Below, one piece after another: positions 1 to 64,000 of a stretch of DNA of 64,000 bases. The notes under the pieces are model-generated. The model worked only from the letters and a program-made list of their open reading frames with translations. It was not told the DNA's origin and did no database searches. This DNA comes from an uncultured Maricaulis sp. (GTDB lineage: Bacteria; Pseudomonadota; Alphaproteobacteria; Caulobacterales; Maricaulaceae). The stretch is from assembly GCF_947259345.1 (NCBI RefSeq), contig NZ_CAMYLS010000013.1, positions 62,001 to 126,000 of the forward strand. Reading direction: 5' to 3'. Position 1 is the stretch's first letter; the number at the start of each line of letters is the position of its first letter. Both the position numbers and the translations under genes were made by a program.

Positions 1-2031
1 CGTACCGCTCTCGATCACACCGCCATCTTCGCCCGCCATTGTGATGATGCGGGCATTGGTCAGGGCGACCATTCCGGCCGGCCGGTCAGACGTGGCCGTG
101 ATTGACAGATCTAGCCCCTCGGTCGGCGGCGTATACTCGCGCTCGCCGGTCGGGTCGGGCCGGAAATCAGCCACATCGGCCGTGTAGAACGTCGGTCCCA
201 TCGACCAGTGGACGGCATCACCGCTGCCACTCCAATGAAAATAGCTGCCGCCATTGCCGGACACTTCCACGGTGGGAAGCGCGGAACTGCCGCGACCGCC
301 GGACACCGATTGCGGTCCGGGCAGAAGCGGTTGGACGAAGACATCGTAATTCTGGCGGAAGGCGACATGGGTGCCGTCCGGCGAGACCTGATAACCCGTG
401 ACCAGATCACCGGTCACATGGGTGCGCTCATTGGTGCCGTCCAGATCCATGGAGACCAGGCTGGCGCCACCGCCGCCACGCGTCACGAAGATGCGGTCAT
501 TCGAGCTGCCGAAATGCGGGTCGGATCCGCTATCGCTGACGCGAACCATGTCACCGCCATCAGCCGGGACGCGATAAACCCCTTCATTCTCGGACCATTC
601 CGGCGCGGTCAGGAAACCGCCCGAGCCCTTTTCGAAGACCACGGTCTCGCCATCGGGCGAGAAGCGCGGATTGCGATAATGACCCGGCTCGTCCGTCAGC
701 ACGCGCTCGCGACCACCCCGGGCGGAAATCGTGCGGATCGAGCCCAGTTCTTCATCATCCCAGGTCACGAAAGCGATCGTGCGGCCATCGACCGACCAGG
801 TCGGCATCATCTCGCGGCGCGTACCGTCATCGCGCGTCAAACGGCGCGGTTCGCCTCCATCCGCACTGCGCACCCAGAGCTGACCGAGTGTCTCATAAAC
901 AACCTGGCTGCCATCGGGGGATGCCGTGGCGAAGCGCGGCATGCGAGTCTGGAAAGTGTCGGGCGCCACCTCGACCGACGGGCGCGGCGGGTCGATCACA
1001 TCGCGCGTATCATTGACGCTGAAGGGGATATTGGTGACTTCGCCGGTCTCGACATCAACCCGCTGGATACCGCCCTCGGCCCAATAGACGATGGAGCCGC
1101 CATCCGGCATCCAGTCCATATTGGGATACATGCCGGTCACGCCCCAGGTTTCCTGCATGTCCTGATCGACAGCATCGACGAGGCGACGCTCCTCTCCGGT
1201 CTGCAGATCCTTGATCCACAGGCCGGACTGGATCCGGTCACGACGCACAAAAGCCATGTAACGGCCATCCGGCGATGGTGCGGGCCGCACCGCGCCGCCA
1301 GCCCCGGACACAGCCGTGTCGGTCTCGCCGGTTTCCATGTCATAGCGACGGATATTGAACAGGTCGGTGTTGGAGTCCTGGGCGTAGATGAAGGTGTTCC
1401 CGGAGGTCACATTCTGCGTGTAGTAGAGATATCGGCCATCCGGCGAGAAGATCGGCTCGCCAAGCTCTTTCTGGAAATTCTCATTGGGACGCTCGACCAG
1501 CTGGACGCCGCCGCCACCCAGGACGTGATAGAGCCAGATTTCACCGGTACCCGCCGAACGCGTCGTGGTGAAATGCTTGCGCGCCGCGATATAGCGACCC
1601 GACGGATGCCAGGCGCCATTATTGAGAAGGCGGAAACTTTCCTCGGTGAGCTGGCGCGCACCCGAGCCATCGACATTCATGATCCAGATATTGTCACCGC
1701 CGGCGCGATCGGAGGTGAAGGAAATCTGGCTGCCATCCGGCGAAAAGCGCGGCTGGATCTCCCAGGGCAGGCCGGAGGAGATATTGGTCGCCTCACCGCC
1801 TGTGATCGGCATGGTGTAGATGTCACCCAAAAGATCGAAGGCGATCGTCTGACCGTCCGGACTGACATCCAGCGACATCCAGGTGCCTTCGGTGACATTG
1901 ATGTCGATCGCGCGCGTCTCGAGCGGTGGATTGGCAACATCCCAGCCCTCGGCGGCCTCGTCCTGCATGGCAAAGGCCGGCGCAGCGGAAAGCATTGTAC
2001 TGGCAGCCAGAATTGAAACAAATTTGGTCAT
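1..2031 (-). CDS. Secreted TolB-like beta-propeller/amidohydrolase, 3' part outside window
   Basis: The reading frame is open from an ATG at 2031 to the window edge (677 codons). It starts with a clear signal peptide (MTKFVSILAASTMLSAAPAFA) and then shows many WD40/TolB-type propeller motifs of the form SPDG, for example DVSPDGQTIAFD, RFSPDGSQISF and IFSPDGRYLYY. The last residues before the edge (about 655-677, VALTNARIITMAGEDGG) are the first beta strands of an amidohydrolase domain. This matches the family of roughly 1000-1100 aa periplasmic proteins with an N-terminal TolB propeller and a C-terminal metal-dependent amidohydrolase. Substrate is unknown. The start is preceded by GGGGGAAGAG, a good ribosome site that overlaps a hairpin (see 2038-2060). 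Confidence 0.85.
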   Translation of the reverse strand, partial: MTKFVSILAASTMLSAAPAFAMQDEAAEGWDVANPPLETRAIDINVTEGTWMSLDVSPDGQTIAFDLLGDIYTMPITGGEATNISSGLPWEIQPRFSPDGSQISFTSDRAGGDNIWIMNVDGSGARQLTEESFRLLNNGAWHPSGRYIAARKHFTTTRSAGTGEIWLYHVLGGGGVQLVERPNENFQKELGEPIFSPDGRYLYYTQNVTSGNTFIYAQDSNTDLFNIRRYDMETGETDTAVSGAGGAVRPAPSPDGRYMAFVRRDRIQSGLWIKDLQTGEERRLVDAVDQDMQETWGVTGMYPNMDWMPDGGSIVYWAEGGIQRVDVETGEVTNIPFSVNDTRDVIDPPRPSVEVAPDTFQTRMPRFATASPDGSQVVYETLGQLWVRSADGGEPRRLTRDDGTRREMMPTWSVDGRTIAFVTWDDEELGSIRTISARGGRERVLTDEPGHYRNPRFSPDGETVVFEKGSGGFLTAPEWSENEGVYRVPADGGDMVRVSDSGSDPHFGSSNDRIFVTRGGGGASLVSMDLDGTNERTHVTGDLVTGYQVSPDGTHVAFRQNYDVFVQPLLPGPQSVSGGRGSSALPTVEVSGNGGSYFHWSGSGDAVHWSMGPTFYTADVADFRPDPTGEREYTPPTEGLDLSITATSDRPAGMVALTNARIITMAGEDGGVIESGT

Positions 2032-2037
2032 CTCTTC

Positions 2038-2060
2038 CCCCAAGAATTGGAATCTTGGGG
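2038..2060 (-). promoter_or_regulatory. 5'-UTR hairpin overlapping the ribosome site of the propeller/amidohydrolase gene
   Basis: The arms CCCCAAGA (2038-2045) and TCTTGGGG (2053-2060) form a perfect 8-bp stem with a 7-nt loop. It lies 7 nt upstream of the ATG at 2031. On the minus-strand mRNA the distal arm ends in GGGG, which is also the 5' part of the Shine-Dalgarno stretch GGGGGAAGAG, so folding would partly hide the ribosome site. A regulatory role is an inference. Confidence 0.4.
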
Positions 2061-2142
2061 CAGAGACTAGGGCGCAAACCGGCTGACCACAAACTGACCT
2101 GTCCGTAACATTTGCGCGACCGGTCGGGCGGAGCTGCTGGCG

Positions 2143-2594
2143 CTAGTGCGCTCCGCCCATGCGACCGAGGCGGACCTTGTAGTCATCAACCAGTTCATAG
2201 GCCGGGTCATCATCGCTATCGACCATCAACGTCCCGGCCGTATCAGAAGCTTGTGGCAATCGCGGCTGAGATGGCGCAACTCGATCCGCTTGCCCGCCTG
2301 GTCGCATTGCAACGCCAGGCCCTCCATCGCCAGCAGGGCAGACGGGTCGACCACGCGGCCGTCGGCGAAATCGCGCACGACGCGGTCGCGGTCATTCCCG
2401 CCGAGGCGCTCACCGGCCTGGATGTGCCGCGCTGCGTTCCACGCATAGACCGGGGCCGAAACGATGACACCGATAATGACCGCGATGGCGAGGTCGGCAT
2501 ACACCGGCTGGCCGAGGCGGATGACCCGCCCAGCGACGACATCTATGGCCACCAGCGGTGCCCGGTTCGACGACGCGGCGTGGTAACACTTCAC
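2143..2594 (-). pseudogene. Small single-TM protein gene, probably frameshifted near its 3' end
   Basis: From a GTG at 2594 the frame gives 122 residues with one hydrophobic helix (about residues 33-51, YADLAIAVIIGVIVSAPVYA), then a soluble part, and stops at 2226-2228. Just upstream of this stop, another frame of the same strand (about 2270 down to the TAG at 2143-2145) reads ASDTAGTLMVDSDDDPAYEL... and ends GRMGGAH. This has the composition of real protein, unlike the basic tail of the first frame. The simplest reading is one gene of about 150 codons with a 1-nt deletion around 2245-2275, either a true mutation or a sequence error. Family not recognised. It is divergent from the hfsE-like gene. 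The GTG start has a weak ribosome site. Confidence 0.45.
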
Positions 2595-2636
2595 TAACCA
2601 CGCTTCTCAACGAAATCTTTTGCCTGCTCTGCTCCA

Positions 2637-4214
2637 ATGGCGCCAAGATCGATGGGGACAGCTGTGGATTACTCCAACGCACCACGCACGAATGGCCAAC
2701 AAATGCCGAAAGCCACCGGCCCGGCCAATGATACGTCAGACGCCCTGCGCCCGTCCAATCCAGACACGGCAAGCCTGACCCGCGCCCACATGAAGGCGGA
2801 TGCGCGCGCGCCGCGCCACCGCATCAATCGCAAGGCGCTGGGCCATGTCTGGCAAAGCCTTGATATCTTCGTCATCCTGATCCTGACTGTGACCGGTGCC
2901 TATGCCATGTCCGGCGGTGCTGTGACCGAAGTCGCCGCGGGCGAGCTCCTGCCCTTGCTGGCCTTCGCGGCCCTGTGCCCTGCCTTGGCCATGCTGATGC
3001 GCCTCTACAAGGTGGAGCCGCGCGAGACAGCGTCGGGGCGCTTGCTCCGGGCCCTGACCGCGACCGCCACAGCCGGGACCGTCATCACCGCCCTCGCCCA
3101 TGTCACGGCGCCGAATGTCATGCATCTCGTGGCAACTTTCGCCATCACAAGCGTCGGTGCCGTTACCCTGCTTCACGTCATCTATGCCGGCTTCATCCAG
3201 CACTGGGCCAAGGCCGGTCGTCTGGCCCGCAATGTCGTGCTGGTCGGCGCAACGCCCAATGCCAGCAAGCTGATCAAGGCCAATGCCGGTTCAGGCACCG
3301 TAAATGTTGTCGGCATCTTTGATGACCGCAAGGCCCGCAGCCCCCAGGCCCTCGCCGGTGCGCCCTATCTGGGCACGACGGATGATCTGCTCAGCTGGTC
3401 ACTTCTGCACGAGGTCGACCGCATCATCCTGACCGTGACACCCAAAGCCGAGGATCGTGTCCGCTTGCTTCTGACCAAGCTGCGCGCCCTGCCGCACACG
3501 GTGTGTCTCTTGCTGGATCTGGATTCCTTTGACCCGGCTGAAACCTCGCTGGACGACATTGTCGGAGTCCAGGCTGCCCGCATGAGCGGCGTCGAGGAGC
3601 GTTTCGGCCACTTGTTGGCCAAACGCCTGCAGGACATCTTATTCGGCCTTGGCCTCTTTCTGGCGACATTGCCCCTGATGATGCTGATTGGCTTGGCTGT
3701 GCGCCTTGACAGTCGCGGTCCGGTCCTGTTCCGGCAAGTCCGCGAAGGCTTTAATGGCCGCCCCATAAATGTGCTGAAATTCCGCACCATGCGCCACGAC
3801 CCGAACGCAGCCGACAAGCCGGTGCGTCAGGTCGAACTGGATGACCCGCGCGTCACGCGGATCGGCGGTTTCCTGCGCAAGACGAGTCTCGATGAATTGC
3901 CGCAATTGTGGAATGTCCTGACCGGCGACATGTCCCTCGTCGGCCCGCGTCCGCACGCACCCGGAATGCGAACCGGTGGCACAGAGACGGCCAATCTTGT
4001 CGCTGAATATGCCCACCGTCACCGCGTGAAGCCCGGAATAACCGGGTGGGCCCAGGTCAATGGCTCGCGCGGCCCCCTGCACTCGCCTGAGGCCGCCCGT
4101 GAGCGGATCGCGCTGGATGTTGCCTATATCGACAAATCCAATTTCTGGTTCGATATCTGGATCATGCTACGCACCCTGCCGGCACTGCTGGGCGACAAGA
4201 TCAATATTCGCTGA
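2637..4214 (+). CDS. hfsE: Polyprenyl-phosphate glycosyl-1-phosphate transferase (HfsE-like)
   Basis: This 525-aa inner-membrane protein should transfer a sugar-1-phosphate to undecaprenyl phosphate and so start repeat-unit synthesis. The N-terminal half has several TM helices and a CoA-binding-like Rossmann region (about 195-310, [13 protein letters not shown]). A further TM helix ([21 protein letters not shown]) precedes the C-terminal bacterial sugar transferase domain, which carries [31 protein letters not shown] and [15 protein letters not shown]. This is the PHPT architecture of WcaJ and Caulobacter HfsE/PssY/PssZ. The position at one end of a cluster with deacetylase, flippase, polymerase, Wza- and Wzc-like genes supports HfsE. 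The start is uncertain: the ATG at 2637 lacks a clear ribosome site, and in-frame ATG 2652 or GTG 2664 are alternatives that remove only part of a variable head. Confidence 0.85.
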
Positions 4215-4223
4215 GACCGAAAT

Positions 4224-5432
4224 CTACCGCCGCAGGAAGGGGACGGGCCGCGCGGCATTAGACGACCAGGCCCGTGACAGAGTGTCCAACAATGCCGATT
4301 GCGGATCCGGCTGGCGCGCACCAGCATCCCCTCCATAGAGCGGGTTAAACCGGTTCTCGGCATTCTCGTACACACGCCAGCCACTATCCCAACGGAATAC
4401 CGACCAGGCCGCGCCTTGGGCTTCTGCCGCTGCGATACGGCGGGCTAGATAACCCGCAGCGCCGGGCGCCCAACGTGACACGCCGAACTCGCCGAGCATC
4501 CAGGGTCCGGACATTGGTTGATCAAACTCAGCCAGGGACGGGTTGAATTCGATATCGGCACCCGCGCCCTGATGGGTGTAGTCGCGCGGCGAATAATCAT
4601 GAACGGCCAGGACCTGGCCTGACACGGCGTGGCGGTCAATCAGCCCGGCGAACGCCAGATTGGCATAACCATCCGGACTGACGAGAATTGGCGTCTCCGG
4701 ATCAACCGCCCGAACGGCCCGGCTCAGACGCCCACAGAGCGATGGCCAATCCGCGGGTGTCCCGGCTACCGCTTCGGCCAGGCGATCGGCGTCCCAGATA
4801 TCCAGATCATCGCCATCGGGTCCGCGCGCGGCCAGATTGGCGTTAGGCTCCACCATCAGGAGATACCCGGCCAGATTGGAATAATGCCTGAAATGGCGCG
4901 CCGTATGGGCCCACATCGCCTCCCAGCCATCTTGCGCCTCGCACGATTGCCAAACGCGTTCATTGATGTGGTCGGCCGGAAACCAGCTTCCGGCCTGGTC
5001 GCGATGAAACGTAAATTCGCTCCGGCCAGGCCCGGTCCGAAAGCCGATCACGACATAGAGGCCCTGACGTGCACACCGACGAATGATGGCATGCAAATGT
5101 TGCTCGATCGCCGGGTCGATCGCAAAGGGCGGCGCCTCGCCAGCCAGCCCGGGATGTGACAGCACGACCAGATTGGCGCCAAGACGTGCCAGGCGCGCCA
5201 GCGAGGCATCACTGACTGGTGCCCCCACAGATCCGCGTCCCAGAAATTCGGGCCCATCAATTTCAGGATAAACACGCCGCTGGGCGATGACGGCACCGCG
5301 CAAATGAACGCCAGTCGCATTGTCCCAGAGCTGCAGACGGTTTGGTCTGGCCTGGGACCAAACGCCGCCCGCCGGCGCCGCCATGGCAGCGGTCGCGGCC
5401 AGGAGGCCGTGGCGTCTCGTGACGCCGGTCAC
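4224..5432 (-). CDS. Tat-exported clan GH-A (GH5-like) glycoside hydrolase in holdfast cluster
   Basis: I place the start at a GTG (5430-5432) that overlaps the stop of the HfsK-like gene as GTGA, so the two are translationally coupled. The 402-aa product begins with a twin-arginine signal (TRRHGLLAATAAMAAPAGG). A TIM-barrel hydrolase follows. E195 in LLMVEPNAN and E315 in WMLGEFGVSR fit the acid/base and nucleophile glutamates, H278-Y280 in AVHDYSPRDY fits the conserved HxY, and W348 lies in VFRWDSG. The residue before E195 is Val, whereas GH5 normally has Asn-Glu there. Likely role is periplasmic cleavage or editing of the exopolysaccharide made by the surrounding genes. It is not among the hfs genes I know from Caulobacter. 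Function and linkage specificity are inferred. Confidence 0.75.
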   Translation of the reverse strand: MTGVTRRHGLLAATAAMAAPAGGVWSQARPNRLQLWDNATGVHLRGAVIAQRRVYPEIDGPEFLGRGSVGAPVSDASLARLARLGANLVVLSHPGLAGEAPPFAIDPAIEQHLHAIIRRCARQGLYVVIGFRTGPGRSEFTFHRDQAGSWFPADHINERVWQSCEAQDGWEAMWAHTARHFRHYSNLAGYLLMVEPNANLAARGPDGDDLDIWDADRLAEAVAGTPADWPSLCGRLSRAVRAVDPETPILVSPDGYANLAFAGLIDRHAVSGQVLAVHDYSPRDYTHQGAGADIEFNPSLAEFDQPMSGPWMLGEFGVSRWAPGAAGYLARRIAAAEAQGAAWSVFRWDSGWRVYENAENRFNPLYGGDAGARQPDPQSALLDTLSRAWSSNAARPVPFLRR

Positions 5433-6508
5433 AGCGCCTGGAAGCCGGTAACCCGGCCGAGTTTTCGAAGAACCTTGTCCGGCCAGTGCCTTGCCGGACC
5501 GAGCGGCGCGCGGGAACACGCCTCGGCCAAAGCCTGGCTTGACCGGGCCAGCCCTCCACGCAGGGATGGCGTCGTAAATCGACCGCTGACAAGGCCGGTC
5601 TGACTGCTCGACAAGTCCTTTTTGAAGCCATAATCGCCCGGGCCGAGCTCAACACCGAGATGACCGATGGCACCGGCTGTGCGCGCCATTTCCACAAGCA
5701 ATAAAACACCGGGGCTCAGGCGACTGTGATCCGGCTCGAAAGCGGGAAACCAATAGTGGCAAAGCCGGTCGCTTGCCATGCCGACATGGACAGCAATGAT
5801 CTGATCGCCGACGCGCAAGCTCGAGCTCACGCCGGAAAAATAATCGCCTTGGCGCCGGAGGACCGCCTTGAGCAAGCGTCCGGTCCACCTCACGGAAAAC
5901 ACATCGAAAACGCCCGTCCGGCGATACTGCGCGCGCTTCAGCCGAACCATCGCCTCAAAAACATCAGCCTGGTAATCGGCCATCACGAAACTGTGGCCGC
6001 CATCGATTTCCTCAAGCCGCCGGAGACGCGTCGCTATATTGCGCATTGCCTTGGGATTCATCGACTTGCGGTCCGCCTGCCAAGCCTCAAAACCCGCAGC
6101 CAGATCGATAACCCAGGAACCATCCGGCGCACCAGCGCCCTGCGCAAATCCACGCTGACTGGCCAGGGCACTGTGAAAGTCAAAAACCGGAATGCCGGCC
6201 TTGGCCAGCCAGGATGCGGGATCCGCTGCGCCGGGCTGCGGGGCAATGACCCCGTGCACATCACCCAGCGGGCCGGCAAGCGGCCGCGCAAAGCCAAGCC
6301 GTCCGGCCTGGAAAGGAAGAAAACCGACAACCGCGCCACGCTCGCGCACAACAAGGACGCGCGTATCATCGCGCGCCTCCTCGCAACACTCGGCGAATTC
6401 CAGCGCGAAATAGGGGCTGGCCAGCGTCGCTTCAGACGCCACGAAGGCACGCCAGGCCCCACGCTCCGCATCGGTCAACTCGCTCGGTTTTCGACAATCG
6501 ACCTGCAT
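5429..6508 (-). CDS. hfsK: GNAT/FemAB-type acyltransferase (HfsK-like)
   Basis: This 359-aa cytoplasmic protein has the CelD/BcsL-type GNAT fold. The N-terminal half has LVVRERGAVVGFLPFQ, and the C-terminal half has RLKRAQYRRTGVFDVF, IIAVHVGMASDRLCHYWFPAFEP, SPGVLLLVEMAR and ELGPGDYGFKKDL, typical of the FemAB-like acetyltransferase domain. In Caulobacter HfsK is an N-acetyltransferase that modifies holdfast polysaccharide and affects its cohesion; the same role is inferred here from fold and cluster. Start ATG 6508 is preceded by GGGAC; a TTG at 6517 in the same frame has a better-placed GGGGACAAGG and is an alternative. It is divergent from the flippase and shares a 4-nt stop/start overlap with the downstream hydrolase. 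Confidence 0.75.
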   Translation of the reverse strand: MQVDCRKPSELTDAERGAWRAFVASEATLASPYFALEFAECCEEARDDTRVLVVRERGAVVGFLPFQAGRLGFARPLAGPLGDVHGVIAPQPGAADPASWLAKAGIPVFDFHSALASQRGFAQGAGAPDGSWVIDLAAGFEAWQADRKSMNPKAMRNIATRLRRLEEIDGGHSFVMADYQADVFEAMVRLKRAQYRRTGVFDVFSVRWTGRLLKAVLRRQGDYFSGVSSSLRVGDQIIAVHVGMASDRLCHYWFPAFEPDHSRLSPGVLLLVEMARTAGAIGHLGVELGPGDYGFKKDLSSSQTGLVSGRFTTPSLRGGLARSSQALAEACSRAPLGPARHWPDKVLRKLGRVTGFQAL

Positions 6509-6641
6509 CGGTCCCAACCTTGTCCCCGTCAGGAATCCCAGATTAGGCGCAACGCCTTAGCAGGCGGTGAACGAATCCAACCTCGCCCGCAAAGCGGCAC
6601 CGCTCTTGCAAGCTTCCCCTCTCAGGCGAGCGGAGCGTTTC

Positions 6642-8093
6642 ATGCTTGGACGACACCTCCTGGGCTATCTGCCCGTGCAATTGGCGCAAGTCCTGGTCGG
6701 ATTTGGCAGTGTGGCCGTGTTCACGCGGATCATGCCGGCCGACGAATACGGACGTTATGCCATTGCGATTGCAGCGCTTTCCCTGACCCACATCGTGACA
6801 TTCACCTGGCTGGAAGCCGCGGTCGCACGCTTCCACGCGCGGGCCGAAACGCGCGGTCGACTGCGCGATCACCTGGCCACGGCCTACGGTCTCTATCTGG
6901 TCATCGCTGTTCTGGCGGGCGGCGCTCTTGTGCTGGGCGTGAACATTCTGCCGGTTGATCCGAAGCTGCAATCCGCGCTCGGCTTTGCGGTGGTCTCGCT
7001 CATTTTGCGCGCCCTCTTGCAAATCGGCCTCGAAACCCATCGCGCCGGCGGCGATGTGGGCCGCTATTCCGCGCTGGAGGCCGGGTATCTCATGGTGGGA
7101 TTCCTGGTTGGAATCGGCGTCATCCTGGCCACTGACCTCGGGGCGGCCGGCGTGTTCGTCGGAACGGCTGTCGCCGCACTGGTCATGCTGACCTTCGACC
7201 TGCCGGTGATGTTGCGACGCGCCGCGAAGGGCCGCCGCCAGCCCGTGCGGGCTGGCAGCTTTGCGCGCTACGGTGCTCCGCTCTCCATTTCCCTGATTTT
7301 CGAACACTTGCTCTCGGTCGGAGACCGTTTCCTGATCGCCGCCCTGATCTCCCAAGGCGCCGTTGGCATGTATGCCGCAGGGTATGGCCTCGCAGACCGG
7401 CTTCTGGACGTCATCTTCATCTGGTTTGGCGCCGCCGTCTGGCCACTCACCATCAAGGCCTTCGAGAAGGACGGCATTGCCGCGGCCCAGGCGATGGCGG
7501 GCCGCGCTGCGGGTCTGATGGGACTGATCTGCTTCCCTGCGGCCGCCGGTCTCGCCCTTGTCGCGGGACCGTTGACCACGCTGATCATCGGCGAGTCCGT
7601 TCGGGCCGAAGCGGCGACCATCCTGCCCTGGATTGCCCTGTCCGGCTTGATGAAAGGCATGATGACCTACTATTTCCACGAGGCCTTCACCCTGACCCGG
7701 AAAACCGGCGCCATGGCGACGATCATGGCGGTGTCCGCGGCTTTCAATCTCGGCCTCAACCTTCTGCTCATCCCGGTCTTTGGCATTGCCGGGGCAGCGA
7801 TGGCCACGGTTGTCGCCTACGCCCTCGCCCTGCTGGCCTGCGCCATGCTGGGACGCCGGCACTTCACCCTGCCCCTGCCCTGGGCGGACTGGATCAAGGC
7901 CGGTGCGGCGACGGCGGTCATGGCCGCGGCCGTCTTCGCCCTCCCTGACATTGGCACGGCCTGGATCGATCTGCTCACGCGCGCTGGAATTGGCGGCGTT
8001 GTTTACGTGATTTCAGCCTATTGCCTGGATATTGCCGGATGCCGGTCCTGGGCGCGTGAGGCTCGCCTCCTTTTTCGACCGGCGGGGGTGTGA
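6642..8093 (+). CDS. hfsF: Polysaccharide flippase, Wzx/PST type (HfsF-like)
   Basis: This 483-aa polytopic membrane protein has about 12-14 predicted TM helices in the MATE/PST arrangement. Features include FGSVAVFTRIMPADEYGRYAIAIA near the N-terminus, SISLIFEHLLSVGDRFLIAALI mid-protein and NLGLNLLLIPVFGIAGAAMATVVAY near the end. It should flip lipid-linked repeat units to the periplasmic face. I chose ATG 6642 because GGAG sits 6 nt upstream and the hydrophobic protein starts there; an upstream GTG at 6567 would add a 25-aa polar extension. The stop overlaps or abuts the next glycosyltransferase, so they form one operon running through 10724. Confidence 0.85.
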   Translation: MLGRHLLGYLPVQLAQVLVGFGSVAVFTRIMPADEYGRYAIAIAALSLTHIVTFTWLEAAVARFHARAETRGRLRDHLATAYGLYLVIAVLAGGALVLGVNILPVDPKLQSALGFAVVSLILRALLQIGLETHRAGGDVGRYSALEAGYLMVGFLVGIGVILATDLGAAGVFVGTAVAALVMLTFDLPVMLRRAAKGRRQPVRAGSFARYGAPLSISLIFEHLLSVGDRFLIAALISQGAVGMYAAGYGLADRLLDVIFIWFGAAVWPLTIKAFEKDGIAAAQAMAGRAAGLMGLICFPAAAGLALVAGPLTTLIIGESVRAEAATILPWIALSGLMKGMMTYYFHEAFTLTRKTGAMATIMAVSAAFNLGLNLLLIPVFGIAGAAMATVVAYALALLACAMLGRRHFTLPLPWADWIKAGAATAVMAAAVFALPDIGTAWIDLLTRAGIGGVVYVISAYCLDIAGCRSWAREARLLFRPAGV

Positions 8094-8095
8094 GT

Positions 8096-9040
8096 ATGAA
8101 TGCGATGACTGAAATCCCGATGCGTGAGCATGCGAATGCGGCCGGGCGCCTGGATCGCAATCCCGAGCTTTCCATCCTTATTCCCTTTTACAATGACGAT
8201 CCGCGGCCGCTCATCAACGCGCTCGACCGGCTCGCCATGCGCGCGGACGATTTGGAAATCGTGCTCTATGATGACGGCGAGCCGGACCCGGCGCTCAACC
8301 AGGCGATATGCACCCATATCGACCGGCTCGACCTGCCCGTACGCGTATTGACCAGCGTTCGTAATCGGGGTCGAGCGGCGGGACGAAACCTGCTCGCCAG
8401 AAGAGCACAAGCGGACTGGCTGCTCTATCTCGACGCCGACATGATCCCGAGCGATGACGCCTTCCTTGATCGCTATCGTCAAGCGCTAGGCGATGGCCGC
8501 GCGGACGCCCTCTTCGGCGGCTATATCACCGCAGACGCGGACCGGCCGGAGCAGGTACTCCATGCTGCCCTGTCGCGGACCAGTGATCATCATGACGCCG
8601 CCGCGCGCAACGCAATCGGCGCGACGGCCTTTTGTTCATCCAATGTGCTGGTCCGTGCGACCGTGATGCGGGCCTGCCCCTTTGATGAAGGCTTCAGCGG
8701 CTGGGGCTGGGAGGATGTCGATTGGGCGGTGACCGCCGCTGACCAATTCCGCCTGGTTCACATCGACAACCCGGCCCGGCATGGCGGCTTGCACGCCACC
8801 GATGAATTGCTCGCAAAGTTCAAAACAGGTGCCGCCAATTTCCGTCGGCTACTGGATCGCCATCCGGAATTGTCCGCCCTGCCCGGCGCCCGCGCCGCCC
8901 GCGCTCTGAAAGCGATGCCCGGACAGCACTGGCTGCGCGGGCTGTGGTCCTGGCTCAGTCGCAACCCGGCCTTGCCACTACGGCTGCGCACGGTGGCGAT
9001 CAAGCTTTGGCGCGCCAGCTGGACATCGGAGGTCTTGTAA
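8096..9040 (+). CDS. GT2 family glycosyltransferase (HfsG-like by position)
   Basis: This 314-aa cytoplasmic GT-A glycosyltransferase shows LSILIPFYNDDPRPL at the N-terminus, EIVLYDDGEPDP, RNRGRAAGRNLLA, the DxD-like LYLDADMIP and the acceptor/base motif GWGWEDVDWAV. It adds a sugar to the growing lipid-linked repeat. Its place between the flippase and the deacetylase matches Caulobacter hfsG (order E-F-G-H), but GT2 proteins are hard to assign without comparison, so I leave the symbol empty. ATG 8096 has GGGGG 6 nt upstream; GTG 8090, which overlaps the flippase stop, is an alternative. The stop TAA shares its last base with the next ATG (TAATG), indicating coupling. Confidence 0.8.
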   Translation: MNAMTEIPMREHANAAGRLDRNPELSILIPFYNDDPRPLINALDRLAMRADDLEIVLYDDGEPDPALNQAICTHIDRLDLPVRVLTSVRNRGRAAGRNLLARRAQADWLLYLDADMIPSDDAFLDRYRQALGDGRADALFGGYITADADRPEQVLHAALSRTSDHHDAAARNAIGATAFCSSNVLVRATVMRACPFDEGFSGWGWEDVDWAVTAADQFRLVHIDNPARHGGLHATDELLAKFKTGAANFRRLLDRHPELSALPGARAARALKAMPGQHWLRGLWSWLSRNPALPLRLRTVAIKLWRASWTSEVL

Positions 9041-9807
9041 TGAACGCCCCCTACATCCCCTCATCCGGCCTTTTCGCCGGTCTCAATCGGCGCTGGGCAC
9101 GCGTCGCCGCACGCAAGCCGCTGCAATTGCCGTCGGACCGCGCCATTGTCACCATCACATTCGACGACTTCCCCAAATCGGCGGCCACGACCGGTGCCGA
9201 AATACTCGAGCGTCATGGTTGGCGAGGCACCTATTATGCGTCGGGAGGCTATGCCGGCGGCGTCACGCATCACGGCGCGATGTTTGATTGCGGAGACTTG
9301 CAGCGCCTAGTCGCGGCTGGCCACGAAATCGCCTGCCACACCTACAGCCATCTCGACGCCAACCAGGTGGGTACCGGCGATTACCTCGCCGACATCGCTC
9401 GCAACGAACGCGCGCTCAAGGCCATGGGTCTGGAGACCGAGCTGGAAAGCTTCGCCTTCCCTTACGGCGAGGCAAGCCCCTCGACCAAGCGAGCCCTGTC
9501 CGAGCGATTCTCAAATCTGCGCGGCGTGCAAGCTGACATCAATCGCGGAGCGGCTGATCGCAACCTGCTGAAATCCGTACCGATCGACGGCGGCGAGTCG
9601 GGCATTGACCGCGCGGTCGAGGCCGCGGCAAGCCTGTCGCGCCACACCGGCTGGCTGATCTATTACGCTCATGATGTCCGGGAAGCGCCGACCGAGTGGG
9701 GTTGCACACCAGCCCAGCTGGAGCGCGTCTGCGCAGCCATCGCCAACAGCGGTGCCGAAGTCCTGACAATGTGCGAGGCGGTGCGCCAAATGGAGGCAAC
9801 AGCATGA
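9040..9807 (+). CDS. hfsH: Polysaccharide deacetylase, CE4 family (HfsH-like)
   Basis: This 255-aa NodB-domain protein removes N-acetyl groups from GlcNAc in the polysaccharide. Visible motifs are TITFDDFPKS (catalytic/metal Asp at about 42-43), HTYSHLD (metal histidines H100 and H104), FPYGEAS, and YYAHDV with the C-terminal catalytic His. No signal peptide is evident, in line with the cytoplasmic HfsH of Caulobacter, whose activity is needed for holdfast adhesion and cohesion. Length agrees with HfsH. The start overlaps the upstream stop by 1 nt (TAATG), and the stop overlaps the next gene as ATGA. Confidence 0.85.
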   Translation: MNAPYIPSSGLFAGLNRRWARVAARKPLQLPSDRAIVTITFDDFPKSAATTGAEILERHGWRGTYYASGGYAGGVTHHGAMFDCGDLQRLVAAGHEIACHTYSHLDANQVGTGDYLADIARNERALKAMGLETELESFAFPYGEASPSTKRALSERFSNLRGVQADINRGAADRNLLKSVPIDGGESGIDRAVEAAASLSRHTGWLIYYAHDVREAPTEWGCTPAQLERVCAAIANSGAEVLTMCEAVRQMEATA

Positions 9808-10724
9808 GCGTTTCCGTCATCCTGCCCACTTATCGCCGCCCGGACGGTCTCCGCAACGCGCTCTCCAGCCTGATGGCGCAGAGCCGCCAACCGGATGAGA
9901 TCATCGTCGTCGACAATGACCCGGACGGCTCCGCGCGCAACGGCGTGGCCAATGCCAGCGCCGTCGCGCGTTGCACCGTTCACTACATCCATGAGCCCCG
10001 TGCCGGGGTCGCCAACGCCCGCAATGCCGGTTGGGCCGCAGCTACAGGACGGTTCATCGCCTTCCTCGATGATGACGAGATCGCGTCGGCGGGCTGGCTG
10101 GAAGCACTCATGGCGAGTGCCGAGACCCTCGGCGCAACGGTCGTTTTCGGCCCCCTGCGCGGTGAAGCACTGGATGCGCCAAATGGCATGCGTGGCGCGC
10201 TGGCGCTCCGTCTCTATTCACGACCGGGCGACAAGACTGACCACACACTCGATGCGCCGTTCGGCTGCGGCAATTCCCTCGTCGATCGCGACGCCTTCAC
10301 CTTGCCGGATGCACCCTTCGATCCACGCATGAATATCAGCGGCGGCGAGGACGACCTTTTCTTTGCCGAGCTGGCCCGTCAGGGCGCCCGTTTTGGCTGG
10401 TCGGCCAAGGCCCACGCCATCGAGACCGTCGACGCCCGGCGGACAAGCTGGCGCTATCTGCTCGCGCGCAGCTTCGCCTTTGGTCAGGGCGCCACGCAAT
10501 CAGCCGCCAATGCCCGCCCACGACGCTGGATCGGAATTGCGTTCTGGATGGGTGTGGGCCTGGGCCAGATGTTGGCCTTTGGTACCGTCGCGGGACTGAC
10601 AAGCCTGGTCCATTCTCAAGCGGCGGCCCACTGGTTGGATCGTGCGGTTCAGGGCGCTGGAAAACTGTTCTGGATTGAAGCGTTCGAACCGCGCTTCTAC
10701 GGCGAAGCGGCCCCGGCGGACTGA
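9804..10724 (+). CDS. GT2 family glycosyltransferase with C-terminal membrane segment
   Basis: This 306-aa protein is a second GT2 enzyme of the cluster. Motifs: SVSVILPTYRRPDGLRNAL, EIIVVDNDPDG, NARNAGWAAATG, the DxD motif FLDDDEI, and GGEDDLFFAEL in place of the usual ED motif. A hydrophobic stretch at about 250-272 (WIGIAFWMGVGLGQMLAFG) could anchor it to the inner membrane. It starts with an ATGA overlap with the deacetylase stop, so it belongs to the same operon. Caulobacter has no gene at this position between hfsH and hfsC as far as I recall, so it may correspond to a glycosyltransferase encoded elsewhere there (HfsL or HfsJ) or add a different sugar. Confidence 0.8.
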   Translation: MSVSVILPTYRRPDGLRNALSSLMAQSRQPDEIIVVDNDPDGSARNGVANASAVARCTVHYIHEPRAGVANARNAGWAAATGRFIAFLDDDEIASAGWLEALMASAETLGATVVFGPLRGEALDAPNGMRGALALRLYSRPGDKTDHTLDAPFGCGNSLVDRDAFTLPDAPFDPRMNISGGEDDLFFAELARQGARFGWSAKAHAIETVDARRTSWRYLLARSFAFGQGATQSAANARPRRWIGIAFWMGVGLGQMLAFGTVAGLTSLVHSQAAAHWLDRAVQGAGKLFWIEAFEPRFYGEAAPAD

Positions 10725-10734
10725 GCGTCCGACG

Positions 10735-11997
10735 TCACTTTGCGCGTCGGTCGGCCAATTTGGCGGCCGTCGCGACCAGCAAGACCCAGCCAATCGCGTT
10801 TTGCTGCAGGAGATTGGACTCCGAAATGCTGACCAGGCCGAGCATGGCCAGGAAGGTCAATGTCCAATAGGTCTCCGGCCCAGCGAACAGGCGCGACAAG
10901 GCGCGAATGAGCGCTCGTCCAAAGACCAGCGCCATCATCATCACGCCTGGAATTCCGATCGCCAGCGCTGTCTCGATCCAGCCATTATGCGCCGTTGGAA
11001 CTGGCCAGTCCGTGCCCTGACGGACCCAGTAGACCGGTCCGGTCTCGTCCGCCCAAAAGGCCATATAGCCATAGCCGGTCCACGGAACTTCACCGACCTG
11101 GCGCGAGAGGATGCCCCAAATATCGGTCCGCCCCGTCAGCGTTGCGTCGCGGCCCAGGAGCTCAAGGAATTCCACCGGCGCAATGAGCAGGATGAGCGCC
11201 CCGGCAACACCGCCCGACAGGCCCAGAAACAGCATCAGGGAGGCAAACCCGAAACCGCGCCGGCATAGCGCGATCCCGATCGCACCGCCCGTTCCCAGGA
11301 GGAGTGCCAGCAAGGCTGTCTTTGACGTCGAAAGCAGAACCAGGGCGCAGCACAGCAAGGCACCACCCATCCATATCCAGCGCCGACGCGGATCCATGTG
11401 CAGCGCTGCAAAACAGGCCACGGCCCCCCAGGCCATCATGGCACCGAGCGTATTCTTCTCCCACCAGACGCCCTTCCACGCACCGGCATGGACTTCGTGA
11501 TCGACGCCGAGGGACGGCATGCCGATCGCCATCAGAGTGGAGAGTATCGCCAGACCGATAAAGGTCGCGGCAGTCAGTTGAATGAGTGCCCGCCAGGACC
11601 AGCGCGCCGCCATCCAGAATCCGAACAGGGTCGTCATGACCAGAGCAAAGGACCGGCGTAGCGTGGTGTCCGGCGCAATCGACCAGATCACCGAAACCGC
11701 CGTCAAGAGCACCAGGGCCAGCAGCAACCAATTGCCGGTCAGGATGCGCATCATCGCGCCCGGTCGGGTCACGGCGAGTGCAAGCGTTATGGCGTAGACA
11801 GGCAGCCATATCAGGCGCAGCACAACCGAACTGTCCGGATCGGCCGGATCAGCGAAGAGTGGCCCGATCAGGCCCTGGGAAAACAGGAAAAGGCAGAGCA
11901 GGGTCAACCCGCCCTCAATCACGCCGGTAAAACGGAAGGCCGGAGCCTGGCGCCAGACGGCCAGGAAGGCAGGATCGTGGCTGGCAGCGAGGCTCAT
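10735..11997 (-). CDS. hfsC: O-antigen polymerase/ligase-type membrane protein (HfsC-like)
   Basis: This 420-aa protein has about 10 TM helices and a large periplasmic loop typical of the Wzy_C superfamily. VWWEKNTLGAMMAWG, LLSTSKTALLALLLG, GRTDIWGILSR and TAHNGWIETALAIG are signature segments, including the conserved TGRTxIW and the loop His-Asn. It should polymerise repeat units in the periplasm. The ATG at 11997 overlaps the hfsB stop as ATGA. Downstream it converges with the glycosyltransferase at 10724 with only 10 nt between stops. Caulobacter HfsC and HfsI are redundant polymerases; only one such gene is visible here. Confidence 0.8.
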   Translation of the reverse strand: MSLAASHDPAFLAVWRQAPAFRFTGVIEGGLTLLCLFLFSQGLIGPLFADPADPDSSVVLRLIWLPVYAITLALAVTRPGAMMRILTGNWLLLALVLLTAVSVIWSIAPDTTLRRSFALVMTTLFGFWMAARWSWRALIQLTAATFIGLAILSTLMAIGMPSLGVDHEVHAGAWKGVWWEKNTLGAMMAWGAVACFAALHMDPRRRWIWMGGALLCCALVLLSTSKTALLALLLGTGGAIGIALCRRGFGFASLMLFLGLSGGVAGALILLIAPVEFLELLGRDATLTGRTDIWGILSRQVGEVPWTGYGYMAFWADETGPVYWVRQGTDWPVPTAHNGWIETALAIGIPGVMMMALVFGRALIRALSRLFAGPETYWTLTFLAMLGLVSISESNLLQQNAIGWVLLVATAAKLADRRAK

Positions 11998-12629
11998 GCC
12001 GCGCTCCGAACGCCGCTCCGCATCCGGTTGAGAATGAGGCCGGCGACCACGCCGCCACGCGCTTCGATGGCCGCGCGCCGGGCCTGGATACCATCGACAC
12101 GGCTGAGCCGGGAATCGGCGACGAGAATCACACCATCCGCATCCTCGACCAGCGAGAGCGGAGCCCGCGAACTCCCTGGCGCATCGATGACAGCCAGGTC
12201 AACGGAGCCTCGCACGGCAGCCCAATAGTCCGGCGCAGCACGAAGCGTGGCCTGCCGCACGGCGCCCGGACGGGCCTGCAACGCGGTGACAAAAAGATTG
12301 GGAACAGCCGACTGTCTCGCAATGATACGAGCCTTCTCGCCATCCTGCGTGCTCAGGGACCAGAAGGGCTCACGCCCGAAGCCGGCATCAAAGGCCTGCC
12401 CCTGAACGCGCGCCGCCTCAGCCTGGGCATTGGCGTTGAAATCGAGATCGTAAAGCCAGACGCCGCGTGTGGACCGCCGGGCCGCCAGACGCGCCAATTC
12501 GCGTGCCACGGTCGACGCCCCGGCGCCGCGGCTGGCCCCCATCACCATGAGGACACGCCCCTGCCCGCCCGGACGGGCGATTGGTTCAAGCTCGTCGATG
12601 AGCTGGGAAAGGTCCGCGGTGAGGTTCAT
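11994..12629 (-). CDS. hfsB: BY-kinase-like ATPase homolog lacking the P-loop lysine (HfsB-like)
   Basis: This 211-aa protein has the MinD/BY-kinase fold. The Walker A region is VMGASRGAGAST (about residues 30-40): the lysine expected before Ser/Thr (GKST) is Ala38. The Walker A' region is WLYDLDFN (D61, D63), and VDLAVIDAPG (about 162-171) is Walker B-like. There is no C-terminal tyrosine cluster. Alphaproteobacterial HfsA/HfsB split the Wzc polypeptide into a chain-length part and a kinase-like part. Without the lysine and tyrosines this copy probably does not act as a classical tyrosine autokinase; a scaffold or weak ATP-binding role is inferred. It is coupled to hfsC and lies 65 nt downstream of hfsA. 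Confidence 0.75.
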   Translation of the reverse strand: MNLTADLSQLIDELEPIARPGGQGRVLMVMGASRGAGASTVARELARLAARRSTRGVWLYDLDFNANAQAEAARVQGQAFDAGFGREPFWSLSTQDGEKARIIARQSAVPNLFVTALQARPGAVRQATLRAAPDYWAAVRGSVDLAVIDAPGSSRAPLSLVEDADGVILVADSRLSRVDGIQARRAAIEARGGVVAGLILNRMRSGVRSAA

Positions 12630-12694
12630 GTGACGACAACGCCCTGAGCGATTCGGTTCGTCACAGAATGCGAGAAACGAGGTTAACGACGCGC

Positions 12695-14224
12695 TTACAC
12701 AGAGCGGTCGGCGACATGCGCAAGGACGGGCAGACCGTCGAACGGATCATTGGCGGCCACCGGGTGGCCGGGAGCCGGCTGCGTCGCGACCGCTGACGCC
12801 GACGCGACGGGTCGCGGTCGCGGCAAGGCGACTGCGCGGACATAGGTCAGCCAGTAGCCGCGAAGCAGTCCGAGGAAAAGCGCGATACCGGCCGCGGCCA
12901 CAAAGGCCCCGATCAGGCCCAGCTTCTTCATCGACTGCCCCTCCATCGGCGGCGAAGCGCGATCAATCAGGCGCACCGCATCGGCGGCGCCCAGGCTGGG
13001 TGAGCGACGTGCCGAGGCTGTCGCCTCCAGACCGGCAACCGCCGCGGCCGCTTCTTCTGCGGCGGTGACGTTTTGAGCCAGGCGCGTATATTCGGGCTCA
13101 AGCTGACGGAGACGGCTGATCAAGGCCCGGTTGGCGCGTGCCTGTTGCTCCAGCGCCGTGGCGAGCGAGGCCTGGGCCTCGGCGTTGGCCTCACGGGTGG
13201 CGAGCTCCGATTCCAGGGCCTGGCGAACCGGATTGGCTCCCGTGCGCCGTTGCCCTTCGCCTTCCGCGGCACCGGAGGCTATGAAGCTCTCGATTGCCGC
13301 GATTTCACGCTCTACGGCCTGGACTGCCGGCGCTGCCGGTTGATAGCGCGACAGCAGACTGGCGCGTTCGGCCCGCCGGTCCAGCAGGACACCTGACACG
13401 CCATTCTCCACATAAAGCTCGATACTTTCCGGGATTTGCGTCAGCCGTTCCCGCAGCGCCGACGCCCCGGCCAGTGCCATGTCACGTTCGCCACGGGCCT
13501 GGCTGATCCGCTCGGTCAGATTGCCGACCAGATTTTCCGCCGTGCCGCGCTCTGCTTCGAAATTGGCAATTTCATTGGCCAGAAGAAAGCTTTCCAGCTC
13601 GCCGCGGGCAGTGCGAACCGCCGTATCGGCCTGCTCTCGGCGGACTTCCAGGCCGGAAAAACCGGTCTCGAAGAGAACCTGCTCGCGATAGGCCAGATAG
13701 GCGTCGACAATCGTATTGAGGATCAGCGCCGAGCGTTCGGCCGAGCGCGACTTGAAACTGGCATTGATGGCCGAGGAATTGGGCTCGCGAGACAATTCGA
13801 AGCCGGCCCGCAATTCGCGCAGGGCAATTCCGTCCGCATTCAATCCGGCCGCCTCACCCAGCACGACATCCGCACCCAGTGTCTCCAGCGCCAGGCGGCG
13901 GACTGCATCCGAACTCAACAATTCGCTTTCCGACTGCATGACCTGATCGAGCATGAAAGCATCGCCAACACCGGCCGCTGTTGGCGTGGGATTCGAATCG
14001 AGCAGGACGAGAAGCCGTGTCTCGGCCGTATAGCTGGGCTGGAGAAGGATCAGGGACGCGGCCACGCCAACCGCGAAAATCACCGCAAAAATCAAGGCGA
14101 TAAAGCCCTTCTGCGACCAGGCCAGAGCGATCACGTCGAACAGGTCGAGCTCCCGCCGGGGAGCGTCAACTGTCCCGACAGCTCCAGCCTGGGCGGAGCC
14201 TGTATCGTGATATGCGCGCGTCAT
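12695..14224 (-). CDS. hfsA: Wzz/GNVR-domain polysaccharide co-polymerase (HfsA-like)
   Basis: This 509-aa inner-membrane protein has a first TM helix at about 38-58 (FIALIFAVIFAVGVAASLIL) and a second near 437-457 (LGLIGAFVAAAGIALFLGLL), with a long periplasmic part between. The periplasmic part starts with the Wzz fold (LLVLLDSNPTP...), continues with coiled coil (about 180-360) and ends with a GNVR-like LRQLEPEYTRLAQN. The cytoplasmic tail of about 50 residues is proline-rich and carries no kinase domain. It should control chain length and connect with the Wza-like HfsD for export. The ATG at 14224 is divergent from hfsD across 88 nt. Confidence 0.85.
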   Translation of the reverse strand: MTRAYHDTGSAQAGAVGTVDAPRRELDLFDVIALAWSQKGFIALIFAVIFAVGVAASLILLQPSYTAETRLLVLLDSNPTPTAAGVGDAFMLDQVMQSESELLSSDAVRRLALETLGADVVLGEAAGLNADGIALRELRAGFELSREPNSSAINASFKSRSAERSALILNTIVDAYLAYREQVLFETGFSGLEVRREQADTAVRTARGELESFLLANEIANFEAERGTAENLVGNLTERISQARGERDMALAGASALRERLTQIPESIELYVENGVSGVLLDRRAERASLLSRYQPAAPAVQAVEREIAAIESFIASGAAEGEGQRRTGANPVRQALESELATREANAEAQASLATALEQQARANRALISRLRQLEPEYTRLAQNVTAAEEAAAAVAGLEATASARRSPSLGAADAVRLIDRASPPMEGQSMKKLGLIGAFVAAAGIALFLGLLRGYWLTYVRAVALPRPRPVASASAVATQPAPGHPVAANDPFDGLPVLAHVADRSV

Positions 14225-14248
14225 GCGCCAATAAGAGCCTGCTCGCGC

Positions 14249-14263
14249 TTAAAAATTTGTTAT
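14249..14263 (+). promoter_or_regulatory. CtrA-like box in the divergent hfsA/hfsD promoter region
   Basis: TTAA (14249-14252), seven bases, then TTAT (14260-14263). This matches the alphaproteobacterial CtrA consensus TTAA-N7-TTAA with one mismatch. It sits inside the 88-nt gap between divergent hfsA (14224) and hfsD (14313), and the local AT-rich run stands out from its surroundings. CtrA control of export genes would fit cell-cycle-timed holdfast synthesis; this is inference from a short motif. Confidence 0.4.
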
Positions 14264-14312
14264 CCATGCCGCGTGGAGAATGGGTCCGAACAGTCGATCG
14301 GAAAGATATTTC

Positions 14313-15050
14313 ATGCGCGCGATCCGAACCGGCCTCTGCGCCGCCGCCCTGCTTGGCCTGCCGCTCGCCCTCGGCGCTTGCGCCGGCACGCCCTCTGCGC
14401 CCGCCACGTCAGAGTGGGGCGAGCCGCGCTTTGCCGCCTGGCAGGACACCGACCCAGCTTACCGCTTTTATCCGGGCGACAGCATTGATGTCACCGTTCA
14501 CTCCGCCCCCGAACTCTCGCGCACGGCCGAGATCGGCCCGGATGGACGGGTCTCCCTGCCCCTTCTGGGCAATGTGATGGTTGCCGACAAGACCGATTAC
14601 GAAATCGCCAACACGCTCGCCGACGCCTATGCACGGGATGTCCTGGTCTCACCGATCATCGAAGTGCGCCGCGCAGCGCTCGGTCCGCAGAACATCATCG
14701 TCGGCGGCGAGGTGAATAATCCCGGCCTGGTCGCCCTGACTGGCCCGGTGGGTGCGCTCGAGGCCATCCTGCTGGCCGGCGGTTTCCTGAATTCGGCCGC
14801 CCGCGGCGATGTCGTCGTCCTGCGGCGCCAGCCGGGCGGCGCGCTGATGATGCGCACGGTCAATCTGCACGATGCGCTGCGGGGACGGGAGGGCGCGGAT
14901 GATATCCAGATCCGGCGCCACGACATCATCTTCGTGCCCCGCTCGACCGTGGCTGAGATCGGCGTTTTCGTGGACCAGTATGTCTCCGGCGTCCTGCCAC
15001 TGGACCAGGCCTTCTCCTACGCCATCGCCGACGCGATCACGAATAACTGA
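14313..15050 (+). CDS. hfsD: Outer-membrane polysaccharide export lipoprotein (Wza/HfsD-like)
   Basis: This 245-aa protein has a lipoprotein signal peptide ending in the lipobox LGAC (MRAIRTGLCAAALLGLPLALGAC). A Poly_export domain follows (YRFYPGDSIDVTVHSAPELSRTAEIGPDGRVSLPLLG), then SLBB-type repeats (GEVNNPGLVALTGPVGALEAILLAGGF). It should form the outer-membrane part of the export channel. I chose ATG 14313 because GGAAAG lies about 7 nt upstream and the signal peptide starts there; ATG 14280 would add 11 polar residues. In Caulobacter hfsD, hfsA and hfsB are in one direction; here hfsD is divergent. A long palindrome follows the stop. Confidence 0.88.
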   Translation: MRAIRTGLCAAALLGLPLALGACAGTPSAPATSEWGEPRFAAWQDTDPAYRFYPGDSIDVTVHSAPELSRTAEIGPDGRVSLPLLGNVMVADKTDYEIANTLADAYARDVLVSPIIEVRRAALGPQNIIVGGEVNNPGLVALTGPVGALEAILLAGGFLNSAARGDVVVLRRQPGGALMMRTVNLHDALRGREGADDIQIRRHDIIFVPRSTVAEIGVFVDQYVSGVLPLDQAFSYAIADAITNN

Positions 15051-15058
15051 GCTGCTTA

Positions 15059-15108
15059 GGGGACAGGTATAATTAACGCGGCTACGCGCGTTAATTATAC
15101 CTGTCCCC
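15059..15108. repeat. Perfect 22-bp palindrome, REP-like, downstream of hfsD
   Basis: Two 22-nt arms (15059-15080 and 15087-15108) are perfect inverted repeats with a 6-nt loop GCTACG. The arm begins GGGGACAGGTATAATTAA, which resembles the GGGGACAGGT-starting palindromes associated with REP elements and RAYT transposases in many Proteobacteria. No transposase is near. It could also end hfsD transcription, although no T tract follows. A stem this long without any mismatch suggests a recent or selected element. Confidence 0.75.
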
Positions 15109-15239
15109 GGATCAGCACCGTCATCACTCCGCCACCCAATCACAAACGCCGGCCATTCTTGCGGATCTGCGGGCGCGTGAGTATTGCGGCCGGCAGATGC
15201 CCCCATCCGCCGGCTGGCAATCGGTCGTGTCGGTAACGC

Positions 15240-15512
15240 CTAGTGGCGGGTCGACAGCCATTCGCGGGCCGCGCGCTGGGCGGCTGCGACGTCCATCGAG
15301 GACATCTGGTCGGAAATCTCGGCGCGATAATACTTGGCCGGTTCCGAACCCATCAGGGCTGCCAGATTGAACCATTTGTGCGCTTCGACATAGTCGATCT
15401 CGCCACCCTGGCCCGTTGAATACAAGATACCAAGCTTGCACAGATCCTCACCCGTCGGGTCGGCAAATGCGGCTTGATGCGCTTGGGCCGTTTCTACGTC
15501 CGTGAACGCCAT
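15240..15512 (-). CDS. Small Sel1-repeat protein
   Basis: This 90-aa soluble protein has a Sel1/TPR-like repeat: DLCKLGILYSTGQGGEIDYV followed by EAHKWFNLAALMGSEPAKYYR, and a helical tail AAAQRAAREWLSTRH. Similar short single-Sel1 proteins are widespread in Alphaproteobacteria; their role is unknown. ATG 15512 has a strong ribosome site (AAGGGGAAG, 3-11 nt upstream). It stands alone between the palindrome and a long unknown membrane-protein gene. Confidence 0.75.
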   Translation of the reverse strand: MAFTDVETAQAHQAAFADPTGEDLCKLGILYSTGQGGEIDYVEAHKWFNLAALMGSEPAKYYRAEISDQMSSMDVAAAQRAAREWLSTRH

Positions 15513-15632
15513 GGGACTTCCCCTTACTTTACACTGGCGGGTCCTGTCGTTTTGACCTGTGACCCGCAACCACCATCCAGTCCGAATGCCTTCGAACAGA
15601 TGTGATCCTGAGCAAAGAGAATTGCATTAAGG

Positions 15633-15661
15633 TTAAGCCGAATCAGAAAAATCGGCCTTAA
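15633..15661 (-). terminator. Candidate terminator hairpin below the unknown membrane-protein gene
   Basis: TTAAGCCGA (15633-15641) pairs with TCGGCCTTAA (15652-15661) with one bulged base. It lies just below the stop of the minus-strand gene at 15675. There is no proper T tract after the stem, so the call is weak. Confidence 0.3.
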
Positions 15662-15674
15662 GTATTTAAATCTA

Positions 15675-17249
15675 TTAGATTTTCCTACCGAGTAGTAAAC
15701 GCGACATCCACGCATCGGTAAGACTTGTCCGGCTGGCCCGGCGCAGATGTTCAGGCGTGGCAACCCGTATAAGCGTCAGCATCAGGACGAACGCGGCCGC
15801 CATCACCGAAAGCATCACACCACGCCTGACGTCCGAGTCCGCCTGCGGTTGATCCGGCACGGGCTGGAGCGCGTCATACGCCCCCTCACCCAGCCACTCC
15901 ATGACGGCCAGCGTCGCCGGGCCCGCCAGTTCACCGATCCGCTGAAGGTCATCAAGGGCGGCCGGGCTGTCGGGATATTCCATCAAACGAATGGCCTCAA
16001 AGCTTGAGGTCGCGTCCCGCAGGTCCGCCACTCGCTGCAGCGCTGTTGCCAGATCCACCGCCTGATCCACCGTACGGGCGTCAGATCGGGCGGCCAAGCG
16101 TGGCGTCATCCGCGCTGGCGCTGCAAATGCAATATCGGGTCGCACACCGGCGAGGTCGACCGCATCTCGTACAGCCGATTCAGGGACGACCTGTGGCGCG
16201 ATATCGGCCAGCCAAGCCTCCAAGCGCGCATTGAGACGCCCGGCACGACGCGCCGCGGTGAGGATTTCAGCGCCGGAGATCATGGATCGACCCCGCGCCG
16301 GCAATTCAACCAGACCGGACTCAATCGCGGCAAGTGCGAGGGCCAGGTCATCCGCTGCCGCGGGCGGAATGATCGGACTGTCACAACCGGCCATGTCGAC
16401 CCGGGCCTCGGCACAAAGCTGCATGATCAAATGCCGCACACCGCCATAGAGGCGCGTTGGTCCCGGCGTTTCACCGACCAGACCGGGCACGGATCGCATC
16501 TCGAACTGCCCCCGGTGGTCGCCGCGGAAAAACCCCTCGGCGCTTTCGCGGGCCACAGCCCAGGCAAACTGACGCTCGTCTCGTCGACGATTGAGCGCGT
16601 CAGGCGCGAAAACCAGAGATGGCGGCTCCAGGCCCCGCGCTCGCCCCCGCGCGACCGCCCCGCGCCACGCCTCGTCAAGACGTTGACGGCGCTGCCAGTC
16701 AGGGCTGGCCCGCAACTCGGCATCCACAGCGCGCGGACCAGCGGCACCTGCCATTGCATCCAGCGCCAGCCGGTCGCGCCCGATCAGGTCCGGTCCCAAT
16801 GCAGCCCAACTGTAAAATCGATCCATATCGGCCCGTCGGCGCTGGTCGCCACGGATTGCCGCTTCAAGACGCGCAATCCAAAGCTCCCGAGCATCCCGCC
16901 CGGGTGGAACGGCACGTCGCACCTGCTCGACCAATCGCGCCGCCTCGCTCGGCACAGGCTCGACATGGGCCTGCAATCCCCCGGTCTGGTCCAGCCATTT
17001 GACGGCGAACCAGCCGGCCAAGGCGAGCGCGACAATCAGACAGAGCGGCTGAAACCCCTTGAATACTGTGCGCCAGGCCAGCCAGGCGAGCAGACCCGGC
17101 GCCGGCGCCTCCCAGGGCGACAGGGTTTCCGCACGCCAGCGCTCGACCCGCTCACGCCGTATGGCCTCGCGCCGGGTCAAGCCGGCCCGCTGCCAGGCGT
17201 CAGCGCCCGGGATCGATTTCGTTTCGCCAGCATCGACGGTGTCCGTCAT
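15675..17249 (-). CDS. Unknown bitopic membrane protein, 524 aa
   Basis: I do not recognise a family. After an arginine-rich cytoplasmic head (RREAIRRERVERWRAETLSPW) comes a TM helix at about 68-88 (FQPLCLIVALALAGWFAV). A long, mostly helical soluble region (90-470) follows, rich in Arg/Asp/Ala with AARRAGRLNARLEAWLADI, and a second TM helix (about 474-494, GVMLSVMAAAFVLMLTLIRVA). The tail is short and basic. Both ends should be cytoplasmic and the middle periplasmic, the same topology as Wzz-type co-polymerases but without visible Wzz motifs. It lies just outside the holdfast cluster. The ATG at 17249 follows a GGGGGGC stretch. Confidence 0.7.
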   Translation of the reverse strand: MTDTVDAGETKSIPGADAWQRAGLTRREAIRRERVERWRAETLSPWEAPAPGLLAWLAWRTVFKGFQPLCLIVALALAGWFAVKWLDQTGGLQAHVEPVPSEAARLVEQVRRAVPPGRDARELWIARLEAAIRGDQRRRADMDRFYSWAALGPDLIGRDRLALDAMAGAAGPRAVDAELRASPDWQRRQRLDEAWRGAVARGRARGLEPPSLVFAPDALNRRRDERQFAWAVARESAEGFFRGDHRGQFEMRSVPGLVGETPGPTRLYGGVRHLIMQLCAEARVDMAGCDSPIIPPAAADDLALALAAIESGLVELPARGRSMISGAEILTAARRAGRLNARLEAWLADIAPQVVPESAVRDAVDLAGVRPDIAFAAPARMTPRLAARSDARTVDQAVDLATALQRVADLRDATSSFEAIRLMEYPDSPAALDDLQRIGELAGPATLAVMEWLGEGAYDALQPVPDQPQADSDVRRGVMLSVMAAAFVLMLTLIRVATPEHLRRASRTSLTDAWMSRLLLGRKI

Positions 17250-17415
17250 GATGCCCCCCTATTCCCGCTGCCAGTTAGGCCCGGCCAGGATCACCACGCA
17301 AGTCCATGCGCGTGAGGCGCGAACGACGCGAGTGCGGCCAGCCGCCACACACATGAGGTGTTGGCACGCCCGGCACCACGGCTTATTGGCTAGGCAGCGC
17401 CGACAGGAGCCCGCC

Positions 17416-18369
17416 ATGCCGTCCGATATCCTTTCCCGTTTTCCGCCCGTCTCGATGACGCTCGCGCGGACCGACAAGGCCCGCTTTGCCGCCGAGATCG
17501 GCAAGAGTTTTCGCGAGTTCGGCTTTGCGGCGATCTCGGACCATGGTCTCGATGACGCGCTGATCAAGGCGGCCTATGACAAGGCGGCGGAATTCTTCGC
17601 CCTGCCCGAAACGACAAAGATGCAATATCTCGTCGAGGGTGGCGGCGGCGCGCGCGGCTATACCCCGTTTGGCAAGGAGATCGCCAAGAATGCCAAGCAT
17701 GTCGACCTGAAGGAGTTCTGGCATGTCGGGCGCGACCTGCCGGCCGGCCACAAGTATGAGGCCGACATGGCGCCCAATCTTGTACCCGAGGAAATCGCAG
17801 GCTGGCGTGAGACCGTGCACGGCCTCTATGACGCCTTCGACGCCCTCGGCGTTCAGGTCCTGCGGGCCATCGCGATCGATCTGGGTCTGGAAGAAACCTA
17901 TTTCGATGATGCGGTGAAGGACGGCAATTCGGTGATGCGCCTTCTGCACTATCCGCCAGTGACCGGTGATCCGGGCGGATCGATCCGCGCCGAAGCGCAT
18001 GGCGACATCAATACCATCACGCTCCTGCTGGGCGCCGAAGAGCCCGGCCTCCAGGTCAGGACGCGCAGCGGCGAGTGGATCGACATGAACCCGCCGCCCG
18101 GCTGCCTGGTCGTGAATATGGGCGACATGCTGGCCCGCTCGACCAATGATGTCCTGCCCTCGACCCAGCATCGGGTGATCAATCCGGCCGGCGCTCGCAC
18201 CGGTTTCTCGCGTTACTCCCTGCCCTTCTTCCTGCACTATCGGCCCGATTACATGATCGAGACCCTGCCGGGCTGTGCCGGGCCGGACAATCCGGACAAA
18301 TACCCCGAGCCGATGCGCGCCAATGATTTCCTCAATCAGCGCCTTCGCGAGATCGGCTTGTTGAAATAG
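17416..18369 (+). CDS. 2-oxoglutarate/Fe(II)-dependent dioxygenase, isopenicillin-N-synthase-like
   Basis: This 317-aa soluble enzyme has the non-haem dioxygenase N domain (FREFGFAAISDHGLDDALI) and the 2OG-Fe(II) core. HGD in AEAHGDINTITLLLG and the distal His in TQHRVINPAG make the iron facial triad, and FSRYSLPFF holds the Arg-x-Ser that binds 2-oxoglutarate. Substrate is not predictable; close relatives include ethylene-forming-enzyme-like and gibberellin-oxidase-like proteins. ATG 17416 has CAGGAG 6 nt upstream. It ends 10 nt before the membrane AraC gene, suggesting co-transcription. Confidence 0.82.
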   Translation: MPSDILSRFPPVSMTLARTDKARFAAEIGKSFREFGFAAISDHGLDDALIKAAYDKAAEFFALPETTKMQYLVEGGGGARGYTPFGKEIAKNAKHVDLKEFWHVGRDLPAGHKYEADMAPNLVPEEIAGWRETVHGLYDAFDALGVQVLRAIAIDLGLEETYFDDAVKDGNSVMRLLHYPPVTGDPGGSIRAEAHGDINTITLLLGAEEPGLQVRTRSGEWIDMNPPPGCLVVNMGDMLARSTNDVLPSTQHRVINPAGARTGFSRYSLPFFLHYRPDYMIETLPGCAGPDNPDKYPEPMRANDFLNQRLREIGLLK

Positions 18370-18379
18370 GATCACGCTC

Positions 18380-19474
18380 GTGATCCTGGCGCTTTCCATT
18401 ACCGGGGCGAGTCTGAGCCTCTTCCTGCTGTGCTTCCTCGCGAGCAAGCGCAAGCGGGTCCTGGGCGATCGCTGGCTGGGCGCCTGGCTGGTTTTGCACG
18501 GGATCTATTTTCTCGCGCTGACCGGCTCACAAAGTCTGGACGGCACCGGTCTGCTGGCGGCCACCCTCATCGCCCAGACGATGTCCGTCCTGTTCGCGCC
18601 GGCCCAATACCTCCAGGTTGCCGAGGCGACCCACCAGACCGGGGCTGGGCCCTATCGGGCGGCGGCACTCACAGTGGCCTGTGCGGCGATCCTGCTCTCC
18701 GGCGTGCTGACGCTCTCGCCGCGCTTCGTGAACGGAGCGATCGCCATTGATATCAGCCAGGCCTGGCTGATGCTTTTGCCGCCACTGGCCATGCTGGCCT
18801 CCTTCTATTTCCCCGTTTCGGCCCTGCAACGCCTGCAACGCTTCCGGCGTGCGGCGAAAACCCGACTGTCCAATCTGGAAAGTGCCGGACTTGGATGGAT
18901 CCGGATCTGGATCTGGAGCACGGTCGGCATGCTGGTGATCCAGCTCGCCGTGTTCGCGCTGTCGATTCTGACGCCCCTGCCGATCCCGCTTCATGTCGCC
19001 ACCCTTCTCGCCGCCCAGTGCCTGCAGATCAGCTGGGCCGGGTACCACGGCCTGCGCGCGGAAGGTGTCTTCCATCTCGACCCGCTGCGCAGCGACGAGA
19101 CGCGTCTGATGGACCGCCGTGACCTGGAGGCCGCACGGGCCGATTTCGGCCAGCTTCGCGCCCTCCTGGCCGACGGGCAGCCCCATCTCGACCCCAATCT
19201 GACCAGCAGCCAATTGGTCGACCAGATCGGCTGGAGCCCGGAACGCCTGCACCGCGCCATTCGATCGGGCGGCGCCACCAGCTTTCACGACCTGGTCAAT
19301 GAAGCCCGGCTGGACACGCTCGCGATGCTGATCCGTGATCCGGTCAACAGCCGCGTCTCCCTGCTGGGCCTCGCCCATGATGCCGGATTCGGGTCCAAAT
19401 CAGGCTTCTATGCCGTCTTCAAGACGCTCCGCACGGGCTCGCCCGCCGCCTGGCGACGAGAACTAACTCACTGA
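18380..19474 (+). CDS. Membrane-bound AraC-family regulator with N-terminal multi-TM sensor
   Basis: This 364-aa protein has about seven TM helices in the first 225 residues (from LALSITGASLSLFLLCFL to IPLHVATLLAAQCLQISW), then a linker and a C-terminal AraC-type DNA-binding domain. The last part is LTSSQLVDQIGWSPERLHRAIRSGG followed by the second helix-turn-helix VSLLGLAHDAGFGSKSGFYAVFKTLRTGSPAAWRREL. The domain order suggests a one-component sensor that binds DNA while membrane-anchored. The start is GTG 18380 with AGG about 9 nt upstream. Neighbours are the dioxygenase 10 nt upstream and the CPBP protease downstream. Confidence 0.82.
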   Translation: MILALSITGASLSLFLLCFLASKRKRVLGDRWLGAWLVLHGIYFLALTGSQSLDGTGLLAATLIAQTMSVLFAPAQYLQVAEATHQTGAGPYRAAALTVACAAILLSGVLTLSPRFVNGAIAIDISQAWLMLLPPLAMLASFYFPVSALQRLQRFRRAAKTRLSNLESAGLGWIRIWIWSTVGMLVIQLAVFALSILTPLPIPLHVATLLAAQCLQISWAGYHGLRAEGVFHLDPLRSDETRLMDRRDLEAARADFGQLRALLADGQPHLDPNLTSSQLVDQIGWSPERLHRAIRSGGATSFHDLVNEARLDTLAMLIRDPVNSRVSLLGLAHDAGFGSKSGFYAVFKTLRTGSPAAWRRELTH

Positions 19475-19578
19475 AAAACCACAAATCCGGCGTCCATATG
19501 AAGGCTCTGAATCGCTCTGGACGACAGCGCCGACACTTTGCCGCACAGCCCGTCCATCACTCAATGATGGATGGCCTC

Positions 19579-20607
19579 ATGACCGACCTTTCCTTCCAAC
19601 CCAACCCGTCCCGCCGCAATTGGCGACATGCCCTCTCCGCGCCGCTGGAGATTGCCCTGGTAATGGGCGCGAGCCTGGCCGCCGCGCTCTGGATCACGCC
19701 CCAGATCAGTCCCGGCCTCGCCGACGCTCTGGGCCTGACGGGGTCACCGCGCGATCTGATGGCAGGCGCCTGGGCCCTTACCCAGCAATTCGGCGTCCAG
19801 TATGGCGTGCTTGCCGGCCTCGCCCTCGTCTTCGCCCTGCTGCGGGGACGGCGCTCGGCCCCGGCCTATGCCCTCGCCACACCGACGCCCAAAATCACCC
19901 ACCCGGTCCGCTACGGCCTGTTGCTGGGTCTGTTGATCTCGATCATCCCGTCGACTGTTTTCATCCTTCAGGACATCGCTCCCATAGGCGCGGACACGCC
20001 GATCTGGGCCGCACTGCGGGATGCGCCCTGGGATCTCGACTTCTGGATCTTCATGGCGGTCGGAAGCTTCGCGCTTGTTCCGCTGCTCGAAGAACTGGGC
20101 TGGCGCAGCTATGTGTTGGGCCGCTTCCTGGAAGGCGCGGCGCCCGGTGCGGCTCTGGTCGCAACAACAGCGCTCTTTGCCCTGCTACACGTCCAGTACC
20201 TGCAAGCCGATGCCGCCATGATGGCCACCTTCATCGGACTCGTCGTCGGCAGCGTCGGCCTGGGCTTCGCCACCTTGCGCGCCGGCACGATCTGGCCCGC
20301 CGTGATCGCCCACATCATGATCAATTTTCCACTCACAACCGAGGGCCACGCCATTCGGATCGGGCTAGCGGTGATCGCCCTGATTGTCTGGCGCAAGCCG
20401 ATAGGCTCGGAGCTGGTCGGTCTCGTGCGGGTACTGTGGCGCACCAGCACGCTGCTCGCCCTCCCGCTCGTGATGGCGGTGGCCGCCCCGGCCCTTGCAA
20501 TGATGATCTGGCCGTCGGGCCTGCCTGTGATCGCCGCGACCCTGGCCGGACTGGCCCTCGGCGGCGGGCTGATCCGGCGGTCGGCCTGGGCGCGCCCGAA
20601 ATCCTGA
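19579..20607 (+). CDS. CPBP-family intramembrane metalloprotease
   Basis: This protein of about 342 aa has 8 or so TM helices and the Abi/CPBP (CAAX prenyl protease 2-like) motifs in order: EELGWRSYVLGRF (EExxxR), ALLHVQY (motif 2 His) and VIAHIMINF (motif 3 His). It may cleave within membranes or act in maturation or immunity of peptides; no substrate gene is visible nearby. Start choice is uncertain. ATG 19579 has a weak GGATGG upstream, and in-frame ATGs at 19498, 19564 and 19567 exist but would only add polar residues. It follows the membrane AraC gene by about 100 nt. Confidence 0.8.
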   Translation: MTDLSFQPNPSRRNWRHALSAPLEIALVMGASLAAALWITPQISPGLADALGLTGSPRDLMAGAWALTQQFGVQYGVLAGLALVFALLRGRRSAPAYALATPTPKITHPVRYGLLLGLLISIIPSTVFILQDIAPIGADTPIWAALRDAPWDLDFWIFMAVGSFALVPLLEELGWRSYVLGRFLEGAAPGAALVATTALFALLHVQYLQADAAMMATFIGLVVGSVGLGFATLRAGTIWPAVIAHIMINFPLTTEGHAIRIGLAVIALIVWRKPIGSELVGLVRVLWRTSTLLALPLVMAVAAPALAMMIWPSGLPVIAATLAGLALGGGLIRRSAWARPKS

Positions 20608-20618
20608 CACCGTGACAG

Positions 20619-20651
20619 AAAAAGGGGTGCGATCCCCATGCCCGCACCCCT
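20619..20651 (-). terminator. Intrinsic terminator on minus strand, distal to mscS
   Basis: AGGGGTGCG (20623-20631) and CGCACCCCT (20643-20651) form a 9-bp perfect stem with an 11-nt loop. Read on the minus strand it is followed by TTTTTCTGT (20619-20623 and beyond). It would stop transcripts coming through mscS, about 340 nt below the mscS stop and 16 nt from the stop of the convergent protease gene. Confidence 0.65.
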
Positions 20652-20699
20652 CAAGTCTGAGAACGCCATCCGAAGATCGGTCTGTGCCCCGCCTTCGTT

Positions 20700-20984
20700 G
20701 CGGCCCGATGACTATCCAAAGGTTGTATTACCGATTTCCTAAGCCATTGGCGCTGTAAACGGATTGTAATCCAACAGGAATGCATGCGCGCGATACACGT
20801 GTAAGTGGGCACGGGCCCGGCTATAGACCACATCAATGACGGAACAGAAATTATCGATTTTACCAATTGTCGGTAACGCCACATGCTTGTCACGTGGAAG
20901 CCAACGCGTTCGGACCTGACCGCGTTGGCCGATACACCAGCAACTCGATGGCCGCGTGGCATCTGCCTCGCGGCCTTCTTTTTT
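20700..20984 (+). ncRNA. Candidate small RNA or long 3' UTR ending at a strong terminator
   Basis: The plus strand ends in a textbook intrinsic terminator with no coding frame directly before it. A second stable hairpin (20900-20929) lies 20 nt upstream of it. Together they look like the 3' half of a small RNA. The 5' end cannot be fixed: no clear -35/-10 pair stands out, so the left boundary given is arbitrary. The alternative is that this is the 3' UTR of the protease gene ending at 20607. No known RNA family was recognised. Confidence 0.3.
20950..20984 (+). terminator. Strong intrinsic terminator on plus strand
   Basis: GGCCGCG (20950-20956) and CGCGGCC (20969-20975) form a GC-only stem followed directly by TTCTTTTTT (20976-20984). 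The orientation serves plus-strand transcripts. It lies 9 nt before the stop codon of the minus-strand mscS gene. Confidence 0.85.
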
Positions 20985-20992
20985 GCCCGTAG

Positions 20993-22390
20993 CTAGGACG
21001 GCTCGGCCTTGGCCTTGTCCTTGGCCCCGATCGCGCCCCCTGCCTTCTTCGCATTCGCCGGCATGTCGCGGACATGGATGTCGATCTGCGGATAGGGGAA
21101 TTCGATCTCGTTCTCGTGAAAGCTCTTCCAGATCGCGATATAGACGTCGCTGCGCACATTGGAGAGCCCGTTCTCGGGATCACAGATCCAGAAGCGCAGA
21201 TCGAAATTGACTGAGCTGTCGCCATACTCGACGAGATTGCAGACCGGGTCCTTGTCCGACACGACTCGATCCACGGTCTTGGCCGCCTCGACGGCGAGCT
21301 GCTGCACGCGCTCAAGATCCAGCGTGTCATACGAGACACCGAAGGGCGCATGCTGGCGCACCACCCGGTCGGACTTGGACCAGTTGATCACGCCATTGGC
21401 GATGAAATGCTCGTTGGGAATGAGGTGCTCAGTGCCGTCGCGCGTGCGCATGGAGACATAGCGCGACTGCATGCCGGTCACCCAGCCGAACTGGCCATCC
21501 ACTTCCAGTGCGTCACCAGGCTTGATCGACTTGTCGGCCAGCAGGGTGAAACCGGCGGCAAAATTTGCCACCGTCTTTTGCAGGCCCAGGCCGACACCGA
21601 TACCCACCGCACCGGAGAAGATCGCCAGGGTCGCCAGGTTGAAGCCAGTGAGCTGCAGGGCCACGAGCAAGGCAACGACCGGCAGGACGAAGCCCAGGAT
21701 TTTCGCGATCAGGGCGCGCAAGGCGGGCGAGATTTCCTCGGTCCGCTCGAGCTGCGCATTGACGGTGCGCCCGGCCAGTGAGGCCAGCCAGAACAAGACC
21801 CCAAAATAGAGCAGGGTGCGCAGGACATCGAAGAGGGAGAGGTCGACGGGCTCGCCCTCATCGGTCTCGCCCAGCGGAATGGCCAGGGCCTGCAATTGCA
21901 TGACAACATCATCGAGCAGGCCGAACACGTCCAGCGCCGCAACAGGCCAGGCCACATAGAAAGCCACCTTCGACCAGAAGCGCGAGCGGATGATCAGGGT
22001 GACAGCGCGAATGACCAGCCAGGCGGTCATCAGGCTCATGGCGGCGTCGATCAGGCCAAAGGGGCGATCCAGCGCGCCCAGGACGATCCGGATCGTGGCC
22101 AGCACGCCAACCAGGGCGAGCGGCGTCGCCAGCGATATGGCTGCCGTCAAGAGACGTCGCGCCAGACCGGTCTTGATCCGCCCGTTGGTCAGCCCTTCGA
22201 CGACATGGCGCAGGCGCGGCCCGAAGATGAGCGCGGGAATGAAAGCGGCCAGGACCAGGCCGAGCTGCAGAGCGACATCGATATTGAGCAGGCTGGCCAC
22301 CAGCCAGTCCCAGGCGTCGCGCACCCGACCTTCCAGAACCTCCATCGGCAGAAGTTCATCCAGCGCGCTATCGTCCTGAGGTGTGGTCAT
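20993..22390 (-). CDS. mscS: Mechanosensitive ion channel, MscS family
   Basis: This 465-aa inner-membrane protein has several N-terminal TM helices, then the conserved pore helix and beta domain: LATLAIFSGAVGIGVGLGLQKTVANFAAG, SIKPGDALEVDGQFGWVTGMQSRYVSMRTRDGTEHLIPNE, and INWSKSD. A C-terminal alpha-beta domain and a Lys/Ala-rich tail follow. It releases solutes on hypo-osmotic shock. At 465 aa it is longer than E. coli MscS (286 aa), with extra N-terminal helices. The ATG at 22390 is preceded by GGGGAGAG. Confidence 0.88.
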   Translation of the reverse strand: MTTPQDDSALDELLPMEVLEGRVRDAWDWLVASLLNIDVALQLGLVLAAFIPALIFGPRLRHVVEGLTNGRIKTGLARRLLTAAISLATPLALVGVLATIRIVLGALDRPFGLIDAAMSLMTAWLVIRAVTLIIRSRFWSKVAFYVAWPVAALDVFGLLDDVVMQLQALAIPLGETDEGEPVDLSLFDVLRTLLYFGVLFWLASLAGRTVNAQLERTEEISPALRALIAKILGFVLPVVALLVALQLTGFNLATLAIFSGAVGIGVGLGLQKTVANFAAGFTLLADKSIKPGDALEVDGQFGWVTGMQSRYVSMRTRDGTEHLIPNEHFIANGVINWSKSDRVVRQHAPFGVSYDTLDLERVQQLAVEAAKTVDRVVSDKDPVCNLVEYGDSSVNFDLRFWICDPENGLSNVRSDVYIAIWKSFHENEIEFPYPQIDIHVRDMPANAKKAGGAIGAKDKAKAEPS

Positions 22391-22556
22391 GCCATCGCTC
22401 TCCCCTGAGTTTCAGAGGGATAGCATTGATGAGGGGATGTGAGCCAGAGGTTTGCCGGTTCTGGCCATCCCAGTCAGCCCAAACGTCTCTCTCCGACGCA
22501 TGCAGCGGCGGCGGGTGGGGTGGAAACCCTGACCTGGGCGTCGCGGCAAGTGCACC

Positions 22557-22588
22557 AAGGACGGCCCGCGCCGAGCGAGACCGTCCTT
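22557..22588 (-). terminator. Candidate terminator hairpin for the seven-repeat secreted protein gene
   Basis: AAGGACGG (22557-22564) pairs with CCGTCCTT (22581-22588). It starts about 20 nt below the stop at 22609 on the minus strand. A T tract is missing, so it may be a factor-dependent or stabilising stem. Confidence 0.35.
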
Positions 22589-22608
22589 CGAGTGCAATTG
22601 CGAGCGAC

Positions 22609-25272
22609 CTAGGGCTGATCGAACCCTGTCCCGGTCACAAACCCATTGCGGGTCAGGAGCCGGCGGGCCTGTGCCCCGGCATGATTGACACTCTCATCAT
22701 GAACCAGCGTGAAGCTGACATCACCATTCGCTCGGGCGAAATCATCAATGCCAAGTGCCGCAGCCAAATCAGCACTCGAGAAGGTCGCTGTCCAGGTCCC
22801 GTTGTGGCTTTGCGACAGGTCGGCCGTCGAGATCAATGCACTTGAGGTTCCAGCCGTTCCGAGCCCCCGGCTCACATCCACACGAATACCCTCGCCAGCC
22901 AGTGTGCCGAGTGCACTCGCAATCCCGGTAATGCGGAAATTCGACGGCGTGCCACCGGCAACGCGCAAACTTGTCCACGGGAAGCTACCGGCCACTGCCG
23001 TCTCGTCGAGACCATTGTCAATTTCGATCGGGGCAACATCCGCAGCAGCGAGATCGTCCGGCTCGAAGCCCGCATCACCGGTCAAATCGAGCGCGACAGT
23101 CGGTGTCTGCGCGGTCACGAAACTTGCTGGATCGCCATCGTCGGTAATCGTGACCAAGCCCTTTGCCGCACCGTCGAAAGCCTCGACCGCGGCTCCATTT
23201 ACATTGCATGTGAACACAGCTGCAGGCGCCGTGGAGACAGCCGGCAGACACGCCACGCCATCAAGCTCGACCGCCGCCGCATCCAGACCGGACGCGCCGG
23301 CCGGGAAGCTGATGATCACATCAGCGCTCGCCACGACATCGCCGGCGCTATCGACCGAGTTGGCGCCGCCGCCGATTGATGCCTCGAGCACATTGCCGTT
23401 CAGACTGCGCGAAATGCGAGCAATAACACCCGAGCCCTGCAGCCCGTCACCCACCGCGTCGAACTGGGCAACCGGCGGTGCGGCTGCATCATCAAAATCA
23501 ACAGCAAACGACAACAGCGGTTCGAAATTGAGCAACTCTATTTGCTCTTCATCGCCGGCATAATTACCCGTATCGGCAGTCGGCGTGAAACGCACATCGA
23601 CGCTCACCGCATCACCGTTAGAGATCACCTCAATCGGCAGGGTGATGGTTGCATTGTTCGCGGAAGACCCCGAGCACTGGTTGACCGTACCGATACTGCG
23701 ATAAATCACGGAATCGCCTAGCGCACCGCCACCATTTGAGATCTGGAAATCGCAATCATCATCCGACGCATCCGGAGCGCTATTCACCACTGTCGAAAAG
23801 CGGGCATTGTTGACAGTGATTTCCAGCTCAACGACGCCGCCCGCCCCCATCTGAACAAACTGGTCTGACAGACCGAAGTCCAGGACCAGATCACCCGACA
23901 GGCTTCCCGTCGCTTCCGACGCGAGTGTTTGACCGGTAAACGCACTCGAATCATCGATTGAAACCAGTTCCACAGGCCCTGGAGGCGCGAGTGAGAAACG
24001 CTGAGCTCGCACGGCGCCAAGGTTTGTGTCGGGCGCAGTCTGGCTGAAATCAAACCACGCGACGAGAACCGTCCCATCAACAAGTTCGACGAGATCGGGC
24101 AAGTTTTGAACATTGGCAGTGGTTGTGTTGACAAGAAATTCGTCGCCGACGGGGTCACCCACCGCATCAAATCGCTGCGCTCGAACAGCAGCATCGGATG
24201 TGTCAGCACCGGTTGCGCTCGAGTCAGCCCACGCGATCATGAAGCCACCATCAGTCAAGCTTGCGACACTGGGCGTGTTCTGTGCGGCTGTCGTGGTCGT
24301 GTTGACCAGAAATTCGCCGCCAGCGGCCACTCCGGCGGCGTCATACCGCTGCGCCCGGATTGCCTGCGCCGACGTGTCACCGCCGGTCGCGCTTGAGTCA
24401 GCCCACGTCACTACGAAACCGCCGCCGTCCAGCGCGGCAACGCTTTGCCTCCATTGCTGATCAGCAGTTGTCGTATTGACGGTGAATTCGCCGCCCAGCG
24501 CGGCCCCGCTTGCATCGAAACGTTGCGCGCGGACGGATTGCAAGTCCGTATCCGGCGCCGCTTGGCTGTTGTCACTCCATGTCACAACAAAGTCACTACC
24601 AGGCAGTGCCGCGACTTCGGGTTGAGATTGGAATGATGACGTTGTGGTGTTGACCTGAAACTCCACGCCGGCTGCAACTCCGACAGAATTGTAAAGACGC
24701 GCGCGAATGGCGGTCCCGGACACATCGGTTCCGGCGCCGCTTCCATCGGTCCAGGAAATGACAAACCCGCCATTCTCGAGCGCAGCGACATCCGGCTCGT
24801 ATTGCGACCCGGTGGTAAAGGTGTTCACCACGAATTCGGCACCAACCGTCGCGCCTGCGGCATCGTAAAGCTGCGCCCGAACAGCTTTGCCGCTCGTATC
24901 CGGTGCTGTCCCGCTCTGGTCGTCCCAGACGATCACAAAACCGCCACCCGCAAGAACCGCCACAGAGGGGTTTTCCTGTGTTCCGGTAGTAACAGAATTG
25001 ACAAGGAAGCTTCCGCCCGCTGGCGCACCCGCTGCATCAAAAAGCTGAGCACGGATTGCCGAGAAACTGGTGTCCGGCGCCGTCTGGCTATAATCGAACC
25101 ATACGGCTACGAAGCTGCCATCATCGAAGCTGGCTATGCTCGGCGAACCTTGAGTGCCGTTCGTCGGCGTATTGATGACGAACTCCACACCATCCGTGGT
25201 CGGTGTCTGAGCGTCAGTCGGCATGCAAAACACCGTTGCGGCCAAGATGCCGCCAAACAATTTCATTCTCAT
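22609..25272 (-). CDS. Large secreted seven-repeat beta-propeller protein
   Basis: This 887-aa product starts with a signal peptide (MRMKLFGGILAATVFCMPTDAQ). Seven tandem repeats of about 58 residues follow (roughly residues 25-435), each with the pattern EFxVNTxT, then Q..P.VAxL, GGFVVxWxD, DTS, and VRAQRxDAxG. Seven such four-stranded units suggest a seven-bladed propeller. The C-terminal 450 residues are Asp/Ala/Gly-rich with a Cys pair region (CDFQISNGG, NQCSGSS), and the protein ends TGTGFDQP without an obvious sorting signal. No enzyme motif is visible; adhesion or surface function is a guess. ATG 25272 has GGAGTG upstream; an alternative ATG at 25332 precedes non-signal-like sequence. 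Confidence 0.8.
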   Translation of the reverse strand: MRMKLFGGILAATVFCMPTDAQTPTTDGVEFVINTPTNGTQGSPSIASFDDGSFVAVWFDYSQTAPDTSFSAIRAQLFDAAGAPAGGSFLVNSVTTGTQENPSVAVLAGGGFVIVWDDQSGTAPDTSGKAVRAQLYDAAGATVGAEFVVNTFTTGSQYEPDVAALENGGFVISWTDGSGAGTDVSGTAIRARLYNSVGVAAGVEFQVNTTTSSFQSQPEVAALPGSDFVVTWSDNSQAAPDTDLQSVRAQRFDASGAALGGEFTVNTTTADQQWRQSVAALDGGGFVVTWADSSATGGDTSAQAIRAQRYDAAGVAAGGEFLVNTTTTAAQNTPSVASLTDGGFMIAWADSSATGADTSDAAVRAQRFDAVGDPVGDEFLVNTTTANVQNLPDLVELVDGTVLVAWFDFSQTAPDTNLGAVRAQRFSLAPPGPVELVSIDDSSAFTGQTLASEATGSLSGDLVLDFGLSDQFVQMGAGGVVELEITVNNARFSTVVNSAPDASDDDCDFQISNGGGALGDSVIYRSIGTVNQCSGSSANNATITLPIEVISNGDAVSVDVRFTPTADTGNYAGDEEQIELLNFEPLLSFAVDFDDAAAPPVAQFDAVGDGLQGSGVIARISRSLNGNVLEASIGGGANSVDSAGDVVASADVIISFPAGASGLDAAAVELDGVACLPAVSTAPAAVFTCNVNGAAVEAFDGAAKGLVTITDDGDPASFVTAQTPTVALDLTGDAGFEPDDLAAADVAPIEIDNGLDETAVAGSFPWTSLRVAGGTPSNFRITGIASALGTLAGEGIRVDVSRGLGTAGTSSALISTADLSQSHNGTWTATFSSADLAAALGIDDFARANGDVSFTLVHDESVNHAGAQARRLLTRNGFVTGTGFDQP

Positions 25273-25836
25273 GCCCACACTCCAGGTCGCGTCCATGTCA
25301 TTGCCCAATCTGACCTTGGCGCACTGACCCACGAACCGTCACCGAGTGGTGAAAGGCATTCCAAGTCAACGCGATACGCCCATGCAGAAAGGGCCAGATG
25401 TCTGGCAAGAAAAGTGCACCCACGTCGGACCCGGTTACAATCACCCAAAAGGGTGGCTTGAACTCAAAAACTCACAGAAAGTTCTCTTGGCTGGCGATCT
25501 GACCGGGCGGATTGGCGATTCAACCACGCGGCGACCGTGCCGGGCTGGTCTACACACAGGTCATCGGGGCGCTCGCGCCGGGTCGCCCTGCGTCTTGTAT
25601 CGAAGATTGCCCCGCCCGACCGGCGCTTCGAGCGCCAGCCCGTCATCTCAACACCTGATTATGTACGCAGGGGCTTATCGTTCCGACTGGGCCCACGGAT
25701 GAATACCAATGCAGCGACAGGCCAATTTGAAATCGAACTCTGACGCCATGACTGTTCGTCCGCGACAAGCGATCGGCTGATTACCACGCCGAGACGCGGT
25801 CGTCCGACTCCGGCCCAGCGACACGTCCAGCCCACC
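25273..25836. other. 564-nt gap between the propeller gene and gatB
   Basis: No frame here has convincing composition; the open frames are short, basic and lack ribosome sites. The part next to 25273 should hold the promoter of the secreted propeller gene, but I see no clear -35/-10 pair. A short GGCGCT/AGCGCC stem occurs near 25622-25636. Nothing else was recognised. Confidence 0.5.
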
Positions 25837-27330
25837 CTACCCCAGCAGCTTCTTCCGCAGAATCTCGTTCACCGCTTTCGGGTTGGCCTTGCCTTGCATG
25901 GCTTTCATCACCTGGCCGACGAACCAGCCCATGGTCTTGGGCTTGTCCTTGACCTGGGCGGCCTGGTCGGGATTGTCGGCGATGAGCTGGTCGATGACGG
26001 CTTCGATGGCGCCGGTATCGGTGACCTGTTTGAGGCCCTTATCCTCGACAATCTTGGCCGGGTCGCCGCCTTCACTCCACAGTATCTCGAACACATCCTT
26101 GGCGATCTTCCCGGAGATGGTGTCGTCGGAAATCAGGGCGATCAGACCCCCCAGCTGTTCGGCCGAGACCGGGCTTTCGGTGATGTCCAGCCCTTCCTTG
26201 TTGAGGCGGCCATAGAGCTCGTTATTGACCCAGGAGGAGGCCAGCTTGGCGTCCCGGCCCTCGGCCACAATCTCGAAATAATCGGCCCGGTCCTTGTCGG
26301 CGGACAGGACAGCGGCATCATAATCCGACAGGCCCAGCTCGGACACCAGGCGTACACGCTTCTGGTCCGGCAGTTCGGGCAGGTTTGACTTGATCTCGTC
26401 GACCCAGGTCTGCTGCAGCTCGAGCGGCAGCAGGTCGGGATCAGGAAAATAGCGGTAATCATGCGCTTCTTCCTTGGAGCGCATGGAGCGCGTCACGCCG
26501 GTATTGGCGTCGAACAGGCGGGTTTCCTGATCGATCTTGCCGCCATCCTCGATGATGTCGATCTGGCGCTGGGCTTCGTACTCGATGGCCTGCCGGATGA
26601 AACGCAGCGAGTTCACATTCTTGATCTCGCAACGCGTGCCCAGGTGCGAGAAATCGCCGGTCTCGCGGAATTTCTCATAGGCGCCCGGCTTGCACACCGA
26701 GACGTTCACATCGGCGCGCAGCTGGCCCTTTTCCATGTCGCCGCCGCAGGTGCCCAGATAGCGCAATATGGTGCGCAGCTTGGCAACATAGGCCGAGGCC
26801 TCTTCGGGCGAGCGGATATGCGGACGCGAGACGATTTCCATCAGCGCCACGCCGGAACGGTTGAGATCGACATAGGTCGAGTTGGGGTCAAGGTCGTGGA
26901 TCGACTTGCCGGCATCCTGTTCCAGGTGCAGGCGCTCGATCCCCACGGTGAAGCGCGAGCCGTCATCGCGCTCGCACTCGATTTCGCCTTCGCCGACGAT
27001 CGGGAATTGGAACTGGCTGATCTGATAGCCCTGCGGCAGATCGGGATAGAAATAGTTCTTGCGGTCAAAGCGAGACCAGAGATTGATCTGGGCATTGAGG
27101 CCGAGCCCCGTCCGCACGGCCTGCTCGACGACGCGTTCATTGATCACTGGCAGCATGCCGGGCATGGCCGCATCGACCAGGGAGACCTGCGTATTAGGCG
27201 CCGCGCCGAAGGCCGTCGCCGCGCCGGAGAACAGCTTGGCATTGGAGACCACCTGGGCATGGATCTCCAGCCCCATGACAACTTCCCAATCGCCGGTCGC
27301 GCCCGGCAGGATATAGCTGTGATCACTCAT
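25837..27330 (-). CDS. gatB: Aspartyl/glutamyl-tRNA amidotransferase subunit B
   Basis: This 497-aa protein is the tRNA-binding and kinase subunit of GatCAB, which converts misacylated Glu-tRNA(Gln) or Asp-tRNA(Asn) to the amide form. The N-terminus [22 protein letters not shown], the metal/ATP region ([33 protein letters not shown]) and the C-terminal YqeY-like tail ([31 protein letters not shown]) are all present. ATG 27330 is the start: GAGGAAG lies upstream and the family begins near here. It overlaps the last codons of the small membrane gene upstream by 8 nt, so gatB is the last gene of the gatC-gatA operon. Confidence 0.95.
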
Positions 27331-27601
27331 CTCGATCTTCCTCGTCGTCATCCCAACCGGGACGCTCGTCTTCCGGCGTGTTCATCGCCGCAACCAGGAC
27401 CCGTCCCGCCATGGCGACGGTCAGGCCGAAAAACAAAAAACCAATCCCGGGCACCACGAAGAGCACGGTCCAGAGATTGCGCGGCTCAAGTTCGACAATG
27501 CCGCGAAACACCACGACCGCGGCCAGCACGAAGAGCGCACCGAGCAGAAAACTCGGGCGCGCCAGCTTCATGGCGGGGTGCGCAGGCTCAGTCTTTGCCA
27601 T
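27323..27601 (-). CDS. Small two-TM membrane protein inside the gatCAB operon
   Basis: This 92-aa protein has two TM helices (about 16-33, [18 protein letters not shown], and 41-63, [22 protein letters not shown]) and a very acidic tail ([15 protein letters not shown]). Family not recognised. It starts within the last codons of the preceding small gene (ATG 27601 overlaps its 3' end) and its own stop lies 8 nt inside gatB, so all are translationally linked. Confidence 0.7.
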
Positions 27602-27869
27602 TCGACGTGCCCACAAAACTCTTCACCACTGCGATCATCGCTGCCAGACCGAAGCCGGCCAGCATCAGCCCCAGGGCCAGCTGGACGACAAAACCGATGG
27701 CCGGAAACTCACCCGATCCGAAAGCCTGCCCCACCATCACACCGCCGGAATAAACCGTCGGCAGGCCGAAGGCGAGACCGAGCACGGCCATCATGATCAT
27801 GAAGCCGCGATCCGGCCTTTTGGGCGCGCCGGGCTTGGGCCCGTCAGGCTGGGTGTCCGGGGTGCTCAT
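27588..27869 (-). CDS. Small two-TM membrane protein directly after gatA
   Basis: This 93-aa protein has a proline-rich head (PDTQPDGPKPGAPKRPDR) and two TM helices (FMIMMAVLGLAFGLPTVYS and IGFVVQLALGLMLAGFGLAAMIAVV). No known domain seen. The ATG at 27869 overlaps the gatA stop as TGATG. It ends in VGTSNGKD, overlapping the next small gene by 14 nt. Confidence 0.7.
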   Translation of the reverse strand: MSTPDTQPDGPKPGAPKRPDRGFMIMMAVLGLAFGLPTVYSGGVMVGQAFGSGEFPAIGFVVQLALGLMLAGFGLAAMIAVVKSFVGTSNGKD

Positions 27870-29344
27870 CAGGCCCACCAATTCTCCGGCTTGGCGACGA
27901 AGCCGGCCGAATCCTCAATGGCGGCGCCGACCTTGAACATGGTTTCCTCGTCCAGCGCCGGGGTGATGATCTGCAGCCCCAGCGGCAAGCCGTCCTTGTC
28001 GACACCGGCCGGGACCGACATGGCCGGCAGGCCGGCCAGGTTGGCGGTGACGGTGAAGACGTCATTGAGATACATGGCGATCGGATCGTCCGACTTGGAA
28101 CCCAGCTCGAACGCCGCCGATGGCGCCGACGGGGTCAGCACGGCATCGACCTTTTCAAAAGCCTCGTGGAAATCCTGCAGGATGCGCGTGCGCACTTTCT
28201 GGGCGCGCAGGTAGTAGGCGTCGTAATAGCCGGCCGAGAGCACATAGGTGCCGATCATGATCCGGCGCTGGACCTCATGGCCGAAACCGGCGCCACGCGT
28301 GTTTTCATAGGTCGCATTGAGGTTTGTCCCCTCGACGCGATTGCCGTAGCGCATACCGTCATAGCGAGCCAGGTTGGACGAAGCCTCGGCCGGCGCGACG
28401 ATGTAATAGGCCGGCAAGGCGTATTTGGTGTGCGGCAGGGAGATGTCGACGATCTCGCAGCCCGCCGCCTTGAGCCAGTCAATGCCCTTTTGCCAGACCT
28501 CGTCGATCTCGCCCGGCATGCCATCCACCCGGTATTCCTTGGGCACGCCGATGCGCAAACCTTTCACCGACCCACCCACGGCGGCGACAAAGTCCGGCAC
28601 GTCATTGGGCAAGGAGGTCGAGTCCTTGGGATCATGACCGGACATGGCCTGCAGCATTAGCGCCGAGTCCTTCACCGTCTTGGCGAAAGGACCCGGATGA
28701 TCAAGCGAAGAGGCAAAGGCCACCGTGCCCCAGCGCGAGGTGCGGCCATAGGTGGCTTTCACCCCGACCGTGCCCGTAAAAGAGGCCGGCTGGCGGATCG
28801 ATCCGCCGGTATCGGTGCCCGTCGAGCCAAAGCACAGATCAGCCGCCACAGCGGCCGCAGACCCACCCGAGGAGCCGCCCGGTGTCAGCATCTCGCCGTT
28901 CGGGCCCTTCCAGGGATTATTGACCGGGCCGGTGTTCGAGGTCTCGTTCGACGAGCCCATGGCAAACTCGTCCATCGAGGTCTTGCACAGGAAGACGCCG
29001 CCATTTTCCCAGAGCTTGGCCGTGACAGAGCTTTCGTAAGTCGGCTTGAAGCCCTTGAGAATGTTCGAGGAGGCCGCTGTCGGCACGCCTTCAACCGCGA
29101 ACAAATCCTTGATCGCCAGCGGTGCGCCCTCGATGAGACCGCCCTCGCCGCGTGCGAGTTTCTCATCCGAGGCCTTCGCCATGGCCAGCGTCTTGTCAGC
29201 ATCGAAAGCCGTGAAGGCATTCAGCTTGGGCTGCGCCGCTTCGCACAGGGCCAGGCCTTCCGTCGCCAGTTCGACAGCCGAGACCTCACGCGCCTTCAGC
29301 TTGGCGGTGATGTCGGACAGGGTGAGTTTGAAAAGCTCGCTCAT
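27869..29344 (-). CDS. gatA: Aspartyl/glutamyl-tRNA amidotransferase subunit A
   Basis: This 491-aa amidase-signature enzyme hydrolyses glutamine to feed ammonia to GatB. The Ser-cisSer-Lys triad is recognisable: Lys in [10 protein letters not shown], the glycine/serine stretch [18 protein letters not shown] with the cis-Ser, and the nucleophile Ser in [14 protein letters not shown]. Length matches the family. The ATG at 29344 has GGAGTAGG upstream and lies 3 nt after the gatC stop. Confidence 0.96.
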
Positions 29345-29347
29345 GAC

Positions 29348-29635
29348 CTACTCCACCGACTTGGGCACGACGAAGAAGCCTTCATCGGACTTCGGGGCAT
29401 TCGCCAGGACCTTGTCGCGGCAATTGCCGTCGGTGACTGCGTCTTCGCGCTGCGGCAGCGGGAATTTCACGGGCGTGGTCATCGCTTCAACGCCCTCCAC
29501 ATCCACTTCATTGAGCTGTTCGATCCAGTTCAAAATGCCATTGAGCTCGCCGACCAGCGTGTCGATACGATCGGTCGGTTCGGCGATGCGGGCGAGGCGC
29601 GCAATGCGGCGCACATCATCAGCGGTGACGGACAT
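29348..29635 (-). CDS. gatC: Aspartyl/glutamyl-tRNA amidotransferase subunit C
   Basis: This 95-aa subunit wraps around GatA and GatB to stabilise the complex. Sequence starts MSVTADDVRRIARLARI, has LNGILNWIEQLNEVDVEGVEAM and ends near REDAVTDGNCRDKVLANAPKSDEGFFVVPKSVE, all typical of GatC. ATG 29635 is the family start. First gene of the gatC-gatA-x-y-gatB operon; divergent from ruvX across 101 nt. Confidence 0.95.
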   Translation of the reverse strand: MSVTADDVRRIARLARIAEPTDRIDTLVGELNGILNWIEQLNEVDVEGVEAMTTPVKFPLPQREDAVTDGNCRDKVLANAPKSDEGFFVVPKSVE

Positions 29636-29736
29636 GGGGAAATCACTCCGGATAGTCGAAGCCGCTTGAGTAGCAATCGCCTTTCGCAGGTGCAAGAAAG
29701 CTTGACGGTCGCGCGTGTAGAGCGCATCCCGCCATC

Positions 29737-30192
29737 ATGCCGATTGTGACCCTGGAAGACCTGCCTGATGGCCCGTTGATCGCCCTTGATCCGGGAACAA
29801 AGACCATCGGGGTGGCGGCCTGCGGTGCGTCGCGCGGTCTCTCCACGCCGGTGGAAACCATCAAGCGGACCAAGTTTACGGTCGACGCGGAACGCATCTT
29901 TGCCCTGCTGGATGAACGCCAGGCCAGTGCCATCGTGATGGGGCTGCCCGTCAACATGGATGGCTCCGAAGGCCCCCGCGTCCAGTCGGCCCGCGCCATG
30001 GCCCGCAATCTGATGCGCCTGCGCGATTTGCCCATCGTCTTCCAGGACGAACGCCTCTCGACCTTCGAGGCCGAGGAAAAGCTGATCTCTGTCGGCGTGC
30101 GACGGGACAAGCGAAAGGACATCATCGACGCCCACGCCGCCGCCAACATATTGCAAAGCGCCCTCGACCGCCTGGAGATGCTGCGCCCATGA
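29737..30192 (+). CDS. ruvX: Putative pre-16S rRNA nuclease / Holliday junction resolvase (YqgF)
   Basis: This 151-aa RNase H-fold protein belongs to the YqgF/RuvX family, linked to 5' processing of pre-16S rRNA. Motifs: ALDPGTKTIGVAAC (first catalytic Asp), SAIVMGLPVNMDGSEGPRVQSARAMA, FQDERLSTFEAEE (Glu/Asp) and KDIIDAHAAANILQSALD (last Asp). The stop overlaps the AEC transporter ATG as ATGA, so the two are coupled. Confidence 0.92.
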   Translation: MPIVTLEDLPDGPLIALDPGTKTIGVAACGASRGLSTPVETIKRTKFTVDAERIFALLDERQASAIVMGLPVNMDGSEGPRVQSARAMARNLMRLRDLPIVFQDERLSTFEAEEKLISVGVRRDKRKDIIDAHAAANILQSALDRLEMLRP

Positions 30193-31103
30193 ACCCGATC
30201 ATTTCCGCCCTGGTGCCGGTCTTCGGCGTGATCTTTGTCGGCTGGTTGTTGCGCCGTTCCAACCTCCTGCCGGACGACAGCTGGGGCCCGATCTCGCGCC
30301 TCGCCTATCTCGGCCTGTCGCCGGCCCTTCTGTTCTCGTCGATCAGCCATGCCGACCTGTCGGACATCCAGCTGGGCTCCTTCATGGGTGCGGCGATGCT
30401 GGGCTTTCTCGGCATGGCGGCGATCACCCTGGCGATCAAGCCACTGCTGAAGATACCGGACCCGACCTATACCAGCCTCTTCCAGGCGACCTGTCGCTGG
30501 AATGGCCTTTTGATCCTCGCCCTGGGCATTGCCCTGTTTGGCGAGGAAGGCGAAATCCTGGTGGCGCTGATCATGGTTGCCTCCATCCCGCTGGTGAACA
30601 TGGAATGCGTGGCGGCCCTGTCCATCTGGGGAGACGGCGCAGCGCCGAACTGGCGCTCCATCATCTATCGCATCCTGACCAATCCGCTCATCCTCGGCTC
30701 GGCGGCGGGCGGTATCGTCAATCTCGGCGGCATCCCCCTGCCCGGCATGCTGACCGACACGGTCGACCTGATCGGCCAGGCCGCCCTGCCGCTGATCCTG
30801 CTGGCTGTGGGCGCCGGTCTCAACTTCACCGCCATGAAGGCCCGCCCGCGGCTTTTGGGCCTATCCGTCTTCATCAAGCTGATGATCGGGCCACTGGTCT
30901 TCTACGGGATCGGCCGCCTGCTCGGCATTGAGGGCGTGCCCTTGACGATCCTCCTCCTGACCGGTGCCTCGCCGGGCGCCGCCTCGGCCTATGTCCTGGC
31001 CAAGCAGATGGGCGGCGACGCGCCCTATTCCGCCGGCGACATCACGGCGAGCGCGCTTTTCTGCTTCGTGACCATTCCGTTCTGGCTGTGGTTGCTGGGA
31101 TAG
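30189..31103 (+). CDS. AEC-family transporter (auxin efflux carrier-like permease)
   Basis: This 304-aa inner-membrane protein has about 10 TM helices in two inverted halves. Typical segments are ISALVPVFGVIFVGWLLRR at the start, FQATCRWNGLLILALGIALFG, and LTGASPGAASAYVLAKQMGGD before the last helices. Bacterial members export organic acids or similar anions; the substrate here is unknown. Coupled to ruvX by a 4-nt overlap. Confidence 0.88.
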   Translation: MNPIISALVPVFGVIFVGWLLRRSNLLPDDSWGPISRLAYLGLSPALLFSSISHADLSDIQLGSFMGAAMLGFLGMAAITLAIKPLLKIPDPTYTSLFQATCRWNGLLILALGIALFGEEGEILVALIMVASIPLVNMECVAALSIWGDGAAPNWRSIIYRILTNPLILGSAAGGIVNLGGIPLPGMLTDTVDLIGQAALPLILLAVGAGLNFTAMKARPRLLGLSVFIKLMIGPLVFYGIGRLLGIEGVPLTILLLTGASPGAASAYVLAKQMGGDAPYSAGDITASALFCFVTIPFWLWLLG

Positions 31104-31334
31104 TGGAGCCGTATGGACCGCGCGGCGGCACACACCCGCCCATTATTGTCTCGCCGTGACCAAGCCTCAGTCGGATTTCGAGACAGCCCTTATATCCTGG
31201 CGCAGCGCTGATGGTACTCGACTGATCCTGAGTGAGGACTTCTGTCTCACCAGCCAGGTCCAGCCCCGCCTGCATCCAAACGCCCCGCTTCCGGCATCCC
31301 AAGCGGTACGAACAACCGAGGGAGCCCGTTCGCC

Positions 31335-31979
31335 ATGCCTGTTTCTGCCCACCGCCTCGCCTTGCTGACAGCAGGCCCGTGCTTCGCTGTCGCACTCATT
31401 GTCATGCAGCCGCAAATGACAGCCCTCGCCGGGCTTTCCGGTCCGGGCAGCTTTCTTGCCTCATTGGCCGCCGAGCCTGAGGCCTGGCTGAACGGTCATC
31501 TCATCCTGCTAGTGGCGGCCCTGCTCTACCTGCTCGCCGCACAGGGTATTGGACGCCTCATCGAACCGACGCGCCCGGTGACCGCCGCGCTGATCAGCCT
31601 CCCACTGGTACTGGGCGCCGCCCTTCTGTGCGGCAATTTCGCGCTTGATCTGGTCTATGGCGCGCTGGCGAGCGGTCTGCCCGCCGATGCCGCGCAAACC
31701 GCGCGGGCCGCCATGCTGGGCGCGGATGGCCTGCAGCTGATCTTCGCCACGGCCGGGCCGGGCCTGTTCCTGCTCGGCATGGCCCTGATCGCCGGGCTGG
31801 CCTTGATCACCGGCTGGCTGCCACGCCTTGCGGGCCTCGCCATCCTGGCCGGCTGGGCCTTCATCCTGGGCCTCAACGGCGCTTTCCCCTACGCCGAAGC
31901 GATTGGCCATGCGATCGTCGGTCTTGGCTTCATCCGCATCGGCCTGATGCCAGCCCCGGTTCAATCCGCCAGACAGTAA
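31335..31979 (+). CDS. Hypothetical polytopic membrane protein
   Basis: This 214-aa, very hydrophobic protein has about six TM helices (for example LALLTAGPCFAVALIVM, GHLILLVAALLYLLAAQGIG, GLFLLGMALIAGLALITGWL). No family recognised. ATG 31335 has GAGGGAG upstream. Its 3' end overlaps the convergent PqqB-like gene by 19 nt. The 230 nt before it hold no gene I can support. Confidence 0.65.
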   Translation: MPVSAHRLALLTAGPCFAVALIVMQPQMTALAGLSGPGSFLASLAAEPEAWLNGHLILLVAALLYLLAAQGIGRLIEPTRPVTAALISLPLVLGAALLCGNFALDLVYGALASGLPADAAQTARAAMLGADGLQLIFATAGPGLFLLGMALIAGLALITGWLPRLAGLAILAGWAFILGLNGAFPYAEAIGHAIVGLGFIRIGLMPAPVQSARQ

Positions 31980-32926
31980 CGCTCGCCCTCATCCGCCAGG
32001 TTGAACCCGGCCTCCATCACCACATCCCGCTCCGGCGCGTCGGGATAGCGAACTGGATTGGTGTGGTTGAAATGGATGAAGCGGACCTTGGCCCGCTCGC
32101 TGGCCGGCAGGTCCGCGAAGCGTTCCATGGAATGGGTGATGAAGGGATGCGGGAAGCCGGACATGTCGCGCCCCGGGATCTCGCCATTGGCGTAGAAGGT
32201 GGCGTCGATATAGGCGACATCGACGGTGGCGATGAGATCCTCGATCCGCATCGCCTCGCCATCGTCCCATGTTTCCCACTCTTCCCAGCTGTCGATATCG
32301 GGCAGGAAGATCGCCGAGCGGGTCGGCCCGGCGATATGGTAGCCGACGACCTCGGTATATTCCTGCCGGTGCGGCACTTCGAAGGCGGTCACGCGGACAT
32401 CGCCCAGCTCGACCGGCTGGCCGGCCCAGATCTCTTCCAGCTCGATATTGTCGTAGCGGACCAGCTGGTCCCAGGGCCCGTTGGAAAAGAGGAAGGCCGA
32501 CATGGAAGGCATGGCGTAGACCGGTACATCCTGCGCGCCCATGCTCTCATGGCCCAAGAACATCAGACCGGTATAATGGCCGATATGGCCATGGGTGAGG
32601 AAGATGCCGTCCAGCCCGGGGCGCGTATCAACCGGCATGGCCTGATCGAGCCGATAGAGTTGCTCGCGGATATCGGGCGTCGCCTCGAAAAGATAGCGGG
32701 CGCCCGCCTCCCGATCGAGCACCGTGATGGAGGTCGCCAGGCGACGCAGTGACGGGTCTTCCCAGGCTGGGTCCGCGCTATTGCCCAGCTGCGGCGCGCC
32801 GCCATCCTGGCCGACGCCAAGGACGATGATCTCGACGGGACAAGTCGCGGCTTCCAGCTCTGACTGGGCTGCTACAGGCGCTGCACCAAGGATCAGGGCG
32901 CCGAGCGCCAAGGTGTGAGTCTTCAT
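31961..32926 (-). CDS. Exported metallo-beta-lactamase-fold hydrolase, PqqB-like
   Basis: This 321-aa protein has a signal peptide (MKTHTLALGALILGAAPVAAQ). It follows with IIVLGVGQDGGAPQLGN, the N-terminal signature of PqqB-type MBL-fold proteins, and the metal motif FLTHGHIGHYTGL (HxHxxH, with Gly where the usual Asp sits). Later metal ligands may lie in FEVPHRQEYTEVVGYHI, FLPDIDSW and FIHFNHTNPV. No other pqq genes are nearby, so a PQQ-biosynthesis role is unlikely; it is probably a periplasmic hydrolase of unknown substrate. Start ATG 32926 is set by the signal peptide. Confidence 0.8.
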   Translation of the reverse strand: MKTHTLALGALILGAAPVAAQSELEAATCPVEIIVLGVGQDGGAPQLGNSADPAWEDPSLRRLATSITVLDREAGARYLFEATPDIREQLYRLDQAMPVDTRPGLDGIFLTHGHIGHYTGLMFLGHESMGAQDVPVYAMPSMSAFLFSNGPWDQLVRYDNIELEEIWAGQPVELGDVRVTAFEVPHRQEYTEVVGYHIAGPTRSAIFLPDIDSWEEWETWDDGEAMRIEDLIATVDVAYIDATFYANGEIPGRDMSGFPHPFITHSMERFADLPASERAKVRFIHFNHTNPVRYPDAPERDVVMEAGFNLADEGERYCLAD

Positions 32927-33131
32927 GGAACAAACGAGACGCAAGCCCGGCGCGCAGGTCAAGCGCTAATCAGTCCCGACGACCGCGCTGCGCCGCATCG
33001 AGGCGAAGAGACAGGTCATCAGTTTTCAAACAGGCGTCGCGCTTGCCTTCCCCCTCCCTTGCTCCCGCCCTCAACACCCCCTATACCGCCGAACACTTTA
33101 TCTGTGTGCCCTTGGCGACCCAGGAGACGGG

Positions 33132-34094
33132 ATGAGCCGCGCGGAATTTTCCTACGACTTCCCCCACCGCCACCTTGTTTCGGTGGCCGACCTCAACCCC
33201 GTTGATATCCAGATCATTTTCGAGCGCGCCGCGCACCATCTGGCGGCCAACCGGACGCCGGACAAGCGCAGCGATGTCCTGCGGGGGCTGACCGTGCTCA
33301 ACCTCTTCTTCGAGGCCTCGACACGGACCCAGGGCTCATTCGAAATGGCCGGCAAGCGGCTGGGCGCCGATGTGGTCAATTTCGCCATGGCAAACTCCTC
33401 GGCTTCCAAGGGCGAGAGCCTGTCCGATACGGCGCGCACCCTGGCCGCGATGAAGCCGGACATCATGGTCGTGCGCCATTCGGCGACTGGCGCACCGCAA
33501 TTTCTTGCGGAGCGCACCGGTCTCTCCGTCGTCAATGCCGGCGATGGCATGCATGAACACCCGACCCAGGCCCTGCTGGACAGTTTCACCCTGTCGCAGC
33601 GTTGGGGCGAAGTGGGCGGACGGCGCATCCTGATTGTCGGCGATATCCTGCATTCGCGCGTCGCCCGCTCGAATATCGGCCTGCTGAACATTCTCGGTGC
33701 CGAGATCCGCCTGTGTGCCCCCCCCACCCTTTTGCCCTCCGATGTCGATCAATGGGGCTGTGATGTCTTCCACGATCTCGACGAGGCCCTGACGGGCTGC
33801 GACGCCGTCATGGCCCTCCGCCAGCAACGCGAACGCATGAGCGGTGGTTTCGTGCCATCCGAGCGCGAATTCTTTCACCTCTTCGGCCTGACCCATGAGC
33901 GGCTGGAAGCGGCCTCCCCGGACGTGCTGGTCATGCATCCCGGACCGATGAATCGCGGTGTCGAAATTCACACCAAGCTGGCTGATGACCCTGAGAAGAG
34001 TGTCATTCTCGACCAGGTCGAGAGCGGCGTGGCGGTGCGCATGGCGATCCTCGAACTGATCGGGGCCAATATCCGCAAGGAGGCCGTGGCATGA
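33132..34094 (+). CDS. pyrB: Aspartate carbamoyltransferase catalytic subunit
   Basis: This 320-aa enzyme joins carbamoyl phosphate and aspartate in UMP synthesis. Motifs: carbamoyl-phosphate loop FFEASTRTQGSFEMAGKRLGAD, SLSDTARTLAAMKPDIMVVRHS, HPTQALLDSFTL, and the aspartate-side HPGPMNRGVEI. ATG 33132 has CAGGAG 8 nt upstream. Its stop overlaps the pyrC-like start (ATGA), fitting a complex of PyrB with the inactive dihydroorotase-like partner. No pyrI regulatory subunit is present. Confidence 0.95.
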   Translation: MSRAEFSYDFPHRHLVSVADLNPVDIQIIFERAAHHLAANRTPDKRSDVLRGLTVLNLFFEASTRTQGSFEMAGKRLGADVVNFAMANSSASKGESLSDTARTLAAMKPDIMVVRHSATGAPQFLAERTGLSVVNAGDGMHEHPTQALLDSFTLSQRWGEVGGRRILIVGDILHSRVARSNIGLLNILGAEIRLCAPPTLLPSDVDQWGCDVFHDLDEALTGCDAVMALRQQRERMSGGFVPSEREFFHLFGLTHERLEAASPDVLVMHPGPMNRGVEIHTKLADDPEKSVILDQVESGVAVRMAILELIGANIRKEAVA

Positions 34095-35368
34095 GCACGA
34101 CCCGCGCCATCATCAATGCCCGTCTCGTCGATCCGGCCTCGGGACAGGACGGTCCCGGCGGGGTCCTCATCGAGGGTGGCATCATCGCCCAGATCGGAAC
34201 CGAGCTGGACCTCGACGCCGCCGATGAGATCATCGACGCCAGGGGCTGCATTCTCGCACCGGCCCTGATCGATTTGCGCTGCGCCAAGGAGCCTGCCCTC
34301 ACACCAGACGGGGAAACCGTCGATACGCTCTGCGCCGCCGCGATGAGTGGCGGTTTCGGCACCATCGTCCTGGCGCCGAATGCCCGCAGCCCGCTGGACA
34401 AGGCGGACGGTTTTGCCGGCATGTCGCGCGGCCTGGCCCAGCGCGGTGTCCGCATGCTGTCAGCCTGCGGCGCGACGCAAGGTCTGGCCGGTGAACAAAT
34501 GGCCGAGATTGGCCTGATGGTCCGCGGCGGTGCGGTCTATGCCGGCTGCGGCGACCGACCCATCCGTGACACCCGCCTGATGCGCCGCCTCCTCAGCTAT
34601 ACGAGCCAGTTCGATGTCTGGCTGTCGTGCCGCCCCGCCGATAGCGACCTGTCCGCCGACGCGGTGGCGCTGGAAAGCGACTGGTCGGCCCGGGTCGGTA
34701 TTCCCTCAGAACCGGCAGTGTCGGAACGCATCGCCATCGAGCGCGACGCGGCCCTGGCTGAACTCTCGGGCGGCAAGTTGATGATTGATCGCCTGTCGAC
34801 CGCGGCGGGCCTCGACGCCCTGCGTCATGTGCGCGGCCGTGATCTCGAGATTGCCGCCACTGTGGCCATTGCCCATCTCACGCTCAACGAGGTCGATGCC
34901 GGCGGGCTGGACAGCGCCTTCCGGATGGATCCGCCCCTGCGCAGCGAAGCCGACCGGATGGCCTTGGTCGAGGCCGTCACATCCGGCGAGATTGACGCGG
35001 TCATCTCCGATCACCGCCCGACGCCCTTTGACGACAAGGGCGAGCCCTTTGCCCTGGCGATCGCCGGCACGCTCAGCCTGGAAACCCTGCTCGGCGCCAT
35101 GCTCGGCCTCGTCCATGATGACGAGCTGAGCCTGCTGGACGCGCTGCGGGTCCTGACCAGCGGCCCCGCCGATCTGCTCGGCCTGCCCCAGGGGCGGGTT
35201 GCGGTCGGTGCGCCGGCGGATCTCATCCTCATTGATGGCGACAAGCCCTGGGTCTGTCAGCCCGACGGCTTTGCCTCGGCGCGCGGCAATTCAGCCTGGT
35301 CCGGGCGCCGCTTCCAGGGACGGGTCTTGCAAACCATCGTCGCCGGAGACACACTCTACAACCCTTAG
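34091..35368 (+). CDS. pyrX: Dihydroorotase-like protein without HxH metal motif (PyrC'/PyrX type)
   Basis: This 425-aa protein has the amidohydrolase fold of dihydroorotase (IINARLVDPASG at the start, AISDHRPTPFDDKGEPFALAIAGTLSLETLL near the end). Where active enzymes have DxHxHLREP after the first strand, this one reads APALIDLRCAKEPALT, so both metal-binding histidines are gone. This is the pattern of the catalytically inactive PyrC' of Pseudomonas-type complexes, which is needed for ATCase assembly. A true pyrC should exist elsewhere in the genome. Coupled to pyrB by ATGA and followed 8 nt later by plsY. Confidence 0.85.
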   Translation: MSTTRAIINARLVDPASGQDGPGGVLIEGGIIAQIGTELDLDAADEIIDARGCILAPALIDLRCAKEPALTPDGETVDTLCAAAMSGGFGTIVLAPNARSPLDKADGFAGMSRGLAQRGVRMLSACGATQGLAGEQMAEIGLMVRGGAVYAGCGDRPIRDTRLMRRLLSYTSQFDVWLSCRPADSDLSADAVALESDWSARVGIPSEPAVSERIAIERDAALAELSGGKLMIDRLSTAAGLDALRHVRGRDLEIAATVAIAHLTLNEVDAGGLDSAFRMDPPLRSEADRMALVEAVTSGEIDAVISDHRPTPFDDKGEPFALAIAGTLSLETLLGAMLGLVHDDELSLLDALRVLTSGPADLLGLPQGRVAVGAPADLILIDGDKPWVCQPDGFASARGNSAWSGRRFQGRVLQTIVAGDTLYNP

Positions 35369-35376
35369 GTGCAAAC

Positions 35377-36018
35377 ATGATGACCCATGTCCTGATCGCG
35401 CTCGCGGCCGTCGGCGGCTATCTTTTCGGTTCCATTCCCTTCGGACTGGTGCTGACGCGCATGGCCGGGCTCGGCGATATTCGAGCCATCGGATCGGGCA
35501 ATATCGGCGCCACCAATGTCCTGCGCACCGGCCGCAAGGATCTCGCCGCTCTCACCCTCATTCTCGACGCCGGCAAGGCCGGTATTGCAGCTGCTGTTTT
35601 CGGTCTCGCCTTCGGGACGACGGAAGGCCTGGTCGCGGGCGGTTTTGCCTTTGCCGGACATTGCTTCCCGGTCTGGCTCGGATTCAAGGGTGGCAAGGGT
35701 GTCGCGACCTTTGTCGGCACCATGCTGGTCGTCTTCTGGCCGGTCGGCCTTACCGTGATCGGGACCTGGCTGATCATGGCCGCCATCTTCCGGATTTCCT
35801 CGCTTGCGGCGCTGGCCGCGGCGCTCGCCGCGCCCTTCGCTGCCTTCGCCTGGGGACGGCCGGATGTCGCCGTCATGGCCGGTATTCTCACCGCACTGAT
35901 CTACTGGCTGCACCGCGCCAATATCCAGCGCCTGCTGAAGGGCGAGGAGCCGCGTATTGGCGGCAAGAAAGGCAAGGCTGACGCCGCCACCGACAATCCG
36001 GACACGCCCGAGACATGA
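35377..36018 (+). CDS. plsY: Acyl-phosphate glycerol-3-phosphate acyltransferase
   Basis: This 213-aa inner-membrane enzyme makes lysophosphatidic acid from acyl-phosphate. It shows the PlsY motifs GSIPFGLVLTRMAGLGDIRAIGSGNIGATNVLRTG, GHCFPVWLGFKGGKGVATFVGT and a C-terminal helix pair, with about five TM helices. The tail is Lys-rich (GGKKGKADAATDN). The start ATGATG at 35377 follows the pyrX stop by 8 nt, and the stop overlaps dprA. Confidence 0.93.
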   Translation: MMTHVLIALAAVGGYLFGSIPFGLVLTRMAGLGDIRAIGSGNIGATNVLRTGRKDLAALTLILDAGKAGIAAAVFGLAFGTTEGLVAGGFAFAGHCFPVWLGFKGGKGVATFVGTMLVVFWPVGLTVIGTWLIMAAIFRISSLAALAAALAAPFAAFAWGRPDVAVMAGILTALIYWLHRANIQRLLKGEEPRIGGKKGKADAATDNPDTPET

Positions 36019-37178
36019 CGGATGCGGGGCCCGGCCACACCGAAAGGGTGATGTGGCTGCGCCTCGCGCGCACAAGAGGTCTGGGCGCCATCGGCTTTGG
36101 CCGCGCCATTGCGCGCTATGGCAATGCCGAGGCCGCGCTGGAGGACCTGCCACGCCGGGCACGTGAAGCCGGTCGGCGGTCGCTGGACATCCCGTCTGTC
36201 GACCGGATCGAGGGCGAGCTCGCCCAGATCGAGCGGGCCGGCGCGCGCCTGATTACCGGTCTGGATGACGAATTCCCGCCCCTGCTGGCCGCCATACCCG
36301 CTCCGCCGCCCGCCATTATTGTTCGCGGCGACACGACCCTGCTCACCCGGCCCGCCTGCGCCATGGTCGGCGCGCGCAATGCCTCTGCCGTCGGCTTGCG
36401 CTTTGCCCGGGAACTGGCCAGCGGGCTGGGGCGCGAGGGCGTTGTTGTCGTGTCCGGCCTGGCGCGCGGCATCGACGGCGCCGCCCATGCCGGCGCTATC
36501 GAGCGCGGCACAATCGCCGTGCTCGCAGGCGGGATCGACCACATCTATCCACCAGACCATGCCGAGCTCCATCACCGCATTGGCGAGACCGGTCTGCTGG
36601 TGTCTGAAATGCCCCTTGGGCGGACACCGACGGCCCGCGACTTTCCACGCCGCAACCGGCTCATCTCCGGCCTCGCCCTGGGCAGCCTTGTCGTGGAAGC
36701 CGCGCTACGCTCGGGCTCCCTGATCACCGCACGCTATGCCGGTGAACAGGGCCGCGAAGTGATGGCCGTACCCGGCTCCCCGCTTGACCCGCGGGCCCGC
36801 GGGTCCAACCAGCTCTTGCGAGATGGCGCCCATCTCATTGAAAGCGTGGAAGACGTTCTGGCCATCCTCGCAGCCGCGCGCCCACCGATGGCAGCCCGGC
36901 AAGCGCTGGAAGAAGGCTCGGCACCGAGCGAGCTCGACCTGTTTGCGGGCGAGGACGACGATGATAGCCCGGAACCCGTGGCGGACGCGTTCCGGCAAAA
37001 ATCACCGCTGGACCAAATCAGAGGCTTGCTCTCCCCGGCGCCGGTATCGGGTGACGAGCTCGCGCGGGCAGCGAAGCTTCCCGTCGGCACCGTGCAGGCA
37101 CTCCTGATGGAAATGGAAATGAGTGGCGAAATCGCCAGCCTGCCGGGCGGTCTGGTTCAGCGCCGACGCCAAAGCTGA
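36015..37178 (+). CDS. dprA: DNA-processing protein DprA
   Basis: This 387-aa protein loads RecA on incoming single-stranded DNA in natural transformation. Domain order: N-terminal SAM-like helices (1-70), the Rossmann-fold core (about 95-290) with CAMVGARNASAVGLRFARELA, VVVSGLARGIDGAAHAGAIE, TIAVLAGGIDHIYPPDH, FPRRNRLISGLALGSLVVEA and GREVMAVPGSPLDPRARGSNQLL, then a C-terminal winged helix (PVSGDELARAAKLPVGTVQALLMEME). It starts as ATGA over the plsY stop and overlaps a small convergent gene by 22 nt. topA, a frequent neighbour, is not here. Confidence 0.93.
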   Translation: MTDAGPGHTERVMWLRLARTRGLGAIGFGRAIARYGNAEAALEDLPRRAREAGRRSLDIPSVDRIEGELAQIERAGARLITGLDDEFPPLLAAIPAPPPAIIVRGDTTLLTRPACAMVGARNASAVGLRFARELASGLGREGVVVVSGLARGIDGAAHAGAIERGTIAVLAGGIDHIYPPDHAELHHRIGETGLLVSEMPLGRTPTARDFPRRNRLISGLALGSLVVEAALRSGSLITARYAGEQGREVMAVPGSPLDPRARGSNQLLRDGAHLIESVEDVLAILAAARPPMAARQALEEGSAPSELDLFAGEDDDDSPEPVADAFRQKSPLDQIRGLLSPAPVSGDELARAAKLPVGTVQALLMEMEMSGEIASLPGGLVQRRRQS

Positions 37179-37378
37179 TTAAGGCGGACAGCTTCCATTT
37201 CGACATAATTGGCGGCGAGCTCGATCAAGCAGGCGCTTTGACCATAGCCGTGGTGGAACGCGTCTTCGGACAAGCGGCGCAGCTTGCTGGCCAGGTGATC
37301 GGCTGTACCATCCAAGGGCTGCACTCCCGGCAAGGGATTCCCGAACAGGTCATGGCCAGGCTTTATCCGGCGCGCCAT
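37157..37378 (-). CDS. Small conserved-looking hypothetical protein
   Basis: This 73-aa basic soluble protein starts MARRIKPGHDLFGNPLPGV, continues ADHLASKLRRLSEDAFHHGYG and ends VEMEAVRLNQLWRRR. ATG 37378 has a near-ideal ribosome site (GGAGGG, 5 nt before the start), the main support for it being real. The 3' end overlaps dprA in the opposite direction by 22 nt. Function unknown. Confidence 0.65.
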   Translation of the reverse strand: MARRIKPGHDLFGNPLPGVQPLDGTADHLASKLRRLSEDAFHHGYGQSACLIELAANYVEMEAVRLNQLWRRR

Positions 37379-37449
37379 TTCACCCTCCAACGTCAAGCCG
37401 ACGGTAGAACAGGCAATCCCCAAATACAACCTTGAGTATAAACTCGACT

Positions 37450-37926
37450 TTACTCGCCCAAATCCGACAGTAGTCGGTCGCGCGCCTCCTGCACCTGGCG
37501 GGCGAGCGCGGGTGAGCCCTCACCTGTATCCGGATGTACTTTCTTCATGAGTCGACGGTGCGCCGCACGAATGGTGTTCGCATCGGCATTCTCATCCACA
37601 CCGAGAATTTCGCGGGCCTCGGCCAGGCTCATGCCGCTCCGTGTCGGTGCCCCGCCGCGTCCTGCCTGATCACCACGATTGGAACCAGCCCGCTGGGCGC
37701 CGCCAGGGCGCAGCGCCTCCCCCAACATGCCGAGCCCGAATACACCGAGCGGCCCACCAAGAATGACCGCGCCCCGAAGACTGATCACGACACCGGCCAG
37801 CAAAGCTCCGCCGCCCAAAAGAATGCGCACCATTTTCGCGGCACGGGCCGTCTTTTGCCGCGCAAACCACCACGCCGCTCCCAAAAGGGCCAGCAGGGCA
37901 ATCGAACCGAGCGCAAACGGGGCCAT
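37450..37926 (-). CDS. DnaJ-domain membrane protein (TIM14-like)
   Basis: This 158-aa protein has an N-terminal TM helix (FALGSIALLALLGAAWWFA), a second hydrophobic stretch (ILLGGGALLAGVVISLRGAVILGG), a glycine/arginine linker and a C-terminal J domain (MSLAEAREILGVDENADANTIRAAHRRLMKKVHPDTGEGS) with the HPD tripeptide. It should recruit DnaK at the inner membrane. The start overlaps the mipZ stop as TGATG, so it is the distal gene of a mipZ operon. Confidence 0.85.
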   Translation of the reverse strand: MAPFALGSIALLALLGAAWWFARQKTARAAKMVRILLGGGALLAGVVISLRGAVILGGPLGVFGLGMLGEALRPGGAQRAGSNRGDQAGRGGAPTRSGMSLAEAREILGVDENADANTIRAAHRRLMKKVHPDTGEGSPALARQVQEARDRLLSDLGE

Positions 37927-38813
37927 CAGAAAGGAATGGTTTCGCCCTGAAGACCGGGCAGTTTGAGGATGATCAGCAAATCGCGCAATTCCTGCCGGGC
38001 AGCGACATGGCTCATGGTGAAGGTCACAGTCGAGCCGCTTTCAGTGAGGTCAAGCAGAGTCAGCCCGACCGGAAAGAGTTCGCGATAAATAACGCGCTCG
38101 GCAAAGCCCGGGGCCAGACGGAAACCGATCCGCTGGGACAGCATTTTCAGCCCTTCACCGACGCGGCGCTTGTTGCGGGCATCCAGCATGGAGATGCGAT
38201 TGCGCATGACGACCCAGTCGATCGAGCGCTTCTCCAGCTGGGCCTTGCGCTTGCGGCACTCCCACAGCATTTCCGAATAAACGCTCGGCTTGCCGACCTC
38301 GAAACTCTCCGGATCAATCTCTGCGAGCAGGTCGAAATCCACAAAGCTGTCATTGACCGGGGTGATCACCGTGTCGGCGCTGGAGTGCGCCAGGCGGGAA
38401 TAGAGCGTATCGGCGCCAGGGGCGTCGATGACGATGAAGTCGCAGCTGGTTTTCAGGCGCGAGAGCGCCTCGGAGAAGCGCTCGGTCTCCTCCTCCTCGA
38501 CCAGATCGAGATCGCGGTGCGCGCTCGGCGCGAGCACTTCCTCGGTCGGCCGCGGCAAAGACAGGCCATGTCGCTCGCACCAGCGCTGGCGATTGGCGAG
38601 ATAGCGCCCGAAGCTGCGCTGGCGCAGATCAAGGTCAATCGCGCCGACGGATTTGCCCATGCGCAGAAGCGCGACCGCAAGATGCATGGCCACCGTCGAT
38701 TTGCCGGCGCCACCCTTCTCATTGCCGACCACGATGATGTGCGCCGCACGGACACCCTCGCGGATGCGCCCAAGCGGTCTGGCAGGCAAACGGAAACCGG
38801 TCTGATTTGTCAT
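37926..38813 (-). CDS. mipZ: Division-plane positioning ATPase MipZ
   Basis: This 295-aa ParA/MinD-type ATPase forms a gradient from the ParB-bound poles and blocks FtsZ assembly away from mid-cell. Motifs: deviant Walker A IIVVGNEKGGAGKSTVAMHLA, Walker A' VGAIDLDLRQRSFGRYLANR, Walker B FIVIDAPGADT and the MipZ-specific DWVVMRNRISMLDARNKRRVGEGL. Length and motifs match Caulobacter MipZ closely. The start is ATG 38813, with a GGGGCAAG stretch upstream. Its presence supports an alphaproteobacterial host without Min. Confidence 0.95.
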   Translation of the reverse strand: MTNQTGFRLPARPLGRIREGVRAAHIIVVGNEKGGAGKSTVAMHLAVALLRMGKSVGAIDLDLRQRSFGRYLANRQRWCERHGLSLPRPTEEVLAPSAHRDLDLVEEEETERFSEALSRLKTSCDFIVIDAPGADTLYSRLAHSSADTVITPVNDSFVDFDLLAEIDPESFEVGKPSVYSEMLWECRKRKAQLEKRSIDWVVMRNRISMLDARNKRRVGEGLKMLSQRIGFRLAPGFAERVIYRELFPVGLTLLDLTESGSTVTFTMSHVAARQELRDLLIILKLPGLQGETIPF

Positions 38814-38873
38814 CTTGCCCCAAATCTAGACCACGCTTGTGGCGCGCAAAATCCCCGCGCGCAGGCCATGATG

Positions 38874-39494
38874 CTATTGCCCCGTAGTCGAGGCCATATC
38901 CGCCATGCGCCGCCCGGAGAAGTCAACCACCGCACAGTAGGCACCGCTCGCCTGCAATCGCTGGCAGATCGCCCTCGCCTCGCCCGCCGTATCGAACGGA
39001 CCCGCTTTCAGTCGCAGGAATTGGCCCTGGCCGACAATCTCTGCTTCGCTGAGACGTGCATTCAGCGAGCCGAGAATATCCGGGTGCAGGGCCTGCAATT
39101 CTGTCCAGCCGCGCCGAGCAGTCTCGACGCGCCGGTAGGAGGCCAGGTGGACAGCATGGTGCAGGCTGGGCGCATCGATCATGTCCGCTGGCGGTGGCAA
39201 TTCGGCCCCCACCTCGTTCCCCGAAAGGGGAAGGTCCGGCGTTTCGCCCGGCGCGTTAAGAGCCATGATCGCATTCGCGAGCGCCTGCAATTCCGGCTGG
39301 ACCCGTTCCAGCGCATCCGGGTCAAAGCGCGCCAAGTGTGCCAATTCCCGTGACATGGCATCGGCGAGCTGGGCATTGCGAGTCGGCGCGGCCGCAACCT
39401 CCGGCTCATCCGACATCGACGAGCGAGCCGGGTCTGCAGTAGAGGCGCAGCCCGCGAGGGCCAGAGCAGCGAGAAAAACTGTCAGTCGTTTCAT
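38874..39494 (-). CDS. SPOR-like lipoprotein
   Basis: This 206-aa lipoprotein starts with MKRLTVFLAALALAGC, where LAGC is the lipobox. A helical, acidic middle part follows, and a C-terminal SPOR-like domain (about 120-200): HAVHLASYRRVETARRGWTELQALHPDI, FLRLKAGPFDTAGEARAICQRLQASGAYCAVVDF. SPOR domains bind denuded septal peptidoglycan, so a link to cell division fits the mipZ neighbourhood. ATG 39494 is chosen for the signal peptide; a longer frame upstream would run antisense to panC. Confidence 0.8.
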   Translation of the reverse strand: MKRLTVFLAALALAGCASTADPARSSMSDEPEVAAAPTRNAQLADAMSRELAHLARFDPDALERVQPELQALANAIMALNAPGETPDLPLSGNEVGAELPPPADMIDAPSLHHAVHLASYRRVETARRGWTELQALHPDILGSLNARLSEAEIVGQGQFLRLKAGPFDTAGEARAICQRLQASGAYCAVVDFSGRRMADMASTTGQ

Positions 39495-39578
39495 GTCATT
39501 ACCGTAGCCGGAATCGGATCGCTTGCCTGTATCATCGCTTATGATTATCCCCAAGCGACCCGTTTTGTGGACCCCTTC

Positions 39579-40445
39579 ATGATCACGCAGCAAATTCCCC
39601 ATGCCACCACAGTATCCGCCCTGCGCGCACGCGTGCGCAGTTGGCGTGATGATCGCCTCACCGTGGGCTTGGTCCCCACGATGGGCGCGCTGCATGACGG
39701 TCATTTGTCGCTGGTCCGCCTGGCCCGGGCCCAGTGTGACCGCGTTGTGACCAGCATTTTCGTCAATCCCAAGCAGTTTGCGCCGGGTGAGGACCTCGAT
39801 GCCTATCCCCGCACCCTCATGGAAGACGCGGAAAAACTGACTGATGCCAAGTGTGACCTGATCTACCTGCCCACGCCCGACATCATGTATCCGACCGGCT
39901 TTTCCGCCACAGTCGCCCTCAAAGGACCAGCCTTGGGCCTGGAAAGCGATATTCGACCGCATTTCTTCGACGGTGTTGCCACCGTCGTGGCCAAGCTTTT
40001 CAATCAGGTCCGTCCGGACATGGCCTTCTTCGGCGAGAAGGATTATCAGCAATTGCTGGTGATCCGGCAATTGGTGAAGGATCTGGACTTCCCGATCGAG
40101 ATCCTGGCCGGCGCCACCGGCCGCGACAAGGACGGTCTCGCCCTGTCCTCACGCAATGCCTATCTCAACGCCGATGAACGGGCCCGGGCCGGGCAACTCA
40201 ATGTCATCCTCAAGGACCTCGCGACATCCCTACAAGGCGGAACGGATCGCAAGACCGCCGAGGCCACGGCGATCAAAGCCTGCCAGAACGCGTTCGACAG
40301 CGTCGACTATATCGAGGCGCGTTGCGCCAACACGCTGGCCGTACTGGGCGATGGGCCGATCGCCGCACCAACGCGCGTGCTCGCCGCGGTCAGGCTGGGT
40401 TCAACACGCCTGATCGATAACATGGCGGCCAATCCACCTTCGTGA
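39579..40445 (+). CDS. panC: Pantothenate synthetase
   Basis: This 288-aa enzyme joins pantoate and beta-alanine with ATP. Motifs: VGLVPTMGALHDGHLSLVRLA (HIGH-like), SIFVNPKQFAPGEDLDAYPR, YLPTPDIMYPTGF, FFDGVATVVAKLFNQVRPDMAFFGEKDYQQL and KDGLALSSRNAYL. ATG 39579 fits the family start; GTG 39567 in frame is possible. It runs divergently from the SPOR-like lipoprotein gene. Confidence 0.95.
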   Translation: MITQQIPHATTVSALRARVRSWRDDRLTVGLVPTMGALHDGHLSLVRLARAQCDRVVTSIFVNPKQFAPGEDLDAYPRTLMEDAEKLTDAKCDLIYLPTPDIMYPTGFSATVALKGPALGLESDIRPHFFDGVATVVAKLFNQVRPDMAFFGEKDYQQLLVIRQLVKDLDFPIEILAGATGRDKDGLALSSRNAYLNADERARAGQLNVILKDLATSLQGGTDRKTAEATAIKACQNAFDSVDYIEARCANTLAVLGDGPIAAPTRVLAAVRLGSTRLIDNMAANPPS

Positions 40446-40494
40446 TGCCGGAATCCCGGCTAAGCTGCGCCAGAGATTCGTCCGGGAGACCTGC

Positions 40495-41268
40495 ATGTTT
40501 GTTCGAAGCCTCGCTGCCCTCGCCCTGTGGATCAGCTTGCCGGTTGCGGCCTGCGCGCAGGCGCCGGACATCATTCGCCCGGAAGTCGTCGCGACCTATC
40601 CGCACGACACCAACGCCTTTACCCAGGGCCTGTTCATTCATGATGGACAGCTTTTCGAAAGCACCGGACAGGTCGGGCAATCCAGCCTGCGGCGGGTGGC
40701 TCTGGAGACCGGCCGTGTCGAGCAGAGCGTCGCCATTGCTCCACCGATTTTCGGCGAAGGCTCGGCCCGTATCGGCGATGAAATCTTCATGCTCAGCTGG
40801 GTCTCGGAACGCGGTTTCGTCTTCGATGCGGAGACGTTTGAGCAGGTCGACAGCTTCACCTATCCCGGCGAGGGTTGGGGCCTGACCTATGATGGCAATC
40901 ATCTCATCCTGTCTGACGGCACCCCGGAGCTGCGCTTCCTCGACCCGGAAACGATGACGCTGTCGCATTCCATCAATGTCACGCTCAATGGGCGCGCGGT
41001 GCGACGCCTGAACGAGCTGGAATGGGTCGACGGCATGATCTGGGCGAATATCTGGGAGACGCGGTCCATTGTCCGGATTGATCCAGAGACAGGTATTGTT
41101 GATGCCATGATCGATCTCAGCGCCCTTGTCCCACCATCCGTGGCCGGGCGCCGGGACGCGGTTGCCAACGGGATTGCCTGGAATGCGGCGACGGGACAGA
41201 TCTACGTGACCGGGAAGCTCTGGCCGATTCTGTATGAGATTCGCCTGCCGGACAGCGACCCAGATTAA
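40495..41268 (+). CDS. Glutaminyl-peptide cyclotransferase, beta-propeller type, exported
   Basis: This 257-aa protein has a signal peptide (MFVRSLAALALWISLPVAACAQA) and the plant/bacterial-type glutamine cyclotransferase propeller: YPHDTNAFTQGLFIHDGQLFESTGQVGQSSLR, GEGWGLTYDGNHLILSDGTPELRFLDPETM, LNELEWVDGMIWANIW and ANGIAWNAATGQIYVTGKLWP. These enzymes form N-terminal pyroglutamate on secreted proteins. GGGAG lies 6 nt before ATG 40495. It ends 14 nt before the next start. Confidence 0.9.
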   Translation: MFVRSLAALALWISLPVAACAQAPDIIRPEVVATYPHDTNAFTQGLFIHDGQLFESTGQVGQSSLRRVALETGRVEQSVAIAPPIFGEGSARIGDEIFMLSWVSERGFVFDAETFEQVDSFTYPGEGWGLTYDGNHLILSDGTPELRFLDPETMTLSHSINVTLNGRAVRRLNELEWVDGMIWANIWETRSIVRIDPETGIVDAMIDLSALVPPSVAGRRDAVANGIAWNAATGQIYVTGKLWPILYEIRLPDSDPD

Positions 41269-41282
41269 GGCGCTCGACCTGC

Positions 41283-41711
41283 ATGGAAATCCTGTACGCC
41301 AGAATTTCAGCCAATCGTCCCTTATATTGGCTTGCGCTTGGGCTGACAGCCTTGCTCGTTGTCTATATGGGCGTCTGGCTCAATGCCGTCATAATTGTGC
41401 TCGCCACTGACCGGCCAAGCGGATTTTTCGGCATCAATTTGCGCGAAGTCCTGCGCCACACGACGCGGTTGGACCTGGCGTTATTCTTCGGCGTAGCCAC
41501 CACTTTCTTCGCAACCCTCATCCTGCTCGGTTGGCGGCGCGCCGCGAGCGCTGTAACGCTCGGTGCAGGCATTTTGCTGCACTTGGCGCTGTGGTTCCGG
41601 CTGACCATGAACCCGATCTATGATGCGTCCGTTGGAATGCTCGTCATCGCCTTTGAGGTCATCATTCTGTTGATGATCCTGCGGCTCCGCCAGATCGCGG
41701 CGTCGCACTAG
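41283..41711 (+). CDS. Hypothetical four-TM membrane protein (related to 42254-42721)
   Basis: This 142-aa protein has about four TM helices: LYWLALGLTALLVVYMGVWL, LALFFGVATTFFATLILLG, AVTLGAGILLHLALWFRL and SVGMLVIAFEVIILLMILRL. The last two helices share spacing and residues (LLHL/LIHL, then N, then AxE) with the protein at 42254. Family not recognised. The ribosome site before ATG 41283 is weak. Confidence 0.65.
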   Translation: MEILYARISANRPLYWLALGLTALLVVYMGVWLNAVIIVLATDRPSGFFGINLREVLRHTTRLDLALFFGVATTFFATLILLGWRRAASAVTLGAGILLHLALWFRLTMNPIYDASVGMLVIAFEVIILLMILRLRQIAASH

Positions 41712-41720
41712 CGCTTTCCT

Positions 41721-42158
41721 TCACCAGGCACCCAACTCCAGCAGTTTGGCCCGCAGCTCGCCGGGCAGCTCCTCCCCGCCCTCGCCGCTCCCGCCCAGAT
41801 CGCGCGGGGCGTCCTCCGGCTTGAGATAGCGCCAGCCCTGGAAAGGACGGCGCGGCGCAGCCGATGTGCGGATGATGTCCGGTGACATGATGATGGCACA
41901 ACGCTTGATACCGTCACCGCCGGTCACCGGTTCCAGAGCGATGATTTCGGACCGGCACTGGATCGCGCCCGACATGACCCAATACAGGGATCCGCCGGCT
42001 TCGACCTCATCCTTGCGGGTCGGGAACATGCGCGTGACATGCATCGCCACTTCCGGCTCGCCCGCCGCCCGGCGCGCTGCCATTTCGCGGTCGCGATGGG
42101 CTTCGAGCTCCTCAACCGAGGAAACGCCGACACAGAGTTTGACGATGTGAACAACCAT
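41721..42158 (-). CDS. DUF1489 family protein
   Basis: This 145-aa soluble protein matches the alphaproteobacterial DUF1489 family as I remember it: HIVKLCVGVSSVEELEAHR near the start, HVTRMFPTRKDEV, GSLYWVMSGAIQCR, and the C-terminal RPFQGWRYLKPEDAPRDL. Function unknown. It lies convergent to one and divergent from the other of two related membrane protein genes. Confidence 0.85.
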   Translation of the reverse strand: MVVHIVKLCVGVSSVEELEAHRDREMAARRAAGEPEVAMHVTRMFPTRKDEVEAGGSLYWVMSGAIQCRSEIIALEPVTGGDGIKRCAIIMSPDIIRTSAAPRRPFQGWRYLKPEDAPRDLGGSGEGGEELPGELRAKLLELGAW

Positions 42159-42253
42159 GGTTCGGAGTTAGGCCGACTCAGGCCGGGGGTCAAAGCGCCA
42201 GCGGCGTTCCGGTTTGTCTGGACACGCCCGGCAGCGCTCCGTAAAGGAGTTGC

Positions 42254-42721
42254 ATGGTGCCATCAAATCGATCTTTGCAGACCTATGCACGCCCCGCCTT
42301 TGCGGTCATTTGCATACTCCTGCTGATCGCGCCGCTCTTCTTCATCAGCCAGATCATGCTGGATGTGCTGGGACGACCGGAGCTGAGCGCCTTTGGTGTC
42401 GAAGGCCAGAACATCCTAACACACACGCCACTCTTCTCGCTGGTCGCACCCTATCTGCGTGTGCCCCTCATCGCTCTGACGCTGATCCTGCTCCTGCGTC
42501 GCTCGGACTGGACGGCCATCACCTTCCTGCTCGCAACGCTGATCCACCTGACAAGCTGGATCATCATTCTCGGCAACGCCTATTTCACGCTTCCGACCGG
42601 CTATCTCACCCTCGCTCTGGAAGCGGTCGGAATCTATCTGCTCGTCCGATATCCGGAACTGCGCGGGCCGCGCGCCGAAGCGGCGGCCCGGGACAAAGTG
42701 CGCGCGGTCAGCGGGCGCTGA
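42254..42721 (+). CDS. Hypothetical four-TM membrane protein (related to 41283-41711)
   Basis: This 155-aa protein has four TM helices: FAVICILLLIAPLFFISQIML, LRVPLIALTLILLL, ITFLLATLIHLTSWIII and GYLTLALEAVGIYLLVR. ATG 42254 has a good AAGGAG. Helices 3-4 resemble those of the protein at 41283, suggesting old duplication. Its 3' end overlaps the convergent exported protein gene by 14 nt. Confidence 0.68.
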   Translation: MVPSNRSLQTYARPAFAVICILLLIAPLFFISQIMLDVLGRPELSAFGVEGQNILTHTPLFSLVAPYLRVPLIALTLILLLRRSDWTAITFLLATLIHLTSWIIILGNAYFTLPTGYLTLALEAVGIYLLVRYPELRGPRAEAAARDKVRAVSGR

Positions 42722-43457
42722 CAGCCTCGCCCAGAAACTCAATTTCGCTGAAAGCGAGTTCGAAACTCTGGTCGAAGGCTTGAAACGCGGCCGACCCGGA
42801 AATGGTCTGACTGAGACGGGTAAGCACTGGCGCCGGCACGCCGTCAACGCGCTGATAGGCCTGGATCATCTCGAAGGCCTGTAACCGAACCGCGAAATGC
42901 GGCTTGAAACTCTCCGGTGCCCAGAGCCTCAGCTCGCGCACTTCCGCTGGCGTCCCGCCGATCGTCAAACGACCACGCAAATGCCCGGCGACATCCATGT
43001 CATCATCGCCGAGATCAGGCTCGAACTCGAAGACCCAGCCGGAGCCGGTTTCCTCCTGCAGACGCAGGCTGTCCGGCGCGATATCCGCTTCGGCAAATGA
43101 GAAGAAGAGCCCGTTGGACACGTCGTCATCCGCCGCATCATCCTCATCATTCCCGTCCTCGGAAAAGCCCTGCCACAAGCCCGCCTGCATATCACTCAGC
43201 TCCACTTCGGGCGGCGAGACAAGTTGCCAGCGTTCTCCCTCGGCAAGACTGCCGTCAAAACGGCCGACCAGTTCACCATCGGCGTTGGTGACGCGGAGCG
43301 TGAAACGCCAATCTTCCTCGCGGGCGGCAAGCTCGCTATTGGCAAAGGCCTCGGCAAGGACGGGATGGAGCGTCTCCTGGGCATGCGCCGGCGCAAGCGC
43401 CAGACCGGCTGTGAGACAGACGGCGCTGGTGGCCGCTCGGACAGATGGAAATTTCAT
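42708..43457 (-). CDS. Hypothetical exported protein
   Basis: This 249-aa protein has a signal peptide (MKFPSVRAATSAVCLTAGLALAPAHAQ). The body is beta-rich with an acidic low-complexity patch (DGNDEDDAADDD, about 104-115). Segments such as WRFTLRVTNADGELVGRFD and MDVAGHLRGRLTIGGTPAEVRELRLW look like a periplasmic beta-sandwich. No family assigned. Start ATG 43457 is set by the signal peptide. Confidence 0.68.
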   Translation of the reverse strand: MKFPSVRAATSAVCLTAGLALAPAHAQETLHPVLAEAFANSELAAREEDWRFTLRVTNADGELVGRFDGSLAEGERWQLVSPPEVELSDMQAGLWQGFSEDGNDEDDAADDDVSNGLFFSFAEADIAPDSLRLQEETGSGWVFEFEPDLGDDDMDVAGHLRGRLTIGGTPAEVRELRLWAPESFKPHFAVRLQAFEMIQAYQRVDGVPAPVLTRLSQTISGSAAFQAFDQSFELAFSEIEFLGEAVSAR

Positions 43458-43522
43458 GATGTGTTCCAGACAGGTTGGATGTTTCAACAATCAACCCCCA
43501 CTGAGATCTCTGCCACAAATAC

Positions 43523-43551
43523 AAAAGCGAGGGGACCGGAAATCCCCTCGC
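43523..43551 (-). terminator. Intrinsic terminator of the JmjC/cupin-like gene
   Basis: GCGAGGGGA (43527-43535) and TCCCCTCGC (43543-43551) form a 9-bp perfect stem with a 7-nt loop. On the minus strand it is followed by TTTTGTATTTG. It lies 36 nt below the stop at 43588. Confidence 0.85.
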
Positions 43552-43587
43552 CTTACAACATTGTCATATCGACCAAGCCCGTTCGCT

Positions 43588-44544
43588 TCAGGCGGTTGCC
43601 TCCCGATTGACGAAGCCTTCCGGCGCGTTGGGATCAATGTCGAAGGTCTGTTCAGATTTCGGCATGGGCCGTGACGCCTCTCCGAACAGCTTGATCTTGA
43701 GCTTGACGGTATAGGTCAGCATACGCTTCATCAGCGCGCCCAACCCGTCAGTGCGAGTCTCGGTCGGCACGTAACCGAACTGACGCCGCAGCACGCCATT
43801 GGCGTAGAGAATGGAGTTCTGCAGGCGCGATTGCGGCGTCGAGATTTCAAACGGGACCGAGACATTGACGCCCGATTGGTTCTCGATCCGGTGCGGACCA
43901 TGCAGCGGCCAGTTGGCGGCCATGCCGGGATGCAGATCGACCGTGAAGGCATCCTTGTCCCAGGCCGGGTCGAACGGAATGTCTTCGGTCTTGTCGTGAT
44001 GCAGGACCGCCTCGACATCATCCGTGTTGAGATAGGGCTGGGTGGCCGGATAGGTACGGAAACGCTTCACGCCGCGCATGTGCCACAGCATGGTCTCGGA
44101 GACATCGGAATGCAGGAAGACCTGCGCGGTCGGCGAGGAAATCAGGATTCCGGCCTCGGCGTTCAACGGGCGAAATGACGGGTCCGCCTGTTTCATGTCG
44201 GCCAGCATGGCGTCATAGATCGGGCGGTATTCCGGATCCTGGTCCATGGCATGTCGCAGATTGATCCACAGCTTGCCCTTGCGGACCGCCTCGATCAGCT
44301 CCAGCCCGCTCAGCGCACCGGGATCGCCGGCCCGCCAGCTGTCATGGTCGGTCGCGTCATCACCCATGGTGCAGAAATCGATCATGTCACGCGGGTGACG
44401 CTCGATCAGTGCGGCCAGGGCCACATCGGAAAAGGCGTGATGTTCGTGATAGTTGTGACGCACCGTCAGCGGCTGATGGCGAAACTTCTGTTTCGCTTCG
44501 TCCGACCAAGTCGACCTGAATTGATCCATATAGGTGTCACGCAT
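43588..44544 (-). CDS. JmjC/cupin-like protein, possible 2OG-Fe(II) oxygenase
   Basis: This 318-aa soluble protein resembles bacterial cupin-like (JmjC-related) proteins. ISSPTAQVFLHSDVSETMLWHMRGVKRFRTYP carries an HxD pair, and HPGMAANWPLHGPHRIENQSGVNVSVPFEI carries the distal histidines expected in the barrel. Function and substrate are unknown; tRNA or protein hydroxylation are possibilities for the fold. ATG 44544 has GGGAGATGG upstream, and a clear terminator follows. Single-gene unit. Confidence 0.75.
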   Translation of the reverse strand: MRDTYMDQFRSTWSDEAKQKFRHQPLTVRHNYHEHHAFSDVALAALIERHPRDMIDFCTMGDDATDHDSWRAGDPGALSGLELIEAVRKGKLWINLRHAMDQDPEYRPIYDAMLADMKQADPSFRPLNAEAGILISSPTAQVFLHSDVSETMLWHMRGVKRFRTYPATQPYLNTDDVEAVLHHDKTEDIPFDPAWDKDAFTVDLHPGMAANWPLHGPHRIENQSGVNVSVPFEISTPQSRLQNSILYANGVLRRQFGYVPTETRTDGLGALMKRMLTYTVKLKIKLFGEASRPMPKSEQTFDIDPNAPEGFVNREATA

Positions 44545-44633
44545 TGAACCATCTCCCGTGATGTCCCCCGTGAAGGAGCAAGAGATGTGCCGGTTTCGCG
44601 TGTGGGGGGAGTGGGCGTGAGCGCGCCTGGCCT

Positions 44634-46640
44634 TCAGGCTGCCACCCCCTCCTCCAGCGCCTCGAGCGCAACCAGGATATCGCCTTCGGCCACCTGACCG
44701 CCCGTCTCGACCGTCAGCTCGCCGATCACGCCATCCCGCGGCGCGGCCAGGGCGTGTTCCATCTTCATGGCCTCGAGCACGACCAAGGCCTGGCCCTTGG
44801 TGACACTGTCACCGGCCTTCACATTGACCGCCAGGACCTTGCCGGGCATGGGCGCCTTGACCACATCGCCGGCTTCCAGCGCATCGGCAGCGGCTTCGGG
44901 ATTTTCGAACGCGAAGACCGTCGCACGACCACGACACGCAACAAGGACCCCGCCTTCGACAGGCTCGCAGACAGCGTGGAGATCAAGCCCGTTGGCGCGT
45001 GCGCCAAAGCTGTAGCCGCGGTCATGGCTTTCAATTGCCAGATCGGTGAGCCGCGTCGTCTCGGTTCCGACAGTAACTTCCATCGCATGGCCGGCCCGTT
45101 GCAGCACAACGGTCACGATCTCGCCGCCAACCTCGAAACGATAGCGCAGACGCGGTTCCGAATTGAGCCGCCAGCCATCGGCCGCCTCGAATGGGTCCAG
45201 GGCGCCCGCCAGGACCGGGCGCAGATCGAGCGCGCCGAGCAGGGCAAAGGCCGCGTCCACAGGGCGCACGAGCGCGGGAATGAGATCGTCAAGATGGGTC
45301 TCGATGAAGCCGGTCGACAGGCGCGCCGCGAGAAATTCCTCGTGCACCGCGGCGCGGCGCAGGAAAGCCGCATTGGTGCGCACCGGATAGACCACCAGCT
45401 CGTCGATCATCTCGGCCAGGATATGCGCGGACTCGCTGCGCGTTTCGCCATGGGCGATCAGCTTGGCGATCATCGGGTCATAGTGGAGCGAAACCTCGCC
45501 GCCCTCTTCAACACCGGTATCGATGCGGCGGCCGGGACCGGCCTGCGGGAATTCAAGGCGTTCCAGCGGACCGGTCGATGGCAGGAAGCCGGCCACCGGA
45601 TCCTCGGCGTAGAGACGCGCTTCCATGGCGTGGCCGGACAGTCGGATGCCGTCCTGCTCGGGCACGGAGCCGCCCGCAGCGACTTTCAGCTGCAGCTCGA
45701 CCAGATCCAGGCCGGTGACCATTTCGGTGACCGGGTGCTCGACCTGGAGACGGGTATTCATCTCCATGAAGAAGAAGCCGTCCTCGCGCAGCGCGCCGGA
45801 TCCGTCGACGATGAACTCCACCGTTCCGGCACCGACATAGTCGACGGCCTTGGCGGCATTGATGGCGGCCGAACACATGGCCTGACGCACATTCGGGGTC
45901 ATGCCCGGCGCCGGTGCTTCCTCAATCACTTTCTGATGGCGGCGCTGCAGCGAGCAATCGCGCTCATAAAGATGGATCACACGGCCCCGGCTATCGCCAA
46001 AGACCTGGACTTCGATATGGCGCGGATTGGTGATGAATTTCTCGATCAGGACACGGTCATCGCCAAAGCTTTTGGAGCTTTCGCGTTTACAGCTGTCCAG
46101 AGCCGCGGCAAAATCGGCGGCCGCATCGACCTTGCGCATGCCCTTGCCGCCACCGCCGGCGACGGCCTTGATCAGAACCGGATAGCCAATCCGGCCCGCT
46201 TCCGCGGCGAGATGATCCGGATCCTGGTTTTCGCCGTGATAGCCCGGGGTCACCGGCACGCCGGCCTTTTCCATCAGCGCCTTGGCCTGATCCTTCAAAC
46301 CCATGGCGCGGATGGCCTCGGGGGACGGACCGACAAAGATGATGTCATTCCGGGCGCAGGCCTCGGCGAAAGCGGCGTTTTCGGACAGGAAGCCATAGCC
46401 GGGATGGATCGCATCGGCACCGGTGACAATGGCCGCTTCGATGATCTTGTCGCCCAGAAGATAGCTCTCGGACGCCGGCGCCGGTCCCAGCAAGATCGAT
46501 TCGTCCGCCTCGCGCACATGCGGCGCGTTGGCATCGGCTTCGGAATAAACGGCGACCGTGCGGATACCCATGCGCTTGGCGGTGCGCATCACCCGGCGGG
46601 CAATCTCGCCACGATTGGCGATCAGGAGCGTCTTGATCAT
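44634..46640 (-). CDS. liuD: Methylcrotonoyl-CoA carboxylase alpha (biotin carboxylase) subunit
   Basis: This 668-aa protein has the biotin carboxylase domain (MIKTLLIANRGEIARRVMRTAKRMG, the ATP-grasp loop KAVAGGGGKGMRKV, EVQVFGDSRG, FMEMNTRLQVEHPVTE) and a C-terminal biotinyl domain with VVLEAMKMEHALAAP (biotin Lys in AMKM). Alone it could be acetyl-, propionyl- or methylcrotonoyl-CoA carboxylase. The isovaleryl-CoA dehydrogenase, carboxyltransferase and enoyl hydratase genes in liu order on this strand make methylcrotonoyl-CoA the best substrate. Last of the liuA-D series. Confidence 0.88.
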   Translation of the reverse strand: MIKTLLIANRGEIARRVMRTAKRMGIRTVAVYSEADANAPHVREADESILLGPAPASESYLLGDKIIEAAIVTGADAIHPGYGFLSENAAFAEACARNDIIFVGPSPEAIRAMGLKDQAKALMEKAGVPVTPGYHGENQDPDHLAAEAGRIGYPVLIKAVAGGGGKGMRKVDAAADFAAALDSCKRESSKSFGDDRVLIEKFITNPRHIEVQVFGDSRGRVIHLYERDCSLQRRHQKVIEEAPAPGMTPNVRQAMCSAAINAAKAVDYVGAGTVEFIVDGSGALREDGFFFMEMNTRLQVEHPVTEMVTGLDLVELQLKVAAGGSVPEQDGIRLSGHAMEARLYAEDPVAGFLPSTGPLERLEFPQAGPGRRIDTGVEEGGEVSLHYDPMIAKLIAHGETRSESAHILAEMIDELVVYPVRTNAAFLRRAAVHEEFLAARLSTGFIETHLDDLIPALVRPVDAAFALLGALDLRPVLAGALDPFEAADGWRLNSEPRLRYRFEVGGEIVTVVLQRAGHAMEVTVGTETTRLTDLAIESHDRGYSFGARANGLDLHAVCEPVEGGVLVACRGRATVFAFENPEAAADALEAGDVVKAPMPGKVLAVNVKAGDSVTKGQALVVLEAMKMEHALAAPRDGVIGELTVETGGQVAEGDILVALEALEEGVAA

Positions 46641-46682
46641 GAGCCTGTCATCCCAATGGTCAGTTATGTGGTCAGTTTTCGG

Positions 46683-47495
46683 TCAGTCCGCGATCCGTGA
46701 CGGATCCTTGCGCCGGTATTGCACAGCCGCCACCAGCACGAAACTGATGATCATCAGAAGATACCATGAGCCGAGCTTGGCCAGCGAGACCATGTGCCAG
46801 CTCACCTCCTGTCCCGGATAGGACCAGGCGCGGGCGAAGGTGCCCAGATTCTCGGCAAACCAGATGAAGAGCGCGACCAGCAGAAAGCCGATCACCAGCG
46901 GCATCGGGCGATGGGCCTCGTCGGGACGGAACCAGACCACGCAACGGCCATAGATAACAACCGTCACGATGAAGAGAAGAATGCGGATATCCGGCCCGTA
47001 GTGATGCGTGAAAAAATTGGTATAAACCGCTGTCGCCAAAGAGAATTGCAGCCATAAATTCGGGAATCGATCGAATCGGAATTCGAAGATGCGCCAGACC
47101 CGCGCGAGATAGGATCCGACCGCCGCATACATGAAGCCGGAGAAGAGCGGCACGCCGGCAATCCGCAGGAAGCTCTCTTCCGGATAGACCCAGCTGCCCG
47201 CATAGGTTTTGAAGATTTCCATCACCGTGCCGACGACATGGAAGATGGCGATGACTTTCGCCTCCTCCAGCGTTTCCAGCCGGGTGACCAGCAAGGCGAT
47301 TTGAAGGCCAAGCGCCGCCAGGGTGATGAAATCATAGCGCGGCAGCGCGCTCTCGGCCGGATACCAGAGAAAGGTCGCCAATAGCAGGGCCAGCATGAGG
47401 CCGCCGAACAAGCAGGCCCAAGCCTGCTTGATGCCAAAACTGACGAACTCGAAGACCCCCAGCGTCCAGGGTCCACGCACAAACCAGGCCCGCAA
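46683..47495 (-). CDS. DUF817 family membrane protein
   Basis: This protein of about 270 aa has 7-8 TM helices and the DUF817 pattern: FEFVSFGIKQAWACLFGGLMLALL, FKTYAGSWVYPEESFLRIAGVPLFSGFMYAAVGSYLARVWRIF, NFFTHHYGPDIR, WFAENLGTFARAWSYPGQEVSWHMVSLAKLGSWYLLMIISFVLV. Function unknown. No ATG or GTG is available at the 5' end: the first candidate is TTG 47495, while the frame stays open and protein-like up to the liuC stop, including a CTG eight bases after GGAG. It sits between liuC and liuD. Confidence 0.85.
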   Translation of the reverse strand: MRAWFVRGPWTLGVFEFVSFGIKQAWACLFGGLMLALLLATFLWYPAESALPRYDFITLAALGLQIALLVTRLETLEEAKVIAIFHVVGTVMEIFKTYAGSWVYPEESFLRIAGVPLFSGFMYAAVGSYLARVWRIFEFRFDRFPNLWLQFSLATAVYTNFFTHHYGPDIRILLFIVTVVIYGRCVVWFRPDEAHRPMPLVIGFLLVALFIWFAENLGTFARAWSYPGQEVSWHMVSLAKLGSWYLLMIISFVLVAAVQYRRKDPSRIAD

Positions 47496-47552
47496 CGCCG
47501 CGCGGCGTGCGTGCAGGAAGGCGCGCGGGTCGCGGAGGGCGCCCAGCGCGCT

Positions 47553-48347
47553 CTACTCCGCCCAGACCGGCTTGCGGCGCTCCAGGAAAGCGCTGAGCCC
47601 TTCCTTGCCTTCCTCGGAGGCTCGTCGTTTCGCGATGGCCTTGGCGGTGTGCACGGCGAGACCGTGATTGATCTCCTGGCCCGTCACGTCATCCACAAGC
47701 TTCTTGGCGTCGGCGACCGCGCCTGGCGCGGCCGAGAAGGCCAGCTTGGCGAGATGTTCTTCCATCAACGCCATCTCGTCCTCATTCTCGACGACATATT
47801 GGGCAAGCCCGATCTGGTGCGCGAATGTGCCGTCAAACCCTTCACCCGAAGCGAACAGGGCGCGGGCCCAGCGCGGCCCGATGGCGCGGATGACGAAAGG
47901 TGAGATGGTCGCAGGGGTCAGGCCCAGGCGCACTTCGGAGAAGCGGATCTTGGCGTCCTTCATGACAATGCCGACATCGCAGGCCGCCAGCAGGCCGGCC
48001 CCGCCGCCCATCGCCGCGCCCTGGACCAGCGCGACCGTCATCTGCGGCAGGTCGTAGAGGCGCTTGAGCATGGTGGCGAGCGCCATCGCATCCTCTTCAT
48101 TGTCGGCCTCGGTGTAGTGCGCCGCCGCTTTCATCCAGTCGAGATCGGCGCCGGCAGAGAAACTGCCGCCATTGCCACGCAGGAAGACAATACGGACCTC
48201 GTCGCCATTGGCGCGCAAGGTCTCGAACGTGTCGGAAAGTTGGGCGATCACTTCGGCGTTGAAAGCGTTGTGCTTGTCGGGCCGGTTCAGCGTGACCACA
48301 GCCACGCCGGCCGGGCTGACATCGAGCAGGACGGGGGCGTCGGACAT
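47553..48347 (-). CDS. liuC: Enoyl-CoA hydratase, probable methylglutaconyl-CoA hydratase
   Basis: This 264-aa crotonase-fold enzyme has VAVVTLNRPDKHNAFNAEVIAQL, the oxyanion-hole region FLRGNGGSFSAGADLDWMKAA and AAMGGGAGLLAACDVGIVMKDAKIRFSEVRLGLTP with the catalytic Glu. The ADLDWMK motif and its place between carboxyltransferase and biotin carboxylase genes on the same strand match LiuC. ATG 48347 has GGAG upstream; an alternative in-frame start at 48365 is less likely. Confidence 0.85.
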   Translation of the reverse strand: MSDAPVLLDVSPAGVAVVTLNRPDKHNAFNAEVIAQLSDTFETLRANGDEVRIVFLRGNGGSFSAGADLDWMKAAAHYTEADNEEDAMALATMLKRLYDLPQMTVALVQGAAMGGGAGLLAACDVGIVMKDAKIRFSEVRLGLTPATISPFVIRAIGPRWARALFASGEGFDGTFAHQIGLAQYVVENEDEMALMEEHLAKLAFSAAPGAVADAKKLVDDVTGQEINHGLAVHTAKAIAKRRASEEGKEGLSAFLERRKPVWAE

Positions 48348-48463
48348 GGGCAGCTCCACAAGCAAGCGGGTCAGGAATTCAATCCCCTAGGCTTAATCCG
48401 GTGGCGCGACCGCAACAAGCGGTCACATCACCGCAGCGGCGCGATCACCGTACACGACCCCCA

Positions 48464-48498
48464 AAGAAAAACGGGCCGTCGGCTTCCCGACAGCCCGT
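48464..48498 (-). terminator. Intrinsic terminator below the membrane protein gene at 48548
   Basis: A 12-bp stem (48471-48482 with 48487-48498, one mismatch) has a CTTC loop on the plus strand. On the minus strand it is followed by a T-rich tract (TTTTCTTTGG, 48461-48470). It ends the transcript of the small membrane proteins before liuC. Confidence 0.8.
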
Positions 48499-48547
48499 TC
48501 TTGCCCCCAGCCCGGCACCGCCCCTACGGCACCGGAAGATCACGCGG

Positions 48548-48940
48548 TCAGTCGCCGCGGAAGATCAGGCCCTTGATGATCGACAGCACGATGATGGCCA
48601 GAAAATAGCCGATCGCCAACGCGCCGAGATAGAGCAGGTACGGCATTTGCGTGAATTGCTGTCCGAAGGCAGCAATGTCGAAATCGCCTGCGCCGCCGCC
48701 GCGAACCATCGGCATCACCACATCAACAATGACGTGGATGATCACACCGACCACGGTAAAGATCAGGATGGCCCCGAACTCCCGCATGAGGAGCGCAAGC
48801 ACCAGGGCGATCACGCCCAGCTGGATACCAAGCGGCATCCAATTCACCACCGTCCCGTCGCCGGCATACGCGACAAGTCCCGGCATGAAAAAGTCTATGG
48901 CAGGCTGGATATAGCCCATGATCTGATCAAGAAATTCCAT
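48548..48940 (-). CDS. Hypothetical membrane protein (paralogue of 49062-49382)
   Basis: This 130-aa protein has three to four TM helices (WMPLGIQLGVIALVLALLM, AILIFTVVGVIIHVIVDVVMP, YLLYLGALAIGYFLAIIVLSII). It starts MEFLDQIMGYIQ and ends IKGLIFRGD; the upstream neighbour starts with PEFLEQFLGYAR and ends IKRVVTKR. ATG 48940 has AAGGGGAC upstream. Family not recognised. Confidence 0.7.
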   Translation of the reverse strand: MEFLDQIMGYIQPAIDFFMPGLVAYAGDGTVVNWMPLGIQLGVIALVLALLMREFGAILIFTVVGVIIHVIVDVVMPMVRGGGAGDFDIAAFGQQFTQMPYLLYLGALAIGYFLAIIVLSIIKGLIFRGD

Positions 48941-49061
48941 TACGCGGTCCCCTTCCGCCAACAAACGCTGTGCTCACCTTACCCCAAGACAAGAGCGCGG
49001 TGTTAACGTTCTAGTGAAACTTTCATCTTGGAAAGCGAGTTCTCCTGACAGGCGAGTTTTG

Positions 49062-49382
49062 TTAACGCTTTGTGACAACCCGTTTGATCGCGAAAAGAAT
49101 TCCGATCACCACAAGATAGCCGACGAAAAGCACGCCCACCTCGCGCCAGAAATGCGCTTCCAGCAGCGGCGGCAGATGAAATCCGCCGACGCCGGCGATG
49201 ACGGGAGCAAGGCTTTCCAACACGATATGAGCAATGACGGCGCCGCCAGCCACAATCGGCAAGCGCGCCCATTTCGACAGGATGAGCGTGGAGACGGCCG
49301 CGACCAGAAGCCCGAGCACCGCATTGACCTCGGCAAAGCCTTCACGGGCATAGCCCAGGAATTGTTCCAGAAACTCCGGCAC
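49062..49382 (-). CDS. Hypothetical membrane protein (paralogue of 48548-48940)
   Basis: This 106-aa protein starts at a GTG (49382, AGG upstream) and has three TM helices (VLGLLVAAVSTLILSKWA, IVAGGAVIAHIVLESLAPVI, VGVLFVGYLVVIGILFAIK). It shares head (EFLxQxxGY), middle (xIxHIVxxxxxPV, then GG) and tail (GYxxxIxxLxxIK) with the next gene. Function unknown. Confidence 0.68.
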   Translation of the reverse strand: MPEFLEQFLGYAREGFAEVNAVLGLLVAAVSTLILSKWARLPIVAGGAVIAHIVLESLAPVIAGVGGFHLPPLLEAHFWREVGVLFVGYLVVIGILFAIKRVVTKR

Positions 49383-49498
49383 TTGGACCTGCCCCCCCGA
49401 CAGTCAATCAACAGATCACAAGGTTAACATGATCAGGTCAGATGTCACGCAAACCGTGTTTCCGTGGCGGGCAGGTCAGTGCCAGCACGCGCGACGGC

Positions 49499-50086
49499 TC
49501 AACGCGCCTGGCGCCCCATTCGCCCGACCCGATCCAGCATGGCTTGGCGCCCGGCCGGCCCGCAAGCCCCGATGCCGCCGAGAATGGTATGGCGAACCGG
49601 GCTGAAGCCGGACATGGGGAAAATTCCGGACTCCAGGCCCTTCAGGCTGTGGGCACCGAAAAGGAGCCGGTAGGCGAAACCCGGCATGCCCATGGTGACA
49701 ATGATGCGGACCGATTTGCCGCGCAGCCGCCGCACCGGCCATTTGCTGCTGTCGCCGCCAGTGTCGAGCAGAAAGCCCGCGCGGCCGATCTGCTCCAGGA
49801 ACGCCTTCAGCCGAGCCGGAATCGTCCCCAGCCAAAGGGGGTAGGCAAGCACGAGATGATCCGCCGCGAGAATTGCCGCCTGAGCCGCAATGATCGCCGC
49901 GGCGGGCGGCGTTGCGAATTCAGCCTCGCTCGACAGTATTTCGATCGGCAGGCCCGCGATATCAATCCGCGACACGTCATGCCCCGCGGCCATCGCGCCC
50001 TGCGCATAGGCCTCGCAGAGCGCTGCGACAAAGCGTTCCGGCGCGCCGTCGGGATGCCCATTGATGATGCAGACTGATTTTGCCAT
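49499..50086 (-). CDS. NAD(P)H:quinone oxidoreductase-like flavoprotein (flavodoxin_2 fold)
   Basis: This 195-aa protein has the NQO1/KefF-type FMN/FAD-binding fold: SVCIINGHPDGAPERFVAAL at the N-terminus, AADHLVLAYPLWLGTIPARLKAFLEQI in the middle and VTMGMPGFAYRLLFGAHSLKGLESGIFPMSGF later. It likely reduces quinones or other electrophiles with two electrons. ATG 50086 has GGAG 8 nt upstream. It lies below the carboxyltransferase gene liuB on the same strand. Confidence 0.82.
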   Translation of the reverse strand: MAKSVCIINGHPDGAPERFVAALCEAYAQGAMAAGHDVSRIDIAGLPIEILSSEAEFATPPAAAIIAAQAAILAADHLVLAYPLWLGTIPARLKAFLEQIGRAGFLLDTGGDSSKWPVRRLRGKSVRIIVTMGMPGFAYRLLFGAHSLKGLESGIFPMSGFSPVRHTILGGIGACGPAGRQAMLDRVGRMGRQAR

Positions 50087-50169
50087 GACCACACTCCAAT
50101 TGTGGTTTAGCGCATCCTGGCCTGCTCGGCACCGTGACGGCAGGTCACAGGCGCAATCCGGTCTTTGGG

Positions 50170-51777
50170 CTACATCCGGAAAATGCCGAACCTGGTCTTC
50201 TCGATCGGCGCGTTCAGTGCGGCGGACAGCGACAGGCCCAGCACGCGGCGCGTGTCAGAAGGCGCGATAATCCCGTCATCCCACAGGCGGGCGGTCGAGA
50301 AATAGGGATTGCCCTCCGCCTCATAGGCATCACGCACGGGCGCCTTGAAGGCGGCCTCATCCTCAAGCGACCATTCCTCGCCGCGCGCTTCCATGCCGTC
50401 GCGCTTGACCGTGGCCAGGACGGCGGCGGCCTGTTCGCCGCCCATGACGGAGATACGGGCATTGGGCCACATGAAGAGGAAGCGCGGGGAGTAGGCGCGG
50501 CCGCACATGCCGTAATTACCGGCGCCATAGGAGCCGCCGATGATCACGGTGAATTTCGGCCCGCGATAGGTCGACACGGCAGTGACCAGCTTGGCGCCAT
50601 CCTTGGCGATGCCGCCCGCCTCGTATTTCGAGCCGACCATGAAGCCGGTGATGTTCTGCAGGAAGACCAGCGGGATACCGCGCTGGGCACAGAGCTCGAT
50701 GAAGTGTGCGCCCTTCTGGGCACTCTCGGAGAAGAGGATGCCATTATTGGCAATGATGCCGACCGGCATGCCGTAGAGCCGGGCAAAACCGGTGACCAGC
50801 GTTTCGCCATAGAGTTTCTTGAACTCGTCGAATTCCGAACCATCCACCAGGCGGGCGATGACTTCGCGGACATCATAGGGCGCGCGAATATCGGCAGGCA
50901 CGACGCCATCCAGCTCCGACGTATCATAAGCCGGCTCGCGCGGGTCCGCGAGATCGAGATCAATCTGTTTGACCGTATTGAGCGTGCCGACGATCCGCCG
51001 CGCCGTGTGCAGGGCGTGCTCGTCATTGGCGGCGTAATGATCGGCCACGCCGGAGACGCGGGCATGGACATCGGCCCCGCCCAGATCCTCGGCCGAGATC
51101 ACCTCGCCGGTGGCCGCTTTCACCAGCGGCGGACCAGCCAGGAAGATCGTGCCCTGCTTGCGCACGATGACCGTCTCGTCCGACATGGCGGGTACATAGG
51201 CGCCGCCCGCCGTGCATGAGCCCATCACCACGGCAATCTGGGGAATGCCCTCGGCCGACATATTGGCCTGATTGTAGAAGATGCGCCCGAAATGGTCGCG
51301 ATCAGGGAAGACCTCGGCCTGGTGCGGCAGGTTGGCGCCACCGCTATCGACCAGATAAACGCAGGGCAGACGGTTCTGCATGGCGATTTCCTGGGCCCGA
51401 AGATGCTTCTTTACGGTCATCGGGTAATAAGCGCCGCCCTTGATGGTGGGGTCATTACAGACCACCATGACTTCGCGCCCGGAGACACGGCCAATGCCGG
51501 CAATCATACCGGCGCCGTGGACATTGCCCTCATACATGCCGTTCGCCGCAAGAGCGCCGATCTCGAGGAAGGGCGAACCCGGATCGAGGAGACGTTCGAC
51601 ACGATCCCGCGGCAAGAGCTTGCCCCGCGACAAATGCTTCTCGCGCGAGCGCTCCGAGCCGCCGACCGCCGCAGCTGCCGTGCGGACCTGCAGGTCCGCC
51701 ACCAGGCCTTCCATGGCTGCCGCATTCTCCTGGAAGCTGGCAGACTGGGTATCGAGCGCGGAAACAATCTTGGTCAT
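50170..51777 (-). CDS. liuB: Methylcrotonoyl-CoA carboxylase beta (carboxyltransferase) subunit
   Basis: This 535-aa protein has two crotonase-like halves: [70 protein letters not shown] and [18 protein letters not shown] in the first; [44 protein letters not shown] and [38 protein letters not shown] in the second. The wording [14 protein letters not shown] is typical of MccB rather than propionyl-CoA carboxylase. It partners with the biotin subunit at 44634. ATG 51777 follows GGGGCC. Confidence 0.92.
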
Positions 51778-51907
51778 GGAGGCCCCGAAAACTGCAATCG
51801 TGCTGGCTGATTAACCCGCACACCGCGTTGAACGCAAACAATCATGCATCCGAATCCAACACCTGTCGCATCCTGATGCCTGGAACTGACACTCAGGGGA
51901 GAAAATC

Positions 51908-52747
51908 ATGCGCGCCATACTGACCGCCATCAGCCTCATTGCCGGACTCAGCCTGACCCCGCCTGGCCAGGCGCAGGACGCGGACGCGCCGCCGCGCGCC
52001 GAAGTCATGGTGCTGGGCACGTTCCATTTCAGCGGTGGCGGCCAGGACATGATCAATCCGGAAGTTGACGACTTCCTTGCCCCGGCGCGGCAGGCCGAGA
52101 TCGCCGAAGTCCTGGATCGGCTGGAGGCCTTCGCTCCGACCCGGATCGCGGTCGAGTTGATGCCCGTGCATGAGGCGGACTTCAATGCGCGCTATGACGA
52201 ATACCGGGCCGGCACGCGCGACCTTGGCGTGAATGAGCGCCAGCAGCTCGGCATGCGGCTCGCAGCCCGACTCGGACATGATCGGCTCTATGCGGTCGAC
52301 GCCGAGGGCGGCATGGATTTCGAGGCCATGATGGCGGCGGCTTCAACCGCCGGACAATCGGCGCTCCTGGCCGAATGGCAAAGCTATATCGGTGAGGTCC
52401 AGGCCTATCTCGACGACATGGACTCGCTGGACCGGAGCATTCTCGACCGCATCATTTCGGAAAACTCCGAAGAGACGCGTGAGCTGCACAATCTCTATCT
52501 CATCCTGGCCCAGATGGGCGGCGCGGATGATCCGGCCGGCGCCCGCGAAATGACCCGCTGGTGGGGCCGCAACCTGCATATTTTCGCGAATATCGCCCGC
52601 ATTGCGGAACCAGGCGAGCGTGTCCTCGTTATCTATGGGGCCGGTCACAAGGCCTTGCTGGACGCGTATCTCCAGGGCGCACCGAATATCACATGGGTGG
52701 AACCGCTTGATTATCTCGTGACGGATGCCGACGCTGCCACGGAATAG
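51908..52747 (+). CDS. Exported DUF5694/TraB-GumN-like protein
   Basis: This 279-aa protein has a signal peptide (MRAILTAISLIAGLSLTPPGQAQ). The body matches DUF5694 proteins: EVMVLGTFHFSGGGQDMINP with the GTFHF motif, RIAVELMPVHEADFNARY, and the C-terminal RVLVIYGAGHKALLDAYLQ, giving His/Glu residues like those of the TraB/EreA superfamily. A periplasmic metal-dependent hydrolase is possible. ATG 51908 has a strong GGGGAG. Confidence 0.8.
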   Translation: MRAILTAISLIAGLSLTPPGQAQDADAPPRAEVMVLGTFHFSGGGQDMINPEVDDFLAPARQAEIAEVLDRLEAFAPTRIAVELMPVHEADFNARYDEYRAGTRDLGVNERQQLGMRLAARLGHDRLYAVDAEGGMDFEAMMAAASTAGQSALLAEWQSYIGEVQAYLDDMDSLDRSILDRIISENSEETRELHNLYLILAQMGGADDPAGAREMTRWWGRNLHIFANIARIAEPGERVLVIYGAGHKALLDAYLQGAPNITWVEPLDYLVTDADAATE

Positions 52748-52935
52748 CCCGAAACGGGCCCGACTCTCCTTGGCAGTGAGGACGCAGCCGCGTATGGTTG
52801 CGATGTCGAACCGAAGGTCTGGATTCTTAATGAATCCCGTGCCGGGTTAAGATATGATTCAGTCCTCCCTCACAGGCTGATGGGGATCGGGGCCGGAATG
52901 CGCTACAGTGTTTCTGCTTCATGTGGGAGGTGCGC

Positions 52936-53571
52936 ATGCGCGTACAAACAGTTGTCATTGCTGCGCTTTTTGCCGCAACAACGGGCCACACCTCGGCTCA
53001 GGCCGTCGATGATTCGGCGGCCTGGATTGCGGGAATCAGTGAGGCTGGCGAGGCCTCTGTCCTGCGCTGGCGGGTTAGCACTTCCAATGCCACGAGCGCC
53101 CCGGTCCTGATCGGAAGCGACCGGGCCGACCTGTCCGAAATCTCCGCTTTGGCTGGCCAAATTGACGTCCATCCTTTCGGTGACGAATTCTTTCTGTCGG
53201 CCGGAACCATCTCGCCGCGCGGCGACCGAGCCATCCCGGCCTGGATGCGCCAGGCGAATGCGCCGGCGTGGTCAGCCTTCCCCCATGCCGAGCTGTCCGA
53301 AGAGCTCACGCGCTCCAATCTGGATGCCCTCACCCGTTATTTCGGCGCCGGCATCACCGTGCGGACGATCAATGCGTGGAGCATCACGATGGAAGGCGGC
53401 GCCTATTTCCAGGATTCCGGTGAAGATCAGATGATCCTCTTCGATCCGGAGACCGGCGAGCACATGCCGCTTCTCGAGGACCTTGACCGCATCGATGCGG
53501 ACGCCATTGGCGAAAGCCAATCGCGGACTGTTCGCCCGGTCGGCCACCTTGTCTTGCGTCGACGCTTCTGA
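52936..53571 (+). CDS. Hypothetical exported protein
   Basis: This 211-aa protein has a signal peptide (MRVQTVVIAALFAATTGHTSAQA) and no recognised domain. The middle has beta-like segments (ASVLRWRVSTSNATSAPVLIGSD) and it ends with a basic VLRRRF. ATG 52936 has a very good GGGAGGTG 5 nt upstream, which supports the gene. Confidence 0.65.
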   Translation: MRVQTVVIAALFAATTGHTSAQAVDDSAAWIAGISEAGEASVLRWRVSTSNATSAPVLIGSDRADLSEISALAGQIDVHPFGDEFFLSAGTISPRGDRAIPAWMRQANAPAWSAFPHAELSEELTRSNLDALTRYFGAGITVRTINAWSITMEGGAYFQDSGEDQMILFDPETGEHMPLLEDLDRIDADAIGESQSRTVRPVGHLVLRRRF

Positions 53572-53670
53572 TCGGCAATCGCCAGGGAGAGCCGCGCGCG
53601 GTCCATCCCCCTTTCCCAAGCTCGCCGAGCAGCCCTAGACTGGACGACGATTCAAGTCGTCGGCGGACCC

Positions 53671-55425
53671 ATGCCTCTCAACCTTTCCTTTCTGCCCTTT
53701 CTCAACCGGGTCGAGAAATCCGTGCTCGATGCCGTCGAGCACGAGGTCGAATGGTTCTGCCTGCCCGCGGGCAAACTCCTGTTTCGCGAAGGCGATGAGG
53801 CGGACGCCATCTACCTCGTGCGCTCGGGCGCCCTGGCCGCCTTCCGCAATGGCGCGCTCGGGCGATCAGACCTGATCGGCTACATCCGGGCGGGCGAGCC
53901 CGTCGGCGAGATGTCGATGCTGGACGAAACGCCACACCAGGCCAGCGTCTACGCCCTGCGTGACAGCGAGCTGGTGCGACTGCCGAAGGCCAGTTTCGAA
54001 CGCCTGACCAACAAACATGCCAGTCTGATGCGGGAATTGTCGCGCATGATGTTGGCCCGGCTTCGTGGCCCGCGTCGGGCCGCGGGATCCGAGCCCAAGG
54101 TCTTCGCGCTGATCAGCACCTCGCCCACCATCGATATCGACTATCGGGCCAAGGAACTCGCCGCCACGCTGCAGGGCATGGGCGTGAGCTGCGGTATCGC
54201 CGATGAAAGCTGCGCCGACTGGAGCGGCCAGAAACTGGACGTGTTGGAGCAGGAACACGACATCGTCCTGCTCACAGCCCGCTTCTCCGATCCGGCCTGG
54301 GCCCGGCGCGCCATGGGTCGGGCGGACCGCATGTGGCTGTTTGCCCGCGCTGATGCACGACCGTCCACGCCGTTGCTGCCCGACGACCCGTCGCCGGCCA
54401 TGCGACTGAAACTGCTCGACGTCGTCCTTTTGCATCCGGGCGGTGTCAGTGCGGCCTCACGTCCCCAGGACTGGGCCAATGCAGCGGACGCCGCCCGGGT
54501 CTTCCACTGGCGCCAGAACCAGCATGTGGCCGATACGGCGCGCCTTGCCCGAACCCTGGCCGGACGCTCGGTCGGCCTGGTGGTCTCCGGCGGCGGTGCC
54601 CGTGCCTATGCTCATATGGGCGCCATCCGGGCGCTGCGTGAAGCCGGCATGCCGTTTGATTTTGTCGGCGGCGCCTCGATGGGCGCGATCATTGCTGCGG
54701 GGATCGCGCTGGACTGGTCCGATGACGAGCTGGAACGACGCATCCGCAAGGCTTTCGTCGACAGCAACCCGCTCGATGACTGGACATTGCCCGTGGTCTC
54801 ACTGGCCAAGGGCGAAAAGGTCGATGCGCGCCTGAAGGAACATTTCGGCGATGTCGAGATTGCCGAAATGGTGCGACCCTTCTTCTGCCTGTCCTCCAAC
54901 CTCGCCAGCGGTCGGCCGCAAGTGCATCGCACTGGCTCATTACGACATGCCCTGCGGGCCTCTATCGCTATCCCGGGCCTGCTGCCGCCTGTCGTCGTTC
55001 ACGGCCAGATCCTGGTCGACGGAGCGGTCTTCACGAACTTCCCGGCGCGTGAGATGCGCGCATTCCATCGCGGACCGGTGGTCGGCGTCGACGTCACCCG
55101 CGCCCAGGGTCTCAATCCGGCCGATTTTGAAAACCCGCCCGGATTCATCGAATGGGTGCGCAAGAACGGGCTGAAATCACCACCACCCATTGCCTCGCTG
55201 CTGATGCGCGCGGCGACGATCGGCGTGGCTGATCATCGCGATATCGGCCGCGAGGCCGCCGACTTGCTCATCCTGCCGGAAACCTCGATCGATATCCGCG
55301 AATGGGAAAAGTTCGAAGAAGTCCGCGATGCCGGCTATGACGCCGCGCAGGGCATGCTGGCCGGTATCGATGACGAAATGCGGGTCACGCTGGGCCTGAA
55401 GGCCGCGCCTCAGAACGGCGGATAG
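53671..55425 (+). CDS. Patatin-like phospholipase with N-terminal cyclic-nucleotide-binding domain
   Basis: This 584-aa protein resembles neuropathy-target-esterase-type bacterial proteins. Residues 1-130 form a cNMP-binding fold (LPAGKLLFREGDEADAIYLVRSGALAAF, GEPVGEMSMLDETPHQASVYALRDSELVRLPK). The middle region (145-290) is alpha/beta. The patatin domain starts near 300 with the oxyanion-hole VSGGGARAYAHMGAIRAL and the GxSxG-type GGASMGAIIAAG, and has the catalytic Asp in LVDGAVFTNFPA. It likely hydrolyses (lyso)phospholipids. Ribosome site before ATG 53671 is weak. It overlaps the LprI-like gene tail-to-tail by 16 nt. Confidence 0.88.
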   Translation: MPLNLSFLPFLNRVEKSVLDAVEHEVEWFCLPAGKLLFREGDEADAIYLVRSGALAAFRNGALGRSDLIGYIRAGEPVGEMSMLDETPHQASVYALRDSELVRLPKASFERLTNKHASLMRELSRMMLARLRGPRRAAGSEPKVFALISTSPTIDIDYRAKELAATLQGMGVSCGIADESCADWSGQKLDVLEQEHDIVLLTARFSDPAWARRAMGRADRMWLFARADARPSTPLLPDDPSPAMRLKLLDVVLLHPGGVSAASRPQDWANAADAARVFHWRQNQHVADTARLARTLAGRSVGLVVSGGGARAYAHMGAIRALREAGMPFDFVGGASMGAIIAAGIALDWSDDELERRIRKAFVDSNPLDDWTLPVVSLAKGEKVDARLKEHFGDVEIAEMVRPFFCLSSNLASGRPQVHRTGSLRHALRASIAIPGLLPPVVVHGQILVDGAVFTNFPAREMRAFHRGPVVGVDVTRAQGLNPADFENPPGFIEWVRKNGLKSPPPIASLLMRAATIGVADHRDIGREAADLLILPETSIDIREWEKFEEVRDAGYDAAQGMLAGIDDEMRVTLGLKAAPQNGG

Positions 55426-55910
55426 ACACGGTCCCAATACATCAGCTCGATCGCGCGCTCGGCCGTCTTGCTGGTCAGGCAGCCCGCTCGCTCGAGCCCT
55501 TCCATCGACCCGCCCGCATAAAGACCTGACAGAAAGAGACAATCCTGGTCGCGATGCGCGATCCAGCTACGCTGGGCCTCACGCAGGTTGATGACGGCAT
55601 CTTCCGGCAGGCTTTCGCGCAAATCCCGGTAGGCTTCATTGAGCCAGCGATCCCAGGCTTCATACTCCTCACCGGCGCACATCATCATGCCGGTCATGGT
55701 CTCGCCATTCTCCGACAGCGTCTCACAAGCCGCCCTGTACTCGCCGATACAGGCCCGACGCTCGACCGGGCCAGTCTCGCGATACAAGCAGGCGTCAATC
55801 GTGTCATAGGCCGACAGGCGATCCATGCCACCGGGCTGAGCGTCGACATTGTCGCTGGCGCAGGCAGCAAGCAGCGCCCCGGCGATCAGGGTGATTATGC
55901 CAGTTTTCAT
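55410..55910 (-). CDS. LprI/DUF1311-type lipoprotein
   Basis: This 166-aa lipoprotein has MKTGIITLIAGALLAACASD (lipobox LAAC) and the LprI cysteine pattern: ACLYRETGPVERRACIGEYRAAC, MMMCAGEEYEAWDRWLNEAYRDLRESL, NLREAQRSWIAHRDQDCLF, and a final Cys in AGCLTSKTAERAIEL. LprI of mycobacteria inhibits lysozyme; in Proteobacteria the role is unclear. ATG 55910 follows GAGAGG. Confidence 0.85.
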   Translation of the reverse strand: MKTGIITLIAGALLAACASDNVDAQPGGMDRLSAYDTIDACLYRETGPVERRACIGEYRAACETLSENGETMTGMMMCAGEEYEAWDRWLNEAYRDLRESLPEDAVINLREAQRSWIAHRDQDCLFLSGLYAGGSMEGLERAGCLTSKTAERAIELMYWDRVYPPF

Positions 55911-55944
55911 CAGATTGCCTCTCATCGAATCGGTTTTGGGTGCG

Positions 55945-56649
55945 TTATCGGTATTCCGGATTGGGATGGTCGAACCGGTCACCCTCATCCCAGGCGCGCC
56001 GCGAATTTCCTGTCGCCGGCAATCCGCCCGAGCGCTTCAGCAAAGCCGCCAAATGCACCAGATTCCAGCTCATGAAGGTCGTGTTGCGCTGGGTAAAATC
56101 ATTCTGCGGTCCACCGGAGCCTTCGTCCAGATAGGATGGCCCCGGCCCTGCCTCACCAATCCAGCCCGCATCGGCCTGGGGCGGGATGGTGTAGCCCACA
56201 TGCTGGAGCGCGTAGAGCACGCTCATGGCGACGTGTTTGATGCCGTCTTCATTGCCGGTCACCAGGCAGCCGCCCACCTTGCCGTAAAAGCCGTACTGAC
56301 CTTTCTCATTCATGCCGCCGGACTGCGCATAGAGGCGTTCGATAAGGACGCGCGCCACCGAGCTTTCCTCTCCCAGCCAGATCGGTGTGCCGACCACCAG
56401 GATATCCGCGGTGTCGATCCGCGCCCAAAGTTCCGGCCAGTCATCGCTCGGCCAGCCATGCCTGGTCATGTCCGGATAGACACCATAGGCGACATCATGA
56501 TCGACCAGGCGCATGAGATCGGTCGTGACGCCCTGCGCCTCCATGATGGCACGCGAAACAGCCATCAAGCCCTCGGTGTTGGAGGTCTCGGGCGAACGTT
56601 TGAGTGTGCAATTCACGAAAACGGCCGTGAGGTCGGCGTAACCAGCCAT
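55945..56649 (-). CDS. Flavodoxin-like NAD(P)H-dependent oxidoreductase
   Basis: This 234-aa flavoprotein has DLTAVFVNCTLKRSPETSNTEGLM at the N-terminus (FMN phosphate loop), ADILVVGTPIWLGEESSVARVLIERL and FYGKVGGCLVTGNEDGIKH, typical of the FMN_red/flavodoxin family. ATG 56649 lies right after the T tract of the terminator at 56651-56683, and the only ribosome site (GGAG, 8 nt upstream) is inside that hairpin. An in-frame ATG at 56688 would make the hairpin coding. It lies directly below liuA. Confidence 0.82.
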   Translation of the reverse strand: MAGYADLTAVFVNCTLKRSPETSNTEGLMAVSRAIMEAQGVTTDLMRLVDHDVAYGVYPDMTRHGWPSDDWPELWARIDTADILVVGTPIWLGEESSVARVLIERLYAQSGGMNEKGQYGFYGKVGGCLVTGNEDGIKHVAMSVLYALQHVGYTIPPQADAGWIGEAGPGPSYLDEGSGGPQNDFTQRNTTFMSWNLVHLAALLKRSGGLPATGNSRRAWDEGDRFDHPNPEYR

Positions 56650-56650
56650 G

Positions 56651-56683
56651 AAAAAGGCTCCAGGCAGCAACTGCCCGGAGCCT
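56651..56683 (-). terminator. Intrinsic terminator of liuA that also masks the next ribosome site
   Basis: AGGCTCC (56655-56661) pairs with GGAGCCT (56677-56683), and an inner GGCAG/CTGCC (56663-56667 with 56671-56675) extends it to 12 bp with one mismatch. Five T follow on the minus strand (56651-56655). The liuA stop is at 56711. The distal arm carries GGAG, 8 nt before the ATG at 56649. Confidence 0.8.
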
Positions 56684-56710
56684 AGCATGAATGGCGCGCT
56701 GACCAGGAGG

Positions 56711-57883
56711 CTAGTTCGTCTCGTCGAACAATTCCCGGCCGATCAGCCAGCGGCGAATCTCCGACGTACCCGCGCCGATCTCATAGAGCTTTGCGTCACG
56801 CAGGAGACGGCCCGTCGGGTATTCATTGATATAGCCATTGCCGCCCAGCAGCTGGATCGCGTCCAGCGCCATCTGGGTCGCGCCCTCGGCGGCATAAAGG
56901 ATCGCGCCGGCGGCATCCTTGCGCGTGGTCTGGCCCCGGTCACAGGCCTGGGCCACGGCATAGACATAGGCGCGCGTCGCATTCATCCGCACATACATGT
57001 CCGCGAGCTTGCCCTGGACGAGCTGGAATTCGCCGATCGATTTTCCGAACTGCTTGCGCTCGCGAATATAGGGCATCACGACGTCCATGCAGGACTGCAT
57101 GATGCCGACCGGGCCGGAGGCCAGGACGGCGCGCTCATAGTCGAGGCCGGACATCAGGATTTCGACGCCCTTGCCCTCATCACCCATCATGTTCTCGGCC
57201 GGCACTTCGCAATCCTCGAAGACCAGCTCACCGGTCTCGGACCCGCGCATGCCCAGCTTGTCGAGCTTTTGGGCGACCGAGAAGCCCTTCATGCCGCGCT
57301 CGATGATGAAGGCGGAAATGCCGCGCGAACCGGCGCTGCTATCGGTCTTGGCGTAGACAATCAGCGTATTGGCGGCCGGGGCATTGGTGATCCACATTTT
57401 CGAGCCATTGAGCACGAAATGATCACCCTTGCGTTCGGCCTTCAGCTTCATCGAGACAACATCGGACCCGGCACCCGGCTCGGACATGGCCAGCGATCCG
57501 ACATGCTCGCCGGAAATCAGCTTGGGCAGGTATTTCGTCTTCTGCTCGGCATTGCCCCAGCGCCGCATCTGGTTGACGCAGAGATTGGAGTGGGCGCCGT
57601 AGGACAGGCCGACCGATGCCGAGGCGCGGGAGATTTCCTCCATCGCGATGACATGCTCGAGATAGCCCAGCCCGGTGCCGCCATCCTCTTCACCGACGGT
57701 GATGCCCAGAAGCCCGAGCTCTCCCATCTTCTGCCAGAGGTCAGCCGGGAAGACATCGGTCTGGTCTATCTCGGCCGCGCGTGGCGCGATCTCGTCACTG
57801 GCAAAGGAACGGACAGTGTCACGGATCATTTCGGCCGTGTCACCGAGGTTGAAATCAAGCGAGGGGTATTGGTTCGGTATCAT
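56711..57883 (-). CDS. liuA: Isovaleryl-CoA dehydrogenase
   Basis: This 390-aa acyl-CoA dehydrogenase oxidises isovaleryl-CoA to 3-methylcrotonyl-CoA. Motifs: [83 protein letters not shown], and [20 protein letters not shown]. The Glu in [10 protein letters not shown] at the position known for isovaleryl-CoA dehydrogenase, rather than near the C-terminal YGG motif, separates it from short-chain enzymes. The C-terminus keeps [35 protein letters not shown]. First gene of the liuA-D series. Confidence 0.92.
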
Positions 57884-57897
57884 GCCGGGCGATGTAT

Positions 57898-57939
57898 CAC
57901 GGCCCGCGACCGGGTCAAGAGAGACCGGTGCGGGCCGTG
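57898..57939 (-). terminator. Long GC-rich hairpin between spmX and liuA
   Basis: CACGGCCCGC (57898-57907) pairs with GCGGGCCGTG (57930-57939), and ACCGG/CCGGT (57909-57913 with 57925-57929) extends it to 15 bp with one bulge. It begins 22 nt below the spmX stop and ends 14 nt before the liuA ATG. No T tract follows. It could terminate spmX or act in the liuA leader. Confidence 0.45.
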
Positions 57940-57961
57940 AAACAGAATGGCGCGAAAACGG

Positions 57962-59902
57962 CTAGTTGCCGGCCTTTTGTTTCAACTTGGACAGCCAAAT
58001 CGAAGCGAGTTGCCATCCAGCCACAATGACGAGGAAAAATCCCGCGATCGCCATGCCAAAATTCAGCGTCAATTCGCGCTGAGCGATGATGTGATCCCAC
58101 TCGGCTGCCGCGAGCACGCTACCAAAGCCCGCCAGCAATCCACCGGCGATCAGGACCGCCAGGAAGGTCCACATGCCGTCGTCAGAGCGCGGGCCCGGAC
58201 GATCTTCCGTCGTATGGACATCAGCAGCCAGGTCACGCGGCGAAAAATCTGCCTCGACATCGGACATCGGGTCTGCACCATCCATCAACGGATCATCACC
58301 TGCGAGGGCATCCGTACCGGGTTCGACAGAGTGCGCCGGGTCAGCGGGTTCCCCCTCGACCTCACCCACTGCCCCGACTGCCTCGGCGGGGGCTTCGGCG
58401 GGATGCGGGGGCGGCGTATCATCGCCGGAAAGGCTGACGGCACGCTCAATAATTTCCGCAGGCGCCGCGTCGGTACTGGCTTCCAGCTCCTCGCCGGTGA
58501 CCGTATCCGGTTCGCTTTCAGCGTTCGCGCCAGACGTGGCAGGGGCGCGAACCTCGTCAGTCGGCGCGGGCCGGGCCGCCGCTGTATCGGCCGTTTGCAA
58601 ACGCCCTTCCATGACGCTGGTCAGGGCGTAGCCCAGGCCCATGCCCTTGGGCAGCTCCATCGCATAATGGTCTGGCAGGGTTGGCGCCATTTCAACGGGG
58701 GCAGCATCCGGCGCAAGCGTGGCACCGGTCTCTGATGCCGCGGATTCCGACGCGGCGATCGGCTCGCAATTGGCCAGCACGAAGCCCAGCCCCATGCCGT
58801 CCGGTAGATCAAAGGCCGCTATGGGCGCGGCCATCTTCGGGCGCTCCGGCTCGCCATCTGGCTCATCGCAGGCGGCTGGACCGACCGGCGCCTCCTCAAG
58901 CGCCGTACCGGTCTCTCCAATCTCCTCGTCCATTCGCGCGATCACGCGATTGGCGGCAGCTTCCGGGTCCGCGTCGGCTGCGGACGGGTCGCCTGGCTGG
59001 GCGTCTGTCTCTTCCCCAGCACCGGCCTCGACCGGCGCGATCGCCCCGTCATCAGGGCCTGCGGCTTCTGCCTCATCAGAGGCGGCTGCATCGGACGCGG
59101 CTGCATCGGACGCGGCCTCAAGCTCCGCGTCCCCGGGCTCAACAGCTTTGTAGTCCACATCGATCGGGTCGTCGCGCATGTCGGAAACAGCGTCGGCCAC
59201 CGGTGCCATGGCGGTTTCGGTCAGGTCCTGTCGCACTTCCGGCGGCAATGCCTCCACGGCAGCCAGAATACGGGCAATCTCGTCCTCGGCTTCGCGCCGA
59301 CGCGCCAACCCGGCATCGGGCGGCGGTGGTGGCGGCGGCAGATCGGAATAGGCTTTTGGCGGTGGCGGCGCTTCATCGCCATCAATCGCGCCCTCCAGCA
59401 CACGCTCCTCACTGGGATGCTCGACCTTGATGACCAGTTCGACTGACTGGGGCTTGCGGGATTGCCCCGGCTTCGCCGGCATGAGCGCATCGAGGAATAG
59501 CGAGCTTTCTGCTTCCCGACGGGCGGATGCGCCATCGCCGAACAAGGCCAGGGCCTCGCCGGCCGCGCGTGCCCGGCCCTCGAACAGATAGCGGGCGACG
59601 TCGGACCCCCGGAAGCGGTCGACACCAATATCATGGACAAAGGAGGTCAGCGCATCCCGTTGGCTGCGCGAAAGCGGGCCGGTAATGCTGTCATCAACGA
59701 CTTCCTCGGCACGCATGACATCATAGATGAGCAGGAGTGCCGCTTCATCTTCAGTCACTTTCACGCCTGCCTTGGCGGCAGCGCGATGACCATAGCCGAC
59801 AACCCAGCGGCCATCCTCGCTCTGGACTGCCTCAGCTCGGAACGGCTCAAACCGCTTGATCAGTTCGCGGGCAGCCGGAGAAGTTTTCAATCGCGGTTTC
59901 AT
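57962..59902 (-). CDS. spmX: SpmX-like polar muramidase-domain protein with expanded acidic linker
   Basis: This 646-aa protein has the SpmX layout: an N-terminal GH24/T4-lysozyme-type domain (about 1-140, LIKRFEPFRAEA...WVVGYGHRAAAK), a long Pro/Ala/Asp/Glu-rich region (145-575) and two C-terminal TM helices (578-600, 612-636). In Caulobacter SpmX marks the stalked pole and recruits DivJ. The catalytic Glu is kept (E19), but aligned to T4 lysozyme the Asp20 and Thr26 positions are Ser28 and Val34. The linker is over 200 residues longer than in Caulobacter (431 aa total) and holds two copies of a DLPDGMGLGFVLAN-like motif (365-379, 416-430), a polyproline run and an ASDAA repeat. Ribosome site weak. 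Confidence 0.85.
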   Translation of the reverse strand: MKPRLKTSPAARELIKRFEPFRAEAVQSEDGRWVVGYGHRAAAKAGVKVTEDEAALLLIYDVMRAEEVVDDSITGPLSRSQRDALTSFVHDIGVDRFRGSDVARYLFEGRARAAGEALALFGDGASARREAESSLFLDALMPAKPGQSRKPQSVELVIKVEHPSEERVLEGAIDGDEAPPPPKAYSDLPPPPPPPDAGLARRREAEDEIARILAAVEALPPEVRQDLTETAMAPVADAVSDMRDDPIDVDYKAVEPGDAELEAASDAAASDAAASDEAEAAGPDDGAIAPVEAGAGEETDAQPGDPSAADADPEAAANRVIARMDEEIGETGTALEEAPVGPAACDEPDGEPERPKMAAPIAAFDLPDGMGLGFVLANCEPIAASESAASETGATLAPDAAPVEMAPTLPDHYAMELPKGMGLGYALTSVMEGRLQTADTAAARPAPTDEVRAPATSGANAESEPDTVTGEELEASTDAAPAEIIERAVSLSGDDTPPPHPAEAPAEAVGAVGEVEGEPADPAHSVEPGTDALAGDDPLMDGADPMSDVEADFSPRDLAADVHTTEDRPGPRSDDGMWTFLAVLIAGGLLAGFGSVLAAAEWDHIIAQRELTLNFGMAIAGFFLVIVAGWQLASIWLSKLKQKAGN

Positions 59903-59968
59903 GCGTGTTCCGTTTCAGGACAGCGCGTCAAGGAATGACCGGTCCTCTGCAAGCCTGACGCCGGAGCC

Positions 59969-60913
59969 CTATTCATGCCCCGGATCAAAGACATCAGTGG
60001 AATCGAGCGCTGTGAACGGTGCCAGGAATCCACCGCCGGACCCGCCGCCTATCAGGTAAATTCTCTGATCGAGCACGGCCGCTCCACCGCCGGTACGCGG
60101 TGCCGGTAAGACCAATTCCTCTCGCCAGGTCGTTTCGCCCGGTTGCCAGGAAACATGCGTCTGTAGAGTTTCGCGGGCATTATCGCCCCGCCCACCAAGA
60201 AGATGAAGACGCCCGTTCAGCACGGCCATCGCGGCGCCGGAGCGCGGGGATAACAGTTCAGGTCCACGCGACCATTGGCCGGTCTCGGGATCAAACACGT
60301 CGAAGCGGGTCTGGGTGACCCCGTCAAGGCGACCTCCGGCCAGATAAATCCGTCCATCGAGAACCGCGGCCGCCATGCCCCGACGGGTGAGCCCTTCGGG
60401 CGCGGCGAGCGTCTCCCAGCTGCGCGCCTCGGGATCGAACACAAAGACGCTGCCATCATCGCTCAAGCCACCAAAGGCATAGAGGGCTTCACCGAAGGCC
60501 ACCAAGACCAAGTCTGCCTTGGCTGCCGGCATGGCCGCCTCGCTTTGCCAGATATTACCGGCGAAAGACCAGGACCACACTCCGGCGCTTGGCGCGACAC
60601 CATCTTCGCCGCGCGAATAGCCGCCAGCGACATAGATGCGATCATTGATCGAGGCCATGCCGAAGCGCTCCAGCCCGCGCGGCAGGGGCGTCTCCGGATA
60701 CCAGCGATCCAGCGCCAGATCATAACTTTCAAACTCGTCGCGCGGATCGGTCAGTCCGGCTCCCCCCGCCGCATAAATCCGGCCTTCATGAACCACGACA
60801 CCCAGTCCGGCGCGGGAGGCATCAAGTCGGGCTGCACTGCCCCACCCGCCCTGGGCGGACGCAGGACCGGGCACCAAGGCCAGCAGGGTTAGCATGAGGG
60901 CAATAAAACGCAC
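59969..60913 (-). CDS. Exported kelch-repeat beta-propeller protein
   Basis: This 314-aa protein has a signal peptide (RFIALMLTLLALVPGPASAQ) and six kelch repeats with GR(I/L)YAAGG-type strands: EGRIYAAGGAGL, NDRIYVAGGYSRG, GEALYAFGGLSD, DGRIYLAGGRLDG, NGRLHLLGGRGDN and DQRIYLIGGGSGG. A six-bladed propeller is expected; ligand unknown. The start is a GTG at 60913. It lies 51 nt below mgtE on the same strand. Confidence 0.85.
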   Translation of the reverse strand: MRFIALMLTLLALVPGPASAQGGWGSAARLDASRAGLGVVVHEGRIYAAGGAGLTDPRDEFESYDLALDRWYPETPLPRGLERFGMASINDRIYVAGGYSRGEDGVAPSAGVWSWSFAGNIWQSEAAMPAAKADLVLVAFGEALYAFGGLSDDGSVFVFDPEARSWETLAAPEGLTRRGMAAAVLDGRIYLAGGRLDGVTQTRFDVFDPETGQWSRGPELLSPRSGAAMAVLNGRLHLLGGRGDNARETLQTHVSWQPGETTWREELVLPAPRTGGGAAVLDQRIYLIGGGSGGGFLAPFTALDSTDVFDPGHE

Positions 60914-60964
60914 GTCTTCACCATTCGATTGATCAGGCCCTTGCCGACCCGGTCGGGAATATCA

Positions 60965-62356
60965 TCACAAGAGGACGAGCGTCGCCAGTCCCAGGAATGC
61001 CAGAAAGCCGACGACATCGGTGACCGTGGTGACGAAAACCGATGACGCGACCGCCGGGTCCGCTCCGGCCCGCACCATGCCCAGCGGGATGAGGATCCCG
61101 GACAGGCCGGCGCAGCCAAGATTGAGTACCATTGCGACTGCGATAACCCCCGCAAGCTGCCAATCCTGGAACCACAAGACCGTCACCGCGCCCATGACGA
61201 TGGCGAAAATGATGCCATTGACCATGCCGGTGGCCAGTTCGCGCCAGACCACCCGCAAGGCGTTGGCTGCGGTCAGATCGCGTTCGGCGATCGACCGCAC
61301 GGCCACAGCAAGGGACTGGGTACCGGCATTGCCGCCCATGGACGCGACGATCGGCATCAGAACGGCCAGGGCCACGACCTGCGAGATGGCACCTTCAAAC
61401 AGCGCGATTACGCCGGACGCCAGGATGGCCGTCGCCAGATTGACCAGCAGCCAGGGCGCGCGCGAGCGCACCGAGCGGTAGACAGTATCGGCCAGGCCGG
61501 CCTCGTTGACGCCGGCCAGGGCGAGCATGTCTTCCTTGTTCTCGTCCTGGATGACGTGGACGATATCATCCAGTGTCAACATACCGGTCAGGCGTCCGGC
61601 CGTGTCGACGACCGGCGCCGAAACCAGGTGATATTTCTGAAAGAGATAAGCGACCTCTTCCTGGTCGGTTTCCGGCTCGACCAGGATGCGCGGCGTTTCC
61701 ATCAGATCGCTCAGCGCAACATCGCGGCGCGCGCTCAGAAGGCGACAGACGGGGATTTCGCCAACGGGGCGAAAGCCGGTATCGATCACGAACAGGTCGT
61801 GGAATTTGTCCGGCAGGTCCTCGCTGGCATCGCGCATATGATCCAACGCGTGGCCGACAGACCAGAATTCCGGGGCCGCGACGAATTCGCGCTGCATGAG
61901 ACGACCGGCCGTCTCATCCTCGAAGGACAGGCTCTGCTCAACCGCTTCGCGTTCGCTGTCGGAGATCTCCGCGAGCACGGCGGCGCGCGTCTCGTCATCC
62001 ATCTCCTCGACGACTTCCGTCGCGTCATCGGAGTCGAGTTCCTGGATCGCCGCTGCCAGATGGGCGGTATCCAGGTATTCCATCACGACTTCGCGCGAAT
62101 CCGGTTCGAGCTCGGCCAGGACCTCACCGGTGATGATGTCCGGAGCCAGCTCTGCCAGGGCACCCTGTTGGCTGGCCGAGAGCTGTTCCAGCACGTCGGC
62201 GATATCGGCTTCGTGCAGCGGGGTCAGCATGCGCCGGACGAGGTCGTCCGCGCCATCCGCGATGGCCTGCCGCAGATTGGCGACAAATTCCGGATCCGTA
62301 TCCGCCCGGGCAGGCGAATCGATCAGGACGTCGTCATCAAAAGCGGCTTCGCCCAT
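60965..62356 (-). CDS. mgtE: Magnesium transporter MgtE
   Basis: This 463-aa protein has the MgtE order: N domain (MgtE_N, DLVRRMLTPLHEADIADVLEQL, VVMEYLDTAHLAAAIQELDSDDATEVVEEM), two CBS domains (about 145-270, GRLMQREFVAAP..., VSAPVVDTAGRLTGMLTLDDIVHVIQDE), a linker helix, and five TM helices with the pore motif MPIVASMGGNAGTQSLAVAVR and NLGCAGLSGILIPLGMVRAGADPAVASSVFVTTVTDVVGF. ATG 62356 has CGGAGG upstream. No M-box-like leader was recognised before it. Confidence 0.94.
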   Translation of the reverse strand: MGEAAFDDDVLIDSPARADTDPEFVANLRQAIADGADDLVRRMLTPLHEADIADVLEQLSASQQGALAELAPDIITGEVLAELEPDSREVVMEYLDTAHLAAAIQELDSDDATEVVEEMDDETRAAVLAEISDSEREAVEQSLSFEDETAGRLMQREFVAAPEFWSVGHALDHMRDASEDLPDKFHDLFVIDTGFRPVGEIPVCRLLSARRDVALSDLMETPRILVEPETDQEEVAYLFQKYHLVSAPVVDTAGRLTGMLTLDDIVHVIQDENKEDMLALAGVNEAGLADTVYRSVRSRAPWLLVNLATAILASGVIALFEGAISQVVALAVLMPIVASMGGNAGTQSLAVAVRSIAERDLTAANALRVVWRELATGMVNGIIFAIVMGAVTVLWFQDWQLAGVIAVAMVLNLGCAGLSGILIPLGMVRAGADPAVASSVFVTTVTDVVGFLAFLGLATLVLL

Positions 62357-62585
62357 GCAGGCCTCCGTGGGAGTTCGATGATCGGGCCGCTCGCTGTCAG
62401 CGCCCTTACCCGGCAGTCTTAACCGCCTGTCCGTACAAGCTCAATCGACCGGTCGGGAAAACCGCATCTAGACGCACTCAATGGCGAATTTCAGGCGTCA
62501 TTGCCGCCTTGTGCAGCGCCAGGCGCCACATTGACGCCCCGGGATGACTCGATAAACACAAAGTCGGGGTTTGCGGGGGCGCTGC

Positions 62586-63524
62586 GTGTTCAATCTGTTT
62601 CTTGAAGAAAACTGGCCGGTCCTGATCGGACTGGGTGTGGGCGGTGGCATCGCCCTGCTGAGCCTTCTGATGAGCAGCTTCCTGCGCAGCGCCGGCACCG
62701 GTCACGGCGCATCGGCGCGGACTGTCCTCTCGCTCGCGATCCGCTCGGCAAGCGAGCGGGCCGGAAGCCTTATCCTGCTGTGGATCGGTGTCAGTGCCGG
62801 CTACACGGTCGTGAGCCTTCTCTACAGCCTGATCGGGCGCTCGACCTCCGTGTTCGATGCCATGATGACCGCCGTCCTGATCTTCCTTGGACACCGCGCA
62901 TTGTTGGAAAGCCCGGCGCGGGCGGTGGGCATTGAGATGCCGGAAGCCGGCTATTGGCGCATCCTGCTTCGGTCGATCGTGTTTGGTCTGCTGGGCCTGG
63001 CCACAGCCGGTATGGTCTTTCTCGTGGCAGCGCTCCTGGTCGCCCTTGCCAGCTATGCCGGTATCACCGGCGAGGCGCCCCTTCACGTCGTCGGCGCCCT
63101 GGCAGGCGTCACCGCGATCCGCCTGAGCGTGCTTTTCGCGCGGCTGAGCTTCCTCTATCCGGCGAGTGTACTGGGACAGCGCGACTGGTTTGGCGGTGCC
63201 TTGCAGCGCTCGGTCGGTATGGGACCCGGCCTGGCGGCCAGTTTGTGGATCTTCGCCCTGGCCGCGACAGCCTTGGTGATCCCGGTCATGCTGTGGTCAA
63301 GCGCGCTGGTCGATCTGATCGCCGCGAATCTGCCGGCCAGCCCCGGCGAGTTGCCGGGTGATTTCGGCACCGCACGCTACTGGGCAACACTGGTTTTCGA
63401 GGAATTGCCGCTCAACCTGCTGATTGTCGCCTATTGCCTGGGCAGTATCGCCTGCGTCTCGGCGGCCTACCGACTGGCAGTTCTGGACCGCGACAGCGAT
63501 AAACCCGGGATTAAACCAAGCTGA
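62586..63524 (+). CDS. Hypothetical polytopic membrane protein
   Basis: This protein of about 312 aa has six or so TM helices (PVLIGLGVGGGIALLSLLMSSFL, GSLILLWIGVSAGYTVVSLLY, LLGLATAGMVFLVAALLVALASY, LAASLWIFALAATALVIPVMLW, LPLNLLIVAYCLGSIACVSAAY). No family recognised. GTG 62586 has GGGGGC 5 nt upstream; TTG 62571 is an alternative. Divergent from mgtE. Confidence 0.65.
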   Translation: MFNLFLEENWPVLIGLGVGGGIALLSLLMSSFLRSAGTGHGASARTVLSLAIRSASERAGSLILLWIGVSAGYTVVSLLYSLIGRSTSVFDAMMTAVLIFLGHRALLESPARAVGIEMPEAGYWRILLRSIVFGLLGLATAGMVFLVAALLVALASYAGITGEAPLHVVGALAGVTAIRLSVLFARLSFLYPASVLGQRDWFGGALQRSVGMGPGLAASLWIFALAATALVIPVMLWSSALVDLIAANLPASPGELPGDFGTARYWATLVFEELPLNLLIVAYCLGSIACVSAAYRLAVLDRDSDKPGIKPS

Positions 63525-63601
63525 CCGACCGCAAGATGCGAGCCGCCACCAGTGGATTCTCAGCTATTCAGTAGAGTTATCGCTCTCGCTCCGGAGAGTG
63601 A

Positions 63602-63688
63602 TGGTGCGGTCGAGAAGACTCGAACTTCCACGGGTTTTACCCCACAGCGACCTCAACGCTGCGCGTCTACCAATTCCGCCACGACCGC
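63602..63688 (-). tRNA. tRNA-Leu (anticodon GAG)
   Basis: Read on the minus strand, an 87-nt tRNA starts GCGGTCG (63682-63688) and ends CGACCGC followed by A and an encoded CCA (63602-63604). The D loop has GGTAGACGCG, the anticodon stem-loop is AGCG-TTGAGGT-CGCT with anticodon GAG (63652-63654), there is a long variable arm typical of leucine tRNAs, and the T arm has GTTCGAGTC. It reads CUC/CUU leucine codons. Confidence 0.97.
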
Positions 63689-63751
63689 ACGTCATGGAGG
63701 CGCGGGAGATAGCAACATCCCCGCACCTTGTGAAGAGGGTATTGCAACGCT

Positions 63752-64000
63752 TTATGCAGCTGCGAAGAATTCATTGGCATCTGCCGGTCCCGTTATGGAC
63801 ACGGCGATGCGATCGCCCTGGATGACAACATCACCGCGGGCGATGGGATGATTATTGGCCAGGATCCACACTTGGTCGTCCTCACCCGAATCGAGCGGGA
63901 TCACCGCACCGCGTCCCATGCGGAGGAATTGCTGGATCGGCATCTTCGACCGGCCCAACAGGACTGAAATTTCCACTTCCACCGAACTGATCTGACTCAC
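63752..64000 (-). CDS. fliN: FliN-type flagellar switch protein, 5' end outside window
   Basis: The last 82 codons or so of a SpoA-domain protein: VEVEISVLLGRSKMPIQQFLRMGRGAVIPLDSGEDDQVWILANNHPIARGDVVIQGDRIAVSITG. This is the C-terminal fold of FliN/FliM. A GTG occurs at the very edge, but the true start is probably beyond the window. It could be FliN of the C ring or a short FliN-like paralogue. Flagella fit a dimorphic life cycle. Confidence 0.85.
   Translation of the reverse strand: MSQISSVEVEISVLLGRSKMPIQQFLRMGRGAVIPLDSGEDDQVWILANNHPIARGDVVIQGDRIAVSITGPADANEFFAAA

Follow-up and report, generated by a model that had tools for sequence, protein, structure and literature searches.

The window, by which we mean the whole stretch of 64,000 nucleotides analysed here, carries a cluster of holdfast (hfs) genes from an uncultured Maricaulis sp., and embedded in this cluster lies a gene for an hfs-associated GH5-like hydrolase of 402 amino acids (4224..5432, minus strand, GTG start) that belongs to a clade of 46 full-length proteins. 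It converges with the gene for the initiating glycosylphosphotransferase HfsE (2637..4214, plus strand; NF050817 below cut-off, PF02397), and upstream it is overlapped by the gene for an HfsK-like GNAT acyltransferase (5429..6517 with the start as listed, minus strand; PF13480, E 6e-31). The gene for the flippase HfsF, the constant partner of the hydrolase, is divergent (6567..8093, plus strand; NF050818 at 425.8 bits against a curated cut-off of 700) and is followed on the same strand by those for the glycosyltransferase HfsG (8090..9040; NF050819 below cut-off) and the deacetylase HfsH (8944..9807, the listed start probably lying too far upstream; NF050820 below cut-off, PF01522). The remainder of the cluster (9696..14224) encodes a GT2 protein, a Wzy polymerase, a CpsD-like ATPase and Wzz, assigned from profile matches and neighbourhood comparison. 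The NCBIfam Hfs matches in the window are strong yet stay under their curated cut-offs, and a sigma-70 promoter scan of the gap between HfsK and HfsF found nothing.

Translation of the window bears out the 402-residue reading frame of the initial annotation together with its overlap on the stop of the hfsK-like gene, since the GTG start (5432-5430) and the TGA stop (5431-5429) share the four bases GTGA (5429..5432, minus strand). The same 4-base overlap, ATGA or GTGA, is kept in 28 of the 32 other loci of relatives that have a co-oriented hfsK, which supports the GTG start; the remaining four junctions measure -1, -1, +1 and +3. The gene is under purifying selection (dN/dS = 0.08-0.23, six pairs), and close homologues, at 72-85% identity, come from Maricaulis MAGs and from M. 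maris DSM 4734 (in locus L004). A chance open reading frame was rejected on the strength of this dN/dS, the 46 relatives, a PF00150 match above cut-off and the invariant residues described below.

The N-terminal signal region comprises residues 1-28 (MTGVTRRHGLLAATAAM...; 5349..5432, minus strand; assigned from the sequence with a predicted cleavage site) and includes the twin arginine R6-R7 (5412-5417, minus strand) within the motif TRRHGLL (residues 5-11). The Tat-type signal first noted for this protein is thus present, and it is general in the clade: 45 of the 46 members have RR within their first 32 residues, the exception being G537, with an N-terminus devoid of RR. In the genus g38 (family f2), eight of the nine aligned members (L120-L122, L124-L127, L129) have a strict lipobox (LAAC, LASC or LVAC) after their Tat motif, which suggests that these are Tat-exported lipoproteins that would be membrane-tethered.

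Homology to clan GH-A and GH5, likewise proposed at the outset, is supported by a PF00150 match of 36.7 bits (cut-off 23.5) and by the position of both glutamates in the acid/base and nucleophile columns; the profile also picks up 28 of 35 relatives at E <= 0.1. Among solved structures the best hits are to GH5 endoglucanases (8b3y, E 2.6e-9; with a profile, E 2.1e-22). The endoglucanases 8b3y/8ag9/8anx, 3amc and Endoglucanase H (7vt5) have the PF00150 similarity in common with the window hydrolase, and their acid/base and nucleophile glutamates, HxYxP..THQ and the beta-8 aromatic region align with it. Entry 8anx has Ala at the aligned acid/base position, where its relatives have Glu, and looks like an inactivating mutant. 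In contrast to these enzymes the hydrolase clade is devoid of the Arg of beta-2, the His of beta-3 and the Asn of beta-4, and it has features of its own in the motifs RxGPGRSxF and LRGAVxxQRR and in the adjoining flippase gene. An AlphaFold2 model built from four sequences (the window and L002-L004) was of low confidence, with a pLDDT of 42 and a pTM of 0.46.

For the comparison of catalytic residues, the 46 full-length clade members were aligned together with 16 ordinary GH5 proteins, one of which (L143) is itself divergent. The residues picked out by the initial annotation, R6-R7, V194 before E195, E315 and H278-x-Y280, all stand where it placed them. E195 in the acid/base column on beta-4 and E315 in the nucleophile column on beta-7 (4488..4490, minus strand) are invariant in the clade (46/46), as are H278 and Y280 of the His-x-Tyr motif on beta-6 (H278-D-Y280, 4593..4601, minus strand), which are equally invariant in the 16 ordinary GH5 proteins; P282 is also kept, as in ordinary GH5. 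An hhalign comparison with the canonical GH5 of genome G031 gave the same residue register (probability 96.8). The replacement of Asn by Val before the acid/base glutamate (V194-E195, 4848..4853, minus strand) is real; it is a trait of the family and belongs to a set of three changes that the whole clade shows at the catalytic site. The position is occupied by V in 34 members, D in eight, E in three and S in one, as against Asn in 16/16 ordinary GH5 proteins; the column of the beta-2 Arg (R in 16/16) holds mostly V, S, I, L or M; and the column of the beta-3 His (H in 15/16) holds R132 in all 46 members. R132 opens the clade signature R132-x-GPGRS-x-F140 (5013..5039, minus strand), and further residues invariant across the 46 members are R45, R52, N87, S92, R132, G134, P135, R137, S138 and F140. 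In GH5 enzymes the Asn makes contact with the 2-OH of the -1 sugar, in a pocket that is also lined by the Arg and His. As all three altered positions lie at this pocket, the -1 subsite of the clade has probably been rebuilt, and the changes suggest recognition of a holdfast-specific sugar rather than a plain beta-glucan.

The hydrolase gene occurs in 36 of 137 family genomes, 35 times at full length and once cut by a contig end (G030); seven further family hits are weak matches to ordinary GH5 and are not among the 36. By comparison, 125 of the 137 have HfsF and 122 have HfsH. Across the order a wide gap in profile scores separates clade members (E < 1e-80, the G030 fragment apart) from ordinary GH5 proteins (E > 1e-17). 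Outside the family, the gene occurs in ten genomes of g38, in one of genus g44 (G275) and in G537 elsewhere in the class; the class search sampled 385 genomes and so may miss rarer members. A maximum-likelihood tree separates the 46 full-length proteins, which have a mean identity of 45%, from ordinary GH5 by a single branch (99/72; recovered in 98% of bootstrap trees). Mapping presence of the gene on the HfsF tree needs at least six changes, which implies that it was lost (or moved) repeatedly. No remnants of the gene were seen in hfs clusters that lack it, except for the canonical GH5 of L076, and neither the viral contigs nor the plasmids searched yielded a relative. The hydrolase is an optional module; it is absent from most HfsF-bearing family genomes and has several losses behind it, so that holdfast synthesis can do without it.

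Absence of the gene from related hfs clusters had been named as evidence against a dedicated holdfast role; the gene instead holds a conserved place in these clusters. The gene order of the family is HfsE forward, hydrolase and HfsK both reverse, then HfsF, HfsG and HfsH forward, with HfsE undetected nearby in several loci of other genera. The hydrolase gene adjoins HfsF in 46 of 47 testable genomes (G069, where the contig ends, was left out of this count). The lone exception is G275 (L128), in which it stands beside a ferrochelatase gene and a standard HfsE-F-G-H cluster lies elsewhere in the genome. The initial annotation tied the hydrolase to HfsK, but the constant partner is HfsF. In the Maricaulis clusters L056 and L059 no hfsK was detected and the hydrolase gene is directly beside HfsF. 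Given these two clusters and the members outside the family without a neighbouring hfsK, HfsF and not HfsK is the fixed partner, and the idea that the main link is to hfsK was rejected (L056, L059, g38, G537).

The hydrolase/HfsF pair of the ten g38 genomes is found away from the hfs cluster, with unrelated neighbours such as ftsY in L121. The hfs clusters of five of these genomes (L132-L135, L137) read HfsE-HfsG-HfsH-Wzy-CpsD-Wzz without HfsF, and a search for the HfsF family in g38 located a single HfsF in each genome, next to the hydrolase. G427 has a partial HfsF beside the hydrolase gene (L154), and G537 has a cluster of HfsG, HfsH and Wzy in which the hydrolase gene adjoins HfsF. The linkage occurs in no fewer than two distinct genomic settings. 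Distances between hydrolases and between HfsF proteins are strongly correlated (Mantel r 0.96, 40 pairs, 0/1000 permutations as high), and the 46 cases of linkage are not independent, since the adjacency of two genes is partly inherited. The kinship with endoglucanases such as 8b3y, and the abundance of ordinary GH5 genes in the order, would fit an ordinary secreted, cellulase-like feeding enzyme that came to lie in the cluster by chance. We consider this very improbable: the proteins form a clade of their own with altered catalytic positions, and the gene stays beside HfsF even where HfsF has left the hfs cluster.

Linkage to the flippase, and not to polymerase or export genes, would also suit an enzyme whose substrate is the lipid-linked oligosaccharide that HfsF flips. 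It might serve in carrier recycling or quality control instead of acting on the polymer, with R132 and R137 contacting pyrophosphate or an acidic sugar. The g38 pair without the rest of hfs and the invariance of both arginines are consistent with this, but the roles given to the arginines are guesswork, and we hold the idea to be improbable, if clearly less so than a feeding enzyme.

Two genomes without the clade gene have a canonical GH5 in a comparable setting. In G081 (L049 7826-10389) a displaced HfsF is divergent from a canonical GH5 that has all canonical residues (PF00150 156 bits) and lies between the genes for chorismate synthase and a methyltransferase; in the hfs cluster of this genome (L152) HfsK is followed by HfsG with no HfsF between, HfsF being about 339 kb away. 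In G031 (L076 about 3051-4142) a canonical GH5 stands directly downstream of HfsE in the hfs cluster. That canonical GH5 proteins take this place argues for an enzymatic role in the hfs setting. It also bears on whether the clade has lost its activity: since the whole clade has exchanged three usual GH5 catalytic positions and gained an invariant Arg-rich loop, the barrel could be a pseudo-enzyme that binds the holdfast glycan or its precursor for modification by HfsK or HfsH, or for export, without cutting. Against this, both catalytic glutamates and the HxY motif are invariant in 46 diverged members, and we think a pseudo-enzyme unlikely, although somewhat less so than a dedicated lipid-linked substrate.

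We favour the reading, at a rough probability of 0.6, that the hydrolase serves holdfast biosynthesis as a glycosidase in the periplasm, probably an active one, and works like PslG. Its place at periplasmic holdfast processing is proposed by analogy with glycosidases of exopolysaccharide clusters, and the pathway step and substrate given below are putative. The Tat-type signal would direct the protein to the periplasm; it would be made together with the HfsK-like acyltransferase where hfsK is present, and inherited with HfsF. A retaining GH-A mechanism is most likely, with E195 as acid/base and E315 as nucleophile. The role assigned to HfsF is that of flipping the lipid-linked repeat unit, which HfsC then polymerises (PMC6372794); glucose, mannose, xylose and GlcNAc occur in the holdfast (PMC8449245). 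Once HfsF has flipped the lipid-linked repeat, the hydrolase would cut an endo-bond in the holdfast glycan, and this cut may trim or clear nascent or periplasmic polymer or set chain length, roles comparable to those of PslG and AlgL in other exopolysaccharide systems. Trimming, release and binding, the roles first proposed, are all conjectural.

Glycosidases are often encoded in exopolysaccharide clusters, BcsZ being one hydrolase that is co-encoded with its glycan. PelA, PgaB and AlgL are likewise hydrolases or lyases co-encoded with the glycan that they process, but they belong to unrelated families and act on other glycans. The closest parallel in our proposal, PslG of Pseudomonas aeruginosa (GH39, clan GH-A), is an endo-beta-glucosidase that uses the two-Glu mechanism and is encoded within the psl exopolysaccharide synthesis cluster (PMC11912335); it is found at the inner membrane and in the periplasm, with an activity that matters for Psl (PMC9075953). 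PslG differs from the hydrolase in belonging to another family, GH39, and in acting on Psl and not on holdfast. We know of no linkage of PslG to a flippase gene. Biosynthetic glycosidases are already known from exopolysaccharide clusters; the holdfast setting, the flippase linkage and the altered catalytic site set this one apart. Orthologues of hfsK have been described beside hfs genes in Maricaulis maris, Oceanicaulis alexandrii and Woodsholea maritima (Sprecher 2017, PMC5362036), in a paper whose main text does not contain the word 'hydrolase', and the open-access holdfast literature searched reports no hydrolase in the hfs gene set or cluster.

A more specific version is tentative: the clade may be a dedicated HfsF partner, a glycosidase of divergent GH5-like type that recognises, through a reshaped -1 subsite, a repeat that is holdfast-specific or lipid-linked. 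It would move with HfsF and give way to a canonical GH5 in some lineages. If true, holdfast synthesis of the Wzx/Wzy type would have an optional step not described before, that of a flippase-coupled hydrolase. Canonical enzymes and altered ones share this setting and offer a natural comparison of GH-A active-site retuning, and a hydrolase that follows the flippase would let holdfast workers cut or size an adhesive of poorly known structure. Being inherited beside the holdfast flippase gene, the hydrolase gene is probably an undescribed part of building or trimming the holdfast in some stalked marine bacteria, and as an optional gene it may explain differences between species in holdfast size, shedding or cohesion.
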